DNA of 64,000 nucleotides, from the NCBI GenBank assembly GCA_028532855.1, contig JAQQAL010000017.1, forward strand, positions 108,166 to 172,165. The letters run 5' to 3'. Made by a program: the position numbers and the translations under genes. Shown in pieces: positions 1 through 64,000 of this stretch. The notes under the pieces are model-generated. The model was given only the letters and a program-made list of their open reading frames with translations. It made no database searches and was not told the origin of the DNA. The stretch's first letter is position 1. Each line of letters begins with the position of its first letter. Source of the DNA: Candidatus Thalassospirochaeta sargassi. Its GTDB lineage: Bacteria; Spirochaetota; Spirochaetia; UBA9216.

Positions 1-869
1 ATTACATTGACTGGACCTTCTTTTTCTATGCCTGGGAAATAAGCGGAAAATTCCCGCAAATATTCGAGGATAAGGATAAGGGCACTGAAGCCAGAAAATT
101 GTATGATGATGCAAACCTTATGCTTGATCAGATTATTGCCGACCGCTCCCTGACTGCAAACGGAACCCTGGCATTTCAACCCGCTGCATCGACTGACGAC
201 GACACAATTATTATATACACCGATGATACACGCAGCAGTGAACTCTTTCGTCTGCCGACACTGAGACAGCAGCGAAAAAAGGAAAAAATACCTCATTATT
301 ATGCACTCAGCGATTTTATAGCTCCGGAAGGTTCGGGAATTAATGATTATATCGGCTTCTTCGCAGTCACTGCCGGTCACGGTATTGAACAGCTGACCGC
401 AAAGTACACTGAGGCTGTTGATGATTATTCTGCCATCATGGCTAAAATCCTTGCCGACCGTCTTGCAGAGGCCTTTGCCGAGGCTATGCATGAAATGGTT
501 CGAACACAGCTTTGGGGCTATGCCCCTGAAGAAAAGCTGGCGCTGCGGGAGCTGCTGTCCGTAAAGTATGACGGCATCAGACCGGCTCCAGGATATCCTG
601 CCTGCCCGGCTCACAGCGAGAAAGCTGTTTTCTTTCCGCTACTCGATACAGAAAAGACTGCAGGAATAACATTGACTGAAAGCAATATGATGGTGCCCGG
701 GGCATCAGTATCCGGCTATTACTTCTCACACCCCGAATCCCTTTATTACAGCGTCGGCAGGATAATGAAGGATCAGGCAGAAGACTATGCAGACAGACTC
801 GAATGCAGCCTGTCCGAGGTTGAAAAACAACTGGCAGCATCACTCGCATATGAACCCGATGGAGAATAA
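1..869 (+). CDS. metH: Cobalamin-dependent methionine synthase, C-terminal activation domain (5' end outside window)
   Basis: The reading frame is open from base 3 and ends with TAA at 867-869; the gene begins before the window. The translation starts YIDWTFFFYAWEISGKFP, which matches the start of the AdoMet-binding reactivation domain of MetH (family pattern YIDWTPFF.TW). Further on, RLPTLRQQ, a G-x-x-D-Y-x-G-F-F-A-V-T-A-G stretch, DRLAEAFAE, and the RPAPGYPACPAH motif that contacts S-adenosylmethionine are all visible. The domain reductively remethylates cob(II)alamin during homocysteine methylation in the cytoplasm. Catalytic, folate and B12 domains lie upstream and cannot be judged. The stop is one base before the start of the next gene, so they are probably cotranscribed. 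Confidence 0.93.
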   Translation, partial: YIDWTFFFYAWEISGKFPQIFEDKDKGTEARKLYDDANLMLDQIIADRSLTANGTLAFQPAASTDDDTIIIYTDDTRSSELFRLPTLRQQRKKEKIPHYYALSDFIAPEGSGINDYIGFFAVTAGHGIEQLTAKYTEAVDDYSAIMAKILADRLAEAFAEAMHEMVRTQLWGYAPEEKLALRELLSVKYDGIRPAPGYPACPAHSEKAVFFPLLDTEKTAGITLTESNMMVPGASVSGYYFSHPESLYYSVGRIMKDQAEDYADRLECSLSEVEKQLAASLAYEPDGE

Positions 870-870
870 A

Positions 871-1737
871 ATGACTTATACTATTGATACCGACAAATGT
901 ACGTTCTGTGGTCTTTGCGCAGAAGAATGTCCGTCAAACATCATTACAATAGATAAAAACAGAAAAAAAGCTGAAATTACAGACGACGGCAGATGTATCA
1001 AATGCAGCCACTGCGGAATGATATGCCCGGTTGGCGCAGTAAGATACGGAGACGAAGAACTTTTGGAATATGATGCTGATGCCGCTCGTCTTGCCGCGGA
1101 ACCGGAGACAATAAGAGCTTTCGATCATATGATCAGCTCAAAACGTTCTGTAAGAGCATATAAGGATACTGAAATTGCAGAAGGGGAACTGGATGCAATT
1201 TTACACGCCGGCAACACAACCGCGACCGCTCAAAACAGCCGGCAGGTTGATGCTATGGTACTCACCGGCAAAGAGGTTGCTGACGCCTCAAAAGTAATTG
1301 CAGCTGTGTCTATGAAGGTAATTAAAGCAGTGTTAAACCCTGTGATTAGACGAATACTCAGCCAGACTAAACTAAAATCCTATGCCGATAAAAATTTGAT
1401 CGAAGATTATCACAAACGGGTACAGGCTACTATAGATGGAATCGACGACGCGTTCTTTTTCGGTGCCCCGGTTGTTGTTATATTGACGTATCCTGTTAAG
1501 GGAAAACGCTTCGGCCGTACCGACTGCGCCCTCGCAGGGGAAAATATGATGCTCACAGCACATGTCAGGGGTATAGGCTCATGCATGATAGGCTTCGCTG
1601 AGGCTGCGCTTTTTACTAAGAGACTTCGGAGGAAGGTCGGAATCCCCTCAGACAGAAGGATAGGACTGGTATTTACCTTAGGCTATCAAAAACCTGAATA
1701 CTACCGGTACCCCAAAAGGGAAGAATGGACAATATAG
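871..1737 (+). CDS. Nitroreductase-family protein with N-terminal 2[4Fe-4S] ferredoxin domain
   Basis: The product is 288 residues. An N-terminal ferredoxin domain carries two cysteine clusters, CTFCGLCAEECP and CIKCSHCGMICP, typical of two 4Fe-4S centres. The rest is a nitroreductase fold: SKRSVRAYKDTEI is the FMN phosphate-binding start of that family and GIGSCMIGFAE a later conserved segment. Such fusions are flavin oxidoreductases fed electrons by the ferredoxin domain; the substrate is unknown. I chose ATG 871 because GGAG at 861-864 lies just ahead of it, although that is close; an upstream in-frame ATG at 787 would lie wholly inside metH. It follows metH directly, so the two are likely one transcript. 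Confidence 0.88.
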   Translation: MTYTIDTDKCTFCGLCAEECPSNIITIDKNRKKAEITDDGRCIKCSHCGMICPVGAVRYGDEELLEYDADAARLAAEPETIRAFDHMISSKRSVRAYKDTEIAEGELDAILHAGNTTATAQNSRQVDAMVLTGKEVADASKVIAAVSMKVIKAVLNPVIRRILSQTKLKSYADKNLIEDYHKRVQATIDGIDDAFFFGAPVVVILTYPVKGKRFGRTDCALAGENMMLTAHVRGIGSCMIGFAEAALFTKRLRRKVGIPSDRRIGLVFTLGYQKPEYYRYPKREEWTI

Positions 1738-1855
1738 TAAAAAATGGTGAAAAACTTCACTTCTTAATTTCTAAAGATTTCAAATCAAGACTGATGAAAC
1801 GCTGTTGGTTCCTGTCGTCCCCCCAGATACTTTCAGAATCTGTGGCATAAATTTA

Positions 1856-3142
1856 TCAATTTTGAACTAATTCAAGAATCCAACGAACCCAGCTTAAGAT
1901 GGTCGAAGCGCGTCGGGAGTAGGTTGAGTCACTATTGATTTTATATAACCCAGCCTCTTTCATAATCTCAACGACTTCTTCTCGTGTAGGTTCTTCAGCT
2001 TTATGAAAATATAATAATAGAACTTCTGCAAAAACAGTATGTTTTAAAATTAATTCCGCAAACATCAATTGTTTTTCTTTAAATTTCAATTCTAGAATAT
2101 TTTTACCCTCAGTTGTTAAGCGACAACCAATATCATCTCGATTTGAATCTTTAATGAGGCCAAGATATCTTCCAGCATTAGTATAATAATCAGTTTGTCT
2201 TGGATCAAAATCATAAGTTGTTGTTATTTCATCCTTGGTTAACGGTTTATCATTAAGTAATTCACAAAGATTAATAATTCGCTCAAACGAATCCGCCTGT
2301 GGAAATGGTATCTTGGGCTCACGAATCTGTGTTGTTGTATGTGAAAGTTCAAGTAACTCATCTATAGTAATTTCCTGCTTTTCAAGCGAGTAAAGTCGTT
2401 TCCTTAACAGAGTTATAGAATTTATCTCATTTTCATTCTCAAATTTATACTCATATAAATGGAAAATGCCATTAGTATATATCATAAATATCGGGCGAAT
2501 CGATTTATTAATCTTCCTCTTCCATAATCTATAAGGATAATATAATTGCCTAATCAAAAAATCAGTAGATATCGAGTTCTTAGCTTCAACCAAACACAAT
2601 GAATCTAAGCTTTCAAATCCACCATCAATTTCAATTTGTGAATTTGAAACATCGATATCAATTTTAGAATCATTTAAAGAACAATCGACTTTAAATGAAA
2701 AAGAGTCTGAACTCATCCGCCCGGTCACTGTTGGTAATAATTCAGCACCTAAAAAATCTTCCAACATACCTGACGCATATGCACAACTGATAGCAGCAGC
2801 TTCACTTGTAATGTGATTTGTATTTAAGCTCTGCAGATATTGTGGTAACACAACAAAATTTATAGGTTCATTCTCATCAAATTCTATATCTTTATAAATT
2901 TCCATTGGCGCAATGACATAGTCACCTCTAGTCACAGGTAATATTGAAAGTTTGTTCTCTCTGAATATTTCTGGCAAATTCGCTTTATGATCAAATTTGG
3001 TCATAAGCCGCGCTTCCCGAAATTCATTTATTTCAGTGGCACTTATTCTAAAATTACCCTCTGATTTTATAACAGATAGAATATTCTTCTTTAGAAAGAG
3101 TTTTTCCCAAGCAAGATCATTCTTAGTCTTCTTTAAACTCAT
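1856..3142 (-). CDS. Putative type II restriction endonuclease, PD-(D/E)XK fold
   Basis: About 428 residues from ATG 3142. I do not recognise a named enzyme, but a likely PD-(D/E)XK core is visible: E171-I-D173 followed 13 residues later by E186-A-K188, then a helix with QLYYPYRLW and a strand PIFMIYTNG, as expected for nuclease folds. The role is inferred from the partner: its start overlaps the 3' end of an adenine methylase gene by 20 bases. The reading frame stays open up to a GTG at 3175, a possible alternative start; neither start has a strong ribosome-binding site. Base composition is clearly more AT-rich than in the flanking genes, which suggests acquisition by transfer. The recognition sequence cannot be told by eye. 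Confidence 0.72.
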   Translation of the reverse strand: MSLKKTKNDLAWEKLFLKKNILSVIKSEGNFRISATEINEFREARLMTKFDHKANLPEIFRENKLSILPVTRGDYVIAPMEIYKDIEFDENEPINFVVLPQYLQSLNTNHITSEAAAISCAYASGMLEDFLGAELLPTVTGRMSSDSFSFKVDCSLNDSKIDIDVSNSQIEIDGGFESLDSLCLVEAKNSISTDFLIRQLYYPYRLWKRKINKSIRPIFMIYTNGIFHLYEYKFENENEINSITLLRKRLYSLEKQEITIDELLELSHTTTQIREPKIPFPQADSFERIINLCELLNDKPLTKDEITTTYDFDPRQTDYYTNAGRYLGLIKDSNRDDIGCRLTTEGKNILELKFKEKQLMFAELILKHTVFAEVLLLYFHKAEEPTREEVVEIMKEAGLYKINSDSTYSRRASTILSWVRWILELVQN

Positions 3143-3992
3143 AATTTCTAACCAAAACTTCTTTAACAGCCCCACGTTTCTCAGCTTTAGAATTTACCGC
3201 CCTATTTGCATTAATATGAAAGATTTTATAATTTTTGTATAAACCATTAATAAAATCAGTAGAAGAATTAGACAATAAGAAATGAACACCTTTCTCATCT
3301 AAATGATCACAATGTTTTTTAAGTCTAATCTGTTCATCTTTGTCAAACCCACCTTTTGTATAGCCGGTAAAATTCGCACTATTTGATACTGGATCATAAG
3401 GAGGATCCAAATACACAAAGGAAGATGGGGTAATTTCATTCAATACTTCACTATAATCAGTATTTAAAATATTAATATCATTATTAGAAAAATAATTGTG
3501 AATTGCCCTAATTGTAATATCATTAACGATGTTTGGGTTTTTATAGCGTCCAAATGGCGTATTGAATTCGCCGGCACTATTCACTCTGAAAAGCCCGTTA
3601 TAACAGGTCTTATTCAAAAATACTATGCGTGAAGCACGTTCAATATTGCTTAAATTTTTATAAACCTCTTTATCTCGATCTAAACCCCGAATTTCATAAA
3701 AATATTCCTCTTCATTTTTATGTTTTTTTAAATCGTCAATTAGGTCCTCTGGACAGTCTCTTATAACTTTATAAAGATTAACCAGTTCGGAATTTGTGTC
3801 ATTAATAACAGCTTTATTAGGCTGAAGGTGAAAAAGAACTGCGCCACCACCAATAAAAGGTTCATAATACGTAGTCTTGCTATTATAAACTTCTTGAGGA
3901 AGATGCTTTTCAATATCCTTTAATAACTGTCGCTTTCCTCCTACCCATTTAACAATAGGAGATACAAGTTTATTTAGTTTCTTTTTTGCCAT
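3123..3992 (-). CDS. D12-class N6-adenine DNA methyltransferase (Dam family)
   Basis: 289 residues. The N-terminus has VKWVGGKRQLL, the Dam-family AdoMet-binding motif (usual pattern KWaGGK), then YYEPFIGGGAVLFHL (motif I) and YLDPPYDP at about residue 195 (catalytic DPPY motif IV), an order typical of alpha/D12 adenine methylases such as Dam and M.DpnII. It would methylate the N6 of adenine in the site cut by the overlapping endonuclease gene and so protect the host. The start ATG 3992 is preceded by AGGTTAGGGA. The gene is AT-rich like its partner. A lone Dam-like housekeeping role is possible but the nuclease partner argues for restriction-modification. The target site is not deducible from sequence alone. 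Confidence 0.9.
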   Translation of the reverse strand: MAKKKLNKLVSPIVKWVGGKRQLLKDIEKHLPQEVYNSKTTYYEPFIGGGAVLFHLQPNKAVINDTNSELVNLYKVIRDCPEDLIDDLKKHKNEEEYFYEIRGLDRDKEVYKNLSNIERASRIVFLNKTCYNGLFRVNSAGEFNTPFGRYKNPNIVNDITIRAIHNYFSNNDINILNTDYSEVLNEITPSSFVYLDPPYDPVSNSANFTGYTKGGFDKDEQIRLKKHCDHLDEKGVHFLLSNSSTDFINGLYKNYKIFHINANRAVNSKAEKRGAVKEVLVRNYEFKED

Positions 3993-4057
3993 TCCCTAAC
4001 CTGATAGTATTCTTAAAGTTATAATACACTTAGACATTAGGGGATGCAATGATGAAG

Positions 4058-4086
4058 TAAAAAAAAAGACCGGAATAATTCCGGTC
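4058..4086 (-). terminator. Rho-independent terminator of the HesB-like gene
   Basis: On the minus strand the inverted repeat GACCGGAAT/ATTCCGGTC (4068-4086, 9-bp arms with almost no loop) is followed by a run of about ten U (A tract at 4058-4067 on the plus strand). It sits directly behind the selenoprotein-like gene and supports its UGA at 4110-4112 as the true stop. Confidence 0.8.
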
Positions 4087-4109
4087 TGCTCAACCGCAGG
4101 CTGCTTTTT

Positions 4110-4394
4110 TCAACAGGTACCGCCTGCTGAGGATTGAATTGTTAATCCCTTCTGCCAGAAGGTTTCGATATAATCTATAACAGCATTTTCGACAACATGT
4201 TTTATACGTTCCTCAAACTGAAACATAAACCCATCATGTTCAAGGGCGGTCATATTTTCATCAGACTCATCCAGAGCCATACTCAACTGAGGACCGCCTC
4301 AGCCAAACCCCTGAATGAAAACAGTAAAAACCTTTCCCGGTTTTGAATCTGCAAATTCCTTCAGAGGACCCTTTGCCTTATCAGTAATAGTCAT
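4110..4394 (-). CDS. HesB/IscA-like selenoprotein (in-frame UGA read as selenocysteine at residue 32)
   Basis: Ninety-four residues when the TGA at 4299-4301 is decoded. The region around it reads QGFG-U-GGPQLSMALDES, which matches the HesB-like selenoprotein family, where Sec (or Cys) sits in a G-G/F-G-U-x-GP-x-L-x-MALDE context. Coding character continues on both sides in the same frame (KVFTVFIQGFG before, DGFMFQFEE after) and ends with SSAGGTC and a UGA just ahead of a terminator. An in-frame TAA four codons upstream makes ATG 4394 the only methionine start; the ribosome-binding site is weak. HesB/IscA proteins are linked to iron-sulfur assembly; the role of the Sec family is not established. 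Alternatives are a Cys-to-stop pseudogene, which I consider less likely. Confidence 0.82.
4272..4289 (-). promoter_or_regulatory. Candidate bacterial SECIS stem-loop
   Basis: Nine bases downstream of the UGA codon the mRNA can fold as CA, a GUU bulge, GAG, loop UAUGG, CUC, UG. The bulged U and the G in a small apical loop about 20 bases from the UGA are the features expected of bacterial SECIS elements that recruit SelB. The stem is short and was folded by eye only. Confidence 0.45.
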
Positions 4395-4464
4395 TTCCGG
4401 AAATTACTATATACTTCTGTAATAGTCAAGAATCTATCTCTCCTATTTGACTACATCCTTTTTC

Positions 4465-5694
4465 TCACCCCCCTCTCTGAAATAAAAGCCTGAACCCGTC
4501 AGTCAGCTTCATGCTCTTGCCGGTGCGGAGAATTGCAAGCCTGAAAATTTTACCAGAGCCTACGGCCACCGCAATAATTGAGACAAGCATTATCGCAACA
4601 CATAATATTATATGCAGCATCCCCGGAGGTGACACTATAACTCGAACAAACATTGTCATTGGAGCGGTAAGCGGAAAAAAGGACATGAAAACAGTCACAG
4701 GCGCTTCAGGGTTCATAACAAGATAGGAAACCATCACCATAGGAAGCACAAGCGGGATAATAAAGGGTATCTGCAGCTGACCGTAACTCTGCTCATCCTG
4801 TGCAAGGGCTCCGCAGACAGCATAGAGCCCGGAATAAAGGAAAAATGCCAGCAGAAAAAATAGAATCAGGTAGCCGAGCATATCCGCGGAAAGCAGCGAC
4901 GGCATGCTGATATCGAGGGCGGGGCCTACAACCTTCATCAACAGCAGTGATACGCCTATCCAGATACCGTACTGTATAATACCGGCAATGCCCATCCCGG
5001 CAATCTTGCCGATCATCAGGGTCGCTGGTCTCACCGAAGACAGCATTACTTCTACAGTCTTGCTCGTCTTCTCGGTTACAACCGAGCGGCCTATCATCTG
5101 GCTGTATAAAAGGGTTGTCATATACAGTAGCATAATAAAAGCGATTGCCGTATAGATGAAATCATTGAAATTCTGACCTGCCTTGTCAGCGCCGTCGCGA
5201 TTCAGCTGAACAATATCAAACTCAGGCACAGCAGTCAGCATCGCAACCTGTTCCGAAGCAATACCGGCTTCCGCCGCTCGCAGATTTGTAAGGATTCCCG
5301 CGATAGTGTTTCGAACTGTCTCCGTCATTATTATATTGCTCCCTTCTCGTGTATAAAACTGCAGGGTCTGAGCATCTATAGCATTTTCAGGCAACACAAG
5401 GACACCTTCTACATTGCCATCAAAACAATCTTCACGGGCAGCTTCAAAATCAAGAGCCCGATATATCGTAATATAATCCGGGCTTGATGCAATAAGCATA
5501 TCTGCAAGCCCAGCCTCTCCGTATACAGCAATACGCACATCGGTTACTTCATCAATGCCGCGCTGAGCTAAAAGACCGGGAACTACGGCAACTGCTATAA
5601 TCAGAACAGGCCCCAGAATTGTCAAAACTATGAAACTCTTGCGAGCGGCGGTTCGGCGAAAATTATATTTTATCATGACAAGAATTTTATTCAT
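4465..5694 (-). CDS. ABC-2 type exporter permease (NatB-like)
   Basis: About 409 residues. One N-terminal membrane segment (ILGPVLIIAVAVVPGLLA) is followed by a large extracytoplasmic domain of about 140 residues and then five or six membrane segments, the layout of NatB/ABC-2 permeases. The segment RSVVTEKTSKTVEVMLSSVRP is the conserved cytoplasmic stretch of this family before the transmembrane bundle. ATG 5694 is preceded by GGAGAAGGAG inside the end of the ATPase gene, which overlaps by eight bases, so translation is coupled. The pair probably exports sodium, a peptide or a drug; the substrate cannot be read from the sequence. Confidence 0.86.
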   Translation of the reverse strand: MNKILVMIKYNFRRTAARKSFIVLTILGPVLIIAVAVVPGLLAQRGIDEVTDVRIAVYGEAGLADMLIASSPDYITIYRALDFEAAREDCFDGNVEGVLVLPENAIDAQTLQFYTREGSNIIMTETVRNTIAGILTNLRAAEAGIASEQVAMLTAVPEFDIVQLNRDGADKAGQNFNDFIYTAIAFIMLLYMTTLLYSQMIGRSVVTEKTSKTVEVMLSSVRPATLMIGKIAGMGIAGIIQYGIWIGVSLLLMKVVGPALDISMPSLLSADMLGYLILFFLLAFFLYSGLYAVCGALAQDEQSYGQLQIPFIIPLVLPMVMVSYLVMNPEAPVTVFMSFFPLTAPMTMFVRVIVSPPGMLHIILCVAIMLVSIIAVAVGSGKIFRLAILRTGKSMKLTDGFRLLFQRGG

Positions 5695-6595
5695 TTCGGG
5701 ATTCTCCTTCTCCTGCAAGATCAATAAAGATTTTATGAAGACTAGGCCGCTGAACCTCGAAGCGGCTTATTTTTAGTTTTTCAACAACAGCTTTCAGCAG
5801 TTTCTGCTCCACTTCAGGTTCATTAACTAATGAAACCTCGCACGATCCGGGCCACTCAATCAGTTCTTCAACAAATGCCAGATCACGAATAAAGGACGCA
5901 GTTCCCTCAAAATCAATAACAACTGTATTTCGACCATGACGGCTTTTTACCTCTGAGACTGTTCCGTCAGTTTTAGCCTTACCTTCTTTCAGGATACATA
6001 TCCTGTTACAGATTTTCTCAGCATGATCCATGATATGTGTAGAAAAGATGATAGTCTTCCCCCCATCCCTAAGCTCTGCAATTATAGCGCTCATCTGATC
6101 GGCACTGACGGGGTCAAGACCTGAAAATGGTTCATCAAGAATAATGATGTCCGGATTATGCAGTATTGTTGAGATAAACTGTATCTTTTGACTCATCCCC
6201 TTGGACAAATCATCGGTCATGTTTTTTTTCCATTCAAACAGCCCAAAACGTTTAAGATAGAAATCTATGAGCTTCATCGAATTCCTGGCCGGCATTCCCT
6301 TAAGCTCAGCAAGGAAAACCAGCAGTTCGTCTACAGCAACCTTCTTGTATAATCCACGCTCTTCAGGCATATAGCCTATACGATCTTTATCTGATTCCAG
6401 GATCTTTCTACCGTCAAAAAGGATTTCACCGCTGCTCGGCTGAATTATGTTCATTATCATCCTGATTGTTGTAGATTTTCCTGCCCCGTTAGGCCCCAGA
6501 AGACCGTAAATTTCTCCGCGCTCAAGGGAGAATGAAAGCCCCTTCACAGCTTCGATGCTGCCGTAATTTTTGTGAACGTTGATGATATCTATCAT
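5687..6595 (-). CDS. ABC exporter ATP-binding protein (NatA-like)
   Basis: 302 residues. Walker A GPNGAGKST near residue 35, a signature-like segment DDLSKGMSQKIQF, Walker B IIILDEPFSGLDPVS and the switch histidine in IFSTHIMDHAEK are all present. The C-terminal 80 residues form the accessory domain usual for NatA/DrrA-type ATPases. The signature reads LSKGMSQK rather than LSGGQ, as is common in this subfamily. ATG 6595 has AAGGGGTGAG ahead of it. It energises the permease whose gene overlaps its 3' end. Confidence 0.9.
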   Translation of the reverse strand: MIDIINVHKNYGSIEAVKGLSFSLERGEIYGLLGPNGAGKSTTIRMIMNIIQPSSGEILFDGRKILESDKDRIGYMPEERGLYKKVAVDELLVFLAELKGMPARNSMKLIDFYLKRFGLFEWKKNMTDDLSKGMSQKIQFISTILHNPDIIILDEPFSGLDPVSADQMSAIIAELRDGGKTIIFSTHIMDHAEKICNRICILKEGKAKTDGTVSEVKSRHGRNTVVIDFEGTASFIRDLAFVEELIEWPGSCEVSLVNEPEVEQKLLKAVVEKLKISRFEVQRPSLHKIFIDLAGEGESRNE

Positions 6596-6756
6596 TACTC
6601 ACCCCTTATATAATCTTTTACAACCAGGAAGGATAGTTATTCAATTATATAACAAAAACCCCGGGAAAGTTTGTCACTTAGTTGCTGAAATAGAAATTCT
6701 TGCTTTGTAGTTTAAGGGGTAGTATATTTAATAGATAATAATTTTAAGGAGTGACA

Positions 6757-7296
6757 ATGAGTATCAAAAAAGAGATGCAGGATGCAATTAATGATCAGAT
6801 AAATGCCGAAATGTTCTCAGCCTATCTTTACCTATCAATGGCCAGCTGGTTTGAAGATGAAGATCTTCCGGGATTCGGCAACTGGATGAGATGTCAATAT
6901 ATGGAAGAAACGATGCACGCAATGAAGTTCTTCAACTTCCTGAATGAACGCGGCGGCAGAGCAGAACTTAAACCTATTGAAGGTCCAGATATAAACTGGA
7001 ATTCATATCAGGAAGCGTTTGCAGCCGTTGTGGCCCATGAGGAATATATAAGTGAAAGAATTAACAAACTTGTTTCACTTTCAAGAAAACTTGAGGACTA
7101 CGCGACTGAAAGCTTTCTAATGTGGTATGTCGATGAACAGGTTGAAGAAGAAGATGAAGCCAATAAAATTCTTGCGAAGTTAAAAAGACTTAAGGAAGAC
7201 TCAAACGGACTTCTTCGCTTCGACAGCGAGATGGCAGGTAGAGCAGTAGCTGCTGCTGCAGTCCCGACAATTCTTGATCAAGCTTTGGTTGATTAA
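6757..7296 (+). CDS. Bacterial non-haem ferritin
   Basis: 179 residues, standard length for FtnA-type ferritins that oxidise Fe(II) and store ferric iron in a 24-mer shell. Ferroxidase residues E18, E51 and H54 are visible in NAEMFSAYLYLSMASWF and YMEETMHAMKFF, and the second pair lies in AHEEYI and EQVEEE. I used ATG 6757 because AAGGAG at 6746-6751 is correctly spaced; a GTG at 6751 would overlap that site. The gene stands alone and is closed by a strong terminator. Confidence 0.95.
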   Translation: MSIKKEMQDAINDQINAEMFSAYLYLSMASWFEDEDLPGFGNWMRCQYMEETMHAMKFFNFLNERGGRAELKPIEGPDINWNSYQEAFAAVVAHEEYISERINKLVSLSRKLEDYATESFLMWYVDEQVEEEDEANKILAKLKRLKEDSNGLLRFDSEMAGRAVAAAAVPTILDQALVD

Positions 7297-7316
7297 AATA
7301 GATACTGATAAATTGG

Positions 7317-7340
7317 AGCCCGGGGAAACCGGGCTTTTTC
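7317..7340 (+). terminator. Terminator after ferritin
   Basis: AGCCCGG-GGAAA-CCGGGCT followed by TTTTCTTT: a 7-bp GC-rich stem with a stable GGAAA loop and a U tract. Confidence 0.9.
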
Positions 7341-7357
7341 TTTGCTTTTTCAATATA

Positions 7358-7371
7358 TGAAAGTTCTTTCA
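7358..7371. promoter_or_regulatory. LacI-type operator-like palindrome, copy 1
   Basis: TGAAAGTTCTTTCA, a near-perfect palindrome that matches the copy at 7484 at 13 of 14 positions. It is about 75 bases upstream of the promoter of the LacI-family gene, a distance compatible with looping between operators. Confidence 0.55.
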
Positions 7372-7430
7372 GTAAATTTAAGTGGTTTTTACTATATTTG
7401 ACCTATATAAGGCGAAATATATACGTTTTC

Positions 7431-7444
7431 ATGAAAATTTTCAT
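7431..7444. promoter_or_regulatory. LacI-type operator-like palindrome, copy 2
   Basis: ATGAAAATTTTCAT, a perfect palindrome abutting the -35 box at 7445. It shares the TGAAA/TTTCA ends with the other two sites but has a different centre, so it may be a weaker site. Confidence 0.4.
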
Positions 7445-7474
7445 TTGACAATTCACTATTTTAGGGTTTATGCT
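7445..7474 (+). promoter_or_regulatory. Sigma-70-type promoter of the LacI regulator / agl-like operon
   Basis: TTGACA at 7445-7450, an 18-base spacer and TATGCT at 7469-7474. The predicted start point falls at the edge of the palindrome at 7484-7497, so repressor bound there would block initiation. Confidence 0.65.
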
Positions 7475-7483
7475 AATTTTATA

Positions 7484-7497
7484 TGAAAGTACTTTCA
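7484..7497. promoter_or_regulatory. LacI-type operator-like palindrome, copy 3
   Basis: TGAAAGTACTTTCA, a perfect 14-bp palindrome just downstream of the -10 box and 21 bases before the regulator's start codon. The placement suggests autoregulation by the LacI-family protein encoded next. Confidence 0.65.
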
Positions 7498-7518
7498 TTA
7501 AGTTCTTTCAGGAGATCT

Positions 7519-8532
7519 ATGGCCAAAACAAGTGAAGAAAGAATGACAATCTACGACGTCGCAAATGAAGCGGGGGTGAGTATTACAACCGTTTCAAGAT
7601 TTCTTAATAATCCTAATAACGTAAAGGATTCAACCGGCGACAGAATTGCAGAAGCAATGGACAAGCTTGACTATATTCCACAGGGAAATACCGGAACCAG
7701 AGCAAAACGTTCAGTAGGACGAATCGGTGTACTAACCCCCTTTTTCCCGATGCCTTCCTTCGTTGCAAGGCTTGACGGGGTAATTCCCCCGCTGAGAGAA
7801 GCAAATTATGAAGTTATAATCTATACCATTGAAAATCCTGAACAACTTGACGAGTATCTTACCTCGGTTCCGTTTACAAGACGAATTGACGGACTGATTC
7901 TGATATCAGTACACCTTACAGAGGATCAGCATCGGATACTGAGCGCTTCAGGACTGGATATTGTAATGATAGAATCCGACGACGAAAATTACTCAAGGGT
8001 ATTAGCCGACGATTTCAGGGGCGGTCAGACTGCAGCCGATCTTTTTCTGAAAAAAAACTACCTCCCCTGTGCTTATTTCGGTGACATAAACAACAACCTG
8101 TCCTACAGTTGCCACCCTTCGGAATCAAGACTTATAGCATTCAGTGAACGCCTCAAACAGGGCGGATATCAGATTGAAGATAAGTTTATCCTTGAATCCC
8201 GGACCACCGTTGATGAAGCGCGCCGGGTTTTTTCCGAACTACTTGCAAAAGGTGAAAGGCCTCGAGCAATTTTCGCCATGTCCGATCTGCACGCTATAGG
8301 CGTTCTGAAGGCAGCAAAGGATTTCGACATAAAGGTGCCGGAAGAACTCGCAATTCTCGGCTTTGATGATATTGAGGCGGCAGACTGGATGGAGCTTTCA
8401 ACCATTACTCAGCACCTGCTTGATTCAGGCAGAATAGCCGCCGGACTACTGCTGGAAAAGATGTCCGGCAAGGTGGAAACAATACAAAAAGTCAACCTCC
8501 AGATAGGGTTGATTGAACGGTCTACGACCTGA
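7519..8532 (+). CDS. LacI-family transcriptional regulator
   Basis: 337 residues. The N-terminal helix-turn-helix reads MTIYDVANEAGVSITTVSRFLNN, the LacI/GalR signature, and the hinge is followed by a periplasmic-binding-protein-like effector domain (RIGVLTPFFPMPSF near its start, ILGFDDIEAADWMELSTITQH near the end). I set the start at ATG 7519 because GGAG at 7511-7514 precedes it; an ATG at 7483 overlaps the operator. The gene lies directly upstream of an alpha-glucoside-type ABC importer operon, so the effector is probably an oligosaccharide or derived sugar taken up by that system. Confidence 0.92.
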   Translation: MAKTSEERMTIYDVANEAGVSITTVSRFLNNPNNVKDSTGDRIAEAMDKLDYIPQGNTGTRAKRSVGRIGVLTPFFPMPSFVARLDGVIPPLREANYEVIIYTIENPEQLDEYLTSVPFTRRIDGLILISVHLTEDQHRILSASGLDIVMIESDDENYSRVLADDFRGGQTAADLFLKKNYLPCAYFGDINNNLSYSCHPSESRLIAFSERLKQGGYQIEDKFILESRTTVDEARRVFSELLAKGERPRAIFAMSDLHAIGVLKAAKDFDIKVPEELAILGFDDIEAADWMELSTITQHLLDSGRIAAGLLLEKMSGKVETIQKVNLQIGLIERSTT

Positions 8533-8535
8533 GAT

Positions 8536-8560
8536 CGGACGGATACGTCCGCCGTTTTCA
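8536..8560 (+). terminator. Weak hairpin between regulator and importer genes
   Basis: CGGAC-GGATAC-GTCCG followed by CCGTTTTC. The stem is only five base pairs, so this is at most an attenuator that lets part of the transcript continue into the binding-protein gene. Confidence 0.35.
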
Positions 8561-8606
8561 GTATATATGGATATCGCGGCAATATGCCGTAAAAGAGGAG
8601 ATTTAT

Positions 8607-9929
8607 ATGAAAAAAACACTTTTAGTTCTGTTAAGTCTGCTGCTGATTGCTTCTTTTGCAATTGCAGGCGGCCAGCAGGAAGAACCTATGTCTGCAGCAG
8701 TCGATGCAGATGACCCGTATGCAGCCGTACGGGGCACTGTCGTAACAATGGCCGGACCCTTCGTAGACAGCGATGCGGTTAAATTTGAAAATTCAGTGAA
8801 GGCATTTGAAGAAATGACCGGCATTGACATTCAGTACGAAGGTTCAAAAGAATTTGAAGCATCAATCGCTATTTCAATCGAAGGCGGTTCACCGCCAGAT
8901 ATTGCAGACTTTCCGCAGCCGGGTCTTCTTAAGAACTTTGTAGCAAAAGGCTACGTTGTAGACCTCAATAAAACTCTTGACATGGACGCGGTTAAATCTA
9001 ACTACATACAGAGCTGGCTTGATATGGCTACAATGGATTCTCCCGACGGACCTATCATGGCCGGTGTATGGGGCCGTGTAAACGGTAAATCATTGGTATG
9101 GTACAACAAGGCTGAGTTCGATGCAGCAGGATATGAAGTACCTACAACCTGGGCCGAACTTGAAGCCCTTCAGGATATGATAATGGCCGACGGTGATTCT
9201 CCCTGGTGTGTAGGTATTGAATCTGGTGCTGCAACCGGCTGGGCCATGACCGACTGGGTTGAAGAGATGATGCTTAGAACCACCAGCCTTGAAAACTATG
9301 ACAAGTGGGTAGCAGGCGAACTCAAATTCGACAGCCCCGAAGTTCGTGAAGCAATCGAAACAGTTGCAGACATCTGGTTTAAAGACGGTATGGTTTACGG
9401 CGGACGCAAAAGCATAGCCACAACATCATTCGGCGATGCACCCAAGGTAATGTTTGAAAAACCGCCCAAGGCATGGATGCACAAACAGGGCAATTTCATC
9501 ACATCATTCTTCCCGGACAACGTAGTTGCCGGCACAGATTATGACTTTTTCTACCTGCCTACAGTTAAAGAAGAATACGGACGCCCCGTACTTGTTGCAG
9601 GCGACATCTATGCAATGTTCAACGATAGACCCGAAGTAAGAATGGTAATGCAGTACTTTGCTACCGGTGCTTCAGTAGAAGGCTGGGTAAAGGCAGGAGG
9701 AGCAATCTCACCGCATAAAGACTCAGAGCTTTCATGGTATACCAATGATGTAGACCGCAAGGTTGCAGAGGTTATTCAGAACGCAACATCAGTACGCTTC
9801 GACGGTTCGGATCTCATGCCCGGTCAGGTTGGCGCAGGTTCATTCTGGAAAGAAATGACGGCCTATGTATCCGGTTCTAAAACCCTTGATGAAGCCCTCA
9901 AGGCAATTGACGCTTCATGGCCGGAATAA
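8607..9929 (+). CDS. ABC importer solute-binding protein, alpha-glucoside type (AglE-like)
   Basis: 440 residues. A signal peptide (KKTLLVLLSLLLIASFAIA) ends before GGQQEEP; there is no lipobox cysteine, so cleavage by signal peptidase I is expected. The mature protein resembles the AglE group of family 1 extracellular sugar-binding proteins (RGTVVTMAGPFVDSDAVKF, a GSKEFEASI segment, PPDIADFPQPGLL). It would capture alpha-glucosides or similar oligosaccharides in the periplasm for the two permeases downstream. GAGGAG precedes the ATG. A stable hairpin separates it from the permease genes. No ATPase gene is in the operon, which is usual where a shared MsmK/UgpC-type ATPase exists elsewhere. 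Confidence 0.88.
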   Translation: MKKTLLVLLSLLLIASFAIAGGQQEEPMSAAVDADDPYAAVRGTVVTMAGPFVDSDAVKFENSVKAFEEMTGIDIQYEGSKEFEASIAISIEGGSPPDIADFPQPGLLKNFVAKGYVVDLNKTLDMDAVKSNYIQSWLDMATMDSPDGPIMAGVWGRVNGKSLVWYNKAEFDAAGYEVPTTWAELEALQDMIMADGDSPWCVGIESGAATGWAMTDWVEEMMLRTTSLENYDKWVAGELKFDSPEVREAIETVADIWFKDGMVYGGRKSIATTSFGDAPKVMFEKPPKAWMHKQGNFITSFFPDNVVAGTDYDFFYLPTVKEEYGRPVLVAGDIYAMFNDRPEVRMVMQYFATGASVEGWVKAGGAISPHKDSELSWYTNDVDRKVAEVIQNATSVRFDGSDLMPGQVGAGSFWKEMTAYVSGSKTLDEALKAIDASWPE

Positions 9930-9954
9930 TAGAGATTAGGTTTCAATAATTTAA

Positions 9955-9994
9955 AAACGGGAACAGGTTCATAGAGTTGGGTCTGTTCCCGTTT
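9955..9994 (+). terminator. Intercistronic hairpin between binding protein and permease genes
   Basis: AAACGGGAACAG and CTGTTCCCGTTT form a perfect 12-bp stem around a 16-base loop. It ends in only a short T run, so it probably acts as a partial terminator or a 3' stabiliser that keeps binding-protein mRNA in excess over permease mRNA. Confidence 0.7.
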
Positions 9995-10024
9995 CTTTAC
10001 CAAATCCGAGGAGGTACTAACAAG

Positions 10025-11107
10025 ATGGATATTGATACCAGAAGAAATCCTGTTTCACTGGCCGCTCTCGTTATTCTTACCGCAGTTGTACTTATAGGCG
10101 GATTCCTGCTGCTTCAGACGGATGCAATGCAGAATATTAAGATCTTTTTGACTTTATTCGCAGTCGTCTGGGGGCTCGGAAGTGCAGCACTTCTGTTTTT
10201 CACCCTCAACGCAGTTGCCGAATCTATGCCGCGGAAAATCAGATCGGTTGCGGTAGCGATAGTATTTGCCGGACCGGCAGTTTTTCTGCTTATCTGGGCA
10301 CTGGTTCTGCCTACTTTCAGAACTTTGAGATTTAGCCTCATGGATGCCCACGGCACCAATTTTATAGGCCTTGCAAACTATAAATTTGCATTCACTGATC
10401 CGATAATGCTTGAGGCATTCAGAAATAACCTTCTCTGGATGGTTTTCGGAACGGCATTCTGTGTAATTATGGGACTGGTTATTGCAGTCCTGGCGGATAA
10501 AAGCCGTCGGGAAAAACTCTTCAAATCACTGATATTTATGCCGATGGCTATCTCTTTCGTCGGTGCCGGAGTTATCTGGAAATTCATGTACGCCTATAAG
10601 GGCGAGGGATTCAACGTCACGGAAATCGGATTATTGAATGCAATAGTTACAGCATTAGGCGGAGAAGCCCAGGCATGGCTTCTAATTCCGTTCTGGAACA
10701 ACTTTTTTCTGATTGTAATAATGATATGGCTGCAAACCGGTTATGCAATGGTTATACTGTCTTCAGCCATAAAAGCCATTCCAGGTGAAATCAATGAAGC
10801 TGCACGTGTAGACGGTGCAAACTCTTTTACAATATTCTTCAAGATTACGGTTCCCTACATCATGCCGACGATAGTCACCGTTACTACAACAATTCTTATA
10901 TTCAGCCTGAAACTCTTCGATATTGTCAGAGTTATGACAGGCGGAAATTTCGGAACAAATGTTATAGCAAACGAATTCTATCTAAGACAATTCACTTACG
11001 GTAATTCAGGTCAGGCTTCGGCAATCGCTGTAGTACTGCTCGTTGTTATTATACCTGTTCTCATGTACAACCTGAGAGAGTTCCGAGGCAGGAGGACACT
11101 GAAATGA
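10025..11107 (+). CDS. ABC importer permease, alpha-glucoside type (AglF-like)
   Basis: 360 residues with about eight membrane segments. The EAA loop reads EINEAARVDGANSFTIFFKITVPYIMP, the site that docks to the ATPase in MalF-type permeases. Two extra N-terminal membrane helices before RSVAVAIVFAGPAVFLLIWALVLP match the AglF group. ATG 10025 is preceded by GAGGAGG. The next permease start overlaps the stop in ATGA, so the two are translationally coupled. Confidence 0.88.
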   Translation: MDIDTRRNPVSLAALVILTAVVLIGGFLLLQTDAMQNIKIFLTLFAVVWGLGSAALLFFTLNAVAESMPRKIRSVAVAIVFAGPAVFLLIWALVLPTFRTLRFSLMDAHGTNFIGLANYKFAFTDPIMLEAFRNNLLWMVFGTAFCVIMGLVIAVLADKSRREKLFKSLIFMPMAISFVGAGVIWKFMYAYKGEGFNVTEIGLLNAIVTALGGEAQAWLLIPFWNNFFLIVIMIWLQTGYAMVILSSAIKAIPGEINEAARVDGANSFTIFFKITVPYIMPTIVTVTTTILIFSLKLFDIVRVMTGGNFGTNVIANEFYLRQFTYGNSGQASAIAVVLLVVIIPVLMYNLREFRGRRTLK

Positions 11108-12195
11108 AGAAAGTAAAAGACAAGAAACACAGTCCGATTGTTACAATAGTTCTGATAATAATAGTTGTAGCATGGACTGTTCCCACCCTCGGTGTTTTTA
11201 TCACATCCTGGCGTGATTCAAGGGATATCTACTCTTCCGGATGGTGGACGGTTCTTCCTCATAAAGACACTGTAAAAACCGAAGAGTTTGAAATGCCGAG
11301 AGATCTTGATATGGATCAGCCCATTGAAATTGAGGGCGTTACAGCCGAATTCCAGGAATGGCGAGAGGGAATTGAAGTGGAAGAAGGCCGGACCCTCAGA
11401 TGGTACGGCAACAAGCGTTCCAGAAAGGTTGAGGTGTACGAAGAAAAATGGATAGGCTTCGGAGCTAACCTGACCCTCCAGAATTATAAAGACGTTCTGT
11501 CAGCGGGGACAATCACCTATGAGGACGCCCAGGGCAATACAATCACCAGGCAGGGGAATAATTTCGCCGATGCGGTTCTCAATTCAATTGCGGTAAGCAT
11601 ACCGGCTACTATTATTCCAATTCTCATAGCCGCTTTTGCCGCCTACGCCTTCTCCTGGATGGAGTTCCCGGGACGTAAACCACTGTTTATAATGGTAGTT
11701 GCCCTGCTTGTCGTTCCGCTGCAGATAGCACTTATTCCGATACTCCGGGACTATACGAACTGGGGACTGAACGGAACATACCTTGGAATGTGGCTGGCAC
11801 ATACAGGCTTCGGACTGCCTTTAGCTGTTTATCTTCTATATAATTATATAAGCAACCTGCCGCGCGACATCTTTGAGTCGGCGTACCTTGACGGGGCAAC
11901 ACCCTTCGTTACATTCGTCCGCCTCGTGCTTCCGCTATCCATTCCGGCATTAGCAAGCTTTGCAATATTCCAGTTCCTCTGGGTCTGGAACGACTACCTT
12001 GTAGCCCTCGTCTTTCTTGGAGACAAGAACCGTGTAGTTACCGCAGCACTTGCTGCCATGGTTGGCGAAAAGGGTCAAGACTGGCATGTACTTACAGCTG
12101 GTGCATTCATGAGTATGATAATCCCACTGGCCGTATTCTTCGGCCTGCAGAGGTTCTTTGTTCGAGGAATGATGGCCGGTTCGGTTAAAGGATAG
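11104..12195 (+). CDS. ABC importer permease, alpha-glucoside type (AglG-like)
   Basis: 363 residues, longer than a typical MalG (about 290) because about 110 hydrophilic residues follow the first membrane helix (WWTVLPHKDT to GANLTLQNY). Such a periplasmic insertion is characteristic of AglG-type permeases. The EAA loop is FESAYLDGATPFVTFVRLVLPLSIPA. Overlap with the AglF-like gene is four bases. The operon ends with two tandem hairpins and contains no glycosidase. Confidence 0.88.
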   Translation: MKKVKDKKHSPIVTIVLIIIVVAWTVPTLGVFITSWRDSRDIYSSGWWTVLPHKDTVKTEEFEMPRDLDMDQPIEIEGVTAEFQEWREGIEVEEGRTLRWYGNKRSRKVEVYEEKWIGFGANLTLQNYKDVLSAGTITYEDAQGNTITRQGNNFADAVLNSIAVSIPATIIPILIAAFAAYAFSWMEFPGRKPLFIMVVALLVVPLQIALIPILRDYTNWGLNGTYLGMWLAHTGFGLPLAVYLLYNYISNLPRDIFESAYLDGATPFVTFVRLVLPLSIPALASFAIFQFLWVWNDYLVALVFLGDKNRVVTAALAAMVGEKGQDWHVLTAGAFMSMIIPLAVFFGLQRFFVRGMMAGSVKG

Positions 12196-12223
12196 TTGCA
12201 TTATACAGCCCTGTATAATGCAA
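12196..12223 (+). terminator. First hairpin after the agl-like operon
   Basis: TTGCATTATACAG, CC, CTGTATAATGCAA: a perfect 13-bp inverted repeat with a 2-base centre starting at the stop codon. No U tract follows; it may protect the mRNA end or be a protein-binding site. Confidence 0.55.
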
Positions 12224-12228
12224 TTAAG

Positions 12229-12270
12229 AAGTATGGAAATCCTGTTTCCATACTTCAGCCTGCTTTTTAC
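12229..12270 (+). terminator. Terminator of the agl-like operon
   Basis: AAGTATGGAAA, TCCTG, TTTCCATACTT (12229-12255) followed by a T-rich stretch. An 11-bp perfect stem; the U run starts about eight bases after the stem. Confidence 0.65.
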
Positions 12271-12391
12271 TGCTTTTGGATAGATCCCCGGAATACACCT
12301 CCTTCCCCCATATTTTTCTCATTCTACAGGAAACTGAATAAAAGCCTTTACAAATTTGCGCCTCTTCGCAATATACTGTAGACTGATTATC

Positions 12392-13264
12392 ATGCATGCC
12401 ATTGAGTTTCACAAGTTAACCAAATACTACGGAAAGGCCAGAGGAATTATTGAAGTTGATTTCAATGTTGAAGAAGGTGAAATCTTCGGTTTCATCGGGC
12501 CTAACGGGGCCGGAAAATCTACGGCTATAAGAACAATTCTGGGCCTGATATTTCCTACAAGCGGTTCTGCTGATATTTTCGGCAGGGACTGCATTAAATA
12601 TGGCCCCGAGATTCGTGAGAACATCGGGTACCTGCCCTCCGAGGTGTTCTATTATGAGAAAATGAAGGTGATCGATCTGCTGAAATATTCAGCCGGTTTT
12701 TACAAAAAGGACTGTACTAAACGCCTTTATGAACTTGCCGATATCATGGAACTGGATCTAAAAAGGCGCATTGAAGATTTATCCTACGGAAATAAGAAGA
12801 AGGTGGGCATAGTTCAGGGACTGTTGCATCAGCCTAAACTGATTATCCTGGATGAACCGACAAGCGGCCTTGACCCCCTGATGCAGCAGAAATTCTTTGA
12901 TATTATTTCTGAAGAAAACAGTAAAGGCTCAACAGTATTCTTTTCATCTCACATCTTAGCGGAAGTTCAGGAACTCTGCAGCAGAGTAGCAATTATCAAA
13001 GAAGGGAAAATTATCAAACTTGAAGATATTAAAACACTGCGACAAGACAATTATAAAAAAATAGTAGTCAAGGGCGACAACCTCGACAGTTCAGCCTACC
13101 GGATTGAAGGTGTAAGCGAGATGACCGGGGATACACGAACCCTGAATTTTTTCTACAGGGGCGATATTAATAAACTGTCCAGGATAATCAGTTCTCAAAA
13201 AATTGAGGACATACTGATTCAGGAACCCACCCTCGAAGAAATCTTCATGCATTACTATAAATAG
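12392..13264 (+). CDS. ABC-2 transporter ATP-binding protein
   Basis: 290 residues. Walker A GPNGAGKST, signature EDLSYGNKKKVGI, Walker B LIILDEPTSGLDPLM and switch FFSSHILAEV are present. The signature glycine-rich loop reads LSYGNKKK, as in exporters of the CcmA/NatA class. ATG 12392 (MHAIEFHKL) fits family alignments; no clear ribosome-binding site is visible and an upstream in-frame ATG at 12356 exists. Two permease genes follow within nine and twelve bases, so this is a three-gene export system of unknown substrate. Confidence 0.88.
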   Translation: MHAIEFHKLTKYYGKARGIIEVDFNVEEGEIFGFIGPNGAGKSTAIRTILGLIFPTSGSADIFGRDCIKYGPEIRENIGYLPSEVFYYEKMKVIDLLKYSAGFYKKDCTKRLYELADIMELDLKRRIEDLSYGNKKKVGIVQGLLHQPKLIILDEPTSGLDPLMQQKFFDIISEENSKGSTVFFSSHILAEVQELCSRVAIIKEGKIIKLEDIKTLRQDNYKKIVVKGDNLDSSAYRIEGVSEMTGDTRTLNFFYRGDINKLSRIISSQKIEDILIQEPTLEEIFMHYYK

Positions 13265-13272
13265 GCCGTATT

Positions 13273-14076
13273 ATGAATATTTTTATATATGAGATGAAAA
13301 CCTATCAAAATTCTATAATAATCTGGAGCCTGTCGATTTCCGCCTTAATGCTGCTTTTTATGGCTATATACCCTACATTCGCAGAGGACGCAGCTTTGAT
13401 GGAGTCAATTTTATCCAATTTCCCCGAAGAATTCGCCAGGGCTTTCGGGATGGGCGGTAACCTTTCCCTGACCTCTGTTCCAGGCTATTTTAAATTTATA
13501 TTTATCTACATTCAGCTAGCAATATCTATCCAGAGCTCCAATTACGGTTTTCATTTTCTCTCAGTTGACGAAAGAGAATTAACAGCAGATTTCATAATGA
13601 GTAAACCGGTATCACGTAGAAAGCTAGTAATATCAAAATTCAGCGCGGCTTTTTCAGGATTAATAATTACAAATACAATCACCACTGCCGCAGGCCTTAT
13701 TTCAATTGAACTATTTCGGAATGGAAACAGTTATGATGCAGGTAACATTCTGGTTCTTATGTCTTCAACATTCTTCTTTCAATTATTTTTCTTATCTGCA
13801 GGAATGCTTGTTTCTGTTTCAGTTAAAAAAATACGCAGCGTTCTCGCCTATTCAATGGGTCTTGCTTTCGGAATGTATATTATAAGCGCATTAAAAGAAG
13901 CGCTCGGCATGAAGGCTCTGGGGTACATCAGCCCCTTCTACCATTTTGAACCGGGCTACATGATCGAGTTTGGAAAATACAATATGGAAAGAGCATCTAT
14001 CAGTTTTGCCTTCATTATTGTTTCAATTGTTGTCAGCTGGAACCTGTATATGAAACGCGACATCCATTCACTATAG
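13273..14076 (+). CDS. ABC-2 type permease, first subunit
   Basis: 267 residues with about six predicted membrane segments. The first lies at IIIWSLSISALMLLFMAIYP, and ERELTADFIMSKPVSRRKLVISKF is the conserved cytoplasmic segment of ABC-2 permeases, meaning the ATPase-coupling region. It is homologous to the following gene (same length, same E-x-x-x-T-A-x-F-x-x-x-x-P-x-S-R pattern), so the pair arose by duplication and likely forms a heterodimeric channel. Confidence 0.85.
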   Translation: MNIFIYEMKTYQNSIIIWSLSISALMLLFMAIYPTFAEDAALMESILSNFPEEFARAFGMGGNLSLTSVPGYFKFIFIYIQLAISIQSSNYGFHFLSVDERELTADFIMSKPVSRRKLVISKFSAAFSGLIITNTITTAAGLISIELFRNGNSYDAGNILVLMSSTFFFQLFFLSAGMLVSVSVKKIRSVLAYSMGLAFGMYIISALKEALGMKALGYISPFYHFEPGYMIEFGKYNMERASISFAFIIVSIVVSWNLYMKRDIHSL

Positions 14077-14088
14077 GAGATGATTTCA

Positions 14089-14883
14089 ATGAATATAGTC
14101 TTAAGAGAATTGCGCTCAAACTTGAAATCTCTCATTATCTGGAGCGGATGTATGGCCACCCTTATATTAATAATGATGATGGAGTTTGAGGCCTACTACG
14201 ATAACCCCGAAATGGCCGGACTGCTCGATGCCATGCCTCAGGCTTTAATGAAGGCTTTTTCAATAGCCGGCCCCAACCTTACAACCCTCATCGGATTTGT
14301 CAGCATAGCCTCCGTGTATTTTTACATTATGCTGGGAATATTCGCAGTTCTTCTCGGCAGCTCAATTATTTCAAAAGAAGAACGCGATAAAACAGCTGAG
14401 TTCTTTCTTACCCTCCCTATATCCAGGACACGTGCGATTTCAGCCAAACTGATCGCAGCAGTCATCAACTGTCTACTTCTTACCGGTGTAACAGCTGCAG
14501 CACTTTATTCCTCAGCGGCACCATACAACCCGGATCAGGAATTCTTGAGGTTCTTCAGACTGCTGATGTCGGCTCTTTTTATCATTCAGATGATTTTTCT
14601 CAGTACGGGAATGTGCACAGCGGCTGTTATCAAACACTATAAAAAATCTGGTAACTATTCCGTGTATACCCTGCTGACTGCATACATAATTTCAGTAGTT
14701 ATCTCAATGGACAATAAAATAGATTTTCTTAAGTATTTTACACCTTTTAAGTATTTTGAAGCTCAGTATATTGCTGCATCCGGAGAACTTGAACTCAAAT
14801 ATCTGATTATTTCCGCTGTTATAATTATTGCAGGATTTACAGGTACATATCTGATTTACCCGAAACGTGATTTATATATATAG
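14089..14883 (+). CDS. ABC-2 type permease, second subunit
   Basis: 264 residues, about six membrane segments. It has KEERDKTAEFFLTLPISRTRAISAKL, the same motif as the first subunit. I prefer ATG 14089, with GGAGATGA ahead of it, over ATG 14080, which would overlap that site. It ends the exporter operon; the next gene starts 52 bases later behind its own ribosome-binding site. Confidence 0.85.
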   Translation: MNIVLRELRSNLKSLIIWSGCMATLILIMMMEFEAYYDNPEMAGLLDAMPQALMKAFSIAGPNLTTLIGFVSIASVYFYIMLGIFAVLLGSSIISKEERDKTAEFFLTLPISRTRAISAKLIAAVINCLLLTGVTAAALYSSAAPYNPDQEFLRFFRLLMSALFIIQMIFLSTGMCTAAVIKHYKKSGNYSVYTLLTAYIISVVISMDNKIDFLKYFTPFKYFEAQYIAASGELELKYLIISAVIIIAGFTGTYLIYPKRDLYI

Positions 14884-14935
14884 TTTTATTGCATATTGAC
14901 GAAAAACTCGTATAATTCTTCTCAAGGGGAACAGA

Positions 14936-16399
14936 ATGAATTTGAGTGAATATTTTAAACCTTTCCGTGAGAACACAATAGGTTTTGACGCTAAAATGCA
15001 GCTCACCTCCGGTGATACTGGCGGAATAGTCTATGCCGATTGGGTTGCAAGCGGTAGAATGTATGAGCCTATTGAAGATTTTATGCGTACAGAGATTGCT
15101 CCCCTGGTTGCCAACACTCATACAGAAACAACCCTCACCGGAACGACAATGACCAGAGCCTATCACGACGCCCGGAATGTCATTAAAAAACATGTTAATG
15201 CGGGGAAATCTGATTCTCTATTTCTCGTCGGATTCGGCATGACTGCGGCAATAAACAAACTGCAGAGGATCCTTGGTTTAAGGCTGCCCGAAGGCTGCCC
15301 CGAGAGCTGCGGCGGGGCAAAACCCCTGGTTATTATTACTCATATGGAACATCATTCAAACCAGATTACCTGGGAAGAATGTGCGTGCGACGTCGAGATT
15401 ATCCCCCGCGTAGATGAAACAGGACTGCCAGATCTTGAAGCTCTGCAGTTCATGCTGGATGAAAACAGAAACAGGCCCCAGATTATAGGCGCATTCTCAG
15501 CATGCTCAAACGTAACTGGTATAATCACGCCCTACCATAAAATGGCGAAGATGATGCACAGAGCGGGCAGACTCTGTTTTGTCGACTTTGCCGCATCAGC
15601 CCCATATGTCGACATTGACATGCACCCCGAAGATCCGGAAGAGGCGCTCGATGTCATCTATTTTTCACCCCATAAATTCCTTGGCGGCCCGGGCTCATCC
15701 GGTGTACTTGTCATGAATAACACCCTCTACACAAGAGACGTTCCTGACAATCCGGGCGGCGGTACGGTAAAATGGACCACCCCCTTCGGCAGCCATTCCT
15801 ATGTCGATGAAATTGAGATGCGGGAGGACGGCGGTACACCGGGCTTTCTACAGGCTATAAGAACTGCGCTGTGCATCAAACTTAAGGAAACCATGGGTAC
15901 CGTGAATATTCGTGAGCGTGAAGAAGAGCTGAAAAAGATTCTCCTGGAAGAATTATCCAAAGAACCTCAGGTTTATCTTCTGGAACCCCAGAACAGAGAC
16001 AGACTGGGCATTATTTCAATCTACGCCCCCGGCGAGCATCACAACCTTATAGTTAAACTGCTTAACGACAAATTCGGAATACAAACCCGGGGTGGTTGCA
16101 GCTGCGCTGGTACTTACGGTCATCTGCTGTTTTCGATTGACCAGTCCACATCCCAGAAAATAACCGACATGATAGAAAGCGGCGACCTCACTCAAAAACC
16201 CGGCTGGGTACGCATTTCACTTCATCCGACAATGACTGATGAAAACGCACGGTACATTGGAAGTTCTGTTGTCAGTGTAATCAGAAACTATAAGGCATGG
16301 GGTCAGGACTATACCTTTCATCAGGACAGCGGAGAGTTTACACTCAAGACTGATGGGCCGGAGCTGCCCGGCATACTTGACAGGTTTAAAGCAGTATAG
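14936..16399 (+). CDS. Class V aminotransferase-fold PLP enzyme (cysteine desulfurase-like)
   Basis: 487 residues. The PLP-binding lysine is in SPHKFLGGPGSSGVLV, the typical class V motif, and an upstream histidine pair lies in THMEHHSNQITW. A cysteine-rich loop TRGGCSCAGTYGH sits where SufS/CsdA-type desulfurases carry the catalytic cysteine. Length is about 80 residues above SufS. It could mobilise sulfur or selenium from cysteine or selenocysteine, or act on another amino compound; the exact substrate is not known. AAGGGGAA precedes ATG 14936. The stop is only six bases before a DNA methylase gene, which suggests cotranscription. Confidence 0.82.
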   Translation: MNLSEYFKPFRENTIGFDAKMQLTSGDTGGIVYADWVASGRMYEPIEDFMRTEIAPLVANTHTETTLTGTTMTRAYHDARNVIKKHVNAGKSDSLFLVGFGMTAAINKLQRILGLRLPEGCPESCGGAKPLVIITHMEHHSNQITWEECACDVEIIPRVDETGLPDLEALQFMLDENRNRPQIIGAFSACSNVTGIITPYHKMAKMMHRAGRLCFVDFAASAPYVDIDMHPEDPEEALDVIYFSPHKFLGGPGSSGVLVMNNTLYTRDVPDNPGGGTVKWTTPFGSHSYVDEIEMREDGGTPGFLQAIRTALCIKLKETMGTVNIREREEELKKILLEELSKEPQVYLLEPQNRDRLGIISIYAPGEHHNLIVKLLNDKFGIQTRGGCSCAGTYGHLLFSIDQSTSQKITDMIESGDLTQKPGWVRISLHPTMTDENARYIGSSVVSVIRNYKAWGQDYTFHQDSGEFTLKTDGPELPGILDRFKAV

Positions 16400-16405
16400 A
16401 TTCAC

Positions 16406-18172
16406 ATGGAGCAGGATGATCTGATATCAGCCGCTGAAACGGCTTCAATACTGAGCATTTCCGAAGCGAGTGTACGCAACTGGGTAAGACACGGATACCT
16501 CCACAAGAATGACGGCTGGTTTGATAGAGCTGAAGTTAAAACACTGCTGGAAAAAATACGCTGCGGTGAAATAGACAGACTGAACAGCAGGGCTAACAAA
16601 AGGCATCAGAATGGCAACCTTCTTCCGACAGGAAAGCTGCATGATATTGCTGCATCTTTAATAGAACAGGACCTGCCTGTTTGCGATATCATGTTTTTGA
16701 TTTGTCTACATCAGTTTTGTGAAGCAGGATTATGCAGAATTGAAAAACCAATTCATATTAATGAAAACCATTGCAGAACCCCAATAATTTTCAAACACCT
16801 CTCATCATATATGCCAGTTTCGAGTCTGTCTAAACTCGAAAATACCTGGAAAAGAGTCAAGTCAATTAAGTTACCTCACACCCTTCCTGCTGATTCCGAT
16901 ACCGCAGGCAAGATTTACCAAGCCCTTAATAGCAGAGGCTGCCGTGCTTTTACAGGCTCATTCTATACACCTGTAGATACTGCAGACCAATTAGTTACCA
17001 CCTGTCTCGATATGGTAAAGGACAAGCCTGTTTCAAAGGTTACCTTCATTGACCCCTGCTGTGGAACTGGTCAGTTTCTTCTCTCATTTATAAAGGCTGG
17101 TGGCTCGCCCGAAAATGCTTTCGGGATTGATGCAGATCCTACTGCGATCTTTATTGCAGCCTCCAATCTCCTCATCCAATGTCCGGAACTCTCGACAACA
17201 CCTCGACTGTTTCTGCAAGATGGCTTGATGGATACAATAAAATGCTCCGGTAAATTTGATCTGAGTGTTACTAACCCTCCCTGGGGGGCAAAATCAGTTG
17301 AGAACAAAACAACACTTTCAAAAATCTATCCATCGATTAAAAGCGGCGAAACCTTTTCGTACTTTATAAATCGATGTATGAATCTGATAAACAGGCAGGG
17401 CATGGCAGGATTTGTACTGCCTGAATCTATCTTAAATGTACAAAAACATATTGATATTCGCCGAATGCTAATGGAAGAATCCAGGATTATAGAGCTAAGA
17501 AACCATGGGAAGATCTTTAAGGGAGTATATACAGGTGTAGTAACATTGATAGCAACTAAATCTGCAGGAAAACAATCTTCAATGTTAAGATTAAACAATG
17601 ATTTCACCTTCAGCATCATAACCGACCGCAGGAGCACAAAACTAATTGATAAGCTCTATGATCTTCCTCACAGTACTCTTGAAAATAATGCTGATTGGGC
17701 ATTGGGGATTGTCACAGGAGACAATGAAAGGTATTTAACAGCTGAACCGGCTTCAGATACAGAGCCGATAATCCGCGGCAGCAATATTCATCCAGGTATG
17801 GTGTTCCCGCCGCAGCAACATATCAGGTTTACTCCATCACAATTTCAGCAGACCGCTCCCGAATGGAAGTACCGCATTAAAGAGAAGCTGGTATACAGAT
17901 TTATATCAAAAAAATTGATATTCGCAGTAGAATGTACCGGTATGCTGACCCTGAACAGCGCAAACATTCTAATTCCCTGGGTGGACGGATTCACAGCCGA
18001 GGAGATAATGAATCTGTTTAATTCAGAAATTTACAACTTCGTCTATCAAAAAAGATTTAACTCAGTTAAGATCCTTCGAAGCCACCTTGAGCAACTACCG
18101 CTGGTTGAATTCTCAAAGCTGGAAAATTTATTTTCTGATAAGGAACTAGAGTTTATAAAAGCCTCGCTGTAA
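16406..18172 (+). CDS. N6-adenine DNA methylase with N-terminal helix-turn-helix domain
   Basis: 588 residues. The first 60 residues (LISAAETASILSISEASVRNWVRHGYL) look like a MerR/excisionase-type helix-turn-helix. AdoMet-binding motif I is FIDPCCGTGQFLLSF near residue 215, and catalytic motif IV is VTNPPWG near residue 290, followed by GFVLPES. This is the gamma order of N6-adenine methylases found in type I HsdM and type IIG/TaqI-like enzymes. The C-terminal 170 residues may be the target recognition domain. I see no nuclease motif and no neighbouring restriction gene, so it could be an orphan methylase. The start has no clear ribosome-binding site and lies six bases after the aminotransferase stop. 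Confidence 0.83.
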   Translation: MEQDDLISAAETASILSISEASVRNWVRHGYLHKNDGWFDRAEVKTLLEKIRCGEIDRLNSRANKRHQNGNLLPTGKLHDIAASLIEQDLPVCDIMFLICLHQFCEAGLCRIEKPIHINENHCRTPIIFKHLSSYMPVSSLSKLENTWKRVKSIKLPHTLPADSDTAGKIYQALNSRGCRAFTGSFYTPVDTADQLVTTCLDMVKDKPVSKVTFIDPCCGTGQFLLSFIKAGGSPENAFGIDADPTAIFIAASNLLIQCPELSTTPRLFLQDGLMDTIKCSGKFDLSVTNPPWGAKSVENKTTLSKIYPSIKSGETFSYFINRCMNLINRQGMAGFVLPESILNVQKHIDIRRMLMEESRIIELRNHGKIFKGVYTGVVTLIATKSAGKQSSMLRLNNDFTFSIITDRRSTKLIDKLYDLPHSTLENNADWALGIVTGDNERYLTAEPASDTEPIIRGSNIHPGMVFPPQQHIRFTPSQFQQTAPEWKYRIKEKLVYRFISKKLIFAVECTGMLTLNSANILIPWVDGFTAEEIMNLFNSEIYNFVYQKRFNSVKILRSHLEQLPLVEFSKLENLFSDKELEFIKASL

Positions 18173-18174
18173 AA

Positions 18175-18807
18175 TTATAATATTGTTGAAGCGGTCTTTT
18201 TGGAAATACTTATATGATGGCGCATCAAATCTTCGGCACCATCGACATCGCGCGCTATAAGCTTTTCAATAATATTTAAATGTTCGGTAGTACTGTGCCT
18301 CATTCTATCCGGAACGTTCGAAGTCATTATTCTTATTCGCTGATTCTGTGAATGGAGGTTATCCATAAGCTTAATAATATAATTATTATGCGTCATCTTA
18401 GCCAGGAACTGATGAAACTGACTATCAAGCTTGGTCTGGTCAAGAACACCGAGATCATCATAAGATTTAAACTGCTCTGCAAACCGTTGAAGGTCTTCAT
18501 CATTGAGATTAGGCATCGCGAGTTTCACCATTGCAGGTTCGACAATTTCTCTAACCGCATAAATCTGACTTAAGTCGTTAATTGAAATACTTGAGACAAC
18601 CACACCCCTGCGGGGCATAATGACTACAAGATTTTCCTGCTCAAGATTACTGAGTGCTTCCCTGATTGGAGTTCTGCCTATCCCGAGTTCATCTATGAGT
18701 TCTTTTTTGTCTACAACATCGCCTGGAGCTAATTCACAATAAATTATCTTCTTTTTTATAATATCGTAAGCCTTCTCTTTGTAGCTTTGAACCTCTTTGG
18801 TACCCAT
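18175..18807 (-). CDS. GntR-family regulator, FCD (FadR-like) subgroup
   Basis: 210 residues. A winged helix-turn-helix (LAPGDVVDKKELIDELGIGRTPIREALSNLEQENLV) is followed by an all-helical FCD domain with the metal/ligand residues in QFHQFL, TEHLNIIEKLI and LMRHHI. FCD regulators usually sense sugar acids or other carboxylates. It is the last gene downstream of the uptake genes of the sugar-acid cluster, so it is the best candidate to bind the AGATATA-N7-TATATCT sites found upstream at 25.35, 30.50 and 31.68 kb. CGGAG precedes the ATG. Its 3' end faces that of the methylase two bases away. Confidence 0.9.
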   Translation of the reverse strand: MGTKEVQSYKEKAYDIIKKKIIYCELAPGDVVDKKELIDELGIGRTPIREALSNLEQENLVVIMPRRGVVVSSISINDLSQIYAVREIVEPAMVKLAMPNLNDEDLQRFAEQFKSYDDLGVLDQTKLDSQFHQFLAKMTHNNYIIKLMDNLHSQNQRIRIMTSNVPDRMRHSTTEHLNIIEKLIARDVDGAEDLMRHHISISKKTASTIL

Positions 18808-18845
18808 ATTTACTCCGAAAAATTAACTTGCAATAAAATACCATA

Positions 18846-19811
18846 TTATACATTTTGTGTCTGCTTCTTTGGAACAGATGCCACAAGTACAACGATCAAC
18901 AGCCCGCCCTGAATCAGATTCTGTGCGGAAGCCGGCAGCCTTGAAACATTCAGCAGAGCAACCAGAAGAGTAAGGAACAATGCCCCGAAGAAGGTGCCGG
19001 CAACGCTTGACTTACCACCGGCAACACTCGTTCCGCCTATTACCGGCGCGGCAATTGATGTAAGCAGGTACGATAAGCCCATATCCTGAAATGCGCCGCC
19101 GAAATAGCCGCCGAGGAGGGTTCCGGTAAATCCTGCAAGAACAGAGCTTAATATGAAAGACTTAAATACAGTTCGTACGATTCTTACACCTGCAAGCTCT
19201 GCTGCAAGCCTATTCTGACCGGCGGCATGGAGGTGCTTGCCGAACTGTGTTTTATAAAGCAGGACCCACATCAGAACCGAAATTATTATCGCAATAAAGT
19301 TTAGCGGAGAGACGCCGAAAACCCTCAGTTTCTGAGTGAAAAACGACACGCTCATTACCGGCATACCCGTTGTGTGTGTTGAAATCATCAAAACGGCAGA
19401 ATAGATAATAAAGCCCATTGCCAGGGTTGTAATCATTGCCGGCACCTTAAGGTACATGTTGATGGTACCGTTGATAATACCGATCAGCGCACAGATAGCC
19501 AGGGTGATAATCAAGCCCGGCACTATCCCCATTCGCACCATCAGGACTGATGATACATAGGCCGAAAGCGCAACGGTATACTGTATCGACAGGTCGATTG
19601 AGCCCTCACCAGAGGTAATGACCGTCATCTGCCCCATTGATAGAAGTATGAGAAAACTTGCAAGTGTTGCATTTGTAATCAACGTACCCATGGTCATTCT
19701 ACCGGTAACTGCACCAATCAGCACCCACATCACAAGGGAACCGAGGGCTGCCCATATCCAGATATTTCTTCCAATCCACTTTGAAGCATTTACTTTAGCA
19801 GTATTCATCAT
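18846..19811 (-). CDS. Ribose-type ABC importer permease (RbsC family)
   Basis: 321 residues, about nine membrane segments. Family features: GEGSIDLSIQYTVALSAY in the second quarter and APVIGGTSVAGGKSSVAGTFFGALFL near the end. It pairs with the fused ATPase-permease encoded just upstream; its start ATGATG overlaps that gene's TGA. GGGAGAGG lies ahead of the start. The two permease moieties imply a heterodimeric channel. Confidence 0.9.
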   Translation of the reverse strand: MMNTAKVNASKWIGRNIWIWAALGSLVMWVLIGAVTGRMTMGTLITNATLASFLILLSMGQMTVITSGEGSIDLSIQYTVALSAYVSSVLMVRMGIVPGLIITLAICALIGIINGTINMYLKVPAMITTLAMGFIIYSAVLMISTHTTGMPVMSVSFFTQKLRVFGVSPLNFIAIIISVLMWVLLYKTQFGKHLHAAGQNRLAAELAGVRIVRTVFKSFILSSVLAGFTGTLLGGYFGGAFQDMGLSYLLTSIAAPVIGGTSVAGGKSSVAGTFFGALFLTLLVALLNVSRLPASAQNLIQGGLLIVVLVASVPKKQTQNV

Positions 19812-22264
19812 TTTGCCTCTCCCTTTTTAGTCACGAGTTTTATTGCGAGAGCCGCAATCAGGATGAATCCCGTAACAGCAGTCTGAAGATTTGAGTTAAT
19901 CTTCAGAAAAGTAAGCATTGCCGAAATGCTTGATATTGCCAGCGCACCTGCAACAACACCAACCGGAGAGCTTATACCGCCCTTGAACTCACAACCACCG
20001 AGGATGATCGTTGCAATACTCAGCATTTGGTAGTTTGCATAGGCATTGGTATCACCGCCGTTTGCAACTGCCGTTACCGACAGCCCCGCAAGTACGACCA
20101 TCAAACCTGATACCATGTAAATTACAACCATTGCAACTAGATGAGACCAGCCTGCTCTTGAAATTGCTGCCGGGTTACTACCAACGCCGTTGATAATCAT
20201 TCCGTATTTTGAGCGCTTAAGTATCCAGAAGGTTAAAAATGCTGCAAGCGCCGATATTACAAGCGGCATAGGTATGAACGGAAACTTGAAACTGAAAATT
20301 GCTTTAAGCCACGTTGGAGCTATTCCGCCGGGTGTAGGAGAAATGATCAGCCCTAAACCAAGCCAGATAAACGATGCACCAAGCGTTACTACGATTGCTG
20401 GTATCTTGGTTAGATGTATCATTGCTCCCATTGCACCATACATCATGATAAACAGTATCAAAAACAATACACCAAGCCCTGGCGTATTAAGCACTGTAAA
20501 TGCGACAATAACGTTAACCATTCCAACAGCCATCCCGTTACCCATATCAATTCCGCCGGAAACAACAAGGAACATCTGCCCGAGAGCGATAAACACAAGC
20601 GGCACGGCTGAACCGAGCAGGAGGGTTAATCCATTATAAGAAAGAACTCGCGGCTTTAGAGCGATGTTGATTCCCATAATCAGCAAGAAGGTGAAGATCG
20701 GCAGAAATGACCTGCTCTTAAGAAGACTGAGTAACCTATCCTTAATGCCGCTCTGGTTTTCATCGGCTGCGGAGCTTGAGCTTCTGGTATTTCCCGTTAT
20801 TTCCTTAAATGATGCGGTCACAAGGTTCTTAACATTGATTTCTGCACCCTTAAGCTCAGAGATTACCTCACCGTCATGTAGAACATAAACCCTGTCGCAC
20901 TGCTCCATCTCGAGGTCTTCAGTACTATGTAAAATTACTGCTTTACCCTGCTCCTTTGCCTCTTCAAAAAGCTTGTATATCTCCTGCTTTGTCTCAATAT
21001 CAACACCGCAGGTAGGGTCATTCATTATTATAAGATCTGAATCATTGGCAAGACCTCGGGCGATAAGAGCCTTCTGCTGATTACCACCACTTAAGCTTGT
21101 AATGTCGTCATCAATACCTTCAGCCTTGAACTTGAGTTTATCATACCAGAACTGTGCGTTCTCGTCATATTTCTTCCTATTGATTAAGCCCTTTGAAACA
21201 CTCTTCTTCAGGCTTGAAACAAGGATGTTATCTTTAATATTCCAGAGCTTGAAGACTCCCTCGTTATTTCGGTCGCCGCTGACGTAGGAAATTTCTGATT
21301 TGAGTTTGATAGCTGAATGTTTGCTTCTAAAGCCTGAAGAATAGATCTCTTTTAGAAGAGCCTTCTGTCCAGAACCGGCAAGACCGGCAATGCCGACAAT
21401 CTCACCCTTCCGGACCGCAAGATTAACATTCTTGAGCTGTCCGGCACAAAGATCGGTTATTTCAAGAACTGTATCATTCTTATTATCTACATGTTCACCT
21501 CTTGAGGATGATGTTTTAACCTCACCACCTAGAAGCTCAACTATCTGCTCGGTAGAAGTTTCTGAAATATGACCGGACCAAGTGCATGAGCCGCCCTTCA
21601 TAATAACAACCTGGTCACAAGCCTGATCAATTTCATCAAGTTTATGTGAAATATATATAATTGAAACTCCTGTATCAGCCAGTTTCTTGATGCTTTCATG
21701 AAGCTGGATAATCCTGTTACTGGTAAGTGATGATGTAGGTTCATCAAGGACAAGAAGCTTCAGGCCTTTGTAAGATGCTGCACGGGCAATCTCTACCATC
21801 TGCCGCTGTGAAAGGCTTAAGTCACTGACCTTTGTCTTTACATCAATTCCATGATTTGGAAAAATCTCGCTTAGGTATTCATCAGAGACAACCATAGCTT
21901 CCTTTCGCCAGCCCATTTTTCCGAACGGCTTATGGTCCAGATGGTTAACCATGAAGTTCTCATAAACACTGAGGTTTGAACAGAGAGACAACTCCTGGTA
22001 AGCACAAGCAATTCCTGCACGCTTTGCCTGGTTTGCGTCATAGCTATCTGTATTTACTTCAACATCAAATACAATTCGGCCCTTTTCAATCGGATAAACA
22101 CCGGTTATTACCTTCATTAGAGTTGATTTACCGGCTCCGTTAGGTCCTACTAGCCCGATAATTTCGCCCTGGTTAATATCTAAACTCATTCCCTGCAGAG
22201 CTATTGTATGTCCGAATATCTTGTAAATATCTTCGAGCCGCAGAAAGTGATTCTTGTTTTCCAT
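19808..22264 (-). CDS. Fused sugar ABC importer ATPase (RbsA-like) and permease (RbsC-like)
   Basis: 818 residues from ATG 22264, which has AAGGAA ahead of it. Residues 1-490 are a tandem ABC ATPase: first Walker A GPNGAGKST, LSLSQRQMVEIARA, LLVLDEPTSSLTSNR; second half GLAGSGQKALL and TSLSGGNQQKALIARGL with IIMNDPTCGVDIETK. Residues from about 510 (RSFLPIFTFLLIMGINIAL) form a nine-helix RbsC-like permease with GGIDMGNGMAVG and GGCEFKGGISSPVG. The second Walker A is atypical (GLAGSGQKAL), as is usual in RbsA. ATPase and permease are normally separate polypeptides; here they are joined without any stop. It works with the following permease and the binding protein at 22.4 kb. Confidence 0.9.
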   Translation of the reverse strand: MENKNHFLRLEDIYKIFGHTIALQGMSLDINQGEIIGLVGPNGAGKSTLMKVITGVYPIEKGRIVFDVEVNTDSYDANQAKRAGIACAYQELSLCSNLSVYENFMVNHLDHKPFGKMGWRKEAMVVSDEYLSEIFPNHGIDVKTKVSDLSLSQRQMVEIARAASYKGLKLLVLDEPTSSLTSNRIIQLHESIKKLADTGVSIIYISHKLDEIDQACDQVVIMKGGSCTWSGHISETSTEQIVELLGGEVKTSSSRGEHVDNKNDTVLEITDLCAGQLKNVNLAVRKGEIVGIAGLAGSGQKALLKEIYSSGFRSKHSAIKLKSEISYVSGDRNNEGVFKLWNIKDNILVSSLKKSVSKGLINRKKYDENAQFWYDKLKFKAEGIDDDITSLSGGNQQKALIARGLANDSDLIIMNDPTCGVDIETKQEIYKLFEEAKEQGKAVILHSTEDLEMEQCDRVYVLHDGEVISELKGAEINVKNLVTASFKEITGNTRSSSSAADENQSGIKDRLLSLLKSRSFLPIFTFLLIMGINIALKPRVLSYNGLTLLLGSAVPLVFIALGQMFLVVSGGIDMGNGMAVGMVNVIVAFTVLNTPGLGVLFLILFIMMYGAMGAMIHLTKIPAIVVTLGASFIWLGLGLIISPTPGGIAPTWLKAIFSFKFPFIPMPLVISALAAFLTFWILKRSKYGMIINGVGSNPAAISRAGWSHLVAMVVIYMVSGLMVVLAGLSVTAVANGGDTNAYANYQMLSIATIILGGCEFKGGISSPVGVVAGALAISSISAMLTFLKINSNLQTAVTGFILIAALAIKLVTKKGEAK

Positions 22265-22347
22265 TATAGTTCCTTCCATCAATAATCGAGTGTGATTATA
22301 ATATATTTTTAAATTGAACAGTTATTGAAATTAAACAAAAAAGTGGA

Positions 22348-22376
22348 AATGTTCCGGCCTCTCAGGCCGGAACATT
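22348..22376 (-). terminator. Intercistronic hairpin after the binding-protein gene
   Basis: AATGTTCCGGCCT, 3-base loop, AGGCCGGAACATT: a perfect 13-bp stem starting six bases after the binding-protein stop. In minus-strand sense it is followed by TCCACTTTTTTG, so partial termination is likely before the ATPase-permease gene. Confidence 0.8.
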
Positions 22377-22381
22377 GAAGC

Positions 22382-23410
22382 TTATTCCTGAGTGTAAAGG
22401 TTTTCTTTAATCCATTCGTGAGTACCCGCAACAAATGCAATGTCGTCTGCAGCAAGGTCTGCGTAATCCTCGATCATGTCCTGGTAGATGTAAGCACCAC
22501 CGAGAGTACCTGCAAATTCCATATCTTTAGGTACGTCAACGCCGTCAAGAATATCGATAGCAACATAAAGACCAAGAGCTGCAGTCCATGCGTTTGTACA
22601 CCATGACATTGTTTCGTATCCGTTAGCCTTAGCTTCTGCAGCCCACCAAGTCAGGAAGTTTCCTCGGTTACCACCAATGATAAGAGGAATCTCGCGCCCT
22701 GCAGCTTCAAAAGCCTGCATTGCACCGTAAGCGTCTCCACCCTCACCAATTACTGCGTCTACTTCGGGACAGCTTGGGAGGATTGATGCAACCTGCTGCT
22801 GTGCAACAGAACCGGTCCATTCACCGTACACTTCACCAACAATATTGATGCCTGGATATTTGTTAAATATATCCATCATACCTGCGTAGAACTCAGCATC
22901 TGCAGGAACACCTGCAATACCTCTGATAATGATAACATTACCTTCACCATCAAGACTGTCTGCTACGAACTGGGCCGGAACATTGATAATCTTTCGGTAT
23001 GGGAAGTTAATCTGGTAAGGAGCGTTTGTAGTTACAGGTCCGCCGTTTACCACTACAACAGGAATACCAGCGTCAACAGCGCTTTCGATAGCACCATTAA
23101 GACCTGAAGCTGAACCCGGATCAACAATAATTGCATCTACACCGTCAAGAATCAGTGATTCAATCTGTGAAACCTGAGTTGCAGTGTTCTGGTTTGATTC
23201 AAGAATTGTGTAATCTGCGAGCACACCTTCTGCGACTAACTGATCAGCAAGCTTAATGAATTCAGCTTCTTCAGCCTGTCTGTATGTATTTCCGTTAAAT
23301 GAGTTACTGAAACCTATTACGTAACCATCTCCTGATTCCTGCTGTCCTCCGGCAAATACCATGGTTACCATGACTACCAGAAGAATAGCTGTCATAAAAT
23401 TTTTCTTCAT
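22382..23410 (-). CDS. Ribose-type periplasmic sugar-binding protein
   Basis: 342 residues. Signal peptide KNFMTAILLVVMVTMVFA then GGQQESGD; no lipobox cysteine. The mature part has the family's YVIGFSNSFNGNTYRQ start, IESLILDGVDAIIVDPGSASGLNGAI, and two alpha/beta lobes of the periplasmic-binding-protein-1 fold. It would deliver its ligand to the fused transporter encoded downstream. The neighbouring catabolic genes point to a hexose, hexonate or uronate-type ligand, which is inference. Confidence 0.9.
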   Translation of the reverse strand: MKKNFMTAILLVVMVTMVFAGGQQESGDGYVIGFSNSFNGNTYRQAEEAEFIKLADQLVAEGVLADYTILESNQNTATQVSQIESLILDGVDAIIVDPGSASGLNGAIESAVDAGIPVVVVNGGPVTTNAPYQINFPYRKIINVPAQFVADSLDGEGNVIIIRGIAGVPADAEFYAGMMDIFNKYPGINIVGEVYGEWTGSVAQQQVASILPSCPEVDAVIGEGGDAYGAMQAFEAAGREIPLIIGGNRGNFLTWWAAEAKANGYETMSWCTNAWTAALGLYVAIDILDGVDVPKDMEFAGTLGGAYIYQDMIEDYADLAADDIAFVAGTHEWIKENLYTQE

Positions 23411-23463
23411 GTCTTCTCCTCCATAAATTTTATATCATACCCATAGGCATGAAATTACATAGT

Positions 23464-24228
23464 TCAATACCCAAATGAACGGGCTCCGCCGTCGACAGAA
23501 AAGTCCTGTCCGGTAATATATGTTGATGCATTACTCAGAAGAAAAAACACCATCTGAGCAATGTCGTCCATTCGACCATATTTACCAAGTGCAATCTTTG
23601 CAAGTATCTTTCGTTCTCGATCCTTATCAACAACCTGCTTGTTCATATCCGACTGAAACCAGCCCGGTGATACAGAGTTTACAAGGATGTTGTCTTCCGC
23701 CCATTCAGTTGCGAGCCCACGGGTAATACCACTAACACCAGACTTTGTAGCACAGTATGGTACAACCCTTGAGAAGCCCATGTAAGCGGCCATTGAGGTA
23801 ATATTTACTATCCGGCCGGCTGATTCAGACTTCTTCAGGTATGGATAAGCAAACTGTGATGCAAAATACAGTGCATCGATATTAACAGAATGAATCTTTG
23901 CCCACCATTCAGGGGTAACATCTTCAGCTCTAACAAGTTTGGTTATTCCAGCATTATTTACAAGAAAATCAATACCATCCTTGCTGCCTATTTCATCAAT
24001 GGTCTTTTTTAAAAGAGCCATATTGGTAATATCGACCTTATAGCTGACAATACACTTATGGTATTCTTTCTCAGGAACTGTAATATCAAGGTTATAGACT
24101 TTTGCCCCCGCATTTGACAGCAGCATAGCTATTCCCTTACCTATTCCGCCTGAAGCTCCCGTTACAATACCGGTTCTGCCTTCTAATGAAAATAACGATT
24201 CAAGTGTATCTGCAGTGAGTTTATTCAT
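23464..24228 (-). CDS. Short-chain dehydrogenase/reductase
   Basis: 254 residues, standard SDR length. Cofactor loop TGASGGIGKGIA, NNAG motif, catalytic serine in NITSMAAYMGF and the YCATK active-site pair are present; the C-terminus SVDGGARSFGY is typical of classical SDRs. The residue after the second strand is D (YNLD), which favours NAD(H). In this cluster it could oxidise an aldose to its lactone, as L-fucose and L-galactose dehydrogenases do, or reduce a keto intermediate. It follows the enolase-superfamily gene by one base. Confidence 0.88.
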   Translation of the reverse strand: MNKLTADTLESLFSLEGRTGIVTGASGGIGKGIAMLLSNAGAKVYNLDITVPEKEYHKCIVSYKVDITNMALLKKTIDEIGSKDGIDFLVNNAGITKLVRAEDVTPEWWAKIHSVNIDALYFASQFAYPYLKKSESAGRIVNITSMAAYMGFSRVVPYCATKSGVSGITRGLATEWAEDNILVNSVSPGWFQSDMNKQVVDKDRERKILAKIALGKYGRMDDIAQMVFFLLSNASTYITGQDFSVDGGARSFGY

Positions 24229-24229
24229 A

Positions 24230-25315
24230 TTAGACCTCAGTCATTTCCTTTTCGAGGAAGTTAAATCCCCAGCCGGCGCCCTCTCTCGGGTATGTGAAAC
24301 CATCTTCAACACTCAGTTGATTATCAATAATTCCATCAATCCAGTCGAATGACTCTGAACCGTATACCTTGTCTACAGTTGTTAACAGCGGAACATCATA
24401 GTCTTTGTAGTAATGCGGAAGTACCGGAACATTATAAGAAGAAGCAAGTATTGCCGACCTTCTCCACTCATCGACACCCCCAATTCGGATAATATCCGGC
24501 TGCCAGAGGTCAAGTGCATTTCGTCTAATGAGCTCTTTAAGGGGTTCACAGTCATATTCACGTTCACCCATAGCAAGCGAAATGTCAGTCTTATTTCTAA
24601 GAATTTCATATCCTGCAAAATCGGTATGAACTATAGGTTCTTCAAACCAATAAATATTAAGGGCAGATGCTTTAAGTGAAAGCTTCATAGCAGACGGAAG
24701 ATCCATTCCCTGGTTTGCGTCCATCATTATCTTGATATCATTTCCGACTGCTTCGCGAACCTTTCTAAGTCGTTCAATATCCTGCTCAACCTCTGGAGAG
24801 CCTACTTTAATCTTAACGGCCTGAAAACCGCGCTTCTTATAGTTTGTAACCTCATCTATTAATTCCTTCTCAGAATATGAGAGCCATCCGCCGCTTCCGT
24901 AAACAGGAACTGCCTTATAAGAACCGCCAAGTAGTTTCCACACCGGCTGGTCTAGGGTCTTGCCCCATGCATCCCACATCGCAACATTCACAACTGCAAG
25001 TGCCCATTTATTAATTCCGTTATGACCGAAATATTCCATTTCTTTAGAAAGATCATCAGCAAGTTTAAGTGTTTCATTGACCTCATAACCGTTTACGAAG
25101 TCTTTAATGTCTTTCAAAGCACCGATAATCGCGTTAGGATTGTAATGGAATGACAACAGGTAACCCTGCCCTTTCACTCCTGACTCAAGAGTGATTTCTG
25201 CAATCACAAAAGCTATTTCTGAAATATCATGTGTTGAATCAGAAATATTCATAGTCTGTTTTGAGACCGCTTTATAAAATCTTAAATCTTTAATTTGATT
25301 CTTAGAATTTCCCAT
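24230..25315 (-). CDS. Enolase-superfamily sugar acid dehydratase (mandelate racemase subgroup)
   Basis: 361 residues. The second-strand VKIKVGS supplies the KxK acid/base motif; metal ligands are D in MMDANQ, E in WFEEP and E in MGEREY; H in LPHYYKDY with D in WQPDII forms the His-Asp dyad. All catalytic residues of the mandelate racemase subgroup are therefore present, and in sugar-acid clusters such enzymes dehydrate aldonates to 2-keto-3-deoxy acids. The precise substrate (fuconate, galactonate, arabinonate type) is not decidable by eye. ATG 25315 is chosen from family length; a GAGGAG lies about 16 bases upstream, which is far. The upstream region has its own promoter and operator copy. 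Confidence 0.88.
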   Translation of the reverse strand: MGNSKNQIKDLRFYKAVSKQTMNISDSTHDISEIAFVIAEITLESGVKGQGYLLSFHYNPNAIIGALKDIKDFVNGYEVNETLKLADDLSKEMEYFGHNGINKWALAVVNVAMWDAWGKTLDQPVWKLLGGSYKAVPVYGSGGWLSYSEKELIDEVTNYKKRGFQAVKIKVGSPEVEQDIERLRKVREAVGNDIKIMMDANQGMDLPSAMKLSLKASALNIYWFEEPIVHTDFAGYEILRNKTDISLAMGEREYDCEPLKELIRRNALDLWQPDIIRIGGVDEWRRSAILASSYNVPVLPHYYKDYDVPLLTTVDKVYGSESFDWIDGIIDNQLSVEDGFTYPREGAGWGFNFLEKEMTEV

Positions 25316-25350
25316 AATTGTAAAACTGTTTCTCCTCAATTGATATTCTC

Positions 25351-25372
25351 GATATATACAACTGATATATCT
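25351..25372 (-). promoter_or_regulatory. Shared regulon operator, copy in front of the dehydratase gene
   Basis: An imperfect palindrome AGATATA-N7-TATAT(A)TC in minus-strand sense with centre TCAGTTG. It lies directly downstream of a promoter-like TTGACA (revcomp of 25393-25398), 17 bases, AACAAT. The same block, including the preceding TGTGCAACAAT-like bases, recurs at 30496-30517. Confidence 0.65.
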
Positions 25373-25411
25373 ATTGTTGCACTGAAAAATCATATTGTCA
25401 ACAAAAATTTA

Positions 25412-26908
25412 CTAAAGAACTACACCTGTTTTAAAGAGTGAAATGTCACGGACCCCACGTTCTTCCGCCCGAACCTTCTTCCCGTTTACTATATATGCTA
25501 CCGTGTTAATAAAATCTTTAAGCACAGATTCTACCGCTCCCCTTCCATCTGCAATAACACCCGCATCAAAATCGATCCAGTGCGGTTTCTTTTTTGCAAG
25601 CTCAGAGTTGCTTGAAATTTTAACAGTGGGAATAAATCCGCCGAGAGGATTACCACGGCCGGTAGAAAACAAAACCAGCTGGCAGCCCGCCGTACCGAGA
25701 GCTGTTGTTGCAACAATATCATTGCCCGGCGACGATAGCAGGTTTAGCCCGTTTTTGATTACCCGCTCTTCCATTCCAAGCACATCAACTACTTTGCTGT
25801 TACCGGCCTTTTTGGTACATCCAAGTGATTTGTCTTCAAGGCTGGTGATTCCGCCTTTTTTGTTCCCAGGGGAGGGATTTTCATAAACTGGCAGATTATG
25901 AGCCATGTAATACTGCTTAAAGTCATTTACCATCTTTACGGCCTTATCAAAAACTGACTTATCAGCACATTGCTCAAACAGGATGTGCTCGGCACCGAAC
26001 ATTTCAGGCACCTCGGTTAATACGGTGGTACCGCCACGTTTAACAATAAAGTCCGAAAGCAGACCAATCAGCGGGTTTGCGGTGATACCGGAAAAAGCGT
26101 CCGAGCCGCCGCATTCAAGGCCTATTTTCAGATCGGCAATACTGCCAGGAGTACGTACGTCTGCTGAAGCCCTGACTAAAAGCTGTTCAAGCAGTTCGAC
26201 ACCGCGGGCGACCTCATCTTCGTCCGACTGTGCCTCAAAGAAGATAACCCGCTCTGAGTCATAATCGTCCGGCATAGACGCCTTAAAGGCATCTATCTGA
26301 TTATTTTCACAGCCTAGCCCTAAAACAAGCACACCACCGGCATTTGGATGAACTGTAATATTCTGGAGCAGAGCCTTTGTACGGTTATGATCGTCGCCAA
26401 GCTGAGAGCATCCGTATGGGTGCGCAAATGTATGCACGCCGTCTATGCCGTTCAACTTGTTTTTAGTCTTAAACTTTTCGACTATCTCCGAGGCTATGCT
26501 GTTCACACAACCGACCGTAGGTACAACCCACAGCTCGTTACGTATACCGGCAGCTCCGTTTTTTCGCCGGTAGATACTGATTTCAGGCATTTCAAAATCC
26601 AAGTCTGCAATTTCTTTCTCTACTGGTTTATACTCATAATCCTCTACACCGCTCAAGCCCGTTTTCACATTATGGGTATGCACACTTCTACCGGGAGCAA
26701 TATCTTCGGTTGCAATACCGATTGATTCACCGTACTTCCGGACAATATCTCCCTGTCGAATGGTTCCTGAGGCGATTTTATAACCTCGGGGAATATCTTC
26801 GGTAAGAGTAATAGATTTGCTGCCATCCACAACAGCTTCTCCCTTCTCCAAATTGATAAGTGCAACGACAACATTATCTTTTTTATGAAGTCTTATTACC
26901 TTAGTCAT
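25412..26908 (-). CDS. uxaA: Altronate dehydratase
   Basis: 498 residues, full length for UxaA, which dehydrates D-altronate to 2-keto-3-deoxy-D-gluconate. The N-terminal SAF domain (MTKVIRLHKKDNVVVALINL) is followed by the large catalytic domain with HPYGCSQLGDDH, GLGCENNQI, GLECGGSDAFSG and TAGCQLVLFSTGRGNPLGG; the cysteines and histidines fit an iron-dependent lyase. The start overlaps the uxaB stop by eight bases, so the two are translationally coupled. Confidence 0.94.
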   Translation of the reverse strand: MTKVIRLHKKDNVVVALINLEKGEAVVDGSKSITLTEDIPRGYKIASGTIRQGDIVRKYGESIGIATEDIAPGRSVHTHNVKTGLSGVEDYEYKPVEKEIADLDFEMPEISIYRRKNGAAGIRNELWVVPTVGCVNSIASEIVEKFKTKNKLNGIDGVHTFAHPYGCSQLGDDHNRTKALLQNITVHPNAGGVLVLGLGCENNQIDAFKASMPDDYDSERVIFFEAQSDEDEVARGVELLEQLLVRASADVRTPGSIADLKIGLECGGSDAFSGITANPLIGLLSDFIVKRGGTTVLTEVPEMFGAEHILFEQCADKSVFDKAVKMVNDFKQYYMAHNLPVYENPSPGNKKGGITSLEDKSLGCTKKAGNSKVVDVLGMEERVIKNGLNLLSSPGNDIVATTALGTAGCQLVLFSTGRGNPLGGFIPTVKISSNSELAKKKPHWIDFDAGVIADGRGAVESVLKDFINTVAYIVNGKKVRAEERGVRDISLFKTGVVL

Positions 26909-28370
26909 TTAGCCTACGGGTAAGCGCCGCCCTCATGCCGTCTTTGCAGATATTTAGTATGTTTTCAGCAACAACACCAGTTAAGCCTTCAATTGCAGAC
27001 AGCTTTCGCCCCCAATGCTCTTCAAGTGAAAGAACTTCTCCCGCGATCTTTTCAGCCTCTTCTATATTTGTCGGAGCAGTCTTCCATAAGCGCTTATAAA
27101 GCTCAAGGATTTTTGCATCATCTTTCATCTCATAGCGTTCCGGGTTACCATTGCTTATGCGCTCTCCCCTGTAGAAACAGATCAGCGCAGACAGGGCGAT
27201 GGCCATCATAGGCGGAATCTTTTTATTTGTATCAACATAGTTTAAAAACTGCGGCAGAAGCCTGGTTTTAAACTTGGTCATAGAGTTCAGCGAAATGGAT
27301 ATCAGCTGATGCTTAACATAGGGGTTTCTGAACCGGTCAAAAACACTGTCGGCGAAATCCTTAACGTAATCTACTGGCAGCCCAAGGTACGGGATAATTT
27401 CCTCATTTACAAGTTTATCGAGATAGCGACCAAGAAGATCATCCTCAATTGATTCCTTTACAAGATTTAATCCGGAAAGAAATGCAACGGGAACAAGGGA
27501 CGTATGACAACCGTTTAAGATACCGACTTTTCTGACCTTATAAGGCTTCAGGTCATCAACTATCTTAATATTGAGCCCGCTATCCTCAATCATAAGCTCC
27601 TGCGCAACTACATCGGGTCCCTGAATTACAAACAGGTGAAAAAATTCACCGGTTACAATAAAATTATCTTCATATCCCAGCTCGTTCTGAATCTCAGTAT
27701 ACTCATCACTGGGACGTCCTGTAACTATTCTATCAACAAGGGTCGAGCAAAAAATGTTGCATGTCTCTATCCAGTCGGCAAATTCAGCACTCAAGCTCCA
27801 TAATTTACAGTATTTAAGTACAATTTCTTTAAGCTTGTCGCCATTGTAATCTATAAGCTCACAGGGCAGCAGGATAAATCCCTTATTATCAGCTCCGTCA
27901 AATGCTTTATAACGCTCAAATAGAAATCTTGTGAGCTTTGCGGGATAAGTCCCCGGGGGCTGATCATCAAAACGATCCGCCTCATCGTATGCAATACCTG
28001 CTTCGGTGGTATTGGAAACGATAAATCTCAGATCAGGATTCCCGGCAAGCTCAAGAAATTCATGATACTGTTTATAGATTGGGATTTCCCTTACAACTGC
28101 AGAGATTGTCCTCTTTGTATCCTGAAAGTTTCCATTTTCATCAAACCCGCGAAGAACAGAGGTATACAGCCCATCCTGAGTATTTAATAAAGGGGGGATA
28201 TCAGAATCTATAGGTCTAACGACAACAACACCCGCATCAAACCCCTTTTTTTCATTTAGAATATCAATCTGCCAGTCTATGAAGCATCGGAGGAAGTTCC
28301 CCTCCCCAAACTGAAGTACTCTTACCGGCTTCTCAGGATAATTAAAATTGCTGCGATTAAGCTTTTTCAT
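26901..28370 (-). CDS. uxaB: Tagaturonate reductase
   Basis: 489 residues, collinear along its whole length with E. coli UxaB as I remember it: LNRSNFNYPEKPVRVLQFGEG at the start, VVVVRPID, STEAGIAYDEAD-like NTTEAGI, CELIDYNGD, FCSTLVDRIVTG, and the catalytic VDDLKPYKVRKVGILNG with H in CHTSLVPVAF. It reduces D-tagaturonate to D-altronate with NADH. GAGGTG precedes the ATG. It lies between the zinc dehydrogenase gene and uxaA. No uronate isomerase (uxaC) is present in the window, which suggests tagaturonate arrives by another route. Confidence 0.94.
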   Translation of the reverse strand: MKKLNRSNFNYPEKPVRVLQFGEGNFLRCFIDWQIDILNEKKGFDAGVVVVRPIDSDIPPLLNTQDGLYTSVLRGFDENGNFQDTKRTISAVVREIPIYKQYHEFLELAGNPDLRFIVSNTTEAGIAYDEADRFDDQPPGTYPAKLTRFLFERYKAFDGADNKGFILLPCELIDYNGDKLKEIVLKYCKLWSLSAEFADWIETCNIFCSTLVDRIVTGRPSDEYTEIQNELGYEDNFIVTGEFFHLFVIQGPDVVAQELMIEDSGLNIKIVDDLKPYKVRKVGILNGCHTSLVPVAFLSGLNLVKESIEDDLLGRYLDKLVNEEIIPYLGLPVDYVKDFADSVFDRFRNPYVKHQLISISLNSMTKFKTRLLPQFLNYVDTNKKIPPMMAIALSALICFYRGERISNGNPERYEMKDDAKILELYKRLWKTAPTNIEEAEKIAGEVLSLEEHWGRKLSAIEGLTGVVAENILNICKDGMRAALTRRLND

Positions 28371-28380
28371 TCACAGCACC

Positions 28381-29400
28381 TCAGCCAATATCAATAATAA
28401 ACTTGGTCACGGCAGAAGGATTACTATCCCATTCGGCAATTGCATCACCGGCCTTTTCGAAGGGGACCACCTTGGTAATAAGACCTGTAACATCGAATTC
28501 CCCTTCATTAACCATATCGATAACATCCTGAAAATCTACAGCTGTGGAACCACGTGAGCCCATGATATCAAGTTCTTTTAAGAGAAACTTCTTTGTTTCA
28601 TAGGTTACAGGTCCTTTTGTATAGCCTACATAGACAACCTTTCCGGCATAGGTTACAAGGTCCACAGCCTTAATAAAAAGAGTTTCAACACCTGCAGCTT
28701 CAAGAACCATGTCGGGCCCGAACCCGGCTGTAAGTTCTGCTACCTTCGCATCAAGGTCTTCAATACTTGAGTTTATAGTATGCTGAACACCAAGAGTCTT
28801 TGCCAACTTAAGCTTATCATCATCAATATCTACTGCAATTACCTCTGAACCACTTCGAACAGCCTTGAGCATTGCGCCGAGGCCGACCATTCCACACCCG
28901 AAGATTAGAACTTTTTCACCAAAAGCAGGCTTGCCTCGACTTGCAGCATGAAAACCGACAGCAAGCGGTTCGATCAGGGCAGCAAGATTTGGGTCATTTG
29001 TTTCAAGTTTTAATACCTTCTCATATGGTACTGAAACGAACTCTGTCATTGTTCCTTCACGCTGAACACCAAGGGTCTCGTTATTTTCACAGGCATTGAG
29101 TCTATTCCTTCGGCATCCTCCGCATTTCCCGCAATTTGTGTATGGAACAACAGTTACAAGATCGCCGACCTTCAATTCTTCAGGAACACCTGCCCCTATT
29201 TCTGCCACGTATGCTCCAATCTCATGGCCGGGGATTCTCGGATACTTCACAAGCGGGTTTCGCCCCCTGTATGTGTTTAAATCACTGCCGCAGTAGCCTA
29301 CCCTCTTCAGCTGAAGCAAAACTTCACCATCTTTAACCTCAGGCTTTTCGACCTCGCCAAAGGAGAACTTTCCAGGTTCATCAATAAAAAATGCTTTCAC
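28381..29400 (-). CDS. Zinc-dependent medium-chain dehydrogenase, possibly L-galactonate 5-dehydrogenase
   Basis: 339 residues. Catalytic zinc ligands are C in GYCGSDLNTYRGR, HE in GHEIGAYV and E in LIEPLAVGFHA; structural zinc cysteines are in CGKCGGCRRNRLNAC; the Rossmann glycines are in GCGMVGLGAM. The stretch VVPYTNCGKCGGC resembles LgoD (YjjN), which oxidises L-galactonate to D-tagaturonate, and the adjacent uxaB/uxaA would use exactly that product. Sorbitol or threonine dehydrogenase-like roles remain possible. The start is GTG 29400 with AGGAG eight bases upstream. Confidence 0.85.
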   Translation of the reverse strand: MKAFFIDEPGKFSFGEVEKPEVKDGEVLLQLKRVGYCGSDLNTYRGRNPLVKYPRIPGHEIGAYVAEIGAGVPEELKVGDLVTVVPYTNCGKCGGCRRNRLNACENNETLGVQREGTMTEFVSVPYEKVLKLETNDPNLAALIEPLAVGFHAASRGKPAFGEKVLIFGCGMVGLGAMLKAVRSGSEVIAVDIDDDKLKLAKTLGVQHTINSSIEDLDAKVAELTAGFGPDMVLEAAGVETLFIKAVDLVTYAGKVVYVGYTKGPVTYETKKFLLKELDIMGSRGSTAVDFQDVIDMVNEGEFDVTGLITKVVPFEKAGDAIAEWDSNPSAVTKFIIDIG

Positions 29401-29409
29401 AATATGCTC

Positions 29410-30483
29410 CTAATCAAACTTAAACGGATGCTTTCCGTGTTTTCTGCCGGCTTCATACAAAGCCAGAATATTTTCTATCTTTGTATCATCGTGGATACTG
29501 TGGTCGGATGAAAGAATATGTCCGCCGCCCGCTGCAGCCTTTATACATTCCTTAACTTCCTGCTCAATATCCTCAGGTGTACCGGTAACCAGAGTTGTCT
29601 TGTTATTGATATTGCCCCAGAACACTTTATTGCTGCCGTAGATTTTTCTTAATCCTGCCAAATCCATCTCGGCAGCCTTTTCTACGGGGTTATAGTTAGA
29701 AATTCCGGTATCAAAAATCATCTCAATAAGCGAGTTCAGATTACCGTCACTATGCATAATCAGCGGGACTCCAAGACTCTTTATCTTTACTGAATATTCA
29801 GCAAGATAGGGAATTACAAACTCTTTAAATTGAGCAGGAGCTATTAATGGAGCGGTATTAAAGCCGTAGTCGTCTGCAAAAAGAATTGCATCAGCACCTT
29901 CATCAACAAGCATTTCCGCTCCGCGTATAAAAAAGTCGGTATACTTTCTCATAACCTCATGAATTAGCGCAGGGTCATCGTACATGAGCATACTAAAGTG
30001 GGTCATTCCGAACAGTAGCCATGTTGGGGTAAAAGGCCCTCGGATATTTCCGATAATTGCCATGTCGGTTTCTTTGGCCATCTTCTTTGCAAGTCTTATC
30101 TCGGCTGTTCTATCACCGTCTTCAGGGCTCGGGAAATCATAATTATCCCAGTCGTTTCTGTTTGAAAGAGGATGCTCAATTGGAGCGTCTGCAGGCCATG
30201 TAACCTCTGACTTTCGGTATTTAATACCCCATTCATCGGTGTATTCATACCCCTTACCATCCTGGTTAGTCATACCTGAATAACCGCCGAGCGGAATTAC
30301 TGCAAGGTCGTAACCTACCTTCTGCGAACACTTTATTATGTCTTCGGCATTGTACACTTCGGGAACATAACCGATCATTTCCTTATAGAACGGCCGGCTG
30401 TATAAAAATTCAGTTATCGGTATCATATCCGGCTGTCTGCCGGTCAAGGTATAAAGAACCCTTTGTCTCGATGTGAGCTCCAT
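29410..30483 (-). CDS. Uroporphyrinogen decarboxylase-fold protein of unknown function
   Basis: 357 residues. The start SRQRVLYTLTGRQPDMIPI and the core GNIRGPFTPTWLLFG, FADDYGFNTAPLIAP, MHSDGNLNSLIEM and SDHSIHDDT follow the URO-D family (HemE, MtaA, CmuA relatives), a TIM barrel. The HxCG zinc motif of the methyltransferase branch is replaced by HSDGN, and the HemE active-site arginines are not obvious. Homologues of this kind occur in sugar gene clusters without a known role. Its promoter carries an operator copy and AGGAG precedes the ATG, so it is firmly part of this regulon. Porphyrin synthesis is unlikely. Confidence 0.83.
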   Translation of the reverse strand: MELTSRQRVLYTLTGRQPDMIPITEFLYSRPFYKEMIGYVPEVYNAEDIIKCSQKVGYDLAVIPLGGYSGMTNQDGKGYEYTDEWGIKYRKSEVTWPADAPIEHPLSNRNDWDNYDFPSPEDGDRTAEIRLAKKMAKETDMAIIGNIRGPFTPTWLLFGMTHFSMLMYDDPALIHEVMRKYTDFFIRGAEMLVDEGADAILFADDYGFNTAPLIAPAQFKEFVIPYLAEYSVKIKSLGVPLIMHSDGNLNSLIEMIFDTGISNYNPVEKAAEMDLAGLRKIYGSNKVFWGNINNKTTLVTGTPEDIEQEVKECIKAAAGGGHILSSDHSIHDDTKIENILALYEAGRKHGKHPFKFD

Positions 30484-30495
30484 GTTTTCTCCTAT

Positions 30496-30517
30496 CTTAT
30501 ATACATCTGATATATCT
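30496..30517 (-). promoter_or_regulatory. Shared regulon operator, copy in front of the URO-D-like gene
   Basis: AGATATA-TCAGATG-TATATAAG in minus-strand sense, immediately downstream of TTGACA, 17 bases, AACAAT. It matches the 25.35 kb copy at nearly every base and ends just ahead of the AGGAG of the gene. Confidence 0.68.
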
Positions 30518-30565
30518 ATTGTTGCACAGAAATACTATTCTGTCAAACTTGAATACTTCAAAAGA

Positions 30566-31654
30566 CTACTTAATTGTAAGAAACTTCAAACACACAGGTG
30601 TCGGAACAGCAAAAGTCTTTCCGGTAAACTTTAGACTGCCGTCAGTATGGTTAATCTCAAAAACCTTGATGTTATCGCTGTCCTGGTTTCCAGCAAGCAA
30701 ATACCTGTCTGTCGCATCAATAACAAAGTTCCTGGGGGTTTTACCGAGCGAACTTGTCTGACCAAGTGACTCAAGTGAACCGTCGTCGTTTACCTTAAAG
30801 GCTGCGATATTATCTATCCAACGTGTTGCAGCATAAAGAAATTTCCCCGAAGCTGTCATCTGAATATCTGAGCAGTGAGCTTCGCCATCGAAGCCTTCTG
30901 GAACAGTCTTATATGTATCAATCAGGATCAGTTCACCTGTATTTTTATTCCTTTTAAACGCCGCAACCTTCGCACAAAGTTCACAAGTTATGTAAGCATA
31001 GTCTTCTGTAGGGTTGAAAATAAAATGTCGGGGCCCTGAGCCTGCAGGTACATCGACATCGCTTTCATAAATAAGCTTTCCACATTCCATATCCAGCCGG
31101 TAACAAAAGATCTTATCAAGACCAAGGTCGGTAACATATACAAAAGTATTGTTTGAATCTACTAGCACACAATGGGTATGCGGTCCCTCCTGTCGCTCAG
31201 GATCGGCACCTAATCCCTTATGCTGATTCTTATCAATTACTTCAGAGAGGCTTCCGTCAAGGTTGCGCCTGAACAGTACAACTGAGCCCGACAGGTAATT
31301 TGTTACAAGAACGAAGCTGTTTGTCTGATCCATAGAAATATAACTAGTAAGTGTGCCCTTAGACGGCTGCATGTTCAGGTACTCTAAAGAGCCGTCTTCA
31401 CTGTTAATTTTATATGCCTTAACAAGCCCTTCCTGCCATCCGAAAATTTCGCTGTTTGAATAGAGGTATTCACCGCTTCGATCAACAGTGAGATATGACG
31501 GACTGTCTATCCCGGTTTCAACACTCAACAATTTAAGCTCAAGCTTTTCCGCATCAAACTCGTAACAATATATTCCCTCTCCATTTGTTTCACCCAAATA
31601 TGGTGCCGGTCTTGTAAATGTTCCTACATATAAAACAGTACGTTCTTTTGACAT
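30566..31654 (-). CDS. Seven-bladed beta-propeller lactonase (YbhE/Pgl family)
   Basis: 362 residues. Repeating blade motifs include SPSYLTVDRSGEYLYSNS, GPHTHCVLVDSNNTFVYVTDLGLDKI, GSGPRHFIFNPTEDYAYITCEL, EAHCSDIQMTASGKFLYAATR and KTPRNFVIDATDRYLLAGNQDSDNI, the signature of the lactonase family that opens 6-phosphogluconolactone and related sugar lactones. In this cluster it would hydrolyse an aldonolactone made by one of the dehydrogenases. AAGGAT precedes the ATG. An operator copy is 24 bases upstream of the start. Confidence 0.9.
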   Translation of the reverse strand: MSKERTVLYVGTFTRPAPYLGETNGEGIYCYEFDAEKLELKLLSVETGIDSPSYLTVDRSGEYLYSNSEIFGWQEGLVKAYKINSEDGSLEYLNMQPSKGTLTSYISMDQTNSFVLVTNYLSGSVVLFRRNLDGSLSEVIDKNQHKGLGADPERQEGPHTHCVLVDSNNTFVYVTDLGLDKIFCYRLDMECGKLIYESDVDVPAGSGPRHFIFNPTEDYAYITCELCAKVAAFKRNKNTGELILIDTYKTVPEGFDGEAHCSDIQMTASGKFLYAATRWIDNIAAFKVNDDGSLESLGQTSSLGKTPRNFVIDATDRYLLAGNQDSDNIKVFEINHTDGSLKFTGKTFAVPTPVCLKFLTIK

Positions 31655-31677
31655 TATGCATCCTTAAAAAGAATTTT

Positions 31678-31698
31678 AGATATACAACTGATATATCT
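31678..31698 (-). promoter_or_regulatory. Shared regulon operator, copy in front of the lactonase gene
   Basis: AGATATA-TCAGTTG-TATATCT in minus-strand sense: the most symmetrical of the three copies (7-bp perfect arms). It is probably the operator of the first gene of the cluster. Confidence 0.68.
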
Positions 31699-31764
31699 TA
31701 TGAGTATAAATCCAAAGTCCGCGCCTGTCCAGTTAAATATCTAATACTTTTGAACCAAGAAGAA

Positions 31765-32935
31765 ACATGCCCCCCCCTGTTGCTCAAAGTCAACGAAATC
31801 AGGCAGAATAGGGTTACAACATCAACCACCCAAAGGAAGGAACCATGTATACTGCGCTTTTAATCAGAAACAGTAAAGCCCCTTTACCATATCGTCCCGA
31901 AATGGTGAAGTATGCCATTAAACATGGAAACAAGCCTGCAGCTCGAAAGTTCCAAACCAGCACCGAAATAGTTCGTAAATGGCGTAAGAGATATGTCGAA
32001 GGCAAACTCCCCGCAATTACGAGATAATTCAAGACGGCCTCATCATTCTCCAAATAAAATCATACCATTCTGGTATTTCAAGATACTTGATATATGTAAA
32101 ACAGCTCAAAAGCGAAATAAGAGAATCAATGCTATTCTTATCAAGCGCAAATATAATATCACTTACTCAACCAACACGATATTGAGGGTAACGGGTGAAT
32201 CAGGTTATATGCCTCAAAAAAGGAGGAAGTATCAACGAAAGAGAGACCTCAGAGAGGTTAAAAATATGCTGAAACCGTTTGAGAAGATTCATATTTACAA
32301 CAAGTATCTTGATGATATACATGAGTTTTACACTGCATATCGTGTGTTCAGGCTTCCAGAATACCGGATTACGGCCAGATGTATACGCGCAGGCGCATTA
32401 TTTTATGCATATGATCTGGGAAAACATCAACAAATACGACGATGTTTCTTTTTAGGCTTGGAGAGCATCTTCAAAATTATGGGGTCGATTTGAAAACCGT
32501 AACAATCCAGACCTATATATGGTACAGAGTGTGCCTCTACCTGGAACAATTTATATAAGTGTGTATTCACAAAAGCAGTTGAGTAGGTTTGGAAGTCTGA
32601 ACTTAAAACAATCCCGCCTGGAGCTAAACATGGCAGAGCGATGTTGAGACTTCACTCAGATTGATTGAGGACGAGTTTTATGCATTTGAAGAATTTCCAA
32701 CCCGCCTTCAATTCTTCAAAAATGCGGTTTTCTACCAGCGCTGGTTTAACTGTGAACGCAATAATTCATTTAAGCACGGTACTCCATCGGAGATTATGAA
32801 GATGACACAGGTTAAATATGATCTAGGAGTTATGCTATTGAAGCCTATATTGATTAACAGTATTTATCGAAAATACAAAGATACATTCAAGATCCTTGCT
32901 GCATGATTTCATCTTTGCAACAGGGGGGGCTTCTT
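31765..32935 (+). mobile_element. Decayed insertion sequence with inverted ends
   Basis: The left end (C8 then TGTTGCTCAAAGTCAACG) and the right end read on the opposite strand (C7 then TGTTGCAAAGATGAAATC) share CCCCCCCTGTTGC and less regular inward matches; AGAAGAA flanks both on the outside. Between them lies a broken DDE transposase gene. About 1.17 kb, typical of small single-transposase elements. The element sits between two operons that face the same way and disrupts neither. Confidence 0.72.
31845..32906 (+). pseudogene. Degenerate DDE (rve-type) transposase, IS481/IS3-like
   Basis: Three pieces in different frames read as one protein. Piece one (31845-32027) is a helix-turn-helix: RPEMVKYAIKHGNKPAARKF. 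It stops at 32025 and a shift of frame restores ITR-DNSRRPHHSPNK. Piece two (to about 32490) is the catalytic core start, where the expected Q/H-I-D is HIYNKYLDDI, so the first catalytic aspartate appears changed to tyrosine. The DNGSE region is scrambled. Piece three (32661-32906) keeps WQSDVET and IEDEFYAFEEF with the final glutamate and YQRWFNCERNNSF. It cannot encode an active enzyme. Confidence 0.82.
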
Positions 32936-32969
32936 CTCTATTCAGATCCCAAAATATCCAATACTTCTA

Positions 32970-33878
32970 TTAATCCAGATAATCTTCCGGCAGCTCAATA
33001 GCCCTGAGCGTATCGAGACCGGTAACCTCACGGCAATGCAAAGACAGGTAAGAAATACCTGTGTTTTTGAATCCGCTCGCATCTAGGTGCTTTCTAAGTT
33101 CTTCTTCAAGAGATGTAGGTTCGTCACATTTATTCACAATTACCTTCGACAGTGGAATATTCAGGTTTTCAAGTTCTGTTATGATACCTGCTGACTCAGA
33201 AAGTGAAAGACTGTCGGAGTTTTTAACCAGTACAACTGAACATACTTCAGGATTTTTCAACATTTCACTGAGTTCAGAATTCTCGACTATCATAGAATTA
33301 AGCTTATCAAGGATCTGATCGGTCTGACCGCCTATTGTCTTATTCCCCCTATTTATCTTCTCAATAATCTCCTTTTTTTGAAGTATCATTTCACGGAATT
33401 TTTTCAGCTCTTCAAGCCAGAGCAGGTTAACCTGCGGAAGGGCGAGAAACTTCATTGTCAATGCTGTAGGCGGTGTGTCAAAAACTATAATATCGTTTTC
33501 AGCATATCTTCTCAGGGTATCCTTAATTGCGAGAAGTACAGCATATTCTTCAAGTCCGGGGGAATATCTAAGAGTTTTGAAATACTTATGAAGGTTGAAT
33601 GCCTCCTGATATTTGTAGACTGATTTAAATGTTTCTTCGGTTTCTTTCAGATACTTCTTTACCCAGTCAGATAGCGCTGTCTCCATTACTTTTAAACCGG
33701 GGGCGAGTTCTTTAGGCTTTGCCGACAGTTTTTTTTCAAAAATATCATGCAGATTGTGTGCAGGATCTATAGAATTTAGCAGAACAGTCTTTCCTGATAA
33801 AGCCGCCCTATAAGAAAAGATTGCTGAGTTGGTTGATTTCCCTACTCCGCCCTTCCCTGCAAAAAATATAACTTTCAT
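32970..33878 (-). CDS. ArsA/Get3-family ATPase
   Basis: 302 residues. Deviant Walker A FAGKGGVGKSTNSAIFSY at residues 4-21, switch I DPAHNLHDIF, and IVFDTPPTALTMKFL (Walker B/switch II) identify the ArsA/Get3 branch of the SIMIBI ATPases. No arsenic-binding cysteine triad and no arsB/arsR neighbours are seen, so arsenite efflux is not supported. Its ATG overlaps the stop of the upstream small gene in ATGA, and that gene overlaps the membrane-protein gene in the same way. The three probably act together, perhaps in membrane-protein handling. Confidence 0.88.
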   Translation of the reverse strand: MKVIFFAGKGGVGKSTNSAIFSYRAALSGKTVLLNSIDPAHNLHDIFEKKLSAKPKELAPGLKVMETALSDWVKKYLKETEETFKSVYKYQEAFNLHKYFKTLRYSPGLEEYAVLLAIKDTLRRYAENDIIVFDTPPTALTMKFLALPQVNLLWLEELKKFREMILQKKEIIEKINRGNKTIGGQTDQILDKLNSMIVENSELSEMLKNPEVCSVVLVKNSDSLSLSESAGIITELENLNIPLSKVIVNKCDEPTSLEEELRKHLDASGFKNTGISYLSLHCREVTGLDTLRAIELPEDYLD

Positions 33879-34171
33879 GGTTCTCCCAGTGTTTCGATAA
33901 TATCAGCTAAAGCATCATTAGCAGTTCCGACTTTATTAAACATTATCTTCATCTCACGCTCCATCAGAGGCATCAGCTGAAGGCTGATATGGGCGGGAGG
34001 TGAAGGCATTCCAATAAATGACCCCATTACAAGGAGGCTGAAGATATTTTCAAGCTCACCTGCTTCATATTCGATTATGCTTACTGCCTTATTTCTATTT
34101 GCGGCAGTAAAAAACTCACGGACCTCACGCAGCCCGTTTTTTATCTTCTCTTTTATAGATTCGATTTTCAT
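33875..34171 (-). CDS. Small conserved-looking protein coupled to the ArsA-like ATPase
   Basis: 98 residues, not recognised. Residues 1-45 are charged and helical (KIESIKEKIKNGLREVREFF); a hydrophobic stretch SLLVMGSFIGMPSPPAHISLQLMPL at about 45-70 could be a membrane hairpin or an amphipathic patch. The C-terminus is a short acidic helix. Four-base overlaps with the genes on both sides imply tight translational coupling and a stoichiometric complex. Confidence 0.75.
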   Translation of the reverse strand: MKIESIKEKIKNGLREVREFFTAANRNKAVSIIEYEAGELENIFSLLVMGSFIGMPSPPAHISLQLMPLMEREMKIMFNKVGTANDALADIIETLGEP

Positions 34172-34620
34172 ATCAGTTTATAGAATTTCATCTCAGCCGC
34201 AATCTTTTTTCGATACGGAATTACACTGTATATACCATAAAGACATGAGAAAAAGGCGCCATATAGATAAAAAGTCTGTACAGGGAAAAAATAGGCAATA
34301 TCTGATGCAATACAGGAAATAAACACCGAAAACATTAAAAGGGACTGAAGCCGCTGATACCCGTCAAGTTTCGCAATTCCGGTTTTTGCTGCATTCCTCT
34401 GAAAACTTGATCGCAGAAATATAGGAACACCGACACCTGAGAACAGCGCGATCACAAACATGAAATAACCCCAGGTTTTTGTGCTGAACAGAGGCGGTTT
34501 TATTGCAACAGCGGTATAATGGAACACAACATCACCGAGAAATAAAAAAGCCGCGACGGCAATATAAAGTACAAACCTCTTCTTCAGGATACCGATAGTT
34601 TGATCAAGAATAGAACTCAT
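34168..34620 (-). CDS. Four-helix membrane protein, first gene of the ArsA-like operon
   Basis: 150 residues, not recognised. Predicted membrane segments lie at about residues 15-35 (FVLYIAVAAFLFLGDVVFHY), 50-68 (YFMFVIALFSGVGVPIFL), 92-112 (LLMFSVFISCIASDIAYFF) and 114-132 (FYLYGAFFSCLYGIYSVI). It is the promoter-proximal gene of the three-gene unit and may be the membrane partner of the ATPase. Confidence 0.75.
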   Translation of the reverse strand: MSSILDQTIGILKKRFVLYIAVAAFLFLGDVVFHYTAVAIKPPLFSTKTWGYFMFVIALFSGVGVPIFLRSSFQRNAAKTGIAKLDGYQRLQSLLMFSVFISCIASDIAYFFPVQTFYLYGAFFSCLYGIYSVIPYRKKIAAEMKFYKLI

Positions 34621-34646
34621 AATTTTCCCGTTTAATAGATTTTAAA

Positions 34647-34668
34647 TGAGGGGCTGATAAGCCCCTCA
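34647..34668 (-). terminator. Terminator after cstA
   Basis: TGAGGGGC-TTATCA-GCCCCTCA in minus-strand sense, an 8-bp stem followed by TTTAAAAT. It separates cstA from the ArsA-like operon. Confidence 0.8.
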
Positions 34669-34677
34669 GAATTTTTA

Positions 34678-36405
34678 TTATGCGGTAGCTTCTATCGCCT
34701 GGTTTTTCGAAAACCATTTTGCAAATGTCTCAATAGTCATCCATACAACAATCAGGATAACGATTGCATTTACAATGTAGAGAAGCGCATTGCCTGCGCT
34801 AATGAAGGTAACCTCATTGTAAATCAGACCCCAAAGGGTCATTACAACCATGAAGACAGCAGGAATAAGTCCCACAAGAAACTTTACCCCGCCATTCTGC
34901 TTAAGATACATTGTAATTGTCAGCAGCGCAAGACCAGCGAGGGCCTGGTTTGTTGCGCCGAAGAGAGGCCATAGTTTAAGAGCTCCCGTTCCGGTTGGGC
35001 CGGTAGCAAAAGCCAGGATACCGGCTGTGATAACTGCAACAGCAGTAGCTGTGTACTTGCCCTGAAGAAAACTTGCCTTCACATCTGAACCAAGTTCCTG
35101 GATAACATAGCGCTGAATCCTTGTAGCTGTATCAAGTGTTGTACCTGCAAAAGAAGCCACAAATACGCCCATGATTACTATACCGATAGCTTTTGGAACA
35201 CCAACAAATGAGATCATATTAGCTGCGCCTTCAACAAATGCACCGATCTTGGAACCAAGGCCTGCTGCTGCTGCCCATGATGAGTAGTGCTGAGTCCATG
35301 CAGCTGTTCCTGTCAGGACTACCCCGTCAGGACCATTATAGGCAATACCGATACCGGCTGCGACAGCAATAATTACAAGGGTGGCCAGAGCGCCTTCCAT
35401 TACCATTGAGCCGTAACCTACAAACAGAGCATCTTCTTCATAATGAACCTGCTTCGCTGATGTGCCCGAACTTACCAGTGAGTGGAAACCGGATATGGCC
35501 CCGCATGCAATTGTAATGAACAGCATCGGCCACATCGGAGGAGCGCCTTCAGGAACCATCTGCACTGCAGGAGCAACTACATTGAGAGCTCCGCCGAAAG
35601 CAGATGCAAAAACGCCTATTACCAGAAGTGCCATGGCAATCAGCAGCTGCCAGGAGTTTATAAAGTCACGCGGCTGAAGCAGGGTGGTAACCGGCAGGGT
35701 TGATGCAATGAAGGCGTAAACAAGCAGAATGATTGACCAGACCCCTGTTGCGGGAATTCCGGCGATTGCAGGCATTGAAAGAGGCAGGAAATGCCCCAGA
35801 ATTACAGTTACATACATAGCAACAACAGCTACAGTAGTTGCAATACCGACCTTTGCACCTTTCTTGTATAATGCATAACCTAGAATAATGGAAATAGGGA
35901 TCTCACACCATACAGGGAATACCGACTGCGGGTACATGTTGAAGATAATTGCAATAACAAGTCCGAATACAGCAATAACAATCCATAGCTCAAGAAGAAC
36001 AAGGATAAAAAAGATTGTTCTTGTTCGGGGGTTAATGTATTTTGCAGTAACCTCCGAAATCGATTTGCCCTGATTCCTAAGAGAAATAACGAGTGAGCCG
36101 AAATCGTGTACAGCTCCCATAACGATAGTTCCTACAAGAACCCAGATGAGGGCGGGAATCCAGCCCCAGATAATACCGATTGCAGGACCAACTATAGGAC
36201 CAGTACCGGCGATTGATGTGAAATGATGTCCGAAAATTATTCCTTTCTTGGTTGGAACATAATCAACACCATCTTCCATATCAACTGACGGGGTCGTGTT
36301 ATCATTTGAAAGATTGAAGATCTTCTTTCCAACAAAACGCCCGTAGAGTTGATACGCAACAACATAGCCAACAAAGGCTACGACCATGATTAGGATTGCA
36401 TCCAT
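34678..36405 (-). CDS. cstA: CstA-family pyruvate/peptide transporter (carbon starvation protein A)
   Basis: 575 residues with about 15 membrane segments. The family hallmark GHHFTSIAGTGPIVGPAIGIIWGWIPALIWVLVGTI-type block is present near residues 60-100, with YVPTKK just before it, and HDFGSLVISLRNQGKSI after it. Length is intermediate, closer to the shorter CstA of Gram-positive and spirochaete genomes than to the 700-residue E. coli protein. Members take up peptides or pyruvate in carbon-limited cells. ATG 36405 is preceded by GGAGGAAG; the longer frame upstream has no such site. Confidence 0.93.
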   Translation of the reverse strand: MDAILIMVVAFVGYVVAYQLYGRFVGKKIFNLSNDNTTPSVDMEDGVDYVPTKKGIIFGHHFTSIAGTGPIVGPAIGIIWGWIPALIWVLVGTIVMGAVHDFGSLVISLRNQGKSISEVTAKYINPRTRTIFFILVLLELWIVIAVFGLVIAIIFNMYPQSVFPVWCEIPISIILGYALYKKGAKVGIATTVAVVAMYVTVILGHFLPLSMPAIAGIPATGVWSIILLVYAFIASTLPVTTLLQPRDFINSWQLLIAMALLVIGVFASAFGGALNVVAPAVQMVPEGAPPMWPMLFITIACGAISGFHSLVSSGTSAKQVHYEEDALFVGYGSMVMEGALATLVIIAVAAGIGIAYNGPDGVVLTGTAAWTQHYSSWAAAAGLGSKIGAFVEGAANMISFVGVPKAIGIVIMGVFVASFAGTTLDTATRIQRYVIQELGSDVKASFLQGKYTATAVAVITAGILAFATGPTGTGALKLWPLFGATNQALAGLALLTITMYLKQNGGVKFLVGLIPAVFMVVMTLWGLIYNEVTFISAGNALLYIVNAIVILIVVWMTIETFAKWFSKNQAIEATA

Positions 36406-36440
36406 GGCAACTTCCTCCAGAAAATAAATTTGTCTATGTA

Positions 36441-36470
36441 TATTTAACACCAATTTCGGGCATATGTCAA
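36441..36470 (-). promoter_or_regulatory. Promoter of cstA
   Basis: Minus-strand TTGACA (36465-36470), 18-base spacer, TAAATA (36441-36446), ending about 36 bases before the cstA start codon. Confidence 0.55.
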
Positions 36471-36574
36471 AAACAAATATTTTTTTATAGATAAGCAAAT
36501 ATCTAATATTAGTAAAACACTCAGGTTTTCAGAGGAAAGCCGGTCAGCCTCTAAGGGTGACCCTGCCTATGGAA

Positions 36575-37866
36575 TCAGCCGTTTTCCTGTTTTCTGGCAT
36601 TAATCCAGAATGCAGCATAAAAAGCAGCTCCAATAATAAAAATGAGCAAAACACTTAATACACCATATGGACTTGCTGCCTTATCCAGAGCTGAATGAGA
36701 TATTCCCGGATTATTCCCGGCAATTATGCGTGAAGCCTGTATACCGACGAATCCGAAAAGCCACGGCCCATTATTGCTGAGAACTTTCCAAATATTTCAA
36801 AGAAACCGAAGAATTCGTTAGACCGCTTTAAATCTGGAATCATCTTTCCGAACATTGAGCGCGAAAGTGCCTGAATTCCGCCTTGACTCGTAGCAACAAG
36901 TACAGCCAGAAGCCAAAAATGCCAGGTTTCAGAAATATTGAATCCGAGAATGCATATCCCCATGTAAATAACAATACCGACTGCCAGCATTATCCGCGAC
37001 CCGAAAGACCTTGCCAGATTTCCATAAAGGATGGCAAAGGGGAAAGCCAGAATCTGTACAAGCAGAAGCGCCAGCATCATCTGCGTCGCATCAATCTGTA
37101 AGGCTGAACCATAAACCGTAGACATGTAGATAATTGTATTAACTCCATCTATATAAAAGAAATAAGCAATAATAAACAGCACCATTACCTTATTACTGAA
37201 TATCTCTTTCGCAGTTTTACCCATGTTTCTAACTGAGTCGCCTAGCATCCTCTTCGATCGTTCTATATAATTCGTCTGTTTTACATTCTTCCACATTGGT
37301 ATCGTGAATACGGCCCACCAGACACCCGTGAGGCCAAACGAAATCGCCATAGCCGGATTCACGGGGATGAGCATGTAAAGGATCAGGAAAACAACAAAAG
37401 GGATTGTAGAACCGCCTATGTATCCGAGTCCGAATCCCCAGGCGGAAACCTTGTCCATTCTCTCATGAGAGGTGATTTCCGGCAGAAATCCATCATAAAA
37501 AATATTGGCACCGGCAAAACCGAAATTGCTCAACGCATATAAGCCAAGAATAAACTGCCACTTCGGGGCAAAGGGCATTCCTGCAAGAAACACGCAGGAG
37601 GTTGCGCCGATAGCAACGAAAAAGGTAAACAGCCTCTTTTTCATATTCTTGAAATCGCCCAGGGTGCCCAGCAGCGGAGCCAGGATTGCGACCAGAAACT
37701 TTGATGCTGAAGTAACCGCTCCCCAGGTTGCCATAGCCCCTGTATTGTTTTCAAACAGCGACATAAAAAATATCGGTAAAACTGTTACCACTACAATTGA
37801 ATGAGCCGAATTTGCCCAATCATACATCATCCAGCTTTTCTCTTCTTTTGAAAATTTCTCTCTCAT
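36575..37866 (-). pseudogene. Atg22/UMF1-like MFS transporter with a frameshift near its 3' end
   Basis: Residues from ATG 37866 (AAAGGA upstream) run REKFSKEEKSWMMYDWANSAH, the start motif of the Atg22/UMF1-like MFS family, and continue through about 11 membrane segments to FFEIFGKFSAIMG. There the frame diverges at 36765-36775 and stops at 36724. Adding one base in the GGGCC run restores PWLFGFVGIQASRIIAG and then a last membrane segment (GVLSVLLIFIIGAAFYAAFW) ending at a TGA at 36575. So the gene once, or in truth, encodes about 430 residues. A sequencing error in a GC-rich run and a real frameshift cannot be distinguished here. Confidence 0.85.
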
Positions 37867-37961
37867 GATTTTTCCTTTGTAAATATTATACACACTAGTC
37901 TGAAACGGCAGGTTAAAAAAAGGTTAAAAAAACTGTATGATTACGGGAAAGGAGCCGCCTC

Positions 37962-38939
37962 ATGCCAAAGGAGAGTACCCACCTCTATCTTGCAGAAATA
38001 GCGCGAAAAGCGCTTTCAGCCTCAATCCCGGAAGCAACCGAGCTTATTGATTCCGCACCAAACCTTTTTATGACGGGCTCAGTGTCGCCGGATTCAATCT
38101 TCAATTATTCATTTGGCCCGGCACGGGAATTCTTTCGCAGCTTTAATCATTATGCACATGACTCACAGACTCATCATCTGTTGTCATTTATTCCGCGTAT
38201 TGCAGATGCCGGTATGTCACTTGCTCCCTCATTTTCATTTGCCGCAGGGGCCATATGCCATCTCTGCGCTGATGCGGTCTTTCATCCGCTGATTTTTTAT
38301 TTCACCGGTAGCGATACAATCAGACATTACACCTTCGAGTCTGAGATTGATAAAAGACTTCGTAGTATTTACCCTGAACTCCGGGAGGAGCTGCTATACA
38401 GACGCTTCAGCAATATAGAGACTAACCGGGATGAATTTGCAGACTGCATGAAAGCTCTCCATCTCCCCGAAAGTGCGGCAAAACTCGTGCCGGCTAAAGA
38501 GCTCATCTCTATGTTTCGACAACACAGCCGCAACCAATCCTTCTACGGACGAACCCTTTTTGCAGGCATTGCCCGATTGCTTAAACTTGTTTCCGGTGGA
38601 AGAAAAGACGAACTGCCCGCTCTGTTATATAAGGACGCGCCGCTTGCCACAGCAACAGAAAGCGAGTATTTTCTCAACAAGAATATCGAATATAAGAATC
38701 CATTATCCGGGGCCCGTCAAACCGCAAGCTTCAATAAACTTGAGCAGGATTTTCTGTCGTTATTCACTGAAACCATGACAAAAGTTCTACAAACATTCAC
38801 ATGCTCTAACCCCACGGCGTTATCAGAGTTCTGTCCCCGAAACCCCGAATCAGGCTTGCCGGCCCCCTATCCGCCTGTATCAGAACCGCTTCAAATGCAA
38901 TTTTTCAATTTAAAGAGTTTTCGTGAAGTTTGGGAGTAG
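37962..38939 (+). CDS. Zinc-dependent phospholipase C-like protein
   Basis: 325 residues. The N-terminus MPKESTHLYLAEIA, then LFMTGSVSPDSIFNYSFG, SFNHYAHDSQTHH and AAGAICHLCADAVFHPLIFYFTG provide the His/Asp pattern of the zinc-dependent phospholipase C / S1-P1 nuclease fold. No signal peptide is visible, so it may be cytoplasmic, unlike secreted phospholipases. The C-terminal 130 residues are not recognised. AAAGGAG lies ahead of ATG 37962. Confidence 0.8.
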   Translation: MPKESTHLYLAEIARKALSASIPEATELIDSAPNLFMTGSVSPDSIFNYSFGPAREFFRSFNHYAHDSQTHHLLSFIPRIADAGMSLAPSFSFAAGAICHLCADAVFHPLIFYFTGSDTIRHYTFESEIDKRLRSIYPELREELLYRRFSNIETNRDEFADCMKALHLPESAAKLVPAKELISMFRQHSRNQSFYGRTLFAGIARLLKLVSGGRKDELPALLYKDAPLATATESEYFLNKNIEYKNPLSGARQTASFNKLEQDFLSLFTETMTKVLQTFTCSNPTALSEFCPRNPESGLPAPYPPVSEPLQMQFFNLKSFREVWE

Positions 38940-39397
38940 TAAACTAAAAACTCGCATTGCATATTTTACGAAGCTGATTTACCTTTCTTAATACATTATA
39001 GATAGAAATAATGATATCCATAGAAAAGATTGTTTTTTATACCCCCCAGTGGCATGATGAGATGCTTGAATTCGCAATGTTACTCAGCGGTTCGGTAGAT
39101 GTTTTCATTGGATGTGCCAGCTACCGGATGCTCAGAGGGAACATTCTTTTGACAGGCTGAGATTCCTTATGGCTGAAAAAGCTCTTGCATCAAAAAACAG
39201 CAGCACCAAATCTGAGTTATTCAAGGATAAGCAAACGTGTCAGTTTCGAAATCAATTCCCCACTGCTGGATGAAGGTGCTGTGATGCTCAGCATTATAGC
39301 CTACAGCAACCAATACCTGACTCCATAATTTACAAACAACTTCCATCTCTACAATTATTGGCCACGGGCATCATTGATAACATAAACAAGTTTTTAG
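38940..39397. other. Long intergenic stretch with coding debris
   Basis: No intact gene. The first 70 and last 70 bases are AT-rich and featureless; the middle holds the decayed coding remnant described separately (39011-39328). Confidence 0.6.
39011..39328 (+). pseudogene. Decayed coding remnant, family not recognised
   Basis: Pieces in different frames read like one broken protein: 39011 onward gives MISIEKIVFYTPQWHDEML and LLSGSVDVFIGCASYRM; a second frame from about 39131 gives REHSFDRLRFLMAEKALASK; a third gives FEINSPLLDEGAVMLSIIA and NQYLTP ending with TAA at 39326. Codon use looks coding in each piece. At least two frameshifts are needed to join them. I cannot name the family. Confidence 0.5.
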
Positions 39398-39444
39398 TTG
39401 ACAGCTCCTTGTTAACATAGTAATGTTAATTGTTAACATTACTA
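39398..39444 (+). promoter_or_regulatory. Promoter with 27-bp inverted-repeat operator for the ribose-type importer
   Basis: TTGACA at 39398-39403, 17-base spacer, TAATGT at 39421-39426. Over the -10 region lies TAGTAATGTTAA (39418-39429), TTG, TTAACATTACTA (39433-39444), a perfect 12-bp inverted repeat, and an extra GTTAACAT half-site in the spacer. A repressor bound here would block the polymerase. No regulator gene is adjacent. Confidence 0.78.
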
Positions 39445-39536
39445 CAACCATGTGAATATAATTGTATTGTAATCCGGAACTAACGTGATTACGGACAGTT
39501 AATATATTTTAAATTATTTTCAAAAGGAGAACTAAC

Positions 39537-40529
39537 ATGAAAAAGGTAATCGTAGTAGCTCTTGCATTAGTCATGGCGACTGTTGCAATCGCATCCGTTA
39601 CTGCAAGTGGACAACAGGAAGGCAAAATGGTTATGGGTATATCAATTGATAACGCGTTCCCCAGCCGAATTTCAACTGTAATGGGCATTATCAGCGAAGC
39701 TGAATCAATGGGTTATGAGGTTGTTAAATACAATGCAAACGGTGATGCACAAAAGCAGAATGCTGATGTTGAAAACCTGATTAATGAAGGCGTTTCAGCC
39801 ATCCTTGTATGCGCAGTTGATATGGATACTATTGAAGTTGCCCTTATGAAAGCAAAGGCAGCAGGCATCCCTGTTGTATCCTATGACCGGGATCTTCCTG
39901 AAAGCGAATCAATCGACTGTTCAGTAGGTCCGGACTCATACTCAGACGGTCTCTACTGCGGAAAGCACTTTGCCCAGGAACTCAAAGACAAGGGTGATGT
40001 AACCGTACTTGAACTTCTCGGAGCACTTAACGATCAGAACGGCATTGAAAGAAGCCGAGGTTTTAACGATGGTCTCAAATCAGCAAGCAACGTAACAATT
40101 ATACAGGCTCCTACAGGAGCATGGCAGCTCGATATTGCACTGCAGGCTGTTCAGGATGCATACCAGGCTGATCCCGACATCGCAGGTGTTTTTGCACCGG
40201 CATGTTTCTTTGTAGCCGGTATTGAAACTGTTCTATCAGACCTTGGAAAACTCCACAAAGTCGGTGAACCCGGACACGTTGTAGTTGCCGGTATCAATGG
40301 TGAAAAAGGCGCCTGTGATTCAGTTATAGCAGGAACATGCGACGGTGTTGTTGTAATGGGTACAACAGCTACGGGCGTAACTGCAGCTCAGTTTGCAGAC
40401 AAACTCATCAGGGGGGAAAGCGTTAAACGTGATTACTACCTTGTTCCCGGAGATTTCTATACCACAGCGGAAGAGATTGAAGCAAACAAAGCCAATATAT
40501 GGGGGTATGCGGAGCTTTCTCTCGATTAA
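39537..40529 (+). CDS. Ribose-type periplasmic sugar-binding protein
   Basis: 330 residues. Signal peptide KKVIVVALALVMATVAIASVTA then SGQQEGKM; no lipobox cysteine. VENLINEGVSAILVCAVDMDTIEVAL, AGIPVVSYDRDLPES and CDSVIAGTCDGVVVMGTTATG fit the RbsB/XylF superfamily fold. It is the first gene of an importer operon with one ATPase and two permeases. AAAGGAG precedes the ATG. The ligand is not deducible; the kinase pseudogene downstream hints at a pentose or related sugar. Confidence 0.9.
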   Translation: MKKVIVVALALVMATVAIASVTASGQQEGKMVMGISIDNAFPSRISTVMGIISEAESMGYEVVKYNANGDAQKQNADVENLINEGVSAILVCAVDMDTIEVALMKAKAAGIPVVSYDRDLPESESIDCSVGPDSYSDGLYCGKHFAQELKDKGDVTVLELLGALNDQNGIERSRGFNDGLKSASNVTIIQAPTGAWQLDIALQAVQDAYQADPDIAGVFAPACFFVAGIETVLSDLGKLHKVGEPGHVVVAGINGEKGACDSVIAGTCDGVVVMGTTATGVTAAQFADKLIRGESVKRDYYLVPGDFYTTAEEIEANKANIWGYAELSLD

Positions 40530-40554
40530 GATTAAGCAAGTTTAATGCACCTTA

Positions 40555-40596
40555 GGGCGGTTCCCGCAGTCATCATACTTGCAGGAGCCGCCTTTT
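40555..40596 (+). terminator. Intercistronic hairpin after the binding-protein gene
   Basis: GGGCGGTTCC (40555-40564) pairs with GGAGCCGCC (40584-40592) around a 19-base loop, followed by TTTTAT. It lies between the binding-protein stop and the ATPase gene, as in the other importer operons of the window. Confidence 0.7.
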
Positions 40597-40639
40597 ATAG
40601 TAGATACAATTTTATAGATTCTTAAAAGAGGTAATCAGA

Positions 40640-42139
40640 ATGTTAAATGAAGGGACGGCACCCATTCTTTCAATTAAAAATCTAAAAAAAACATTCGGCC
40701 AGAAAACGGTTGTCAATGATGTATCCTTTGATGTCTTTCCGGGTGAAATTATAACCCTTGTAGGAGAGAACGGCGCAGGGAAATCGACGCTTAAAAATAT
40801 GTTGTGCGGATTGCTTGAGCCGACAGACGGTGAAATTCTCATTGACGGCAAGGCCGTTAAAAATATTATTCCCATGGAACACGGGATTTCAGCCGTTCAC
40901 CAGGAACTCAGCCTTTTTCCGAGCCTTTCGGTAGCTGCAAACATCTGTATTTCATCACTACCGGGCAGATCAATGAACGTCAATTGGAAAAAAGCTGAAC
41001 AGATAGCTAAAAAACAGCTGGATTTTCTTGGCATGGATATTGAGCCCAAAACCATCGTTGAAACCCTGGGAACAGGCAAGCAGCAGATTGTCGAAATAGG
41101 AAAAGCACTACTTCACTCAGATCGTCTGCTGATTCTTGATGAACCTACAACTTCTCTTACATCACCAGAGCGCGAAAAACTATTCTGTATAATGGACATG
41201 CTGCGCAAACAGGGTGTTGCTATAATCTTTATTTCACATTTTATGGACGAGGTCATGCGGATGGGCGATAAATATATCGTTTTACGCGACGGATTTCAGG
41301 TTGGCACAGGTTTAATAAAGGATATTGAACGGCTGAAATTGGAAGAGCTTATGGTCGGCCGCACAATCGGTGAAATGGTAATGGAGCTGGGCACACCGCA
41401 GGAGGAAGAAGCTCTCAGGGTTGAGAACCTTTCTTCGTATGATTTCGCCGATGTTTCATTTTCAGTAAAGAAGGGTGAAATCATCGGCTTATCAGGTTTA
41501 ATCGGTGCAGGACGAACCGAGGTTGTAGAAGCAATAATGGGTCTACGCCCTTCAAGCGGTAAAGTTTTTATAGATGGAAAAGACATGACTCCCGTTAAAA
41601 CACGCGAAATCCTAGATAGCAAGGTAGCTTTTGTCACTGAAGACAGGAAGGTCAGCGGTATATTTCCAAACAGATCTGTGCGGGAAAACATCTCGGCCGC
41701 CGATATCAGACGCTTTCTGGATAGAAAGATAAAGGGATTAGGATTTCCGAAAGAGGAAGAGAATACCAGAACTGTAGTCAAAGAAAGGGATATTTCAATA
41801 CCCCACATCGAATCAAAAATAACAAATCTATCTGGTGGTAATCAGCAGAAAGTTATTATCGGACGGTGGCTTGCGACACAGCCGGAAATTGTGATTCTTG
41901 ATGAACCCACAAAGGGTGTGGATATCGGTGCAAAGTCGGACATTCATGAGGCAGTTGCAGCACTTGCCCGTAAAGGCGTTGCTGTAATACTTGCATCATC
42001 TGATTTACCTGAACTCCTTCAACTGTCTCATAGGGTTCTGGTCATGAGAACCGGACATGTCGTAGGTGAATTCAAGCGGGATGAATTTGACTCGGTTAAA
42101 ATCATTTCTCTTGCGGCAAGCTCCGTGCATGAACAATAA
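40640..42139 (+). CDS. Sugar ABC importer ATPase (RbsA family, two ABC domains)
   Basis: 499 residues. First half: GENGAGKSTLKNML, LGTGKQQIVEIGKAL, LLILDEPTTSLTSPE, IFISHFMDEV. Second half: GLIGAGRTEVVEAIMG, TNLSGGNQQKVIIGRWLA and VILDEPTKGVDIGAK. The first signature is GTGKQQ, as is common in RbsA. It powers the two permeases encoded next. AGAGG lies ahead of ATG 40640. Confidence 0.93.
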   Translation: MLNEGTAPILSIKNLKKTFGQKTVVNDVSFDVFPGEIITLVGENGAGKSTLKNMLCGLLEPTDGEILIDGKAVKNIIPMEHGISAVHQELSLFPSLSVAANICISSLPGRSMNVNWKKAEQIAKKQLDFLGMDIEPKTIVETLGTGKQQIVEIGKALLHSDRLLILDEPTTSLTSPEREKLFCIMDMLRKQGVAIIFISHFMDEVMRMGDKYIVLRDGFQVGTGLIKDIERLKLEELMVGRTIGEMVMELGTPQEEEALRVENLSSYDFADVSFSVKKGEIIGLSGLIGAGRTEVVEAIMGLRPSSGKVFIDGKDMTPVKTREILDSKVAFVTEDRKVSGIFPNRSVRENISAADIRRFLDRKIKGLGFPKEEENTRTVVKERDISIPHIESKITNLSGGNQQKVIIGRWLATQPEIVILDEPTKGVDIGAKSDIHEAVAALARKGVAVILASSDLPELLQLSHRVLVMRTGHVVGEFKRDEFDSVKIISLAASSVHEQ

Positions 42140-42151
42140 AAGAGGTAAGCT

Positions 42152-43162
42152 ATGCTTAAAATAAAGGAATATCTTTCATCCAAACTGTGGCTATCAGTAG
42201 TTATCGCTATTATAGTTTTATGTGTTGTGTTCTCATTTCTATCTCCGGCATTTTTGCAGTGGAGCAACTTCCAGGCCGTTCTGGTCCAGGCTTCCATCAC
42301 GGGGGTTATGGCCGTCGGTTTAACCTTCGTAATAATGACGAGCGGAATCGACATTTCGATTGGTGCTATTCTGCTTCTTTCGGCAACAATATTCGCTTAC
42401 ACGGTGAATGGAACAGGTTCGTTCATGACAGCATTCATCGCAGCAATAGCAACCGCAACTGCAGCCGGTATTATAAACGGGCTTCTTGTTTATTATTTCA
42501 AGATGGCCCCTATGATTACAACCCTTGCAACATATAATATATTTAATGGAATAGCCCTTCATATCAGCAAGACGGAAAATGTGCCTATAGACAGATGCTT
42601 CACATTCCTGGGCAACGGTAGAATTTTCGACGTACCGATTCCACTGTTGATTCTCTTTGCAGCAGTTCTTATAGGAGCCTACCTTCAGACTAGAACGCGG
42701 TTCGGAACCTTTGTTCGTGCAGTCGGGAACTCACTTGATTCAGCCGCTGAGAGCAACCTGCCCACAAGACGAATAATCATTACAGCCTACCTGCTGGCGG
42801 GCCTAACCGCCGGTCTGGCCGGTGTGATGCTGATATCGAGAACGGCCGGACTGCAAAACTCATTAGGCGTGGGAACGGAGTTCACATGTATCGCAGCGGT
42901 AGTCCTCGGCGGTACGGCGCTTTCCGGAGGTTCAGGCTCGGTAGTGGGGAGTGTTTTCGGCGCGGTATTCCTTGTGCTCATCAACAACGGGCTCAATCTG
43001 ATGCAGGCGTCGCCCTTTATCTATGATGCGGTACGCGGCGTTGTTCTGCTGGCTGCCGTAAGCGTCGACAGGATGTCTACCGCCCGACAGGCGAAGACTC
43101 TTCTTGAACAGAAGGCCATACGCATCGGTAGTACAATGGTGCGACAGTCGTCATCATTATAA
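42152..43162 (+). CDS. Ribose-type ABC importer permease, first subunit
   Basis: 336 residues with about nine membrane segments. TSGIDISIGAILLLSATIFAY and AAVVLGGTALSGGSGSVVGSVFGAVFLVLINNG are the conserved RbsC-family segments. AGAGG is ahead of the ATG and the gene starts twelve bases after the ATPase stop. Confidence 0.91.
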   Translation: MLKIKEYLSSKLWLSVVIAIIVLCVVFSFLSPAFLQWSNFQAVLVQASITGVMAVGLTFVIMTSGIDISIGAILLLSATIFAYTVNGTGSFMTAFIAAIATATAAGIINGLLVYYFKMAPMITTLATYNIFNGIALHISKTENVPIDRCFTFLGNGRIFDVPIPLLILFAAVLIGAYLQTRTRFGTFVRAVGNSLDSAAESNLPTRRIIITAYLLAGLTAGLAGVMLISRTAGLQNSLGVGTEFTCIAAVVLGGTALSGGSGSVVGSVFGAVFLVLINNGLNLMQASPFIYDAVRGVVLLAAVSVDRMSTARQAKTLLEQKAIRIGSTMVRQSSSL

Positions 43163-43174
43163 ACGGAGACTTGT

Positions 43175-44170
43175 ATGACTGATATTAAACATACTGAAAT
43201 CAAAAAAAGAATAGTGAGGAACTCTGCTGCGGAATTCCTGCGAAGCTACCCGACAATCCCAATCATCATTCTTATGATAATCGGGTTCTCAGTTACAACC
43301 AAAAACTTTCTTAATCCGGGCACCGTGCGCACAATGATGGCAGTAAATACAGTTGCGCTCATTGCCGCTATCGGAGAGACCTTTGTACTGCTCACAGGAG
43401 GCATCGACCTTTCGGTAGCAACGGTAATAAGTGTCAGCGCCGTGATCAGCGCCACCCTGATGGAGATAACTGGTGCAAACCTTCTGGTCGGAATTGTCGC
43501 AGCCGTAGCAGTAGGCCTGATATTCGGAACAATTAACGGCATCCTAATAGGATACGGGAAAATGACGCCTTTTATCACAACAATGGGTACCAACCTTGTA
43601 GCCCGTGGAATCGCCTTCATGATGTCTTCCGAGGGACGCGGAGTCAAAGCTTCAAAAGAGCTGATACAATTCGGGTTTAAGACATTTCTCGGCGTACCGC
43701 TTATAACCTGGATAGGGCTTATACTTATAGTTGTATTTACAATTTTACTGAAACAGACATTCTGGGGTCGAAGGGTTATTCTGACCGGAAGTAACCGAAC
43801 CGCAGCAAAATACTCGGGAATAAACACTGCAAAAACCGAGGCAAGCGTTTATATCCTCAGCGGTCTGCTTGCAGGCATTGCAGGTTTCATCAGTATTATA
43901 AATCTCGGCGCGGGTATCCCCGGAGTCGGCGACAGCCTCCTGCTTATAATCATTGCGGCAGTCGTCCTGGGCGGCACAAGTATGACCGGCGGAGAGGGTT
44001 CGGTTATGCGAACGCTGATCGGTATTATTCTACTGGCGGTTCTGACACAGGGATTAGACCGTCTGCATGTAGAATTCTATGACCAGTACATAGTCATGGG
44101 TATTCTGATTTTTATTGGAAACTCGCTTACAATCAGGATTACGTCAAGGTCAAGCAAGGCAATGCACTAG
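43175..44170 (+). CDS. Ribose-type ABC importer permease, second subunit
   Basis: 331 residues. LTGGIDLSVATVISVSAVISA and AAVVLGGTSMTGGEGSVMRTLIG align with the first subunit's motifs, so the two permeases are paralogues and probably form a heterodimer. It begins twelve bases after the preceding stop and the operon ends with a strong terminator. Confidence 0.91.
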   Translation: MTDIKHTEIKKRIVRNSAAEFLRSYPTIPIIILMIIGFSVTTKNFLNPGTVRTMMAVNTVALIAAIGETFVLLTGGIDLSVATVISVSAVISATLMEITGANLLVGIVAAVAVGLIFGTINGILIGYGKMTPFITTMGTNLVARGIAFMMSSEGRGVKASKELIQFGFKTFLGVPLITWIGLILIVVFTILLKQTFWGRRVILTGSNRTAAKYSGINTAKTEASVYILSGLLAGIAGFISIINLGAGIPGVGDSLLLIIIAAVVLGGTSMTGGEGSVMRTLIGIILLAVLTQGLDRLHVEFYDQYIVMGILIFIGNSLTIRITSRSSKAMH

Positions 44171-44207
44171 CCTCTGCATTTACACTTTTATAGTGTATAG
44201 AATTTAT

Positions 44208-44243
44208 AAAAGCCGGATACATCATTATATCCGGCTTTTTTGT
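44208..44243 (+). terminator. Terminator of the importer operon
   Basis: AAAAGCCGGATA, 8-base loop, TATCCGGCTTTTTTG: a 12-bp stem with U tract. Confidence 0.92.
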
Positions 44244-44354
44244 TTTTTAGACGGTTTATATCAACGGTCGATTGTATTTCTACAGAACATCTTTAATCCT
44301 TGAAAAATATCTGTCTAAATGGAAAATCCTGATATCAGGAAGACATTCGGGGTA

Positions 44355-44880
44355 TTACCCCTCATGTATCTTTTCTCCGTATTGTGATAGAAAATCTGAT
44401 AACTGTTTATAATTCACCAGCAACTTTTCATAAAGCGCGGCCCTTTCTTCGTCAGGTTTTGAGACTGACTCAACAACATGCAGCTCATCTATCAGTGAGA
44501 AATCGTTCCATAGACCGCAGCCGTACAGGGTTAAGGCTGCAGCACCCAATGCAGCGGCCTGTTGGTCGACAGAGCTTTTCACGACATCAAATCATAGATT
44601 TCAGACAGGATCTGCCTCCATACCGGACTCTTGCTTCCTCCACCGACAACAATCATGCGGCTGCTGACTCCGGTAAGGTTTCTCAATGCACCCCCGAAGC
44701 CAACACCTTCCATAACTGCACGTGTCATATGGGCTCAGGAATGCTGCAGGGTCAGCCCCATAAATCCGCCTCTTATAAAAGGACTCTCATCCAGGGCGTT
44801 GCCGTCAGCAAGGGGCGGATTAAACAACAGATGTTCGCATCCGGGCCTAACCGAAGCGGCAGATTTATCGAGTTTAGAAC
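44355..44880 (-). pseudogene. FGGY sugar kinase remnant (C-terminal part only)
   Basis: The translation matches the C-terminal third of the intact FGGY kinase at 47698-49224: HLLFNPPLADG, DESPFIRGGFMGLTLQHS, VVGGGSKSPVWRQIL, DQQAAALGAAAL and GLWNDFSLIDELH. It is broken by an in-frame TGA where the family has arginine (HTRAHM becomes HS-stop-AHM), a deletion of about ten residues after MEGVGFG, and a frameshift near 44585. The N-terminal two thirds are missing. It may once have served the importer just upstream, although it lies on the opposite strand. Confidence 0.88.
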
Positions 44881-44942
44881 TACTTGCCTGTTAGCCTAAA
44901 TATGAATACTTTATGGAAACAAAGAATATAACGGAGATATAA

Positions 44943-45545
44943 ATGAAGATACTCGCAATAAACGGAAGCCCGCGCAAGGGTGGAAATACCGAAATTATTC
45001 TGAACGAGGTTATGAAGCCGCTTAAAGAAGCTGGATGGGACACTGAGCTGATCAAGATTGGTGGAACCCCGATGCGTGGCTGTCTCGGCTGCAGAAAATG
45101 TTTTGATAAATCCGACGGCACATGTATAGTTGCAGCCGATATGTTCAATGAAATAGTACCGAAGGCCTTTGAGGCAGACGCCCTGCTGCTTGGTAGCCCG
45201 ACCTTTTACGCCGATGTAAGCTCAGAGATGAAGGCCTTTATAGACAGGCTCGGTTATGTAGCCGCCGCAAACGGCAGAGCATTGAAGGGCAAAATCGGTG
45301 CAAGCGTAAGTGCCGTACGTCGAGGAGGTTCAATCCATGCCGTAGACAGCATGAACCACCTCTTCCCTATTTCGGGCATGATAATTCCCGGTGCAACCTA
45401 CTGGAATATGGTTTACGGCAGAGGGCCCGGAGAGGTTACATCAGATGAAGAAGGCATGGCAAACATGAGAAACCTGGGCCGTGCAATCGACTGGCTTGCA
45501 AAGGCAACAGTTCATGCGCTCGACAGCTTTCCGGAGTTTGAGTAG
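44943..45545 (+). CDS. NAD(P)H-dependent FMN reductase / flavodoxin-fold iron-sulfur flavoprotein
   Basis: 200 residues. MKILAINGSPRKGGNTE is the flavin phosphate loop, GCLGCRKCFDKSDGTCIV holds cysteines that bind a cluster or take part in redox chemistry in the iron-sulfur flavoprotein group, and LLGSPTFYADVSSEMKAFIDR contacts the flavin ring. A cytoplasmic redox carrier or quinone/FMN reductase is likely. CGGAGAT precedes the ATG. It is a single gene. Confidence 0.88.
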   Translation: MKILAINGSPRKGGNTEIILNEVMKPLKEAGWDTELIKIGGTPMRGCLGCRKCFDKSDGTCIVAADMFNEIVPKAFEADALLLGSPTFYADVSSEMKAFIDRLGYVAAANGRALKGKIGASVSAVRRGGSIHAVDSMNHLFPISGMIIPGATYWNMVYGRGPGEVTSDEEGMANMRNLGRAIDWLAKATVHALDSFPEFE

Positions 45546-45592
45546 AGATAAAATGAACAGACATACCGATCTTTAGCTTATCTACCGAGCAA

Positions 45593-45637
45593 AAAGCCCC
45601 TCGACCGTTTTCATTCGGCTGCGGGGCTTTTTTTTAT
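45593..45637. terminator. Bidirectional terminator
   Basis: AAAAAGCCCC and CGGGGCTTTTTTTT frame a 20-base loop. The A and T runs on both sides let it serve the flavoprotein gene (plus) and the sugar operon ending at 45650 (minus). Confidence 0.85.
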
Positions 45638-45649
45638 AAAAAGAAGCAA

Positions 45650-46486
45650 TTATAAAATTGATTTAAGATATTCCAGAGACTTGATAGTATCTTCCCCGGA
45701 TTTTCCGGTTCCTTCGTATTCCTGAGAAATAAAACCTTCATAGCCGGATTTTTTCAGTAATGATATCATTTCGGTGAGCGGAACCTCTCCCTCACCTGCT
45801 GTAATTCCTGTCATTTTTTTACCATTAAAGGAGACCTGTTCTCTACCTGCATCACGACTGATTACTGCAGAATAATTATCCGAAGAATCAGTGATAAAGT
45901 CTTTGAAATGAACATAAGCTGTTAGAGGCTGAAGCTTAATAAGCGCATCAATTGGTTTCTCATCAGCAAGCAGCGCGTTAGCGGTATCAAAGTTAACCCT
46001 GAACTGAGGAGAGTCAACAGCTGACACTATCTCATAAACATCATTTGAATGAGTTGAATGCACGCCGACATTTTCTAACACCATAATAATATTGTGCTTC
46101 TCTCCCTCAATTGCGGCCTTTTTGAAACCTTCAAGAATTATTGCCTTCTCTGCTGCATTACCTGCATCCTCACCGCCGGTTAAAACCCTCACGAAGGGAG
46201 CCTTCAATTTGACAGCGGCCTCCAGATCCTTTAAATAGTAATTCCAGGCTTCATCTGTGCCGGTAGAAAAATCGTTTAAAATCGTATAACAAGAAACCCT
46301 GAGGTTCAGTTCCTGAAGCTTTTTAACAACCTCTATAAGATTATTCTCATTATTCATGTAGTAACTTACAAGTTCCACATACTCGAACCCCGCTTTTTTT
46401 GCCCAATCAAGAAAAGCAAGCTGTGACCAGCCATTCTCCTGAATAACTCTATCAAGGCTCCACATACTAACGGATAATTTCATCAT
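45650..46486 (-). CDS. Sugar-phosphate isomerase/epimerase, xylose-isomerase-like TIM barrel
   Basis: 278 residues. MVLENVGVHSTHSNDVYEIV, FRVNFDTANALLADEKPI, YVHFKDFI and the final E in FISQEYEGTG provide the Glu-Asp-His-Glu metal-binding set of the AP endonuclease 2/xylose isomerase-like family (IolE, tagatose epimerase relatives). It probably interconverts ketoses or ketose phosphates. GGAAT lies before the ATGATG. It is the last gene of the xylose-type operon. Confidence 0.85.
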   Translation of the reverse strand: MMKLSVSMWSLDRVIQENGWSQLAFLDWAKKAGFEYVELVSYYMNNENNLIEVVKKLQELNLRVSCYTILNDFSTGTDEAWNYYLKDLEAAVKLKAPFVRVLTGGEDAGNAAEKAIILEGFKKAAIEGEKHNIIMVLENVGVHSTHSNDVYEIVSAVDSPQFRVNFDTANALLADEKPIDALIKLQPLTAYVHFKDFITDSSDNYSAVISRDAGREQVSFNGKKMTGITAGEGEVPLTEMISLLKKSGYEGFISQEYEGTGKSGEDTIKSLEYLKSIL

Positions 46487-46501
46487 TTCTTATTCCATCT
46501 T

Positions 46502-47698
46502 CTAAAGTGCTAATTTGAATATATTATAGATAGCATCACGATCAATGAAATGCCGGGAAATCAGGCTTCCATTTTCCTGGCCGCTTACTTCCAGAACCTT
46601 CTTTGTAAACATGCCAATGGATTCTTCACCAATTCCAACCTCAGAAAGTCGGACAGGAACACCAATCTCTATAAGGTATTGCTCAAATGTATCAATTGCT
46701 TCTATAGCAATATCTTCCTCGTCACGTCCATGGATATTTATCTTAAATATATTTTCTGCCATCTCCACATATCGCCTGATATTGAGCTTGTATGTGAACC
46801 TCATCCAGGCAGGCATTATAATAGATAAAGTTGCGCCATGAGGAGTATTGTTGTAGGCGGAAATGACATGTCCTATATGATGCATCGGATTGCCGTGGTC
46901 AGCACCGGTATTAGTCCATCCATTCCAGGCAATAGCAGCCGTCCATTGAACTATCGAGCGGTGGTTTATATCTGTAAGGTCGGCAAGAACCTTACGACCT
47001 TCATCCATCAGAGTGCTGATAACTCCTTCTGCCATTCTTTGCTGAATTGGGGATTCATCATCAGTGTTAAGATAGGTTTCCATAGCGTGTGATATTGCAT
47101 CTGCTACACCTAGCGCAGTTTGTTTTGCCGGTAATGTTATAGTTAAGGAAGGATCCATAATTGAAACTTTCGGGAACAGGACTTCACTGAAAACATAGGA
47201 TTTTTCCTGAGTCTTCTCATTTGTCAGTACAGCTCCCCAATTCATCTCAGAACTTGTTGCCGGCAGGGTCGGTATCATTATTGTAGGCAGAGAGCTATTA
47301 GGCGGGATAGCCACTTCCTTATCATGCCGACTTACAATCATTTTCCATATCTTATGCTCATAATCAACACCTGCAGCAATAAGCTTTGCAGAATCCATTG
47401 CAGAGCCTCCGCCTATACCGACAACCAGATCTATGCCTTTGGCTCTGGCGAGCTCAACACCTTTTTCTACATGGTAAACAAGCGGGTTTGGAGATATTTC
47501 ATAATATTCGGTAACTTTTATTCCTGCATCTGTAAGTAAGGCTTCAACTTTTTTAACGGTTTCCTCAAGAACACCCAGATCTTGATAAGAGACAACCATT
47601 GCATTACTTCCATATTTCACAGCCTCCTGCCCTAAGACTTCCAGCATTCCTTCGCCAAAAATTACGCGAGTAGGGTTATAAAAGTTAAAATTGTTCAT
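46502..47698 (-). CDS. Iron-containing alcohol dehydrogenase, YqhD/butanol dehydrogenase-like
   Basis: 398 residues. MNNFNFYNPTRVIFGEG, GIGGGSAMDSAKLIA (nucleotide-binding), DAISHAMETYL and HHIGHVIS-x4-HGATLS (metal ligands) match the YqhD/Bdh branch of group III dehydrogenases, often NADPH-dependent reductases of short aldehydes. ATG 47698 overlaps the kinase stop (TGATG) and follows GGAGG. A paralogue of equal length lies at 52628-53827 in the same operon. It may reduce the aldehyde released by the aldolase. Confidence 0.88.
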   Translation of the reverse strand: MNNFNFYNPTRVIFGEGMLEVLGQEAVKYGSNAMVVSYQDLGVLEETVKKVEALLTDAGIKVTEYYEISPNPLVYHVEKGVELARAKGIDLVVGIGGGSAMDSAKLIAAGVDYEHKIWKMIVSRHDKEVAIPPNSSLPTIMIPTLPATSSEMNWGAVLTNEKTQEKSYVFSEVLFPKVSIMDPSLTITLPAKQTALGVADAISHAMETYLNTDDESPIQQRMAEGVISTLMDEGRKVLADLTDINHRSIVQWTAAIAWNGWTNTGADHGNPMHHIGHVISAYNNTPHGATLSIIMPAWMRFTYKLNIRRYVEMAENIFKINIHGRDEEDIAIEAIDTFEQYLIEIGVPVRLSEVGIGEESIGMFTKKVLEVSGQENGSLISRHFIDRDAIYNIFKLAL

Positions 47699-49224
47699 CA
47701 ATCCTCCGCTAAAATCTTTCCTGATTCAGACATATAATGAGCAATTTGTCTAAACTTAGGATAAATCTTGTCATATTTCCCGACTGCTCCCGGCTCGGGG
47801 ACTTCAGCAGTCTGAAGATGATGTATTTTATCAACTATACTGTAATCTTTCCATAGTCCAGCACCTTTTGCAGCAAGGGCAGCTGCACCGAGAGACGCGG
47901 CATTTTGATCTATATTGGTTTTAAGAATCTCCATATTAAATATATCTGCAAACATCTGCCTCCAGAAATCTGACTTACTTCCCCCTCCCACCATGAGCAT
48001 GGACCCTGCCAGCTTACTTGTTTTGGCAAGGATTTCCAATGCAAATCGCAGGTTCAAGGCAATACCTTCAAAAACGGATCTAATCATATCGCTTTGGGAA
48101 TGAGATAATGTTAAACCTACAAATCCGCCTTTAATAAGCGGGCTTTCTTCTATCATAGACCCTCCCGCAAGGCTTGGATTAAAAATGAGTTTATTTGCAC
48201 CAACAGGCGACTCAGCAGCCAGTTCATTCATCCGGACAAAAGCATCCTTCCCTCCGGATTCTTCCTGCTCTACAAGATTCATTCCGACTGTATTCCTGGC
48301 CCATTTCAGGCTGCTTCCTGCAGCAAAAATACTAGTAGCTGAGGCATACATCCCCTCAATAACATGAGCAAATACAAAAGTCCGGTTCGAGGAATTAAGC
48401 ACCGGCTCATGAGAGGTCAGGGCTATCCATGAAGAGCTGCCCAATGATGTGTATAATCTGCCGTCTTCAATTCCTCTAGCACCTAGAGCCATACAGGAAT
48501 TATCAACACCCCCACAGATAACCTTTACCTCTGTAGACAGTCCAAGCAGTTCAGCTGCTTCTGAGGTCAGAGTTCCAACCTCACTATCAGATGCAAGTAT
48601 TTCAGGAAAAAGCGAAGGATCAAGACCGGCGGCTTCGATAAAATCAGCCCGGTAATCCATTCTCAAAAGATCATATGCCCCGCTTCCGGATGCATATGAA
48701 TGATCAGTGCACATTATGCCGGTCAGTTTATAATTACAATAATCCTTGGTACCGATTATCTTATAAACCTTATCGAACATTTCAGGCTCATGCTCTTTAT
48801 ACCACATCATTTTAAAGAGCGAATAGCACTCAGGAGGGAATCCGTTACCGGTAGTCATATACCAGTTTTCATAGTCAATGACCTTAAAGAAGCTTTTTGA
48901 TTGAGCTGATGCCCTGGTGTCGGACCAGATAGGGGTATTCTCCCTAAGGAGATTCCCCTCTTTATCCAGGGGCACGACTCCAAGGCTGTGTCCGGAAATG
49001 GCCAATGCTGCAATCTTACCCCGATATTCATCTGTAAGTAATTTTTTTGTACTTTTTATTATACCGTTCCACCAGTCAGCAGGTTTCTGCTCATGCATAT
49101 TCCCTTCAGGGTATGAAGTATTGTAGGAATAAAATGAGAAATCCTTTTCAACTCCATTCAAATCGAAAACTGAAGCTTTAACTCCGCCGGTACCAAGGTC
49201 ATATGCGATAATCATTTTATCCAT
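47698..49224 (-). CDS. FGGY-family carbohydrate kinase (xylulokinase-like)
   Basis: 508 residues. AYDLGTGGVKASVFDLNG (phosphate-1), ALAISGHSLGVVPLD, CGGVDNSCMALGARGIEDG and MLMVGGGSKSDFWRQMFADIFN (adenosine motif) place it in the FGGY family near xylulokinases. It would phosphorylate the imported ketose or polyol. Start and stop overlap the neighbouring genes as TGATG, indicating coupling. A decayed relative of its C-terminal part lies at 44355-44880. Confidence 0.9.
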   Translation of the reverse strand: MDKMIIAYDLGTGGVKASVFDLNGVEKDFSFYSYNTSYPEGNMHEQKPADWWNGIIKSTKKLLTDEYRGKIAALAISGHSLGVVPLDKEGNLLRENTPIWSDTRASAQSKSFFKVIDYENWYMTTGNGFPPECYSLFKMMWYKEHEPEMFDKVYKIIGTKDYCNYKLTGIMCTDHSYASGSGAYDLLRMDYRADFIEAAGLDPSLFPEILASDSEVGTLTSEAAELLGLSTEVKVICGGVDNSCMALGARGIEDGRLYTSLGSSSWIALTSHEPVLNSSNRTFVFAHVIEGMYASATSIFAAGSSLKWARNTVGMNLVEQEESGGKDAFVRMNELAAESPVGANKLIFNPSLAGGSMIEESPLIKGGFVGLTLSHSQSDMIRSVFEGIALNLRFALEILAKTSKLAGSMLMVGGGSKSDFWRQMFADIFNMEILKTNIDQNAASLGAAALAAKGAGLWKDYSIVDKIHHLQTAEVPEPGAVGKYDKIYPKFRQIAHYMSESGKILAED

Positions 49225-50381
49225 CACTTATTTTTTCTTGAGATATCAAACCATACGGCTACAAGTAAAACCAGACCTTTTACAATATTCTGCCAGAACG
49301 ACGGAGTATCAAGCAGACTCATTCCGTTCTGAATACTCTGAATAACAAGCGCACCAATCATAACACCCGATATTGTTCCGATTCCGCCAAGCATACTGAT
49401 ACCGCCGATAACACAGGCAGCAATTGCATCAAGCTCAGCACCTGAGGCAGCAGCAGAGGATGCAGAATTAAGCCTTGAAGAAAGGAAAATACCGGCAATA
49501 GCAGCAACCACGCCGTTCATTGCAAACACAATCATAGTGGACGCTTTAATGTTAATACCTGCAAGCTGGCATGCATTTGCGTTTCCGCCTATTGCATATA
49601 TCCTGCGGCCGAATACTGTACTGCTGAAAACATATTGAAAAATAACAAACAGAATTAAAATTATCATCAGGGCTACAGGTATTCCCTTATAACTTGCCAT
49701 CATATACATAAAGCCGAAAAGCAGGCCGACAGTCAGAATTGTCTTAATAATTTCGATTATCAGTGATGAGGTCGGAAGGTTCATCTTGATTTTCTTACTT
49801 CTTCCGTTCCACTGGATAAACAACATAACGACACAGGCTAAAACTGCAAGAACATAACCAAAAACGGGCGAAAGAAATCCGGCACCTAATCCCTTCAGGA
49901 TTTCAGGCATTGGACTAATTGTTATTCCATCGGTCATTCCCAGAAGCACTGCGCGAAATACCAGCATACTCGACAATGTGGCAATAAATGCCGGTACACC
50001 GCGATATGCAACCCAGAATCCATTCCATATGCCGACAGCCATTCCTGCAATTAATGCAATTGCTACTGCAAACCAGAATGGGAGGCCCATCCAGGTGGTC
50101 AGCATTCCTACCAGCCCCCCTGCAAGAGCGGCAATTGAACCGACAGTCAAGTCTATCTGCCCAAGCACAATTACCGGAAACATTCCAGTAGCGAGTATTG
50201 CAGTAAATACAGCCTGCCTGAATAGGTTGGTTAAATTTCTCGGTGTAAAATACGAGCCTCTTGTAAGAACAGTAAAAACTATCCATATTATTACAAGAGC
50301 CATTACCATCATATATTTACGTAAATCTATTTTAATGCTTTTTTTAGCTGAACCAGCTCCAGCCATATTAATATCACTCAT
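49224..50381 (-). CDS. Xylose-type ABC importer permease (XylH-like)
   Basis: 385 residues, longer than RbsC, with about ten membrane segments, as in XylH. LGQIDLTVGSIAALAGG and ACVIGGISMLGGIGTISGVMIGALV are the family motifs, and a hydrophilic loop QWNGRSKKIKMNLPTS separates the two halves. It works with the XylG-like ATPase encoded upstream. GGAGAG precedes the start. Confidence 0.91.
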   Translation of the reverse strand: MSDINMAGAGSAKKSIKIDLRKYMMVMALVIIWIVFTVLTRGSYFTPRNLTNLFRQAVFTAILATGMFPVIVLGQIDLTVGSIAALAGGLVGMLTTWMGLPFWFAVAIALIAGMAVGIWNGFWVAYRGVPAFIATLSSMLVFRAVLLGMTDGITISPMPEILKGLGAGFLSPVFGYVLAVLACVVMLFIQWNGRSKKIKMNLPTSSLIIEIIKTILTVGLLFGFMYMMASYKGIPVALMIILILFVIFQYVFSSTVFGRRIYAIGGNANACQLAGINIKASTMIVFAMNGVVAAIAGIFLSSRLNSASSAAASGAELDAIAACVIGGISMLGGIGTISGVMIGALVIQSIQNGMSLLDTPSFWQNIVKGLVLLVAVWFDISRKNK

Positions 50382-50396
50382 CCTTTTCTCTCCTTA

Positions 50397-51920
50397 TTAG
50401 ATACCGGCGGCCTTTTCCATAATCATTTCCTGAGTTAAATTCTCAGCACGATTATCTAGAACACAGGTTAACCGCCCGCGATGCATAACTCCGACATTGT
50501 CACTCATCCCCAGAATTTCCGGTAGTTCCGATGAAATCATAAGAATAGTCACCCCGCTTTTTACAAGCTCACGCATAATTGTGTATATTTCCTGCTTTGC
50601 TCCAACATCTATCCCCCTTGTAGGTTCGTCGAGTATCAGAAGCTCAATATCACTAATTAGGTTTCTGGCAAGCAGTACCTTCTGCTGATTTCCACCACTC
50701 AAATTAACAATCTTTGTCTCAATTGTAGCGGTTTTGATCCCCAGATTATCAACCATCTCTTCTGTTCGTGTTACTTCCAGATTTTTATCAATAGAAAGGA
50801 AGTTAACAAAAGATTTTATAAACTGAATGGTTGTATTTTTCTGAACGCTCATAGTCGGAATAATTCCATAGACTTTTCGATCTTCAGTACTGTAGGCGAT
50901 GCCGGCCTTTAGAGAATCTACCGGCGATTTTACCTTCAGCGGTTTTCCTTTCCAGAAAACCTGACCATCACCAATATACCGATCTGAACCATAGGCTGTA
51001 CTGATAAGCTCAGTACGTCCTGCTCCAACGAGTCCGTAAAGACCGAATATTTCCCCCTTTCTGATGCTCAGCGAAACATCTTTTACAACCTGCTTATGAG
51101 TCATCCGCTCTCGGACATTGAAGTTTTTCATCTCAAATATTACTTCATCACCGGGAAGCTCTCCCATAACCGGGTACATCTCAGAGATTTCCCGTCCGAC
51201 CATCATACCTACGAGCTCATCCTGGGTAATATCCTTTATATCTGCTGAACCTACACTCTCACCGTCCCTAAAAACGGTTACCTTGTCACATAGTTCCATT
51301 ACATCATCAAGCTTATGTGATACGTAAATTATACTTGTACCTTCATCCCGAAGTTTCATCAGGATGCCGTGCAGTAATTCTGTCTCTTTTTCAGTGAGAG
51401 ATGCTGTAGGTTCATCAAGAATGAGGATTCTGACACCGGTAAGCCTGATGGCCCGTGCAATTTCAATGAGCTGCTGTTTACCAACGCCGAGGTCTCCGAC
51501 CAGCATAGAAGGTAGAACTCCTTCAAGATTCAGCCAATCTATCCATTTATATGCTTCTTTTGCCATGGCGTTTTTATCAAGAATACCGCCGTTGTTAATC
51601 TCATGTCCTACAAACAGGTTTTCTGTAACTGATAGAAGGTTAAAAAGACTTAATTCCTGATGAATTATTGCAATTCCCTTTCTCTCGGCATCAGCAATAT
51701 GCTTAAATTTAGAAACCTCTCCATCAATAAGCAGGTCACCTTCATAATCAGTATGTGGATAGACCCCGCAAAGGACCTTATTCAAGGTAGATTTTCCCGC
51801 ACCGTTTTCACCGCAAATAGCATGAATCTCCCCTTCTCCAAGGGAGAAATTGATATTATCCAAAGCACGCACACCCGGAAAAATCTTCGTAATATTACGT
51901 GCTTCTAAAATCGTTCCCAT
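50397..51920 (-). CDS. Xylose-type ABC importer ATPase (XylG-like, two ABC domains)
   Basis: 507 residues. GENGAGKSTLNKVLCG, LGVGKQQLIEIARAI, ILILDEPTASLTEKE in the first half; GLVGAGRTELIS, VNLSGGNQQKVLLARNLI and LLILDEPTRGIDVGAK in the second. TDYEGDLLIDGE after the first Walker A resembles XylG. GGAGG lies ahead of the ATG. Confidence 0.92.
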   Translation of the reverse strand: MGTILEARNITKIFPGVRALDNINFSLGEGEIHAICGENGAGKSTLNKVLCGVYPHTDYEGDLLIDGEVSKFKHIADAERKGIAIIHQELSLFNLLSVTENLFVGHEINNGGILDKNAMAKEAYKWIDWLNLEGVLPSMLVGDLGVGKQQLIEIARAIRLTGVRILILDEPTASLTEKETELLHGILMKLRDEGTSIIYVSHKLDDVMELCDKVTVFRDGESVGSADIKDITQDELVGMMVGREISEMYPVMGELPGDEVIFEMKNFNVRERMTHKQVVKDVSLSIRKGEIFGLYGLVGAGRTELISTAYGSDRYIGDGQVFWKGKPLKVKSPVDSLKAGIAYSTEDRKVYGIIPTMSVQKNTTIQFIKSFVNFLSIDKNLEVTRTEEMVDNLGIKTATIETKIVNLSGGNQQKVLLARNLISDIELLILDEPTRGIDVGAKQEIYTIMRELVKSGVTILMISSELPEILGMSDNVGVMHRGRLTCVLDNRAENLTQEMIMEKAAGI

Positions 51921-51937
51921 TCGGTTACCTCCTATAC

Positions 51938-52612
51938 TTAGCCTGCTGCTGACTCTTCAAGAATTTTCAGAGCGGTCTCTAAGTTCACCCCGAAACGTCT
52001 TGCCCCGGCTTCATACATCTCTATAAGCATTGTTAGATTTCTGACACCTCCGGAAGCCTTTATTAATGCCTTATCTCCAACTGTTGATTTAATTAGCTTT
52101 ACATGCTCAAGGGTTGTCTTACCGGCCCAGCCGGTTCCGGTCTTAACAAAGGCGGCGCCTGCTTCGAGGCAAATTTCACTTGCTTTAACTATTTCTTCGT
52201 CCGTCAGGGCTGTAACTTCGATAATAACCTTAAGGGATACATCACCCAGCACGGCCTTCACATCCTTAATATCCTGCAGCACCTGATCATAGAAACCGGA
52301 CTTAAACCAGTTGATATTCATAACCATATCAACCTCATTACATCCTGCCTCTATTAGCTGTTTTGCCTGAATAACCTTCAAAGCAGTATCATCTGAACCG
52401 CTCGGGAAGCTTACATTTCCTACTACATGAATATCAGGATGATCTGATAACTCTTGCTTACATTTCACAATCAATGACTGAAAGGTTGTCACCTGTCCAC
52501 ATTTATACTGAATAGCTGCTTTTATCAATTTATCCAGATCCGAATCAGTGTATTTCACCTGTACACAGCTCAGATCAAGCATTTTAGCTATTTCATCTGT
52601 TGTTAATTTCAC
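51938..52612 (-). CDS. deoC: DeoC-type class I aldolase (deoxyribose-phosphate aldolase family)
   Basis: 224 residues, the usual length. KVIIEVTALTDEE and FVKTGTGW carry the Schiff-base lysine (VKTGTG), IKASGGVRN the second active-site lysine, and EVDMVMN the catalytic aspartate region. The family splits 2-deoxyribose 5-phosphate into acetaldehyde and glyceraldehyde 3-phosphate; in this operon, with a kinase and two aldehyde reductases, the true substrate may be another deoxy-sugar phosphate. It lies between an iron dehydrogenase and the ATPase gene. Confidence 0.9.
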   Translation of the reverse strand: MKLTTDEIAKMLDLSCVQVKYTDSDLDKLIKAAIQYKCGQVTTFQSLIVKCKQELSDHPDIHVVGNVSFPSGSDDTALKVIQAKQLIEAGCNEVDMVMNINWFKSGFYDQVLQDIKDVKAVLGDVSLKVIIEVTALTDEEIVKASEICLEAGAAFVKTGTGWAGKTTLEHVKLIKSTVGDKALIKASGGVRNLTMLIEMYEAGARRFGVNLETALKILEESAAG

Positions 52613-52627
52613 GCGAATCTCCTTATT

Positions 52628-53827
52628 CTATGCCGGCTGTGCTGTTTTCAGCATCTTCTTAATATCTTCTGCAGAGACAGGAGGAATACAACTGAGCATT
52701 CCGCCTTCTCCGAAACTAACCTTTTTTACTCCGTCAATAATTGAATCAAGATCAGTATCTTTGACCCCAACCTCGTTAAGAGTCACCGGAACTCCTATAG
52801 CCTTAAGGAACCCCTCAAATGCTGTTATACCTTCAGCAATTATCTCGTCTTCCGATTTTCCACCCGGAACAACTCTCATCACATTCAGAGCAAACTGAAG
52901 ATATCTGTTTTTCCTGCGTGATGAGAAACTTTTCATCCATGCAGGCATTAATGCTGAAAGTGATGCACCGTGAGCTACACCGAATAATGAGGTCAGATTA
53001 TGAGCCACTTGATGGATAGGTGTCCACGCATCCCCCGGAGACGCCCACCCGTTTATCGCACATGTAGCAGCCCATTGAAGATTTGCCCGTGCATCAATGT
53101 TTCCGGGTTCATTCAGGGCAAGTGGAACATAGTCGATAACTGTACGCATTACCCCCTCCTGAAAAGAATGCTGCAGAGGAGAATCTTCCTCTCCGTTTAT
53201 GTAAATCTCAAGTACATGTGAAATTGAATCAGCTGCGGCACATGCTGTCTGATAAGCAGGAAGAGATACAGTCAGCTCCGGATCAATTATTGCAGTATGC
53301 GGGTACAGACATTCCGCCCAGATAAAGGATTTCTCTTTAAGAACTCTGTTACTGACAACTGAACACTGGTTCATCTCACTGCCGGTTGCAGGAAGAGTAG
53401 GAATCATCAGCATCGGAAGTGCATCTTCCGGCGGAACAACCTCAGTGCCATATTGGCGACTGTAAACCATATTCCACAGCTCCGCCTTATAAAATACTCC
53501 GGCAGCAACAGCTTTAGCTGCATCCATGGCAGAACCTCCGCCAAGGCCTATAATCAGGTCAACTTCATTGTTCCTGCAGAAATCAGCCCCTCGTGCAATT
53601 GTTGTAATATCCGGATTAGGTTCAGCTTCAAAAAAGGTATAGACCTTTATTCCCTCTGCCTCTAAAAGCTGAACAACCTTAGCACAAAGGGGTTCCAGAA
53701 AGCCTAAATTGCGATAAGAGACAATACAGACCTTCGTGCCTATCTCCTTTGAAAGCAGTCCGACATCCTTTACAGTTCCAGGGCCAAAATGGACACGCAC
53801 CGGATTATAAAAATCAAAATTATTCAT
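52628..53827 (-). CDS. Iron-containing alcohol dehydrogenase, YqhD-like paralogue
   Basis: 399 residues. MNNFDFYNPVRVHFGPG, GLGGGSAMDAAKAVA, ADSISHVLEIYI and HQVAHNLTSLFGVAHGASLS show the same nucleotide and metal motifs as the enzyme at 46502-47698, with which it shares length and architecture but clearly diverged sequence. Two reductases in one operon suggest two different aldehydes or one oxidative and one reductive step. It is the first gene after the binding protein, separated by a hairpin. Confidence 0.88.
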   Translation of the reverse strand: MNNFDFYNPVRVHFGPGTVKDVGLLSKEIGTKVCIVSYRNLGFLEPLCAKVVQLLEAEGIKVYTFFEAEPNPDITTIARGADFCRNNEVDLIIGLGGGSAMDAAKAVAAGVFYKAELWNMVYSRQYGTEVVPPEDALPMLMIPTLPATGSEMNQCSVVSNRVLKEKSFIWAECLYPHTAIIDPELTVSLPAYQTACAAADSISHVLEIYINGEEDSPLQHSFQEGVMRTVIDYVPLALNEPGNIDARANLQWAATCAINGWASPGDAWTPIHQVAHNLTSLFGVAHGASLSALMPAWMKSFSSRRKNRYLQFALNVMRVVPGGKSEDEIIAEGITAFEGFLKAIGVPVTLNEVGVKDTDLDSIIDGVKKVSFGEGGMLSCIPPVSAEDIKKMLKTAQPA

Positions 53828-53925
53828 ACTGTTTCATTCACCTTACATTTATTTCAAAATGCCGCCTTCTCAACGACAGAAATTTTCATATCTAATATCT
53901 ATTGGACTTTTTTATAATAAAAAGA

Positions 53926-53973
53926 AACCCGGACCGGACTTACTGTAATTTTTACATATATCCGGCCCGGGTT
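53926..53973 (-). terminator. Intercistronic hairpin after the binding-protein gene
   Basis: AACCCGGGCCGGA and TCCGGTCCGGGTT (minus-strand sense, one G-T pair) frame a loop of about 22 bases, followed by TCTTTTTATTA. Strong enough to be a partial terminator between the binding-protein gene and the rest of the operon. Confidence 0.8.
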
Positions 53974-53994
53974 AATAAAAGCTTGGACTAATTC

Positions 53995-55053
53995 TTATGA
54001 CCTTGGGGGTCTTTCACTCTCAGGAACATTGATGTATACATCATCATAGCTATGAAAACCATCGGCTATAACAGTATCCATAAGGGTATCTTTTGTAGTA
54101 AGAACAAGGTCGAGTGCGTATGTAGGAACATCAACCTTACCGTTGTTATTTGTCTTGTTACAGTAGCTCATAACATCTTCGCCGTTTGCAACCTTTGTAG
54201 CGAAATCTATTGCTGCATATGCAAGCTTGTTAAGAGGTTTGTAAACAGTCATGTACTGAGTACCTTCAGCAATGTGCTGACATGCAATAAGATCTGCATC
54301 CTGACCTGTTACAGGAACCTTACCTGCGAGCCCCTGAGCAGCAAGTGCTTCAATAACACCAGCAGCCATTCCGTCATTTGCACAGAGAACAGCATCAATA
54401 TCATTGTTGTTTGCAGTAAGAGCATCTTCCATAAGCGGAAGTGCTGTTTCAGCCTGCCATCCGAGAGCATTCTGTCGGCCGACAATTTCTATTGTTCCAT
54501 TATCAATAAGAGGCTGAATGATGTTTCTCTGACCAACTTCAAAGAGCTGTCCGTTTGAATCATCTTCATTTCCGGTCATGATGAACCATTTCCCAGAAGG
54601 AACCACTTCAAGAAGAGCAGAAGCCTGCATTTCACCAACACCGATTGTATCAAAGGTTACAAAGTAATCGAGATCAGCATTTTCAATCATTCTGTCGTAA
54701 GAAATAATCTTGACTCCGTCTTCATGACATGCATCTACTGCACCCGACATTGTCTTTGAACTTACAGGCATGATTAAGAGTACATCAATTCCATTAGTCA
54801 ACATTGTCTCAATCTGGTTGAGCTGAAGGTTTTCATCTCCGTCCGCAGATTTCACAATTACTCTAACACCGGATGCTGCTGCAGCTTCTTCCATGTAGAA
54901 AACATCCCGCTGCCATCTTTCGAGTCTGAGGTCACCCATTGCAACACCTATTGTAGTAACATCTTTACCACCTGCTTCCTGCTGTCCTGCAGCAAAAACG
55001 ATTGTTGATACAGCGCAAATCAGTAAAATTGCGATTGTAAGAACTCTTTTCAT
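53995..55053 (-). CDS. Xylose-type periplasmic sugar-binding protein (XylF-like)
   Basis: 352 residues. Signal peptide KRVLTIAILLICAVSTIVFA then AGQQEAGG. The mature part follows XylF: GVAMGDLRLERWQRDVFYMEEAA, NGIDVLLIMPVSSKTMSGAV, ISYDRMIENADLDYFVTFD, VLCANDGMAAGVIEAL and VPVTGQDADLIACQHIAEGTQYMTVYKP. Arginines and aspartates of the sugar site are thus conserved, pointing to an aldopentose or similar. It is transcribed first from a promoter with an operator in the spacer. GGAG precedes the ATG. Confidence 0.91.
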   Translation of the reverse strand: MKRVLTIAILLICAVSTIVFAAGQQEAGGKDVTTIGVAMGDLRLERWQRDVFYMEEAAAASGVRVIVKSADGDENLQLNQIETMLTNGIDVLLIMPVSSKTMSGAVDACHEDGVKIISYDRMIENADLDYFVTFDTIGVGEMQASALLEVVPSGKWFIMTGNEDDSNGQLFEVGQRNIIQPLIDNGTIEIVGRQNALGWQAETALPLMEDALTANNNDIDAVLCANDGMAAGVIEALAAQGLAGKVPVTGQDADLIACQHIAEGTQYMTVYKPLNKLAYAAIDFATKVANGEDVMSYCNKTNNNGKVDVPTYALDLVLTTKDTLMDTVIADGFHSYDDVYINVPESERPPRS

Positions 55054-55082
55054 TTCAATCTCCTTGATTTTGATTGTTCATG

Positions 55083-55111
55083 ATTATGTCATTATAATGT
55101 TTAGCTGTCAA
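55083..55111 (-). promoter_or_regulatory. Promoter of the xylose-type operon with operator in its spacer
   Basis: Minus-strand TTGACA (55106-55111), exactly 17 bases, CATAAT (55083-55088). The spacer contains AAACATTATAATG, with the palindrome CATTATAATG. The same block recurs upstream at 55192-55204 and, slightly changed, at 55350-55362. Confidence 0.68.
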
Positions 55112-55370
55112 TGTTTATTTTGCTTGATTTATAGCTAATTTCAACATTTTTATAGCTATTATAACTGTATTTGGGTTAAATTTATTGCATTCATTATAAT
55201 GTTTGAAGATTTTTAGAGAAATATGAACTTGTCATGTCATTAATCAATTACTTTTTACTCCTCATTCTTCGTTGTTATTTTAGTATATTTCTATATATAT
55301 AGACATAAAATATATTTTACATGCGAAAAGAGAAGAAATTATAATATTTGTTATAATGTTTAAAAACAGT
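55112..55370. promoter_or_regulatory. AT-rich regulatory interval with two further operator-like repeats
   Basis: CATTATAATGTTT at 55192-55204 and GTTATAATGTTTA at 55350-55362 repeat the block within the promoter spacer. The rest is very AT-rich with no open reading frame of note, consistent with a regulatory region. Confidence 0.5.
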
Positions 55371-56099
55371 CTATATCGTAGGAGGCCTATTTCTCATTGC
55401 CATGCTGTATTTATAACGATCAGCAATAATTCTGAGGGCGGCATAATCAAAGGGCATCCCCTTACTATAGGTCACACGTTTAACGAGTAACAAAGGGGTT
55501 CCCGGGGCAATATCAAGAAGTTTTGATTCAATTACTCCGGCTGTTTTTGCAGTTATATCCTCTACAGCGGAGCTGATTTCAATATTGTAATTTCGCTCAA
55601 GAAACGAATACAAAGATGTGAGGTTTTTAATCCTGCCAGCAAGCCCGGGAAAATGTTCAGTAACCAGATAGTTTTCAACGATGGCAATGGGGACACCGTT
55701 TGCCTTATGAATACGCTGTATATGCAGAACGGTTGAATCTTTTCTCAACGACAATTTCTCAAGAATTCTGCTTGCCGGCACTATTTCTTCAACATGAACA
55801 CTACCTATGGTAACATCGTAGCCCTGCTTCTTCAGAGTTTCGGTAAATGATGTAATATAGTTCAGGTTCTGAGTAGTTTTAAAATCCAGAACCTCCGTGC
55901 CCTTACCCTGTTTTACATACAGAAGGCCTTCTTCGCTCAGCATTTCTACGGCACGTCGGATAGTAATTCTACTGACGTTGAAAATCCGTTCAAGCTCATA
56001 CTCAGGGGGCAGAATGTCACCGACATGGAATTCTCCATTCAGAATCTTATCTTTGAGAAGACTATAAACCTTGTAATATGCAGGAACCCGTTTAGCCAT
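55371..56099 (-). CDS. GntR-family regulator, HutC (UTRA) subgroup
   Basis: 242 residues from ATG 56099 (MAKRVPAYYKVYSLLKDKIL). The winged helix is VGDILPPEYELERIFNVSRITIRRAVEMLSEEGLLYVKQGKGTEV in part, and the UTRA domain follows with TVLHIQRIHKANGVPIAIVENYL and YSKGMPFDYAALRIIADRYKY, typical of sensors of sugar phosphates. It lies directly upstream of the xylose-type operon and is its likely regulator. No clear ribosome-binding site; an ATG at 56111 is an alternative. Confidence 0.88.
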   Translation of the reverse strand: MAKRVPAYYKVYSLLKDKILNGEFHVGDILPPEYELERIFNVSRITIRRAVEMLSEEGLLYVKQGKGTEVLDFKTTQNLNYITSFTETLKKQGYDVTIGSVHVEEIVPASRILEKLSLRKDSTVLHIQRIHKANGVPIAIVENYLVTEHFPGLAGRIKNLTSLYSFLERNYNIEISSAVEDITAKTAGVIESKLLDIAPGTPLLLVKRVTYSKGMPFDYAALRIIADRYKYSMAMRNRPPTI

Positions 56100-56155
56100 G
56101 ATAGGAATCATAAGAGAAGCCGGTATTATTTGCAAGCAATTTTCACAGAATCAAA

Positions 56156-56192
56156 TTAGCCCCTCAACCGGCGCAACCCGAAGAGGGGCTAA
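56156..56192. terminator. Terminator after the 2-oxoacid dehydrogenase operon
   Basis: TTAGCCCCTC and GAGGGGCTAA form a perfect 10-bp stem around a 17-base loop; TTTTT follows on the plus strand. In the minus direction it is followed by TTTGATT. Confidence 0.8.
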
Positions 56193-56214
56193 TTTTTAAG
56201 ATAAAGCCTGCTGC

Positions 56215-58674
56215 TTACACGCCTTCTTTCTGCAGGCGTGCAAATTCTCCAACAGTCTGATTAGACGAAACTGAATAATCCGCAAGAGGAAGAAGGTTTT
56301 CATGAATGGAATCAATTATCCATGAAGCCTGGGGAAAGAAGTAATCTTCCATCTCAGCAGGAGGTGTTATCCAGTTCCTGGAACCAACAACAGCCGGGGG
56401 TGCATCAAGGTAGTCGAATGCGAGCCTGCTGATATTAGATGCTACGTTATGCAGGTATGAACCCCGCTCACTTGCATCAGAGGAAAGAATTACTTTTCCC
56501 GTTTTTTTCACAGATTCGATAATTTTATCGTAGTTTAGCGGATTGATAAATCTAAGGTCTATTACCTCCGCAGACAGACCGTGGTCAGCTTCAAGAATAT
56601 CGGCTGCCTTAACAGCTTCGTAAAGAGTTGCACCTATTGTTATAATAGTTACATCTTTTCCTCCCCGCTTTATAGAAGGTTCGCCCTCAGGAGTTTCATA
56701 ATATTCCACAGGAACCCCGGCCTTCTCAAACTCTTCGCCGACACCGTAGAGTTTCTGGCTTTCAAAGAATACGACCGGGTCGGTGCTCTTGAGTGCGAGA
56801 TTCAGCATACCCTTCGCATCGGCCGGAGTAGCGGGAAAATAAGCCTTCAGTCCAGGGATATGAGCAATGAGTGCTGACCAATCCTGCGAATGCTGTGCCC
56901 CGTATTTATTACCTACCGATACACGCAGCACAAGCGGCATCTTAAGCTCACCACCGGACATGGCCTGCCATTTCGGCATCTGGTTGAAGATTTCATCACC
57001 GGCGCGCCCGAGGAAATCGCAGTACATCAGTTCAACCATGGCGCGGCCGCCGCTCATAGCATATCCTACAGCTGTACCCACAATTGCAGCTTCGGCAATT
57101 GGCGAGTTAAACAGCCGGTGGTACGGCAGCGCCTCGGTGAGTCCGCGGTAAACAGCGAATGCTCCACCCCAGTCGCGGTTGTCTTCACCATAGGCAATAA
57201 GGGTCGGATCGGTGTAGAATCCCTGAATTGCTGCTTCAAAGAGGGCATCGCGGTAAACAAACTGCTTTGATGCTGGGAGCTTCTTGCCGCTCTCATCGAA
57301 TGCATAGCGCGCCTTGCGTGCATTAGCCTTAACCCGCGGGTTCTCCTCAAGCGGCATCAGAACCTCGGGTTCGCGATCCTCAAGTTTTTCAGTCGGAGTA
57401 TTCGAAAACATCACAGACTCAATAAACTTCGCGTCGACATGTTGGGAGATTGAATCATCAATAGCAATACGTATTGTATCACCAATCTTTTTGGAAACCT
57501 TTGCCTTCATGGCCTCAACTGCATTGTCATCCAGAACGCCGTTTTCTTTCAGATAATTTTCAAACTCAACAAGGGAGTCTTTTTCACGGAAAGAGGCTAT
57601 CTCTTCCTTCGTTCTGTAGGATGAAGAATCGGATGGCGAATGGCCTGAAAGTCTGTATGTAATTGTATCCATGAAGACAGGGCCCTTACCCTCAAGCAGA
57701 ATCTTCTTTTTACGCGCAACAGCATCTGCAACTGCGAGGGGGTTGAATCCGTCGACACGTTCTGAATGCATTCCCTCAGGGTTAACACCGGCGGCCATTC
57801 GTGCGGCTTCCCGGTAACCCATTGTTTCACCCATCGGCTGACCGCCCATACCGTAGAAGTTGTTGAATGCGTTTATCATTACCGGGGGTGCACCGCCGAG
57901 CTCCTTATCCCAGAGGGTGCGGTATTGATCCATTGCGGAAAAGACAATTCCCTCCCATACAGGACCGCAGGCAAGCGAGGCATCGCCTATGTTTGCTATA
58001 ACAATGCCGGGCTTACGGTTTACACGCTTGTACAGGGCTGCTCCGACTGAAATGTCACCGCTTCCGCCGACAATAGCGTTGTTCGGCATTGATCCGAAGG
58101 GTGCGAAGAAGGTATGCATCGAGCCGCCGAGTCCCCGGTTGAACCCCTGTGCACGGGCGAAAATTTCTGCAAGAGCGCCGTAGAGAATAAAATTCTCAGC
58201 ATGGTCGCGTACGTTTTCGCCCCTGTTGTGTTTATCTACAACTGAAAGGGTTTCACCGCCGAAGAAATTTTCCATGGTAGTACTCAGGGTTGCTTCATCA
58301 AGCTTCTTAATTGCTGAAAAACACTTGGCAAGAATTTCGCCGTGGCTTCGGTGAGAGCCAAAAATGAAGTCGTCGGTATCAAGCACCAGACTCTGACCGA
58401 CCGATGCCGATTCCTGACCGGCGGAAAGGTGGGCAGGCCCCCTGTGGTTGTATTCCATTCCCTGATATGCACCCTCTTTCTTTATCTGATCGAGCATTGT
58501 TTCAAACTCGCGGATTATCAGCATGTCGTAATAGGCACCGATCAGGCCTTCACGACCGTAAAGCTTCTCTTCCTTCTTAAAATCCGGCTTATAACTGTTT
58601 GCTGGAATATCATTTATCTTGATTTTTCCGCTTGCTCTGACCTCTACAGGGTCTATCGTAATTGATTTAGGCAT
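56215..58674 (-). CDS. 2-Oxoacid dehydrogenase E1, alpha and beta subunits fused
   Basis: 819 residues. Residues about 35-440 are an E1-alpha domain: [39 protein letters not shown], the TPP motif beginning [13 protein letters not shown] and ending [10 protein letters not shown], and [16 protein letters not shown] with the phosphorylation-loop-like serines. Residues about 480-819 are E1-beta: [50 protein letters not shown] and [23 protein letters not shown] with the catalytic-loop histidine. The complex would be pyruvate, acetoin or branched-chain type; the operon gives no clear choice. The first TPP residues read GDAS rather than GDGA. Confidence 0.92.
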
Positions 58675-58686
58675 TTTTCTTACTCC

Positions 58687-60048
58687 TTATAGTGACCAGC
58701 ATACATCTCTGATAACTTCAGATACCGATGGATGCGGGAAGATAATTTCTCTTATATCCTGAACACGAAGTTCAGCCTCAATAAATGTTGCGGCAGTTCC
58801 AATCATTTCAGAACAAACAGCACCAATCATATGTATTCCTAGAATCAGGTTTGTATCGGCATCAGCAATAACCTTGCAGAAACCGGCATCTTTTCCGTGC
58901 TCGGCAAGAAACCTTCCGTTCGCACGCATCTGCATTGAAGCGCAGTTTACGTTGTATCCTGCATCCCGTGCTTCACCTTCCGTTAACCCACATCCGGCCA
59001 CCTCGGGCATTGTATAAACAGCCCATGGGACCGCGTTATATCGCATAATGCTTCCGCCGGTTGATGCGTCATCACCTGCAAACATATTAGCTACAGCGAC
59101 CTCTGCCATTCTGGACGCCGAATGAGCCAGTAAAGATTTTCCGGTAACATCGCCCGCGGCCCAGACGCCTGGCAGGTTTGTATGCATTTTCTCATCTACA
59201 ACAATACCCTGACGGCCGATATCAAGGCCGGTATTCTCCAGGCCGGCAGTAATCGGCCGTCGCCCAACTGACATCAGAACCATATCAGCATCAATAAATG
59301 ATTCAGCCTTTTCTCCGGATTTTTCATCGGTCTTTTCAAATTTAACCCCGGATGGGGTTACCTCAGTAACCTTTGCACCAAGCTGAAAATCAACCTTATC
59401 CATCTTCTTTCTAAGCAGAGCAGCGGCCTCAGCATCCATCATCGGACATATTTCATTCATCATTTCGATTACATGAACCTCAACGCCAACACTGCTGAAA
59501 AAGGATGCAAACTCCACACCGATAACCCCGCCCCCTATAACAGCGAGCTTTTGAGGCAGCTTATCAAGGCTTAGTATTTCCCGGTTTGTAACGACGTTCG
59601 GACCGTCGGCTCCCGGAATAGGCGGAACAAAGGCCTCCGAACCGGTTGCTATCAGAAGATTTATCCCCTCATAAACCGTTTTATCGACAGAAACAGAGGT
59701 TCCTCCGGGGAACCCGGCTTCACCTTTTACAACCTCAACACTCCCCTGTTTCATTAGGAACGCGATTCCCTTCCTGAGCGTTTCAACGGTTTCCGTCTTC
59801 CACGCCATCGCCTCCGTAAAGTTAAACCGTGGATTATCAAAATGAACACCGAACTTAGACGATTCCTGACCATAAACAAAATGCTTCGCAGCATTAAGAA
59901 GGCTCTTCGTCGGAATACATCCGTAATTGGTACAAACCCCGCCTAGATGCTCACGTTCAACAATCAGCACCTTTTTACCCATATGACCGGCTCGTTCCGC
60001 TGCAATATATCCTGCCGGTCCCGCACCTACTATAATAAGATCATACAT
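58687..60048 (-). CDS. lpdA: Dihydrolipoyl dehydrogenase (E3)
   Basis: 453 residues. FAD loop IIVGAGPAGYIAAERAG, redox disulfide GGVCTNYGCIPTK, NAD loop VIGGGVIGVEFASFFSSVG, and VWAAGDVTGKSLLAHSASRM are standard; the catalytic His-Glu pair is in FPHPSVSE. The cysteines are spaced C-x4-C as in lipoamide dehydrogenases. It regenerates lipoamide for the E2 encoded upstream. AAGGAG precedes the ATG. Confidence 0.95.
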   Translation of the reverse strand: MYDLIIVGAGPAGYIAAERAGHMGKKVLIVEREHLGGVCTNYGCIPTKSLLNAAKHFVYGQESSKFGVHFDNPRFNFTEAMAWKTETVETLRKGIAFLMKQGSVEVVKGEAGFPGGTSVSVDKTVYEGINLLIATGSEAFVPPIPGADGPNVVTNREILSLDKLPQKLAVIGGGVIGVEFASFFSSVGVEVHVIEMMNEICPMMDAEAAALLRKKMDKVDFQLGAKVTEVTPSGVKFEKTDEKSGEKAESFIDADMVLMSVGRRPITAGLENTGLDIGRQGIVVDEKMHTNLPGVWAAGDVTGKSLLAHSASRMAEVAVANMFAGDDASTGGSIMRYNAVPWAVYTMPEVAGCGLTEGEARDAGYNVNCASMQMRANGRFLAEHGKDAGFCKVIADADTNLILGIHMIGAVCSEMIGTAATFIEAELRVQDIREIIFPHPSVSEVIRDVCWSL

Positions 60049-60068
60049 ATCCTGATTACTCCTTCAGT

Positions 60069-61454
60069 TTAAAGCGCCAGATACAAATCAAGGTTTTCAA
60101 CAGCCTTAATCACAGCCGCGCAAAAACGTGACGCCGGAGCACCGTCATTTGCCTGATGATCATAGGTCAGAGAGAAACCGATGTGATCCTTATACTCTAT
60201 TCCGTCTCCAGTTCTTACCGGTTTCAGCTGTGTTGAACATACTCCGAGAATGGCAACCTCCGGCGGATTGATAATCGGGGTAAAGCTGTCTATTCCAAAC
60301 GCGCCAACATTGCTCATCGTAAAGCTTGCGCCGCTAAGTTCATCCGGCTGAGCCTTTCCATCGCGACAGGCCGCAATAAGCCTGGCCGATTCGTCAGACA
60401 GAGCCTTAAGCGTCAGCCTGTCGGCAAACCTGATAACCGGAACAAGTAGCCCCTTGGGGGTATCACATGCAAAGCCCATGTGAACACTGTCGAAGTAGCG
60501 CATGCTATCCCCATACCAGTGGGCATTGAACTCCGGATACTCTTTAAGCACTCGCGAAACAACAAACATCAGAATGTCGTTAATGCTTACCCGGCCTAAG
60601 CCCAGCTCTTCTGGGGCATCTTTCAGCTTTCTGCGGTAGTCAAGCAAAGACTCGGCAATTGCACTGAAACTGTGAGTAAGCTGCGCAGTCGAATTCAGTG
60701 ATTCCATCATCCTGGCCGCTGTCAACTTGCGTACACCCCGTACTGCTTCATCCCGGAAACTGCCCGGAAAATCAGGCATCTGCACCTGTGAAGCTCCTGC
60801 TGCAGCCGGCGCTGCCGTTTCAAGATCCTGCAATCTAACCCTGCCGCCTATTCCGCTTCCTGAAACAGGAGCACTGAGCCCCTTCTCTACCAAAGCAGCA
60901 GCTGCCGCCGGAGTCAGTGGTTCAGTTTGTCCTGCTACGGTAAGAACATCCCTTTCAATTATCCGGCCCTTCGGTCCACTGCCGGCTACAGTTGATAAAT
61001 CAACACCCTTAGCGGCTGCAATGTTTCTTGCTCTTGGAGATACTGCTGAATTATCACCGGACTTGACCGCAGCGGAAGATTCCGGTATTCCGTACGACGC
61101 ATCCCGGACCGTCTCTGGTGCTGCAGCCCCGGCTTCATTCACCAGATCGCCATCAGCTCTTTCTTCCACAGAAGCTCCTGCAGCAAACTCAGCGTCAAAG
61201 CTGCTGATATCTTCACCCGGTTCCCCGATAACCGCTATCATTTTCTGAACCGGAACTTCGGAATCAGCGGGATAGTAGATTTTAAGAATTGTACCGTCGC
61301 AAACAGATTCAACTTCAATTGTCGCTTTATCCGTTTCTGCTTCAAGAACCGTTTCACCGGTTTTTACAGTCTCACCCTCTTTCTTACTCCATTCCAGAAT
61401 CACACAGGATTCTACAGAATTACCCTGCTTGGGCATAAGTAACGCCGTTGCCAT
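60069..61454 (-). CDS. 2-Oxoacid dehydrogenase E2, dihydrolipoamide acyltransferase
   Basis: 461 residues. The N-terminal lipoyl domain has ETDKATIEVES with the lipoylated lysine; a linker rich in A, E and P follows; a peripheral subunit-binding domain SPRARNIAAAKGVDLSTVAGSGPKGRI-type segment lies near 140-170, and a second shorter copy-like segment (TPAAAALVEKGLSAPVSGSGIGGRV) at about 180-210. The acyltransferase domain ends with SLTYDHQANDGAPASRF, where the usual HRxxDG is HQANDG. This catalytic region resembles acetoin/pyruvate E2. GAGGAG precedes the ATG. Confidence 0.91.
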   Translation of the reverse strand: MATALLMPKQGNSVESCVILEWSKKEGETVKTGETVLEAETDKATIEVESVCDGTILKIYYPADSEVPVQKMIAVIGEPGEDISSFDAEFAAGASVEERADGDLVNEAGAAAPETVRDASYGIPESSAAVKSGDNSAVSPRARNIAAAKGVDLSTVAGSGPKGRIIERDVLTVAGQTEPLTPAAAAALVEKGLSAPVSGSGIGGRVRLQDLETAAPAAAGASQVQMPDFPGSFRDEAVRGVRKLTAARMMESLNSTAQLTHSFSAIAESLLDYRRKLKDAPEELGLGRVSINDILMFVVSRVLKEYPEFNAHWYGDSMRYFDSVHMGFACDTPKGLLVPVIRFADRLTLKALSDESARLIAACRDGKAQPDELSGASFTMSNVGAFGIDSFTPIINPPEVAILGVCSTQLKPVRTGDGIEYKDHIGFSLTYDHQANDGAPASRFCAAVIKAVENLDLYLAL

Positions 61455-61467
61455 ATTTTCTCCTCTG

Positions 61468-62220
61468 TCAGACTAATCTAAGATTCAGTCCCTTTTCATT
61501 CAGTTTATTAATGACTTCTTTATCAAGCCCGTTGTCGGTTATTATCAGATCCATTCGCTCAAGCGGAAGGATCTTCACAAAACCGATTTTATTGTACTTA
61601 CCGGAATCAGCTACAAGAATAGTCTGTTCGGTTCTTTCCACCATCTTCCTGATGGTTTCAGAACTCTCCACAAGCTGTGTAGTCAAACCGCCTTTATATG
61701 AAAATCCCTCAGTTCCGATAAATGCTTTTTTTACATGAAACTCATCAAGCTGTCTTATTGTCTCGGGACCAACCATCGCCTCTGCCTGCGGTCTGAACTC
61801 CCCCCCGACGATAGTCAGGTTTAAGCTGGGGTTCATGCGCGCATATGGAAGCAGCAGAGTGGAGTTCGTCACAATCCGTATGTCCCTCTTTCCAAGAAGA
61901 AAATTACCTATCATTGCCGTAGTTGTCCCTGCGACTATCATCACAGTATCTCCATCTTCAACCATTGAAGCAGCTTCTTTTGCAATTGCACGCTTGACAT
62001 CAGTCATATCACGCTGTCTTTCAAGGATATCCGGATGCATAGCCGGAATCGCCCCGCCGTGAGTTTTGTAAATCACGCCCTTTTCTACAAGGTTAGCAAA
62101 ATCACTCCGGACTGTTACTTTAGAAACCTTGAGCCGTTCGCTGATTGCAGTTACACCAATCTTGCCTTCTTCTGACAGTATGTCAATAATCTTTCTTTCT
62201 CTTTCCGTAAGATTGTTCAT
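61468..62220 (-). CDS. DeoR-family transcriptional regulator
   Basis: 250 residues. Helix-turn-helix VTAISERLKVSKVTVRSDFANLVEKGVIYKTHGGAI is the DeoR signature, and the sensor domain has DGDTVMIVAGTTTAMIGNFL, IVTNSTLLLPYA and LVADSGKYNKIGF, the sugar-phosphate isomerase-like fold that binds phosphorylated sugars. It is the first gene of the E2-E3-E1 operon, only 13 bases ahead of E2, so it likely controls that operon and itself. Confidence 0.91.
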   Translation of the reverse strand: MNNLTERERKIIDILSEEGKIGVTAISERLKVSKVTVRSDFANLVEKGVIYKTHGGAIPAMHPDILERQRDMTDVKRAIAKEAASMVEDGDTVMIVAGTTTAMIGNFLLGKRDIRIVTNSTLLLPYARMNPSLNLTIVGGEFRPQAEAMVGPETIRQLDEFHVKKAFIGTEGFSYKGGLTTQLVESSETIRKMVERTEQTILVADSGKYNKIGFVKILPLERMDLIITDNGLDKEVINKLNEKGLNLRLV

Positions 62221-62261
62221 AAGTTTCTTATCTCTTTCTTTTCACCTTCTAATCACTTTCT

Positions 62262-62290
62262 ATGATATTTCCATCTTGTTTTTCTGTCAA
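62262..62290 (-). promoter_or_regulatory. Promoter of the DeoR-E2-E3-E1 operon
   Basis: Minus-strand TTGACA (62285-62290), 17 bases, TATCAT (62262-62267), ending about 40 bases before the DeoR start. Repeated GAAAG/GATAAG-type tracts between promoter and start codon may be regulator sites. Confidence 0.65.
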
Positions 62291-62392
62291 CAATTATTTT
62301 GAGATATTCGTGAATAATATAAAGAAATAAGCAGAGAAAAGAACTTATTCCATGCAGTCTGACGAGGCAGACCGTGGTTTAGCATAATTTTT

Positions 62393-63853
62393 CTAATACA
62401 ATCCAGTAAACTGCCCTATGGCAAAAATAGTAACCGATACAATGGCTGATGCAACAAAGGTCATTACGACACCCGCGACAGCCATATCCTTGATTGAAAA
62501 ATAGCCTGCGGAATACGGTATTACATTTGTAGGGCTTGATGTTACAAGGATAAAGGCCATTGAAGCAGTAAGCGCTGCGGGCATGGTTATTGAAAGCGGA
62601 TCACCCCCCAGATTCACCCCCAGGGCTATCATAATAGGGATAATAATGGTGGCAGTAACCGAGTTGCTTGAAAATGCAATTTTCAAAAAAGAAACTATCA
62701 GGATAACAAGGAATACCTGCAGAAGAGGATGGACTCCGCCTATCCCGCCCAGAAAAACAACCGACAACCAGTTTGCGGCACCGGTTTTATACAACATCAT
62801 CCCGATTGAGATTCCGGTAACAACAAGAAGGATGCCGCTCCACGAAACCTCCTTCTCGATGGTTTTCCATTGAAGGGTTTTGAGCCCCGGAACAAAGAAA
62901 AGACATGATGTCAGAAGCACCGGCATGGAGATAGGAATGGATATCCCCAGCAGCGACTCGAATATCGGGGTTGTAAGCCATAGAACCACGGTAAACAGAA
63001 AGAGGATCAGGGTAACCGTCTCTTCCCTGGAAAAAGGAGGAAGATCTTGAAAGTCTTTCTGCAGCTCTTCCCTGGTCTTTTTCAGGTATCTCATCTCAGG
63101 TTTATAAAAGAGCATAAGAATTGTCCAGCCCGGAACAAGAAGAAGCAGAGCCGCGGGAAGCCCGTAAACCATCCAATCTATAAAGCTGACGTCAACTCCG
63201 ACCATGTCTTTAAGAAACCCGATTGCAAGAGGATTAGGGCCTGCTCCGGAGGGGGTTGCTATTCCTCCGATGGTGGAGCCCCAGCATATTGCTATCATCA
63301 GTGCCTTGCCGAACCTGCTCTCAAGAGGGACAGCACCCTCCTCTTTCAGGATTGCGGCCCCCAGGGGCATCAGCATAGCTGCAACTGCCATATTTGTTAT
63401 CCACATAGACAGCAGGGTACCTACCAGCATAAATCCGAAAACTATCATTCCAGTCGAGTTTCCTGTTTTAGACAGCAGAAAGACTGATATACGTCTCCCA
63501 AGCCCCGACTGAGTAATAAAAGCTGATAATATTAATACACCGATAAAGAATACAAAGATATGATTTCCGAACCCGGCAATAACAATCTCTTTAAAGTTAT
63601 CAACACCAAGAACCGCAAGCAGAAAGACCCCAAGCATACCGGTGATATGAAAGGGGACAGCCTCGGTAACCCATAGAATCAGAGCAAAGATCATGACCCC
63701 CATCGCAACCTGGGCGTCATGATTCAGTACTGCTCCGGCTGCATGGGTAACTGCCTGCGGGAGATTAATCATCATGAATAAGGCTGAAAGCACAACAGCC
63801 GCGATAAAGAATATCACAGTTTTAGATGTTGATTTCTTATTCAGCTCTTTCAT
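62393..63853 (-). CDS. DASS/SLC13-family anion symporter
   Basis: 486 residues with 11-12 membrane segments. ALILWVTEAVPFHITGMLGVFLL near the start, the SNSVTATIIIP and SSPTNVIPYSAGYF motifs (the two S-N/P-T ion-site motifs of the family), and GSTIGGIATPSGAGPNPLAIG identify the divalent anion:sodium symporter group, which moves succinate, citrate or related dicarboxylates. ATG 63853 is preceded by GGAGG and lies two bases after the sucD stop, so it is cotranscribed with succinyl-CoA synthetase-like genes, which favours a dicarboxylate substrate. Confidence 0.9.
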   Translation of the reverse strand: MKELNKKSTSKTVIFFIAAVVLSALFMMINLPQAVTHAAGAVLNHDAQVAMGVMIFALILWVTEAVPFHITGMLGVFLLAVLGVDNFKEIVIAGFGNHIFVFFIGVLILSAFITQSGLGRRISVFLLSKTGNSTGMIVFGFMLVGTLLSMWITNMAVAAMLMPLGAAILKEEGAVPLESRFGKALMIAICWGSTIGGIATPSGAGPNPLAIGFLKDMVGVDVSFIDWMVYGLPAALLLLVPGWTILMLFYKPEMRYLKKTREELQKDFQDLPPFSREETVTLILFLFTVVLWLTTPIFESLLGISIPISMPVLLTSCLFFVPGLKTLQWKTIEKEVSWSGILLVVTGISIGMMLYKTGAANWLSVVFLGGIGGVHPLLQVFLVILIVSFLKIAFSSNSVTATIIIPIMIALGVNLGGDPLSITMPAALTASMAFILVTSSPTNVIPYSAGYFSIKDMAVAGVVMTFVASAIVSVTIFAIGQFTGLY

Positions 63854-63855
63854 GC

Positions 63856-64000
63856 TCAACCTCCAATGGCTTCTTTCAGGAGCTCACCCACAAGGCCTGG
63901 ACGTTTCGCGACACGGACACCGACTGATTCGAGGAGTTTCGTCTTATCTGCAACCGACCCCGAGCCGCCGCTGACAATGGCTCCGGCATGCCCCATCCTC
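63856..64000 (-). CDS. sucD: Succinate-CoA ligase alpha subunit, C-terminal end (5' part outside window)
   Basis: The last 47 codons read RMGHAGAIVSGGSGSVADK followed by an amphipathic helix and ending GELLKEAIGG. This matches the C-terminus of SucD (family pattern RMGHAGAII.GGKG.A..K), in the loop near the CoA and phosphate site. Only this end lies within the window, so intactness cannot be judged. Confidence 0.85.
   Translation of the reverse strand, partial: RMGHAGAIVSGGSGSVADKTKLLESVGVRVAKRPGLVGELLKEAIGG

Follow-up and report, generated by a model that had tools for sequence, protein, structure and literature searches.

A predicted IscA-fold selenoprotein gene with a conserved SECIS-like hairpin in a spirochaete genome

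Introduction

A-type carriers possess three cluster cysteines, arranged as C...CxC. Selenoproteins termed HesB-like have been counted in successive surveys: 11 were reported in 2006 (PMC1794560), a 2016 table of bacterial selenoproteins ranks them sixth by number of organisms, with 90 proteins in 86 organisms (PMC5029168), and a 2026 review lists them as TIGR01911 with a UxGP motif (PMC13188914). In Methanococcus, a HesB-like protein was identified by mutagenesis and 75Se labelling, and its function was described as not clear; a disruption mutant was unimpaired in nitrogen fixation, according to an unpublished observation cited there (PMC11097638). As for spirochaetes, Treponema denticola stands in Table 3 of the 2006 survey with no HesB-like selenoprotein listed (PMC1794560), and the consulted passages of the 2006 and 2016 surveys hold no report of such proteins in spirochaetes (PMC1794560, PMC5029168).

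Here, we analysed a stretch of 64,000 nucleotides from Candidatus Thalassospirochaeta sargassi (hereafter the window), in which a small gene had been overlooked because of its internal UGA codon. The genome containing the window measures 3.84 Mb in 53 contigs and is listed as 100% complete and 1.9% contaminated.

Results

The preliminary description of this DNA had proposed a 94-residue frame containing a TGA at 4299-4301. The frame, the TGA and the coordinates were recovered, and the strand was corrected to minus: from 4394 to 4113, the minus strand reads as 94 codons with a single in-frame TGA (codon 32, 4301-4299) in the residue context QGFG-U-GGPQLSMALDE, and translation of the plus strand over 4110-4394 gave no frame matching the described protein. 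The coding features are as follows.

4110..4394, minus strand: predicted selenoprotein coding sequence, ATG at 4394-4392, 94 codons, final stop TGA at 4112-4110; frame conserved and under purifying selection on both sides of the internal TGA
4299..4301, minus strand: in-frame TGA, codon 32, predicted selenocysteine (Sec); falls on the first cluster cysteine of the IscA family in the alignment to structures 1nwb and 2apn
4113..4115, minus strand: codon 94, C-terminal Cys, invariant in 11 of 11 alignment rows; placed opposite the second cluster cysteine in 1nwb and 2apn

Querying 394 genomes of the class with the window protein yielded 14 matches in 13 genomes. The seven best matches (the window's own included) span three families and are full-length with one TGA, always in the same column, while the other seven carry Cys at that column and have no internal stop; Cys also occupies it in all four non-TGA rows of alignment A4. 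Relatives that end at this codon, or that carry neither Sec nor Cys there, had been named beforehand as evidence against the proposal, and no homologue ending at the Sec column was found among these 14 matches. Because the six other TGA-form genomes retain the frame in full, interrupted only by a TGA in that column, the frame is more than a product of chance, and the continuous coding proposed earlier on both sides of the TGA is borne out. Two near relatives, G006 (81% complete) and G002 (86%), gave no match to the window protein. Before the TGA, dN/dS was 0.10 between the window's genome and G004, 0.16 between it and G003, and 0.22 between G004 and G003, and the corresponding values after the TGA were 0.14, 0.27 and 0.19. 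In comparisons with G005, the unsaturated values were 0.30 before and 0.39 after the TGA for G003, and 0.22 after it for G004. The final stop is TGA in the window gene and TAG in two relatives.

An absence of selB or selC had likewise been named as an observation that would count against Sec decoding. In the window's genome, we found tRNA-Sec (above the Rfam cut-off; anticodon TCA by ARAGORN), selA and selB, which adjoin it and both pass curated cut-offs, and selD, which also passes its curated cut-off and, by inspection of the sequence, carries Cys and stands after a NifS-like gene. A tRNA-Sec above the cut-off was present in all six other TGA-form genomes versus one of eight comparison genomes, the set having been chosen from hits and near relatives and not at random; the sole comparison genome with this tRNA, G225, is one whose match is the Cys form.

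Downstream of the internal UGA, a hairpin was found.

4264..4278, minus strand: SECIS-like hairpin GGCUC-UGGAU-GAGUC, beginning 20 nt past the UGA, five pairs in 7 of 7 genes, with codon constraint

At this same distance, all seven Sec genes carry GGCUC-UGGA(U/A)-GAG(U/C)C, in which each of the 35 pair cells contains a standard pair and one pair varies, being G-U or G-C. The preliminary description had placed a possible bulged-U hairpin about 20 bases downstream; the hairpin is there, but the 5-bp stem contains no bulged U, and the U immediately before the stem is invariant in the seven genes. The motif was missing from all eight Cys-type genes scanned. For codons +7 to +11, codons for the same residue were identical in 74 of 75 comparisons, compared with 325 of 721 for codons lying beyond the stretch +1 to +12, both counts being pairwise and hence not independent; no five-codon window clear of the hairpin exceeded a same-residue codon agreement of 0.78. 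Among the seven genes, no stem pair had changed on both sides, and covariation shuffles are uninformative because four of the five pairs never vary. Covariation thus gives no positive support, and the case for the stem rests on the synonymous constraint.

The published bSECIS model specifies a loop of 3-9 nt with a G among its first two bases, a stem of 4-16 bp, a UGA-loop distance of 16-37 nt and a folding energy at or below -7.5 kcal/mol (PMC13188914). The present hairpin lies within the four geometric rules, having a 5-nt loop with G as its second base, a stem of 5 bp and a UGA-loop distance of 25 nt. Its energy depends on the stretch folded, being -6.1 kcal/mol for the isolated hairpin and -12.0 kcal/mol for 48 nt from the UGA. 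The minimum-energy fold of the 48 nt contains the hairpin in five of the seven genes and lacks it in G004 and G007. Folding was unremarkable for 65 nt around the UGA (z -1.05; 28 of 200 shuffles as good) and modest for 25 nt (z -1.99; 4 of 200 shuffles as good).

Concerning the protein itself, only two positions are conserved as Cys or Sec, namely Sec32 and the last residue, Cys94. A profile alignment to the IscA-family structures 1nwb and 2apn runs over the full length; in it, Sec32 falls on a conserved Cys and Cys94 on a Cys near the C-terminus, and we take these paired cysteines to be cluster ligands. An AlphaFold2 model built from seven sequences had a pLDDT of 87, with the tail (residues 91-94) below 50, and its best structural matches among the folds listed by VIA were IscA, DsrR and SufA, which places the predicted model within the IscA fold. 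DsrR (2k4z) is not known to have the conserved cluster cysteines. The best NCBIfam model for the window protein was NF038090, IscA_HesB_Se (52.5 bits versus a cut-off of 85), followed by TIGR00049 (33.5 versus 58.8) and TIGR01911, HesB_rel_seleno (27.5 versus 66.35), and PF01521 gave 17.4 bits versus 26.3. NF038090 and TIGR01911 each match all seven members at E 0.01; none of the 394 class genomes exceeded the NF038090 cut-off, the best TGA-form match reaching 65.1 of 85. The HesB/IscA-like family named in the preliminary description is therefore right in kind, judging from the three top models, but formal membership does not follow, all scores being below the cut-offs.

A canonical A-type carrier was not detected in the window's genome with PF01521 at E 0.001, which gave no match, or with TIGR00049 at E 1, which returned this gene, the C9 paralogue of Cys type and, weakly, a C14 sequence that looks ferredoxin-like on inspection. 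The TGA-form genome G171 has an A-type carrier above the TIGR00049 cut-off (L080, G171:C69), in which the three-cysteine pattern C...CxC is visible; the window protein has Sec32 and Cys94 only. The Sec form and an ordinary A-type carrier can thus coexist, since G171 has both. Cys-type IscA-like paralogues in the same genus, all below the curated cut-offs, are the following.

L084, 883-1197, minus strand: Cys-type IscA-like paralogue
L085, 612-902, plus strand: Cys-type IscA-like paralogue
L026, 1501-1782, plus strand: Cys-type IscA-like paralogue

Two further features flank the gene.

4404..4429, minus strand: upstream element TTGAC-N11-TATATAGTAA, which may be a promoter or operator and lies 9 nt ahead of the ATG
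4067..4087, minus strand: predicted intrinsic terminator, reading AGACCGGAATTATTCCGGTCT and then 8 T

The terminator had been announced right after the final UGA, and its 9-pair stem (4087-4067) indeed lies 22 nt past the stop. The upstream element occurs with 0-2 mismatches, at most 150 nt upstream, in all seven Sec genes (window, L022, L023, L024, L031, L032 and L033), and in first-order resampling 0-6 of 2000 per region reached its match. The best upstream sites of eight Cys-type genes had 3-8 mismatches, three of the starts being set off by 3 to about 18 bases. The window element is the only zero-mismatch site in its own genome, where no regulon was visible: 12 sites were found at two or fewer mismatches versus 18 in the reversed control, and TATATAGTAA alone gave 12 sites versus 14, with 8 of the 12 inside open reading frames. 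The element may be independent of selenium, since the Cys homologue of G001 (upstream region of L025) keeps TATATAGTAA without TTGAC and G001 has no tRNA-Sec above the cut-off. On the minus strand, a scan for consensus sigma-70 promoters did not call the element; should a weak -10 lie at a 17-nt spacing, the transcripts of the window gene and of its G003 and G004 counterparts would start near the ATG. A likeness of the window gene's own promoter to an IscR-type site was dropped, as a relative lacks it by eye. An inverted half sometimes follows the element, as in L033 (TATATAG-N8-CTATATA) and L031 (TATATTA-N6-TAATATA).

As regards the neighbourhood (gene names by sequence inspection), an ABC-2-type permease gene, also on the minus strand, has its end 70 nt upstream, and an ABC-2-type transporter pair lies upstream in the window's genome, G003, G004 and G005. 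Downstream, the window's genome, G004 and G005 have a DNA adenine methylase-like gene that is not there in G003 (L018), and the more distant genomes have other neighbours. Across the window's own and related loci, the neighbours gave no clear functional link, and no Fe-S assembly operon was seen by eye. A ferritin-like gene is located at 6751-7296 of the window (plus strand), about 2.4 kb from the selenoprotein gene and beyond the transporter pair; one is likewise located beyond the pair in G005 (L028, 5422-6009, minus strand).

Discussion

Leaving the role aside, we regard the whole of the above, namely a genuine gene, Sec decoding and an IscA fold, as very probable on the sequence evidence. 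For decoding taken singly, UGA codon 32 is almost certainly read as Sec: the conserved TGA, the Cys homologues and the Sec genes of the same genome support, as a prediction, the earlier proposal that the gene is real. The genome's own SelA, SelB, SelD and tRNA-Sec would decode UGA 32 as selenocysteine, with SelB presumably binding the hairpin (4278-4264) and delivering Sec-tRNA to the UGA, and the final TGA (TAG in two relatives) would terminate. Points against this reading are the energy of the isolated hairpin, which does not reach the published limit, the two genes whose 48-nt minimum-energy fold lacks the hairpin, the absence of double changes in the stem and the scores below the NF038090 and TIGR01911 cut-offs. 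With less confidence, Sec32 would sit at the first cluster cysteine site of IscA and Cys94 at the second, so that a small protein of predicted IscA fold may bind iron or an iron-sulphur cluster through these two residues. The third IscA cysteine is absent, and therefore iron or a cluster would be held weakly or between subunits, as in a carrier; the selenol might make the site more reducing. We put forward this carrier role tentatively, as a reading that may well be correct or not. Against it stand the missing third cysteine, the pLDDT below 50 of tail 91-94, the fold shared with DsrR and the lack of an Fe-S assembly operon visible by eye in the loci inspected. A shared fold shows no function, and a Sec/Cys pair suits redox chemistry equally.

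It is possible, though less likely than not, that Sec32 and Cys94 instead form a selenenylsulphide redox pair, making the protein a small metal-free reductase on an IscA fold. This would agree with the conservation of these two positions only as Cys or Sec, with the missing third ligand, and with the statement of the 2026 review that the majority of uncharacterised selenoproteins are likely redox proteins (PMC13188914). However, the fold and both positions match the metal or cluster ligands of IscA-family proteins, and no CxxU or UxxC surrounds the Sec, whose motif is UGGP.

Public protein records bear on the remaining readings. An alignment search found 64 relatives, of which 53 measure 55-59 aa; the 13 inspected ones among them start a few codons after the TGA position, and one record, P0003, is identical to the window gene from there onward. 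Such pieces speak for a broken or mis-sequenced gene, whose TGA would truly stop translation and leave the frame behind it dead. This is highly improbable in view of the same TGA in seven genomes from three families of the class, the low dN/dS past the TGA (0.14-0.27 for three pairs within the genus), the conserved hairpin and the Sec machinery. The 11 longer relatives have W (six: P0008, P0009, P0010, P0012, P0060 and P0062) or C (five) at the Sec column. Judged from the protein records only, the W would fit gene calling under a TGA=W code; a TGA actually read as tryptophan, or by general read-through, is hardly credible, given that the inspected genome homologues without the TGA have Cys and none Trp at this column, that the genome encodes tRNA-Sec, selA, selB and selD, and that the window gene itself stops on TGA (TAG in two relatives). 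The pseudogene, read-through and tryptophan readings were rejected on these grounds, namely conservation, the Sec machinery and the homologues with Cys.

The clade described here scores under the cut-offs of both curated models, and most of its records in the searched protein set (53 of 64) are short pieces. By narrowing the question to Sec32 and Cys94, in a genome where no canonical A-type carrier was detected, the sequences make the iron-carrier and redox readings directly testable. A bolder proposal, that the proteins of this spirochaete clade form a separate class of IscA-fold selenoproteins served by a dedicated cis-regulatory element and acting as a two-ligand (Sec and Cys) iron or cluster carrier in place of the canonical A-type carrier, appears unlikely.

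Compared with known systems, the Cys-type paralogue of the same genome (G000:C9, L084) and its relatives resemble the window protein in carrying GxGCGxP at the Sec column and in having a Cys that is C-terminal or nearly so, but differ in that Cys replaces Sec and the SECIS-like hairpin is absent; three aligned Cys-type relatives show 29-35% identity, the window genome's paralogue being outside that alignment. Unlike the A-type carriers IscA, SufA and ErpA, the window protein has Sec for the first Cys, its chain ends at the second, and the third Cys of CxC is missing. As for the HesB-like selenoproteins, compared here through their family models, the window protein falls below both curated cut-offs, yet like them it is small and IscA-like and has its Sec within a UxGP motif, here UGGP in all seven members. 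Judged by its sequence, it is a divergent relative of the HesB-like selenoproteins and not a formal member of the curated models.
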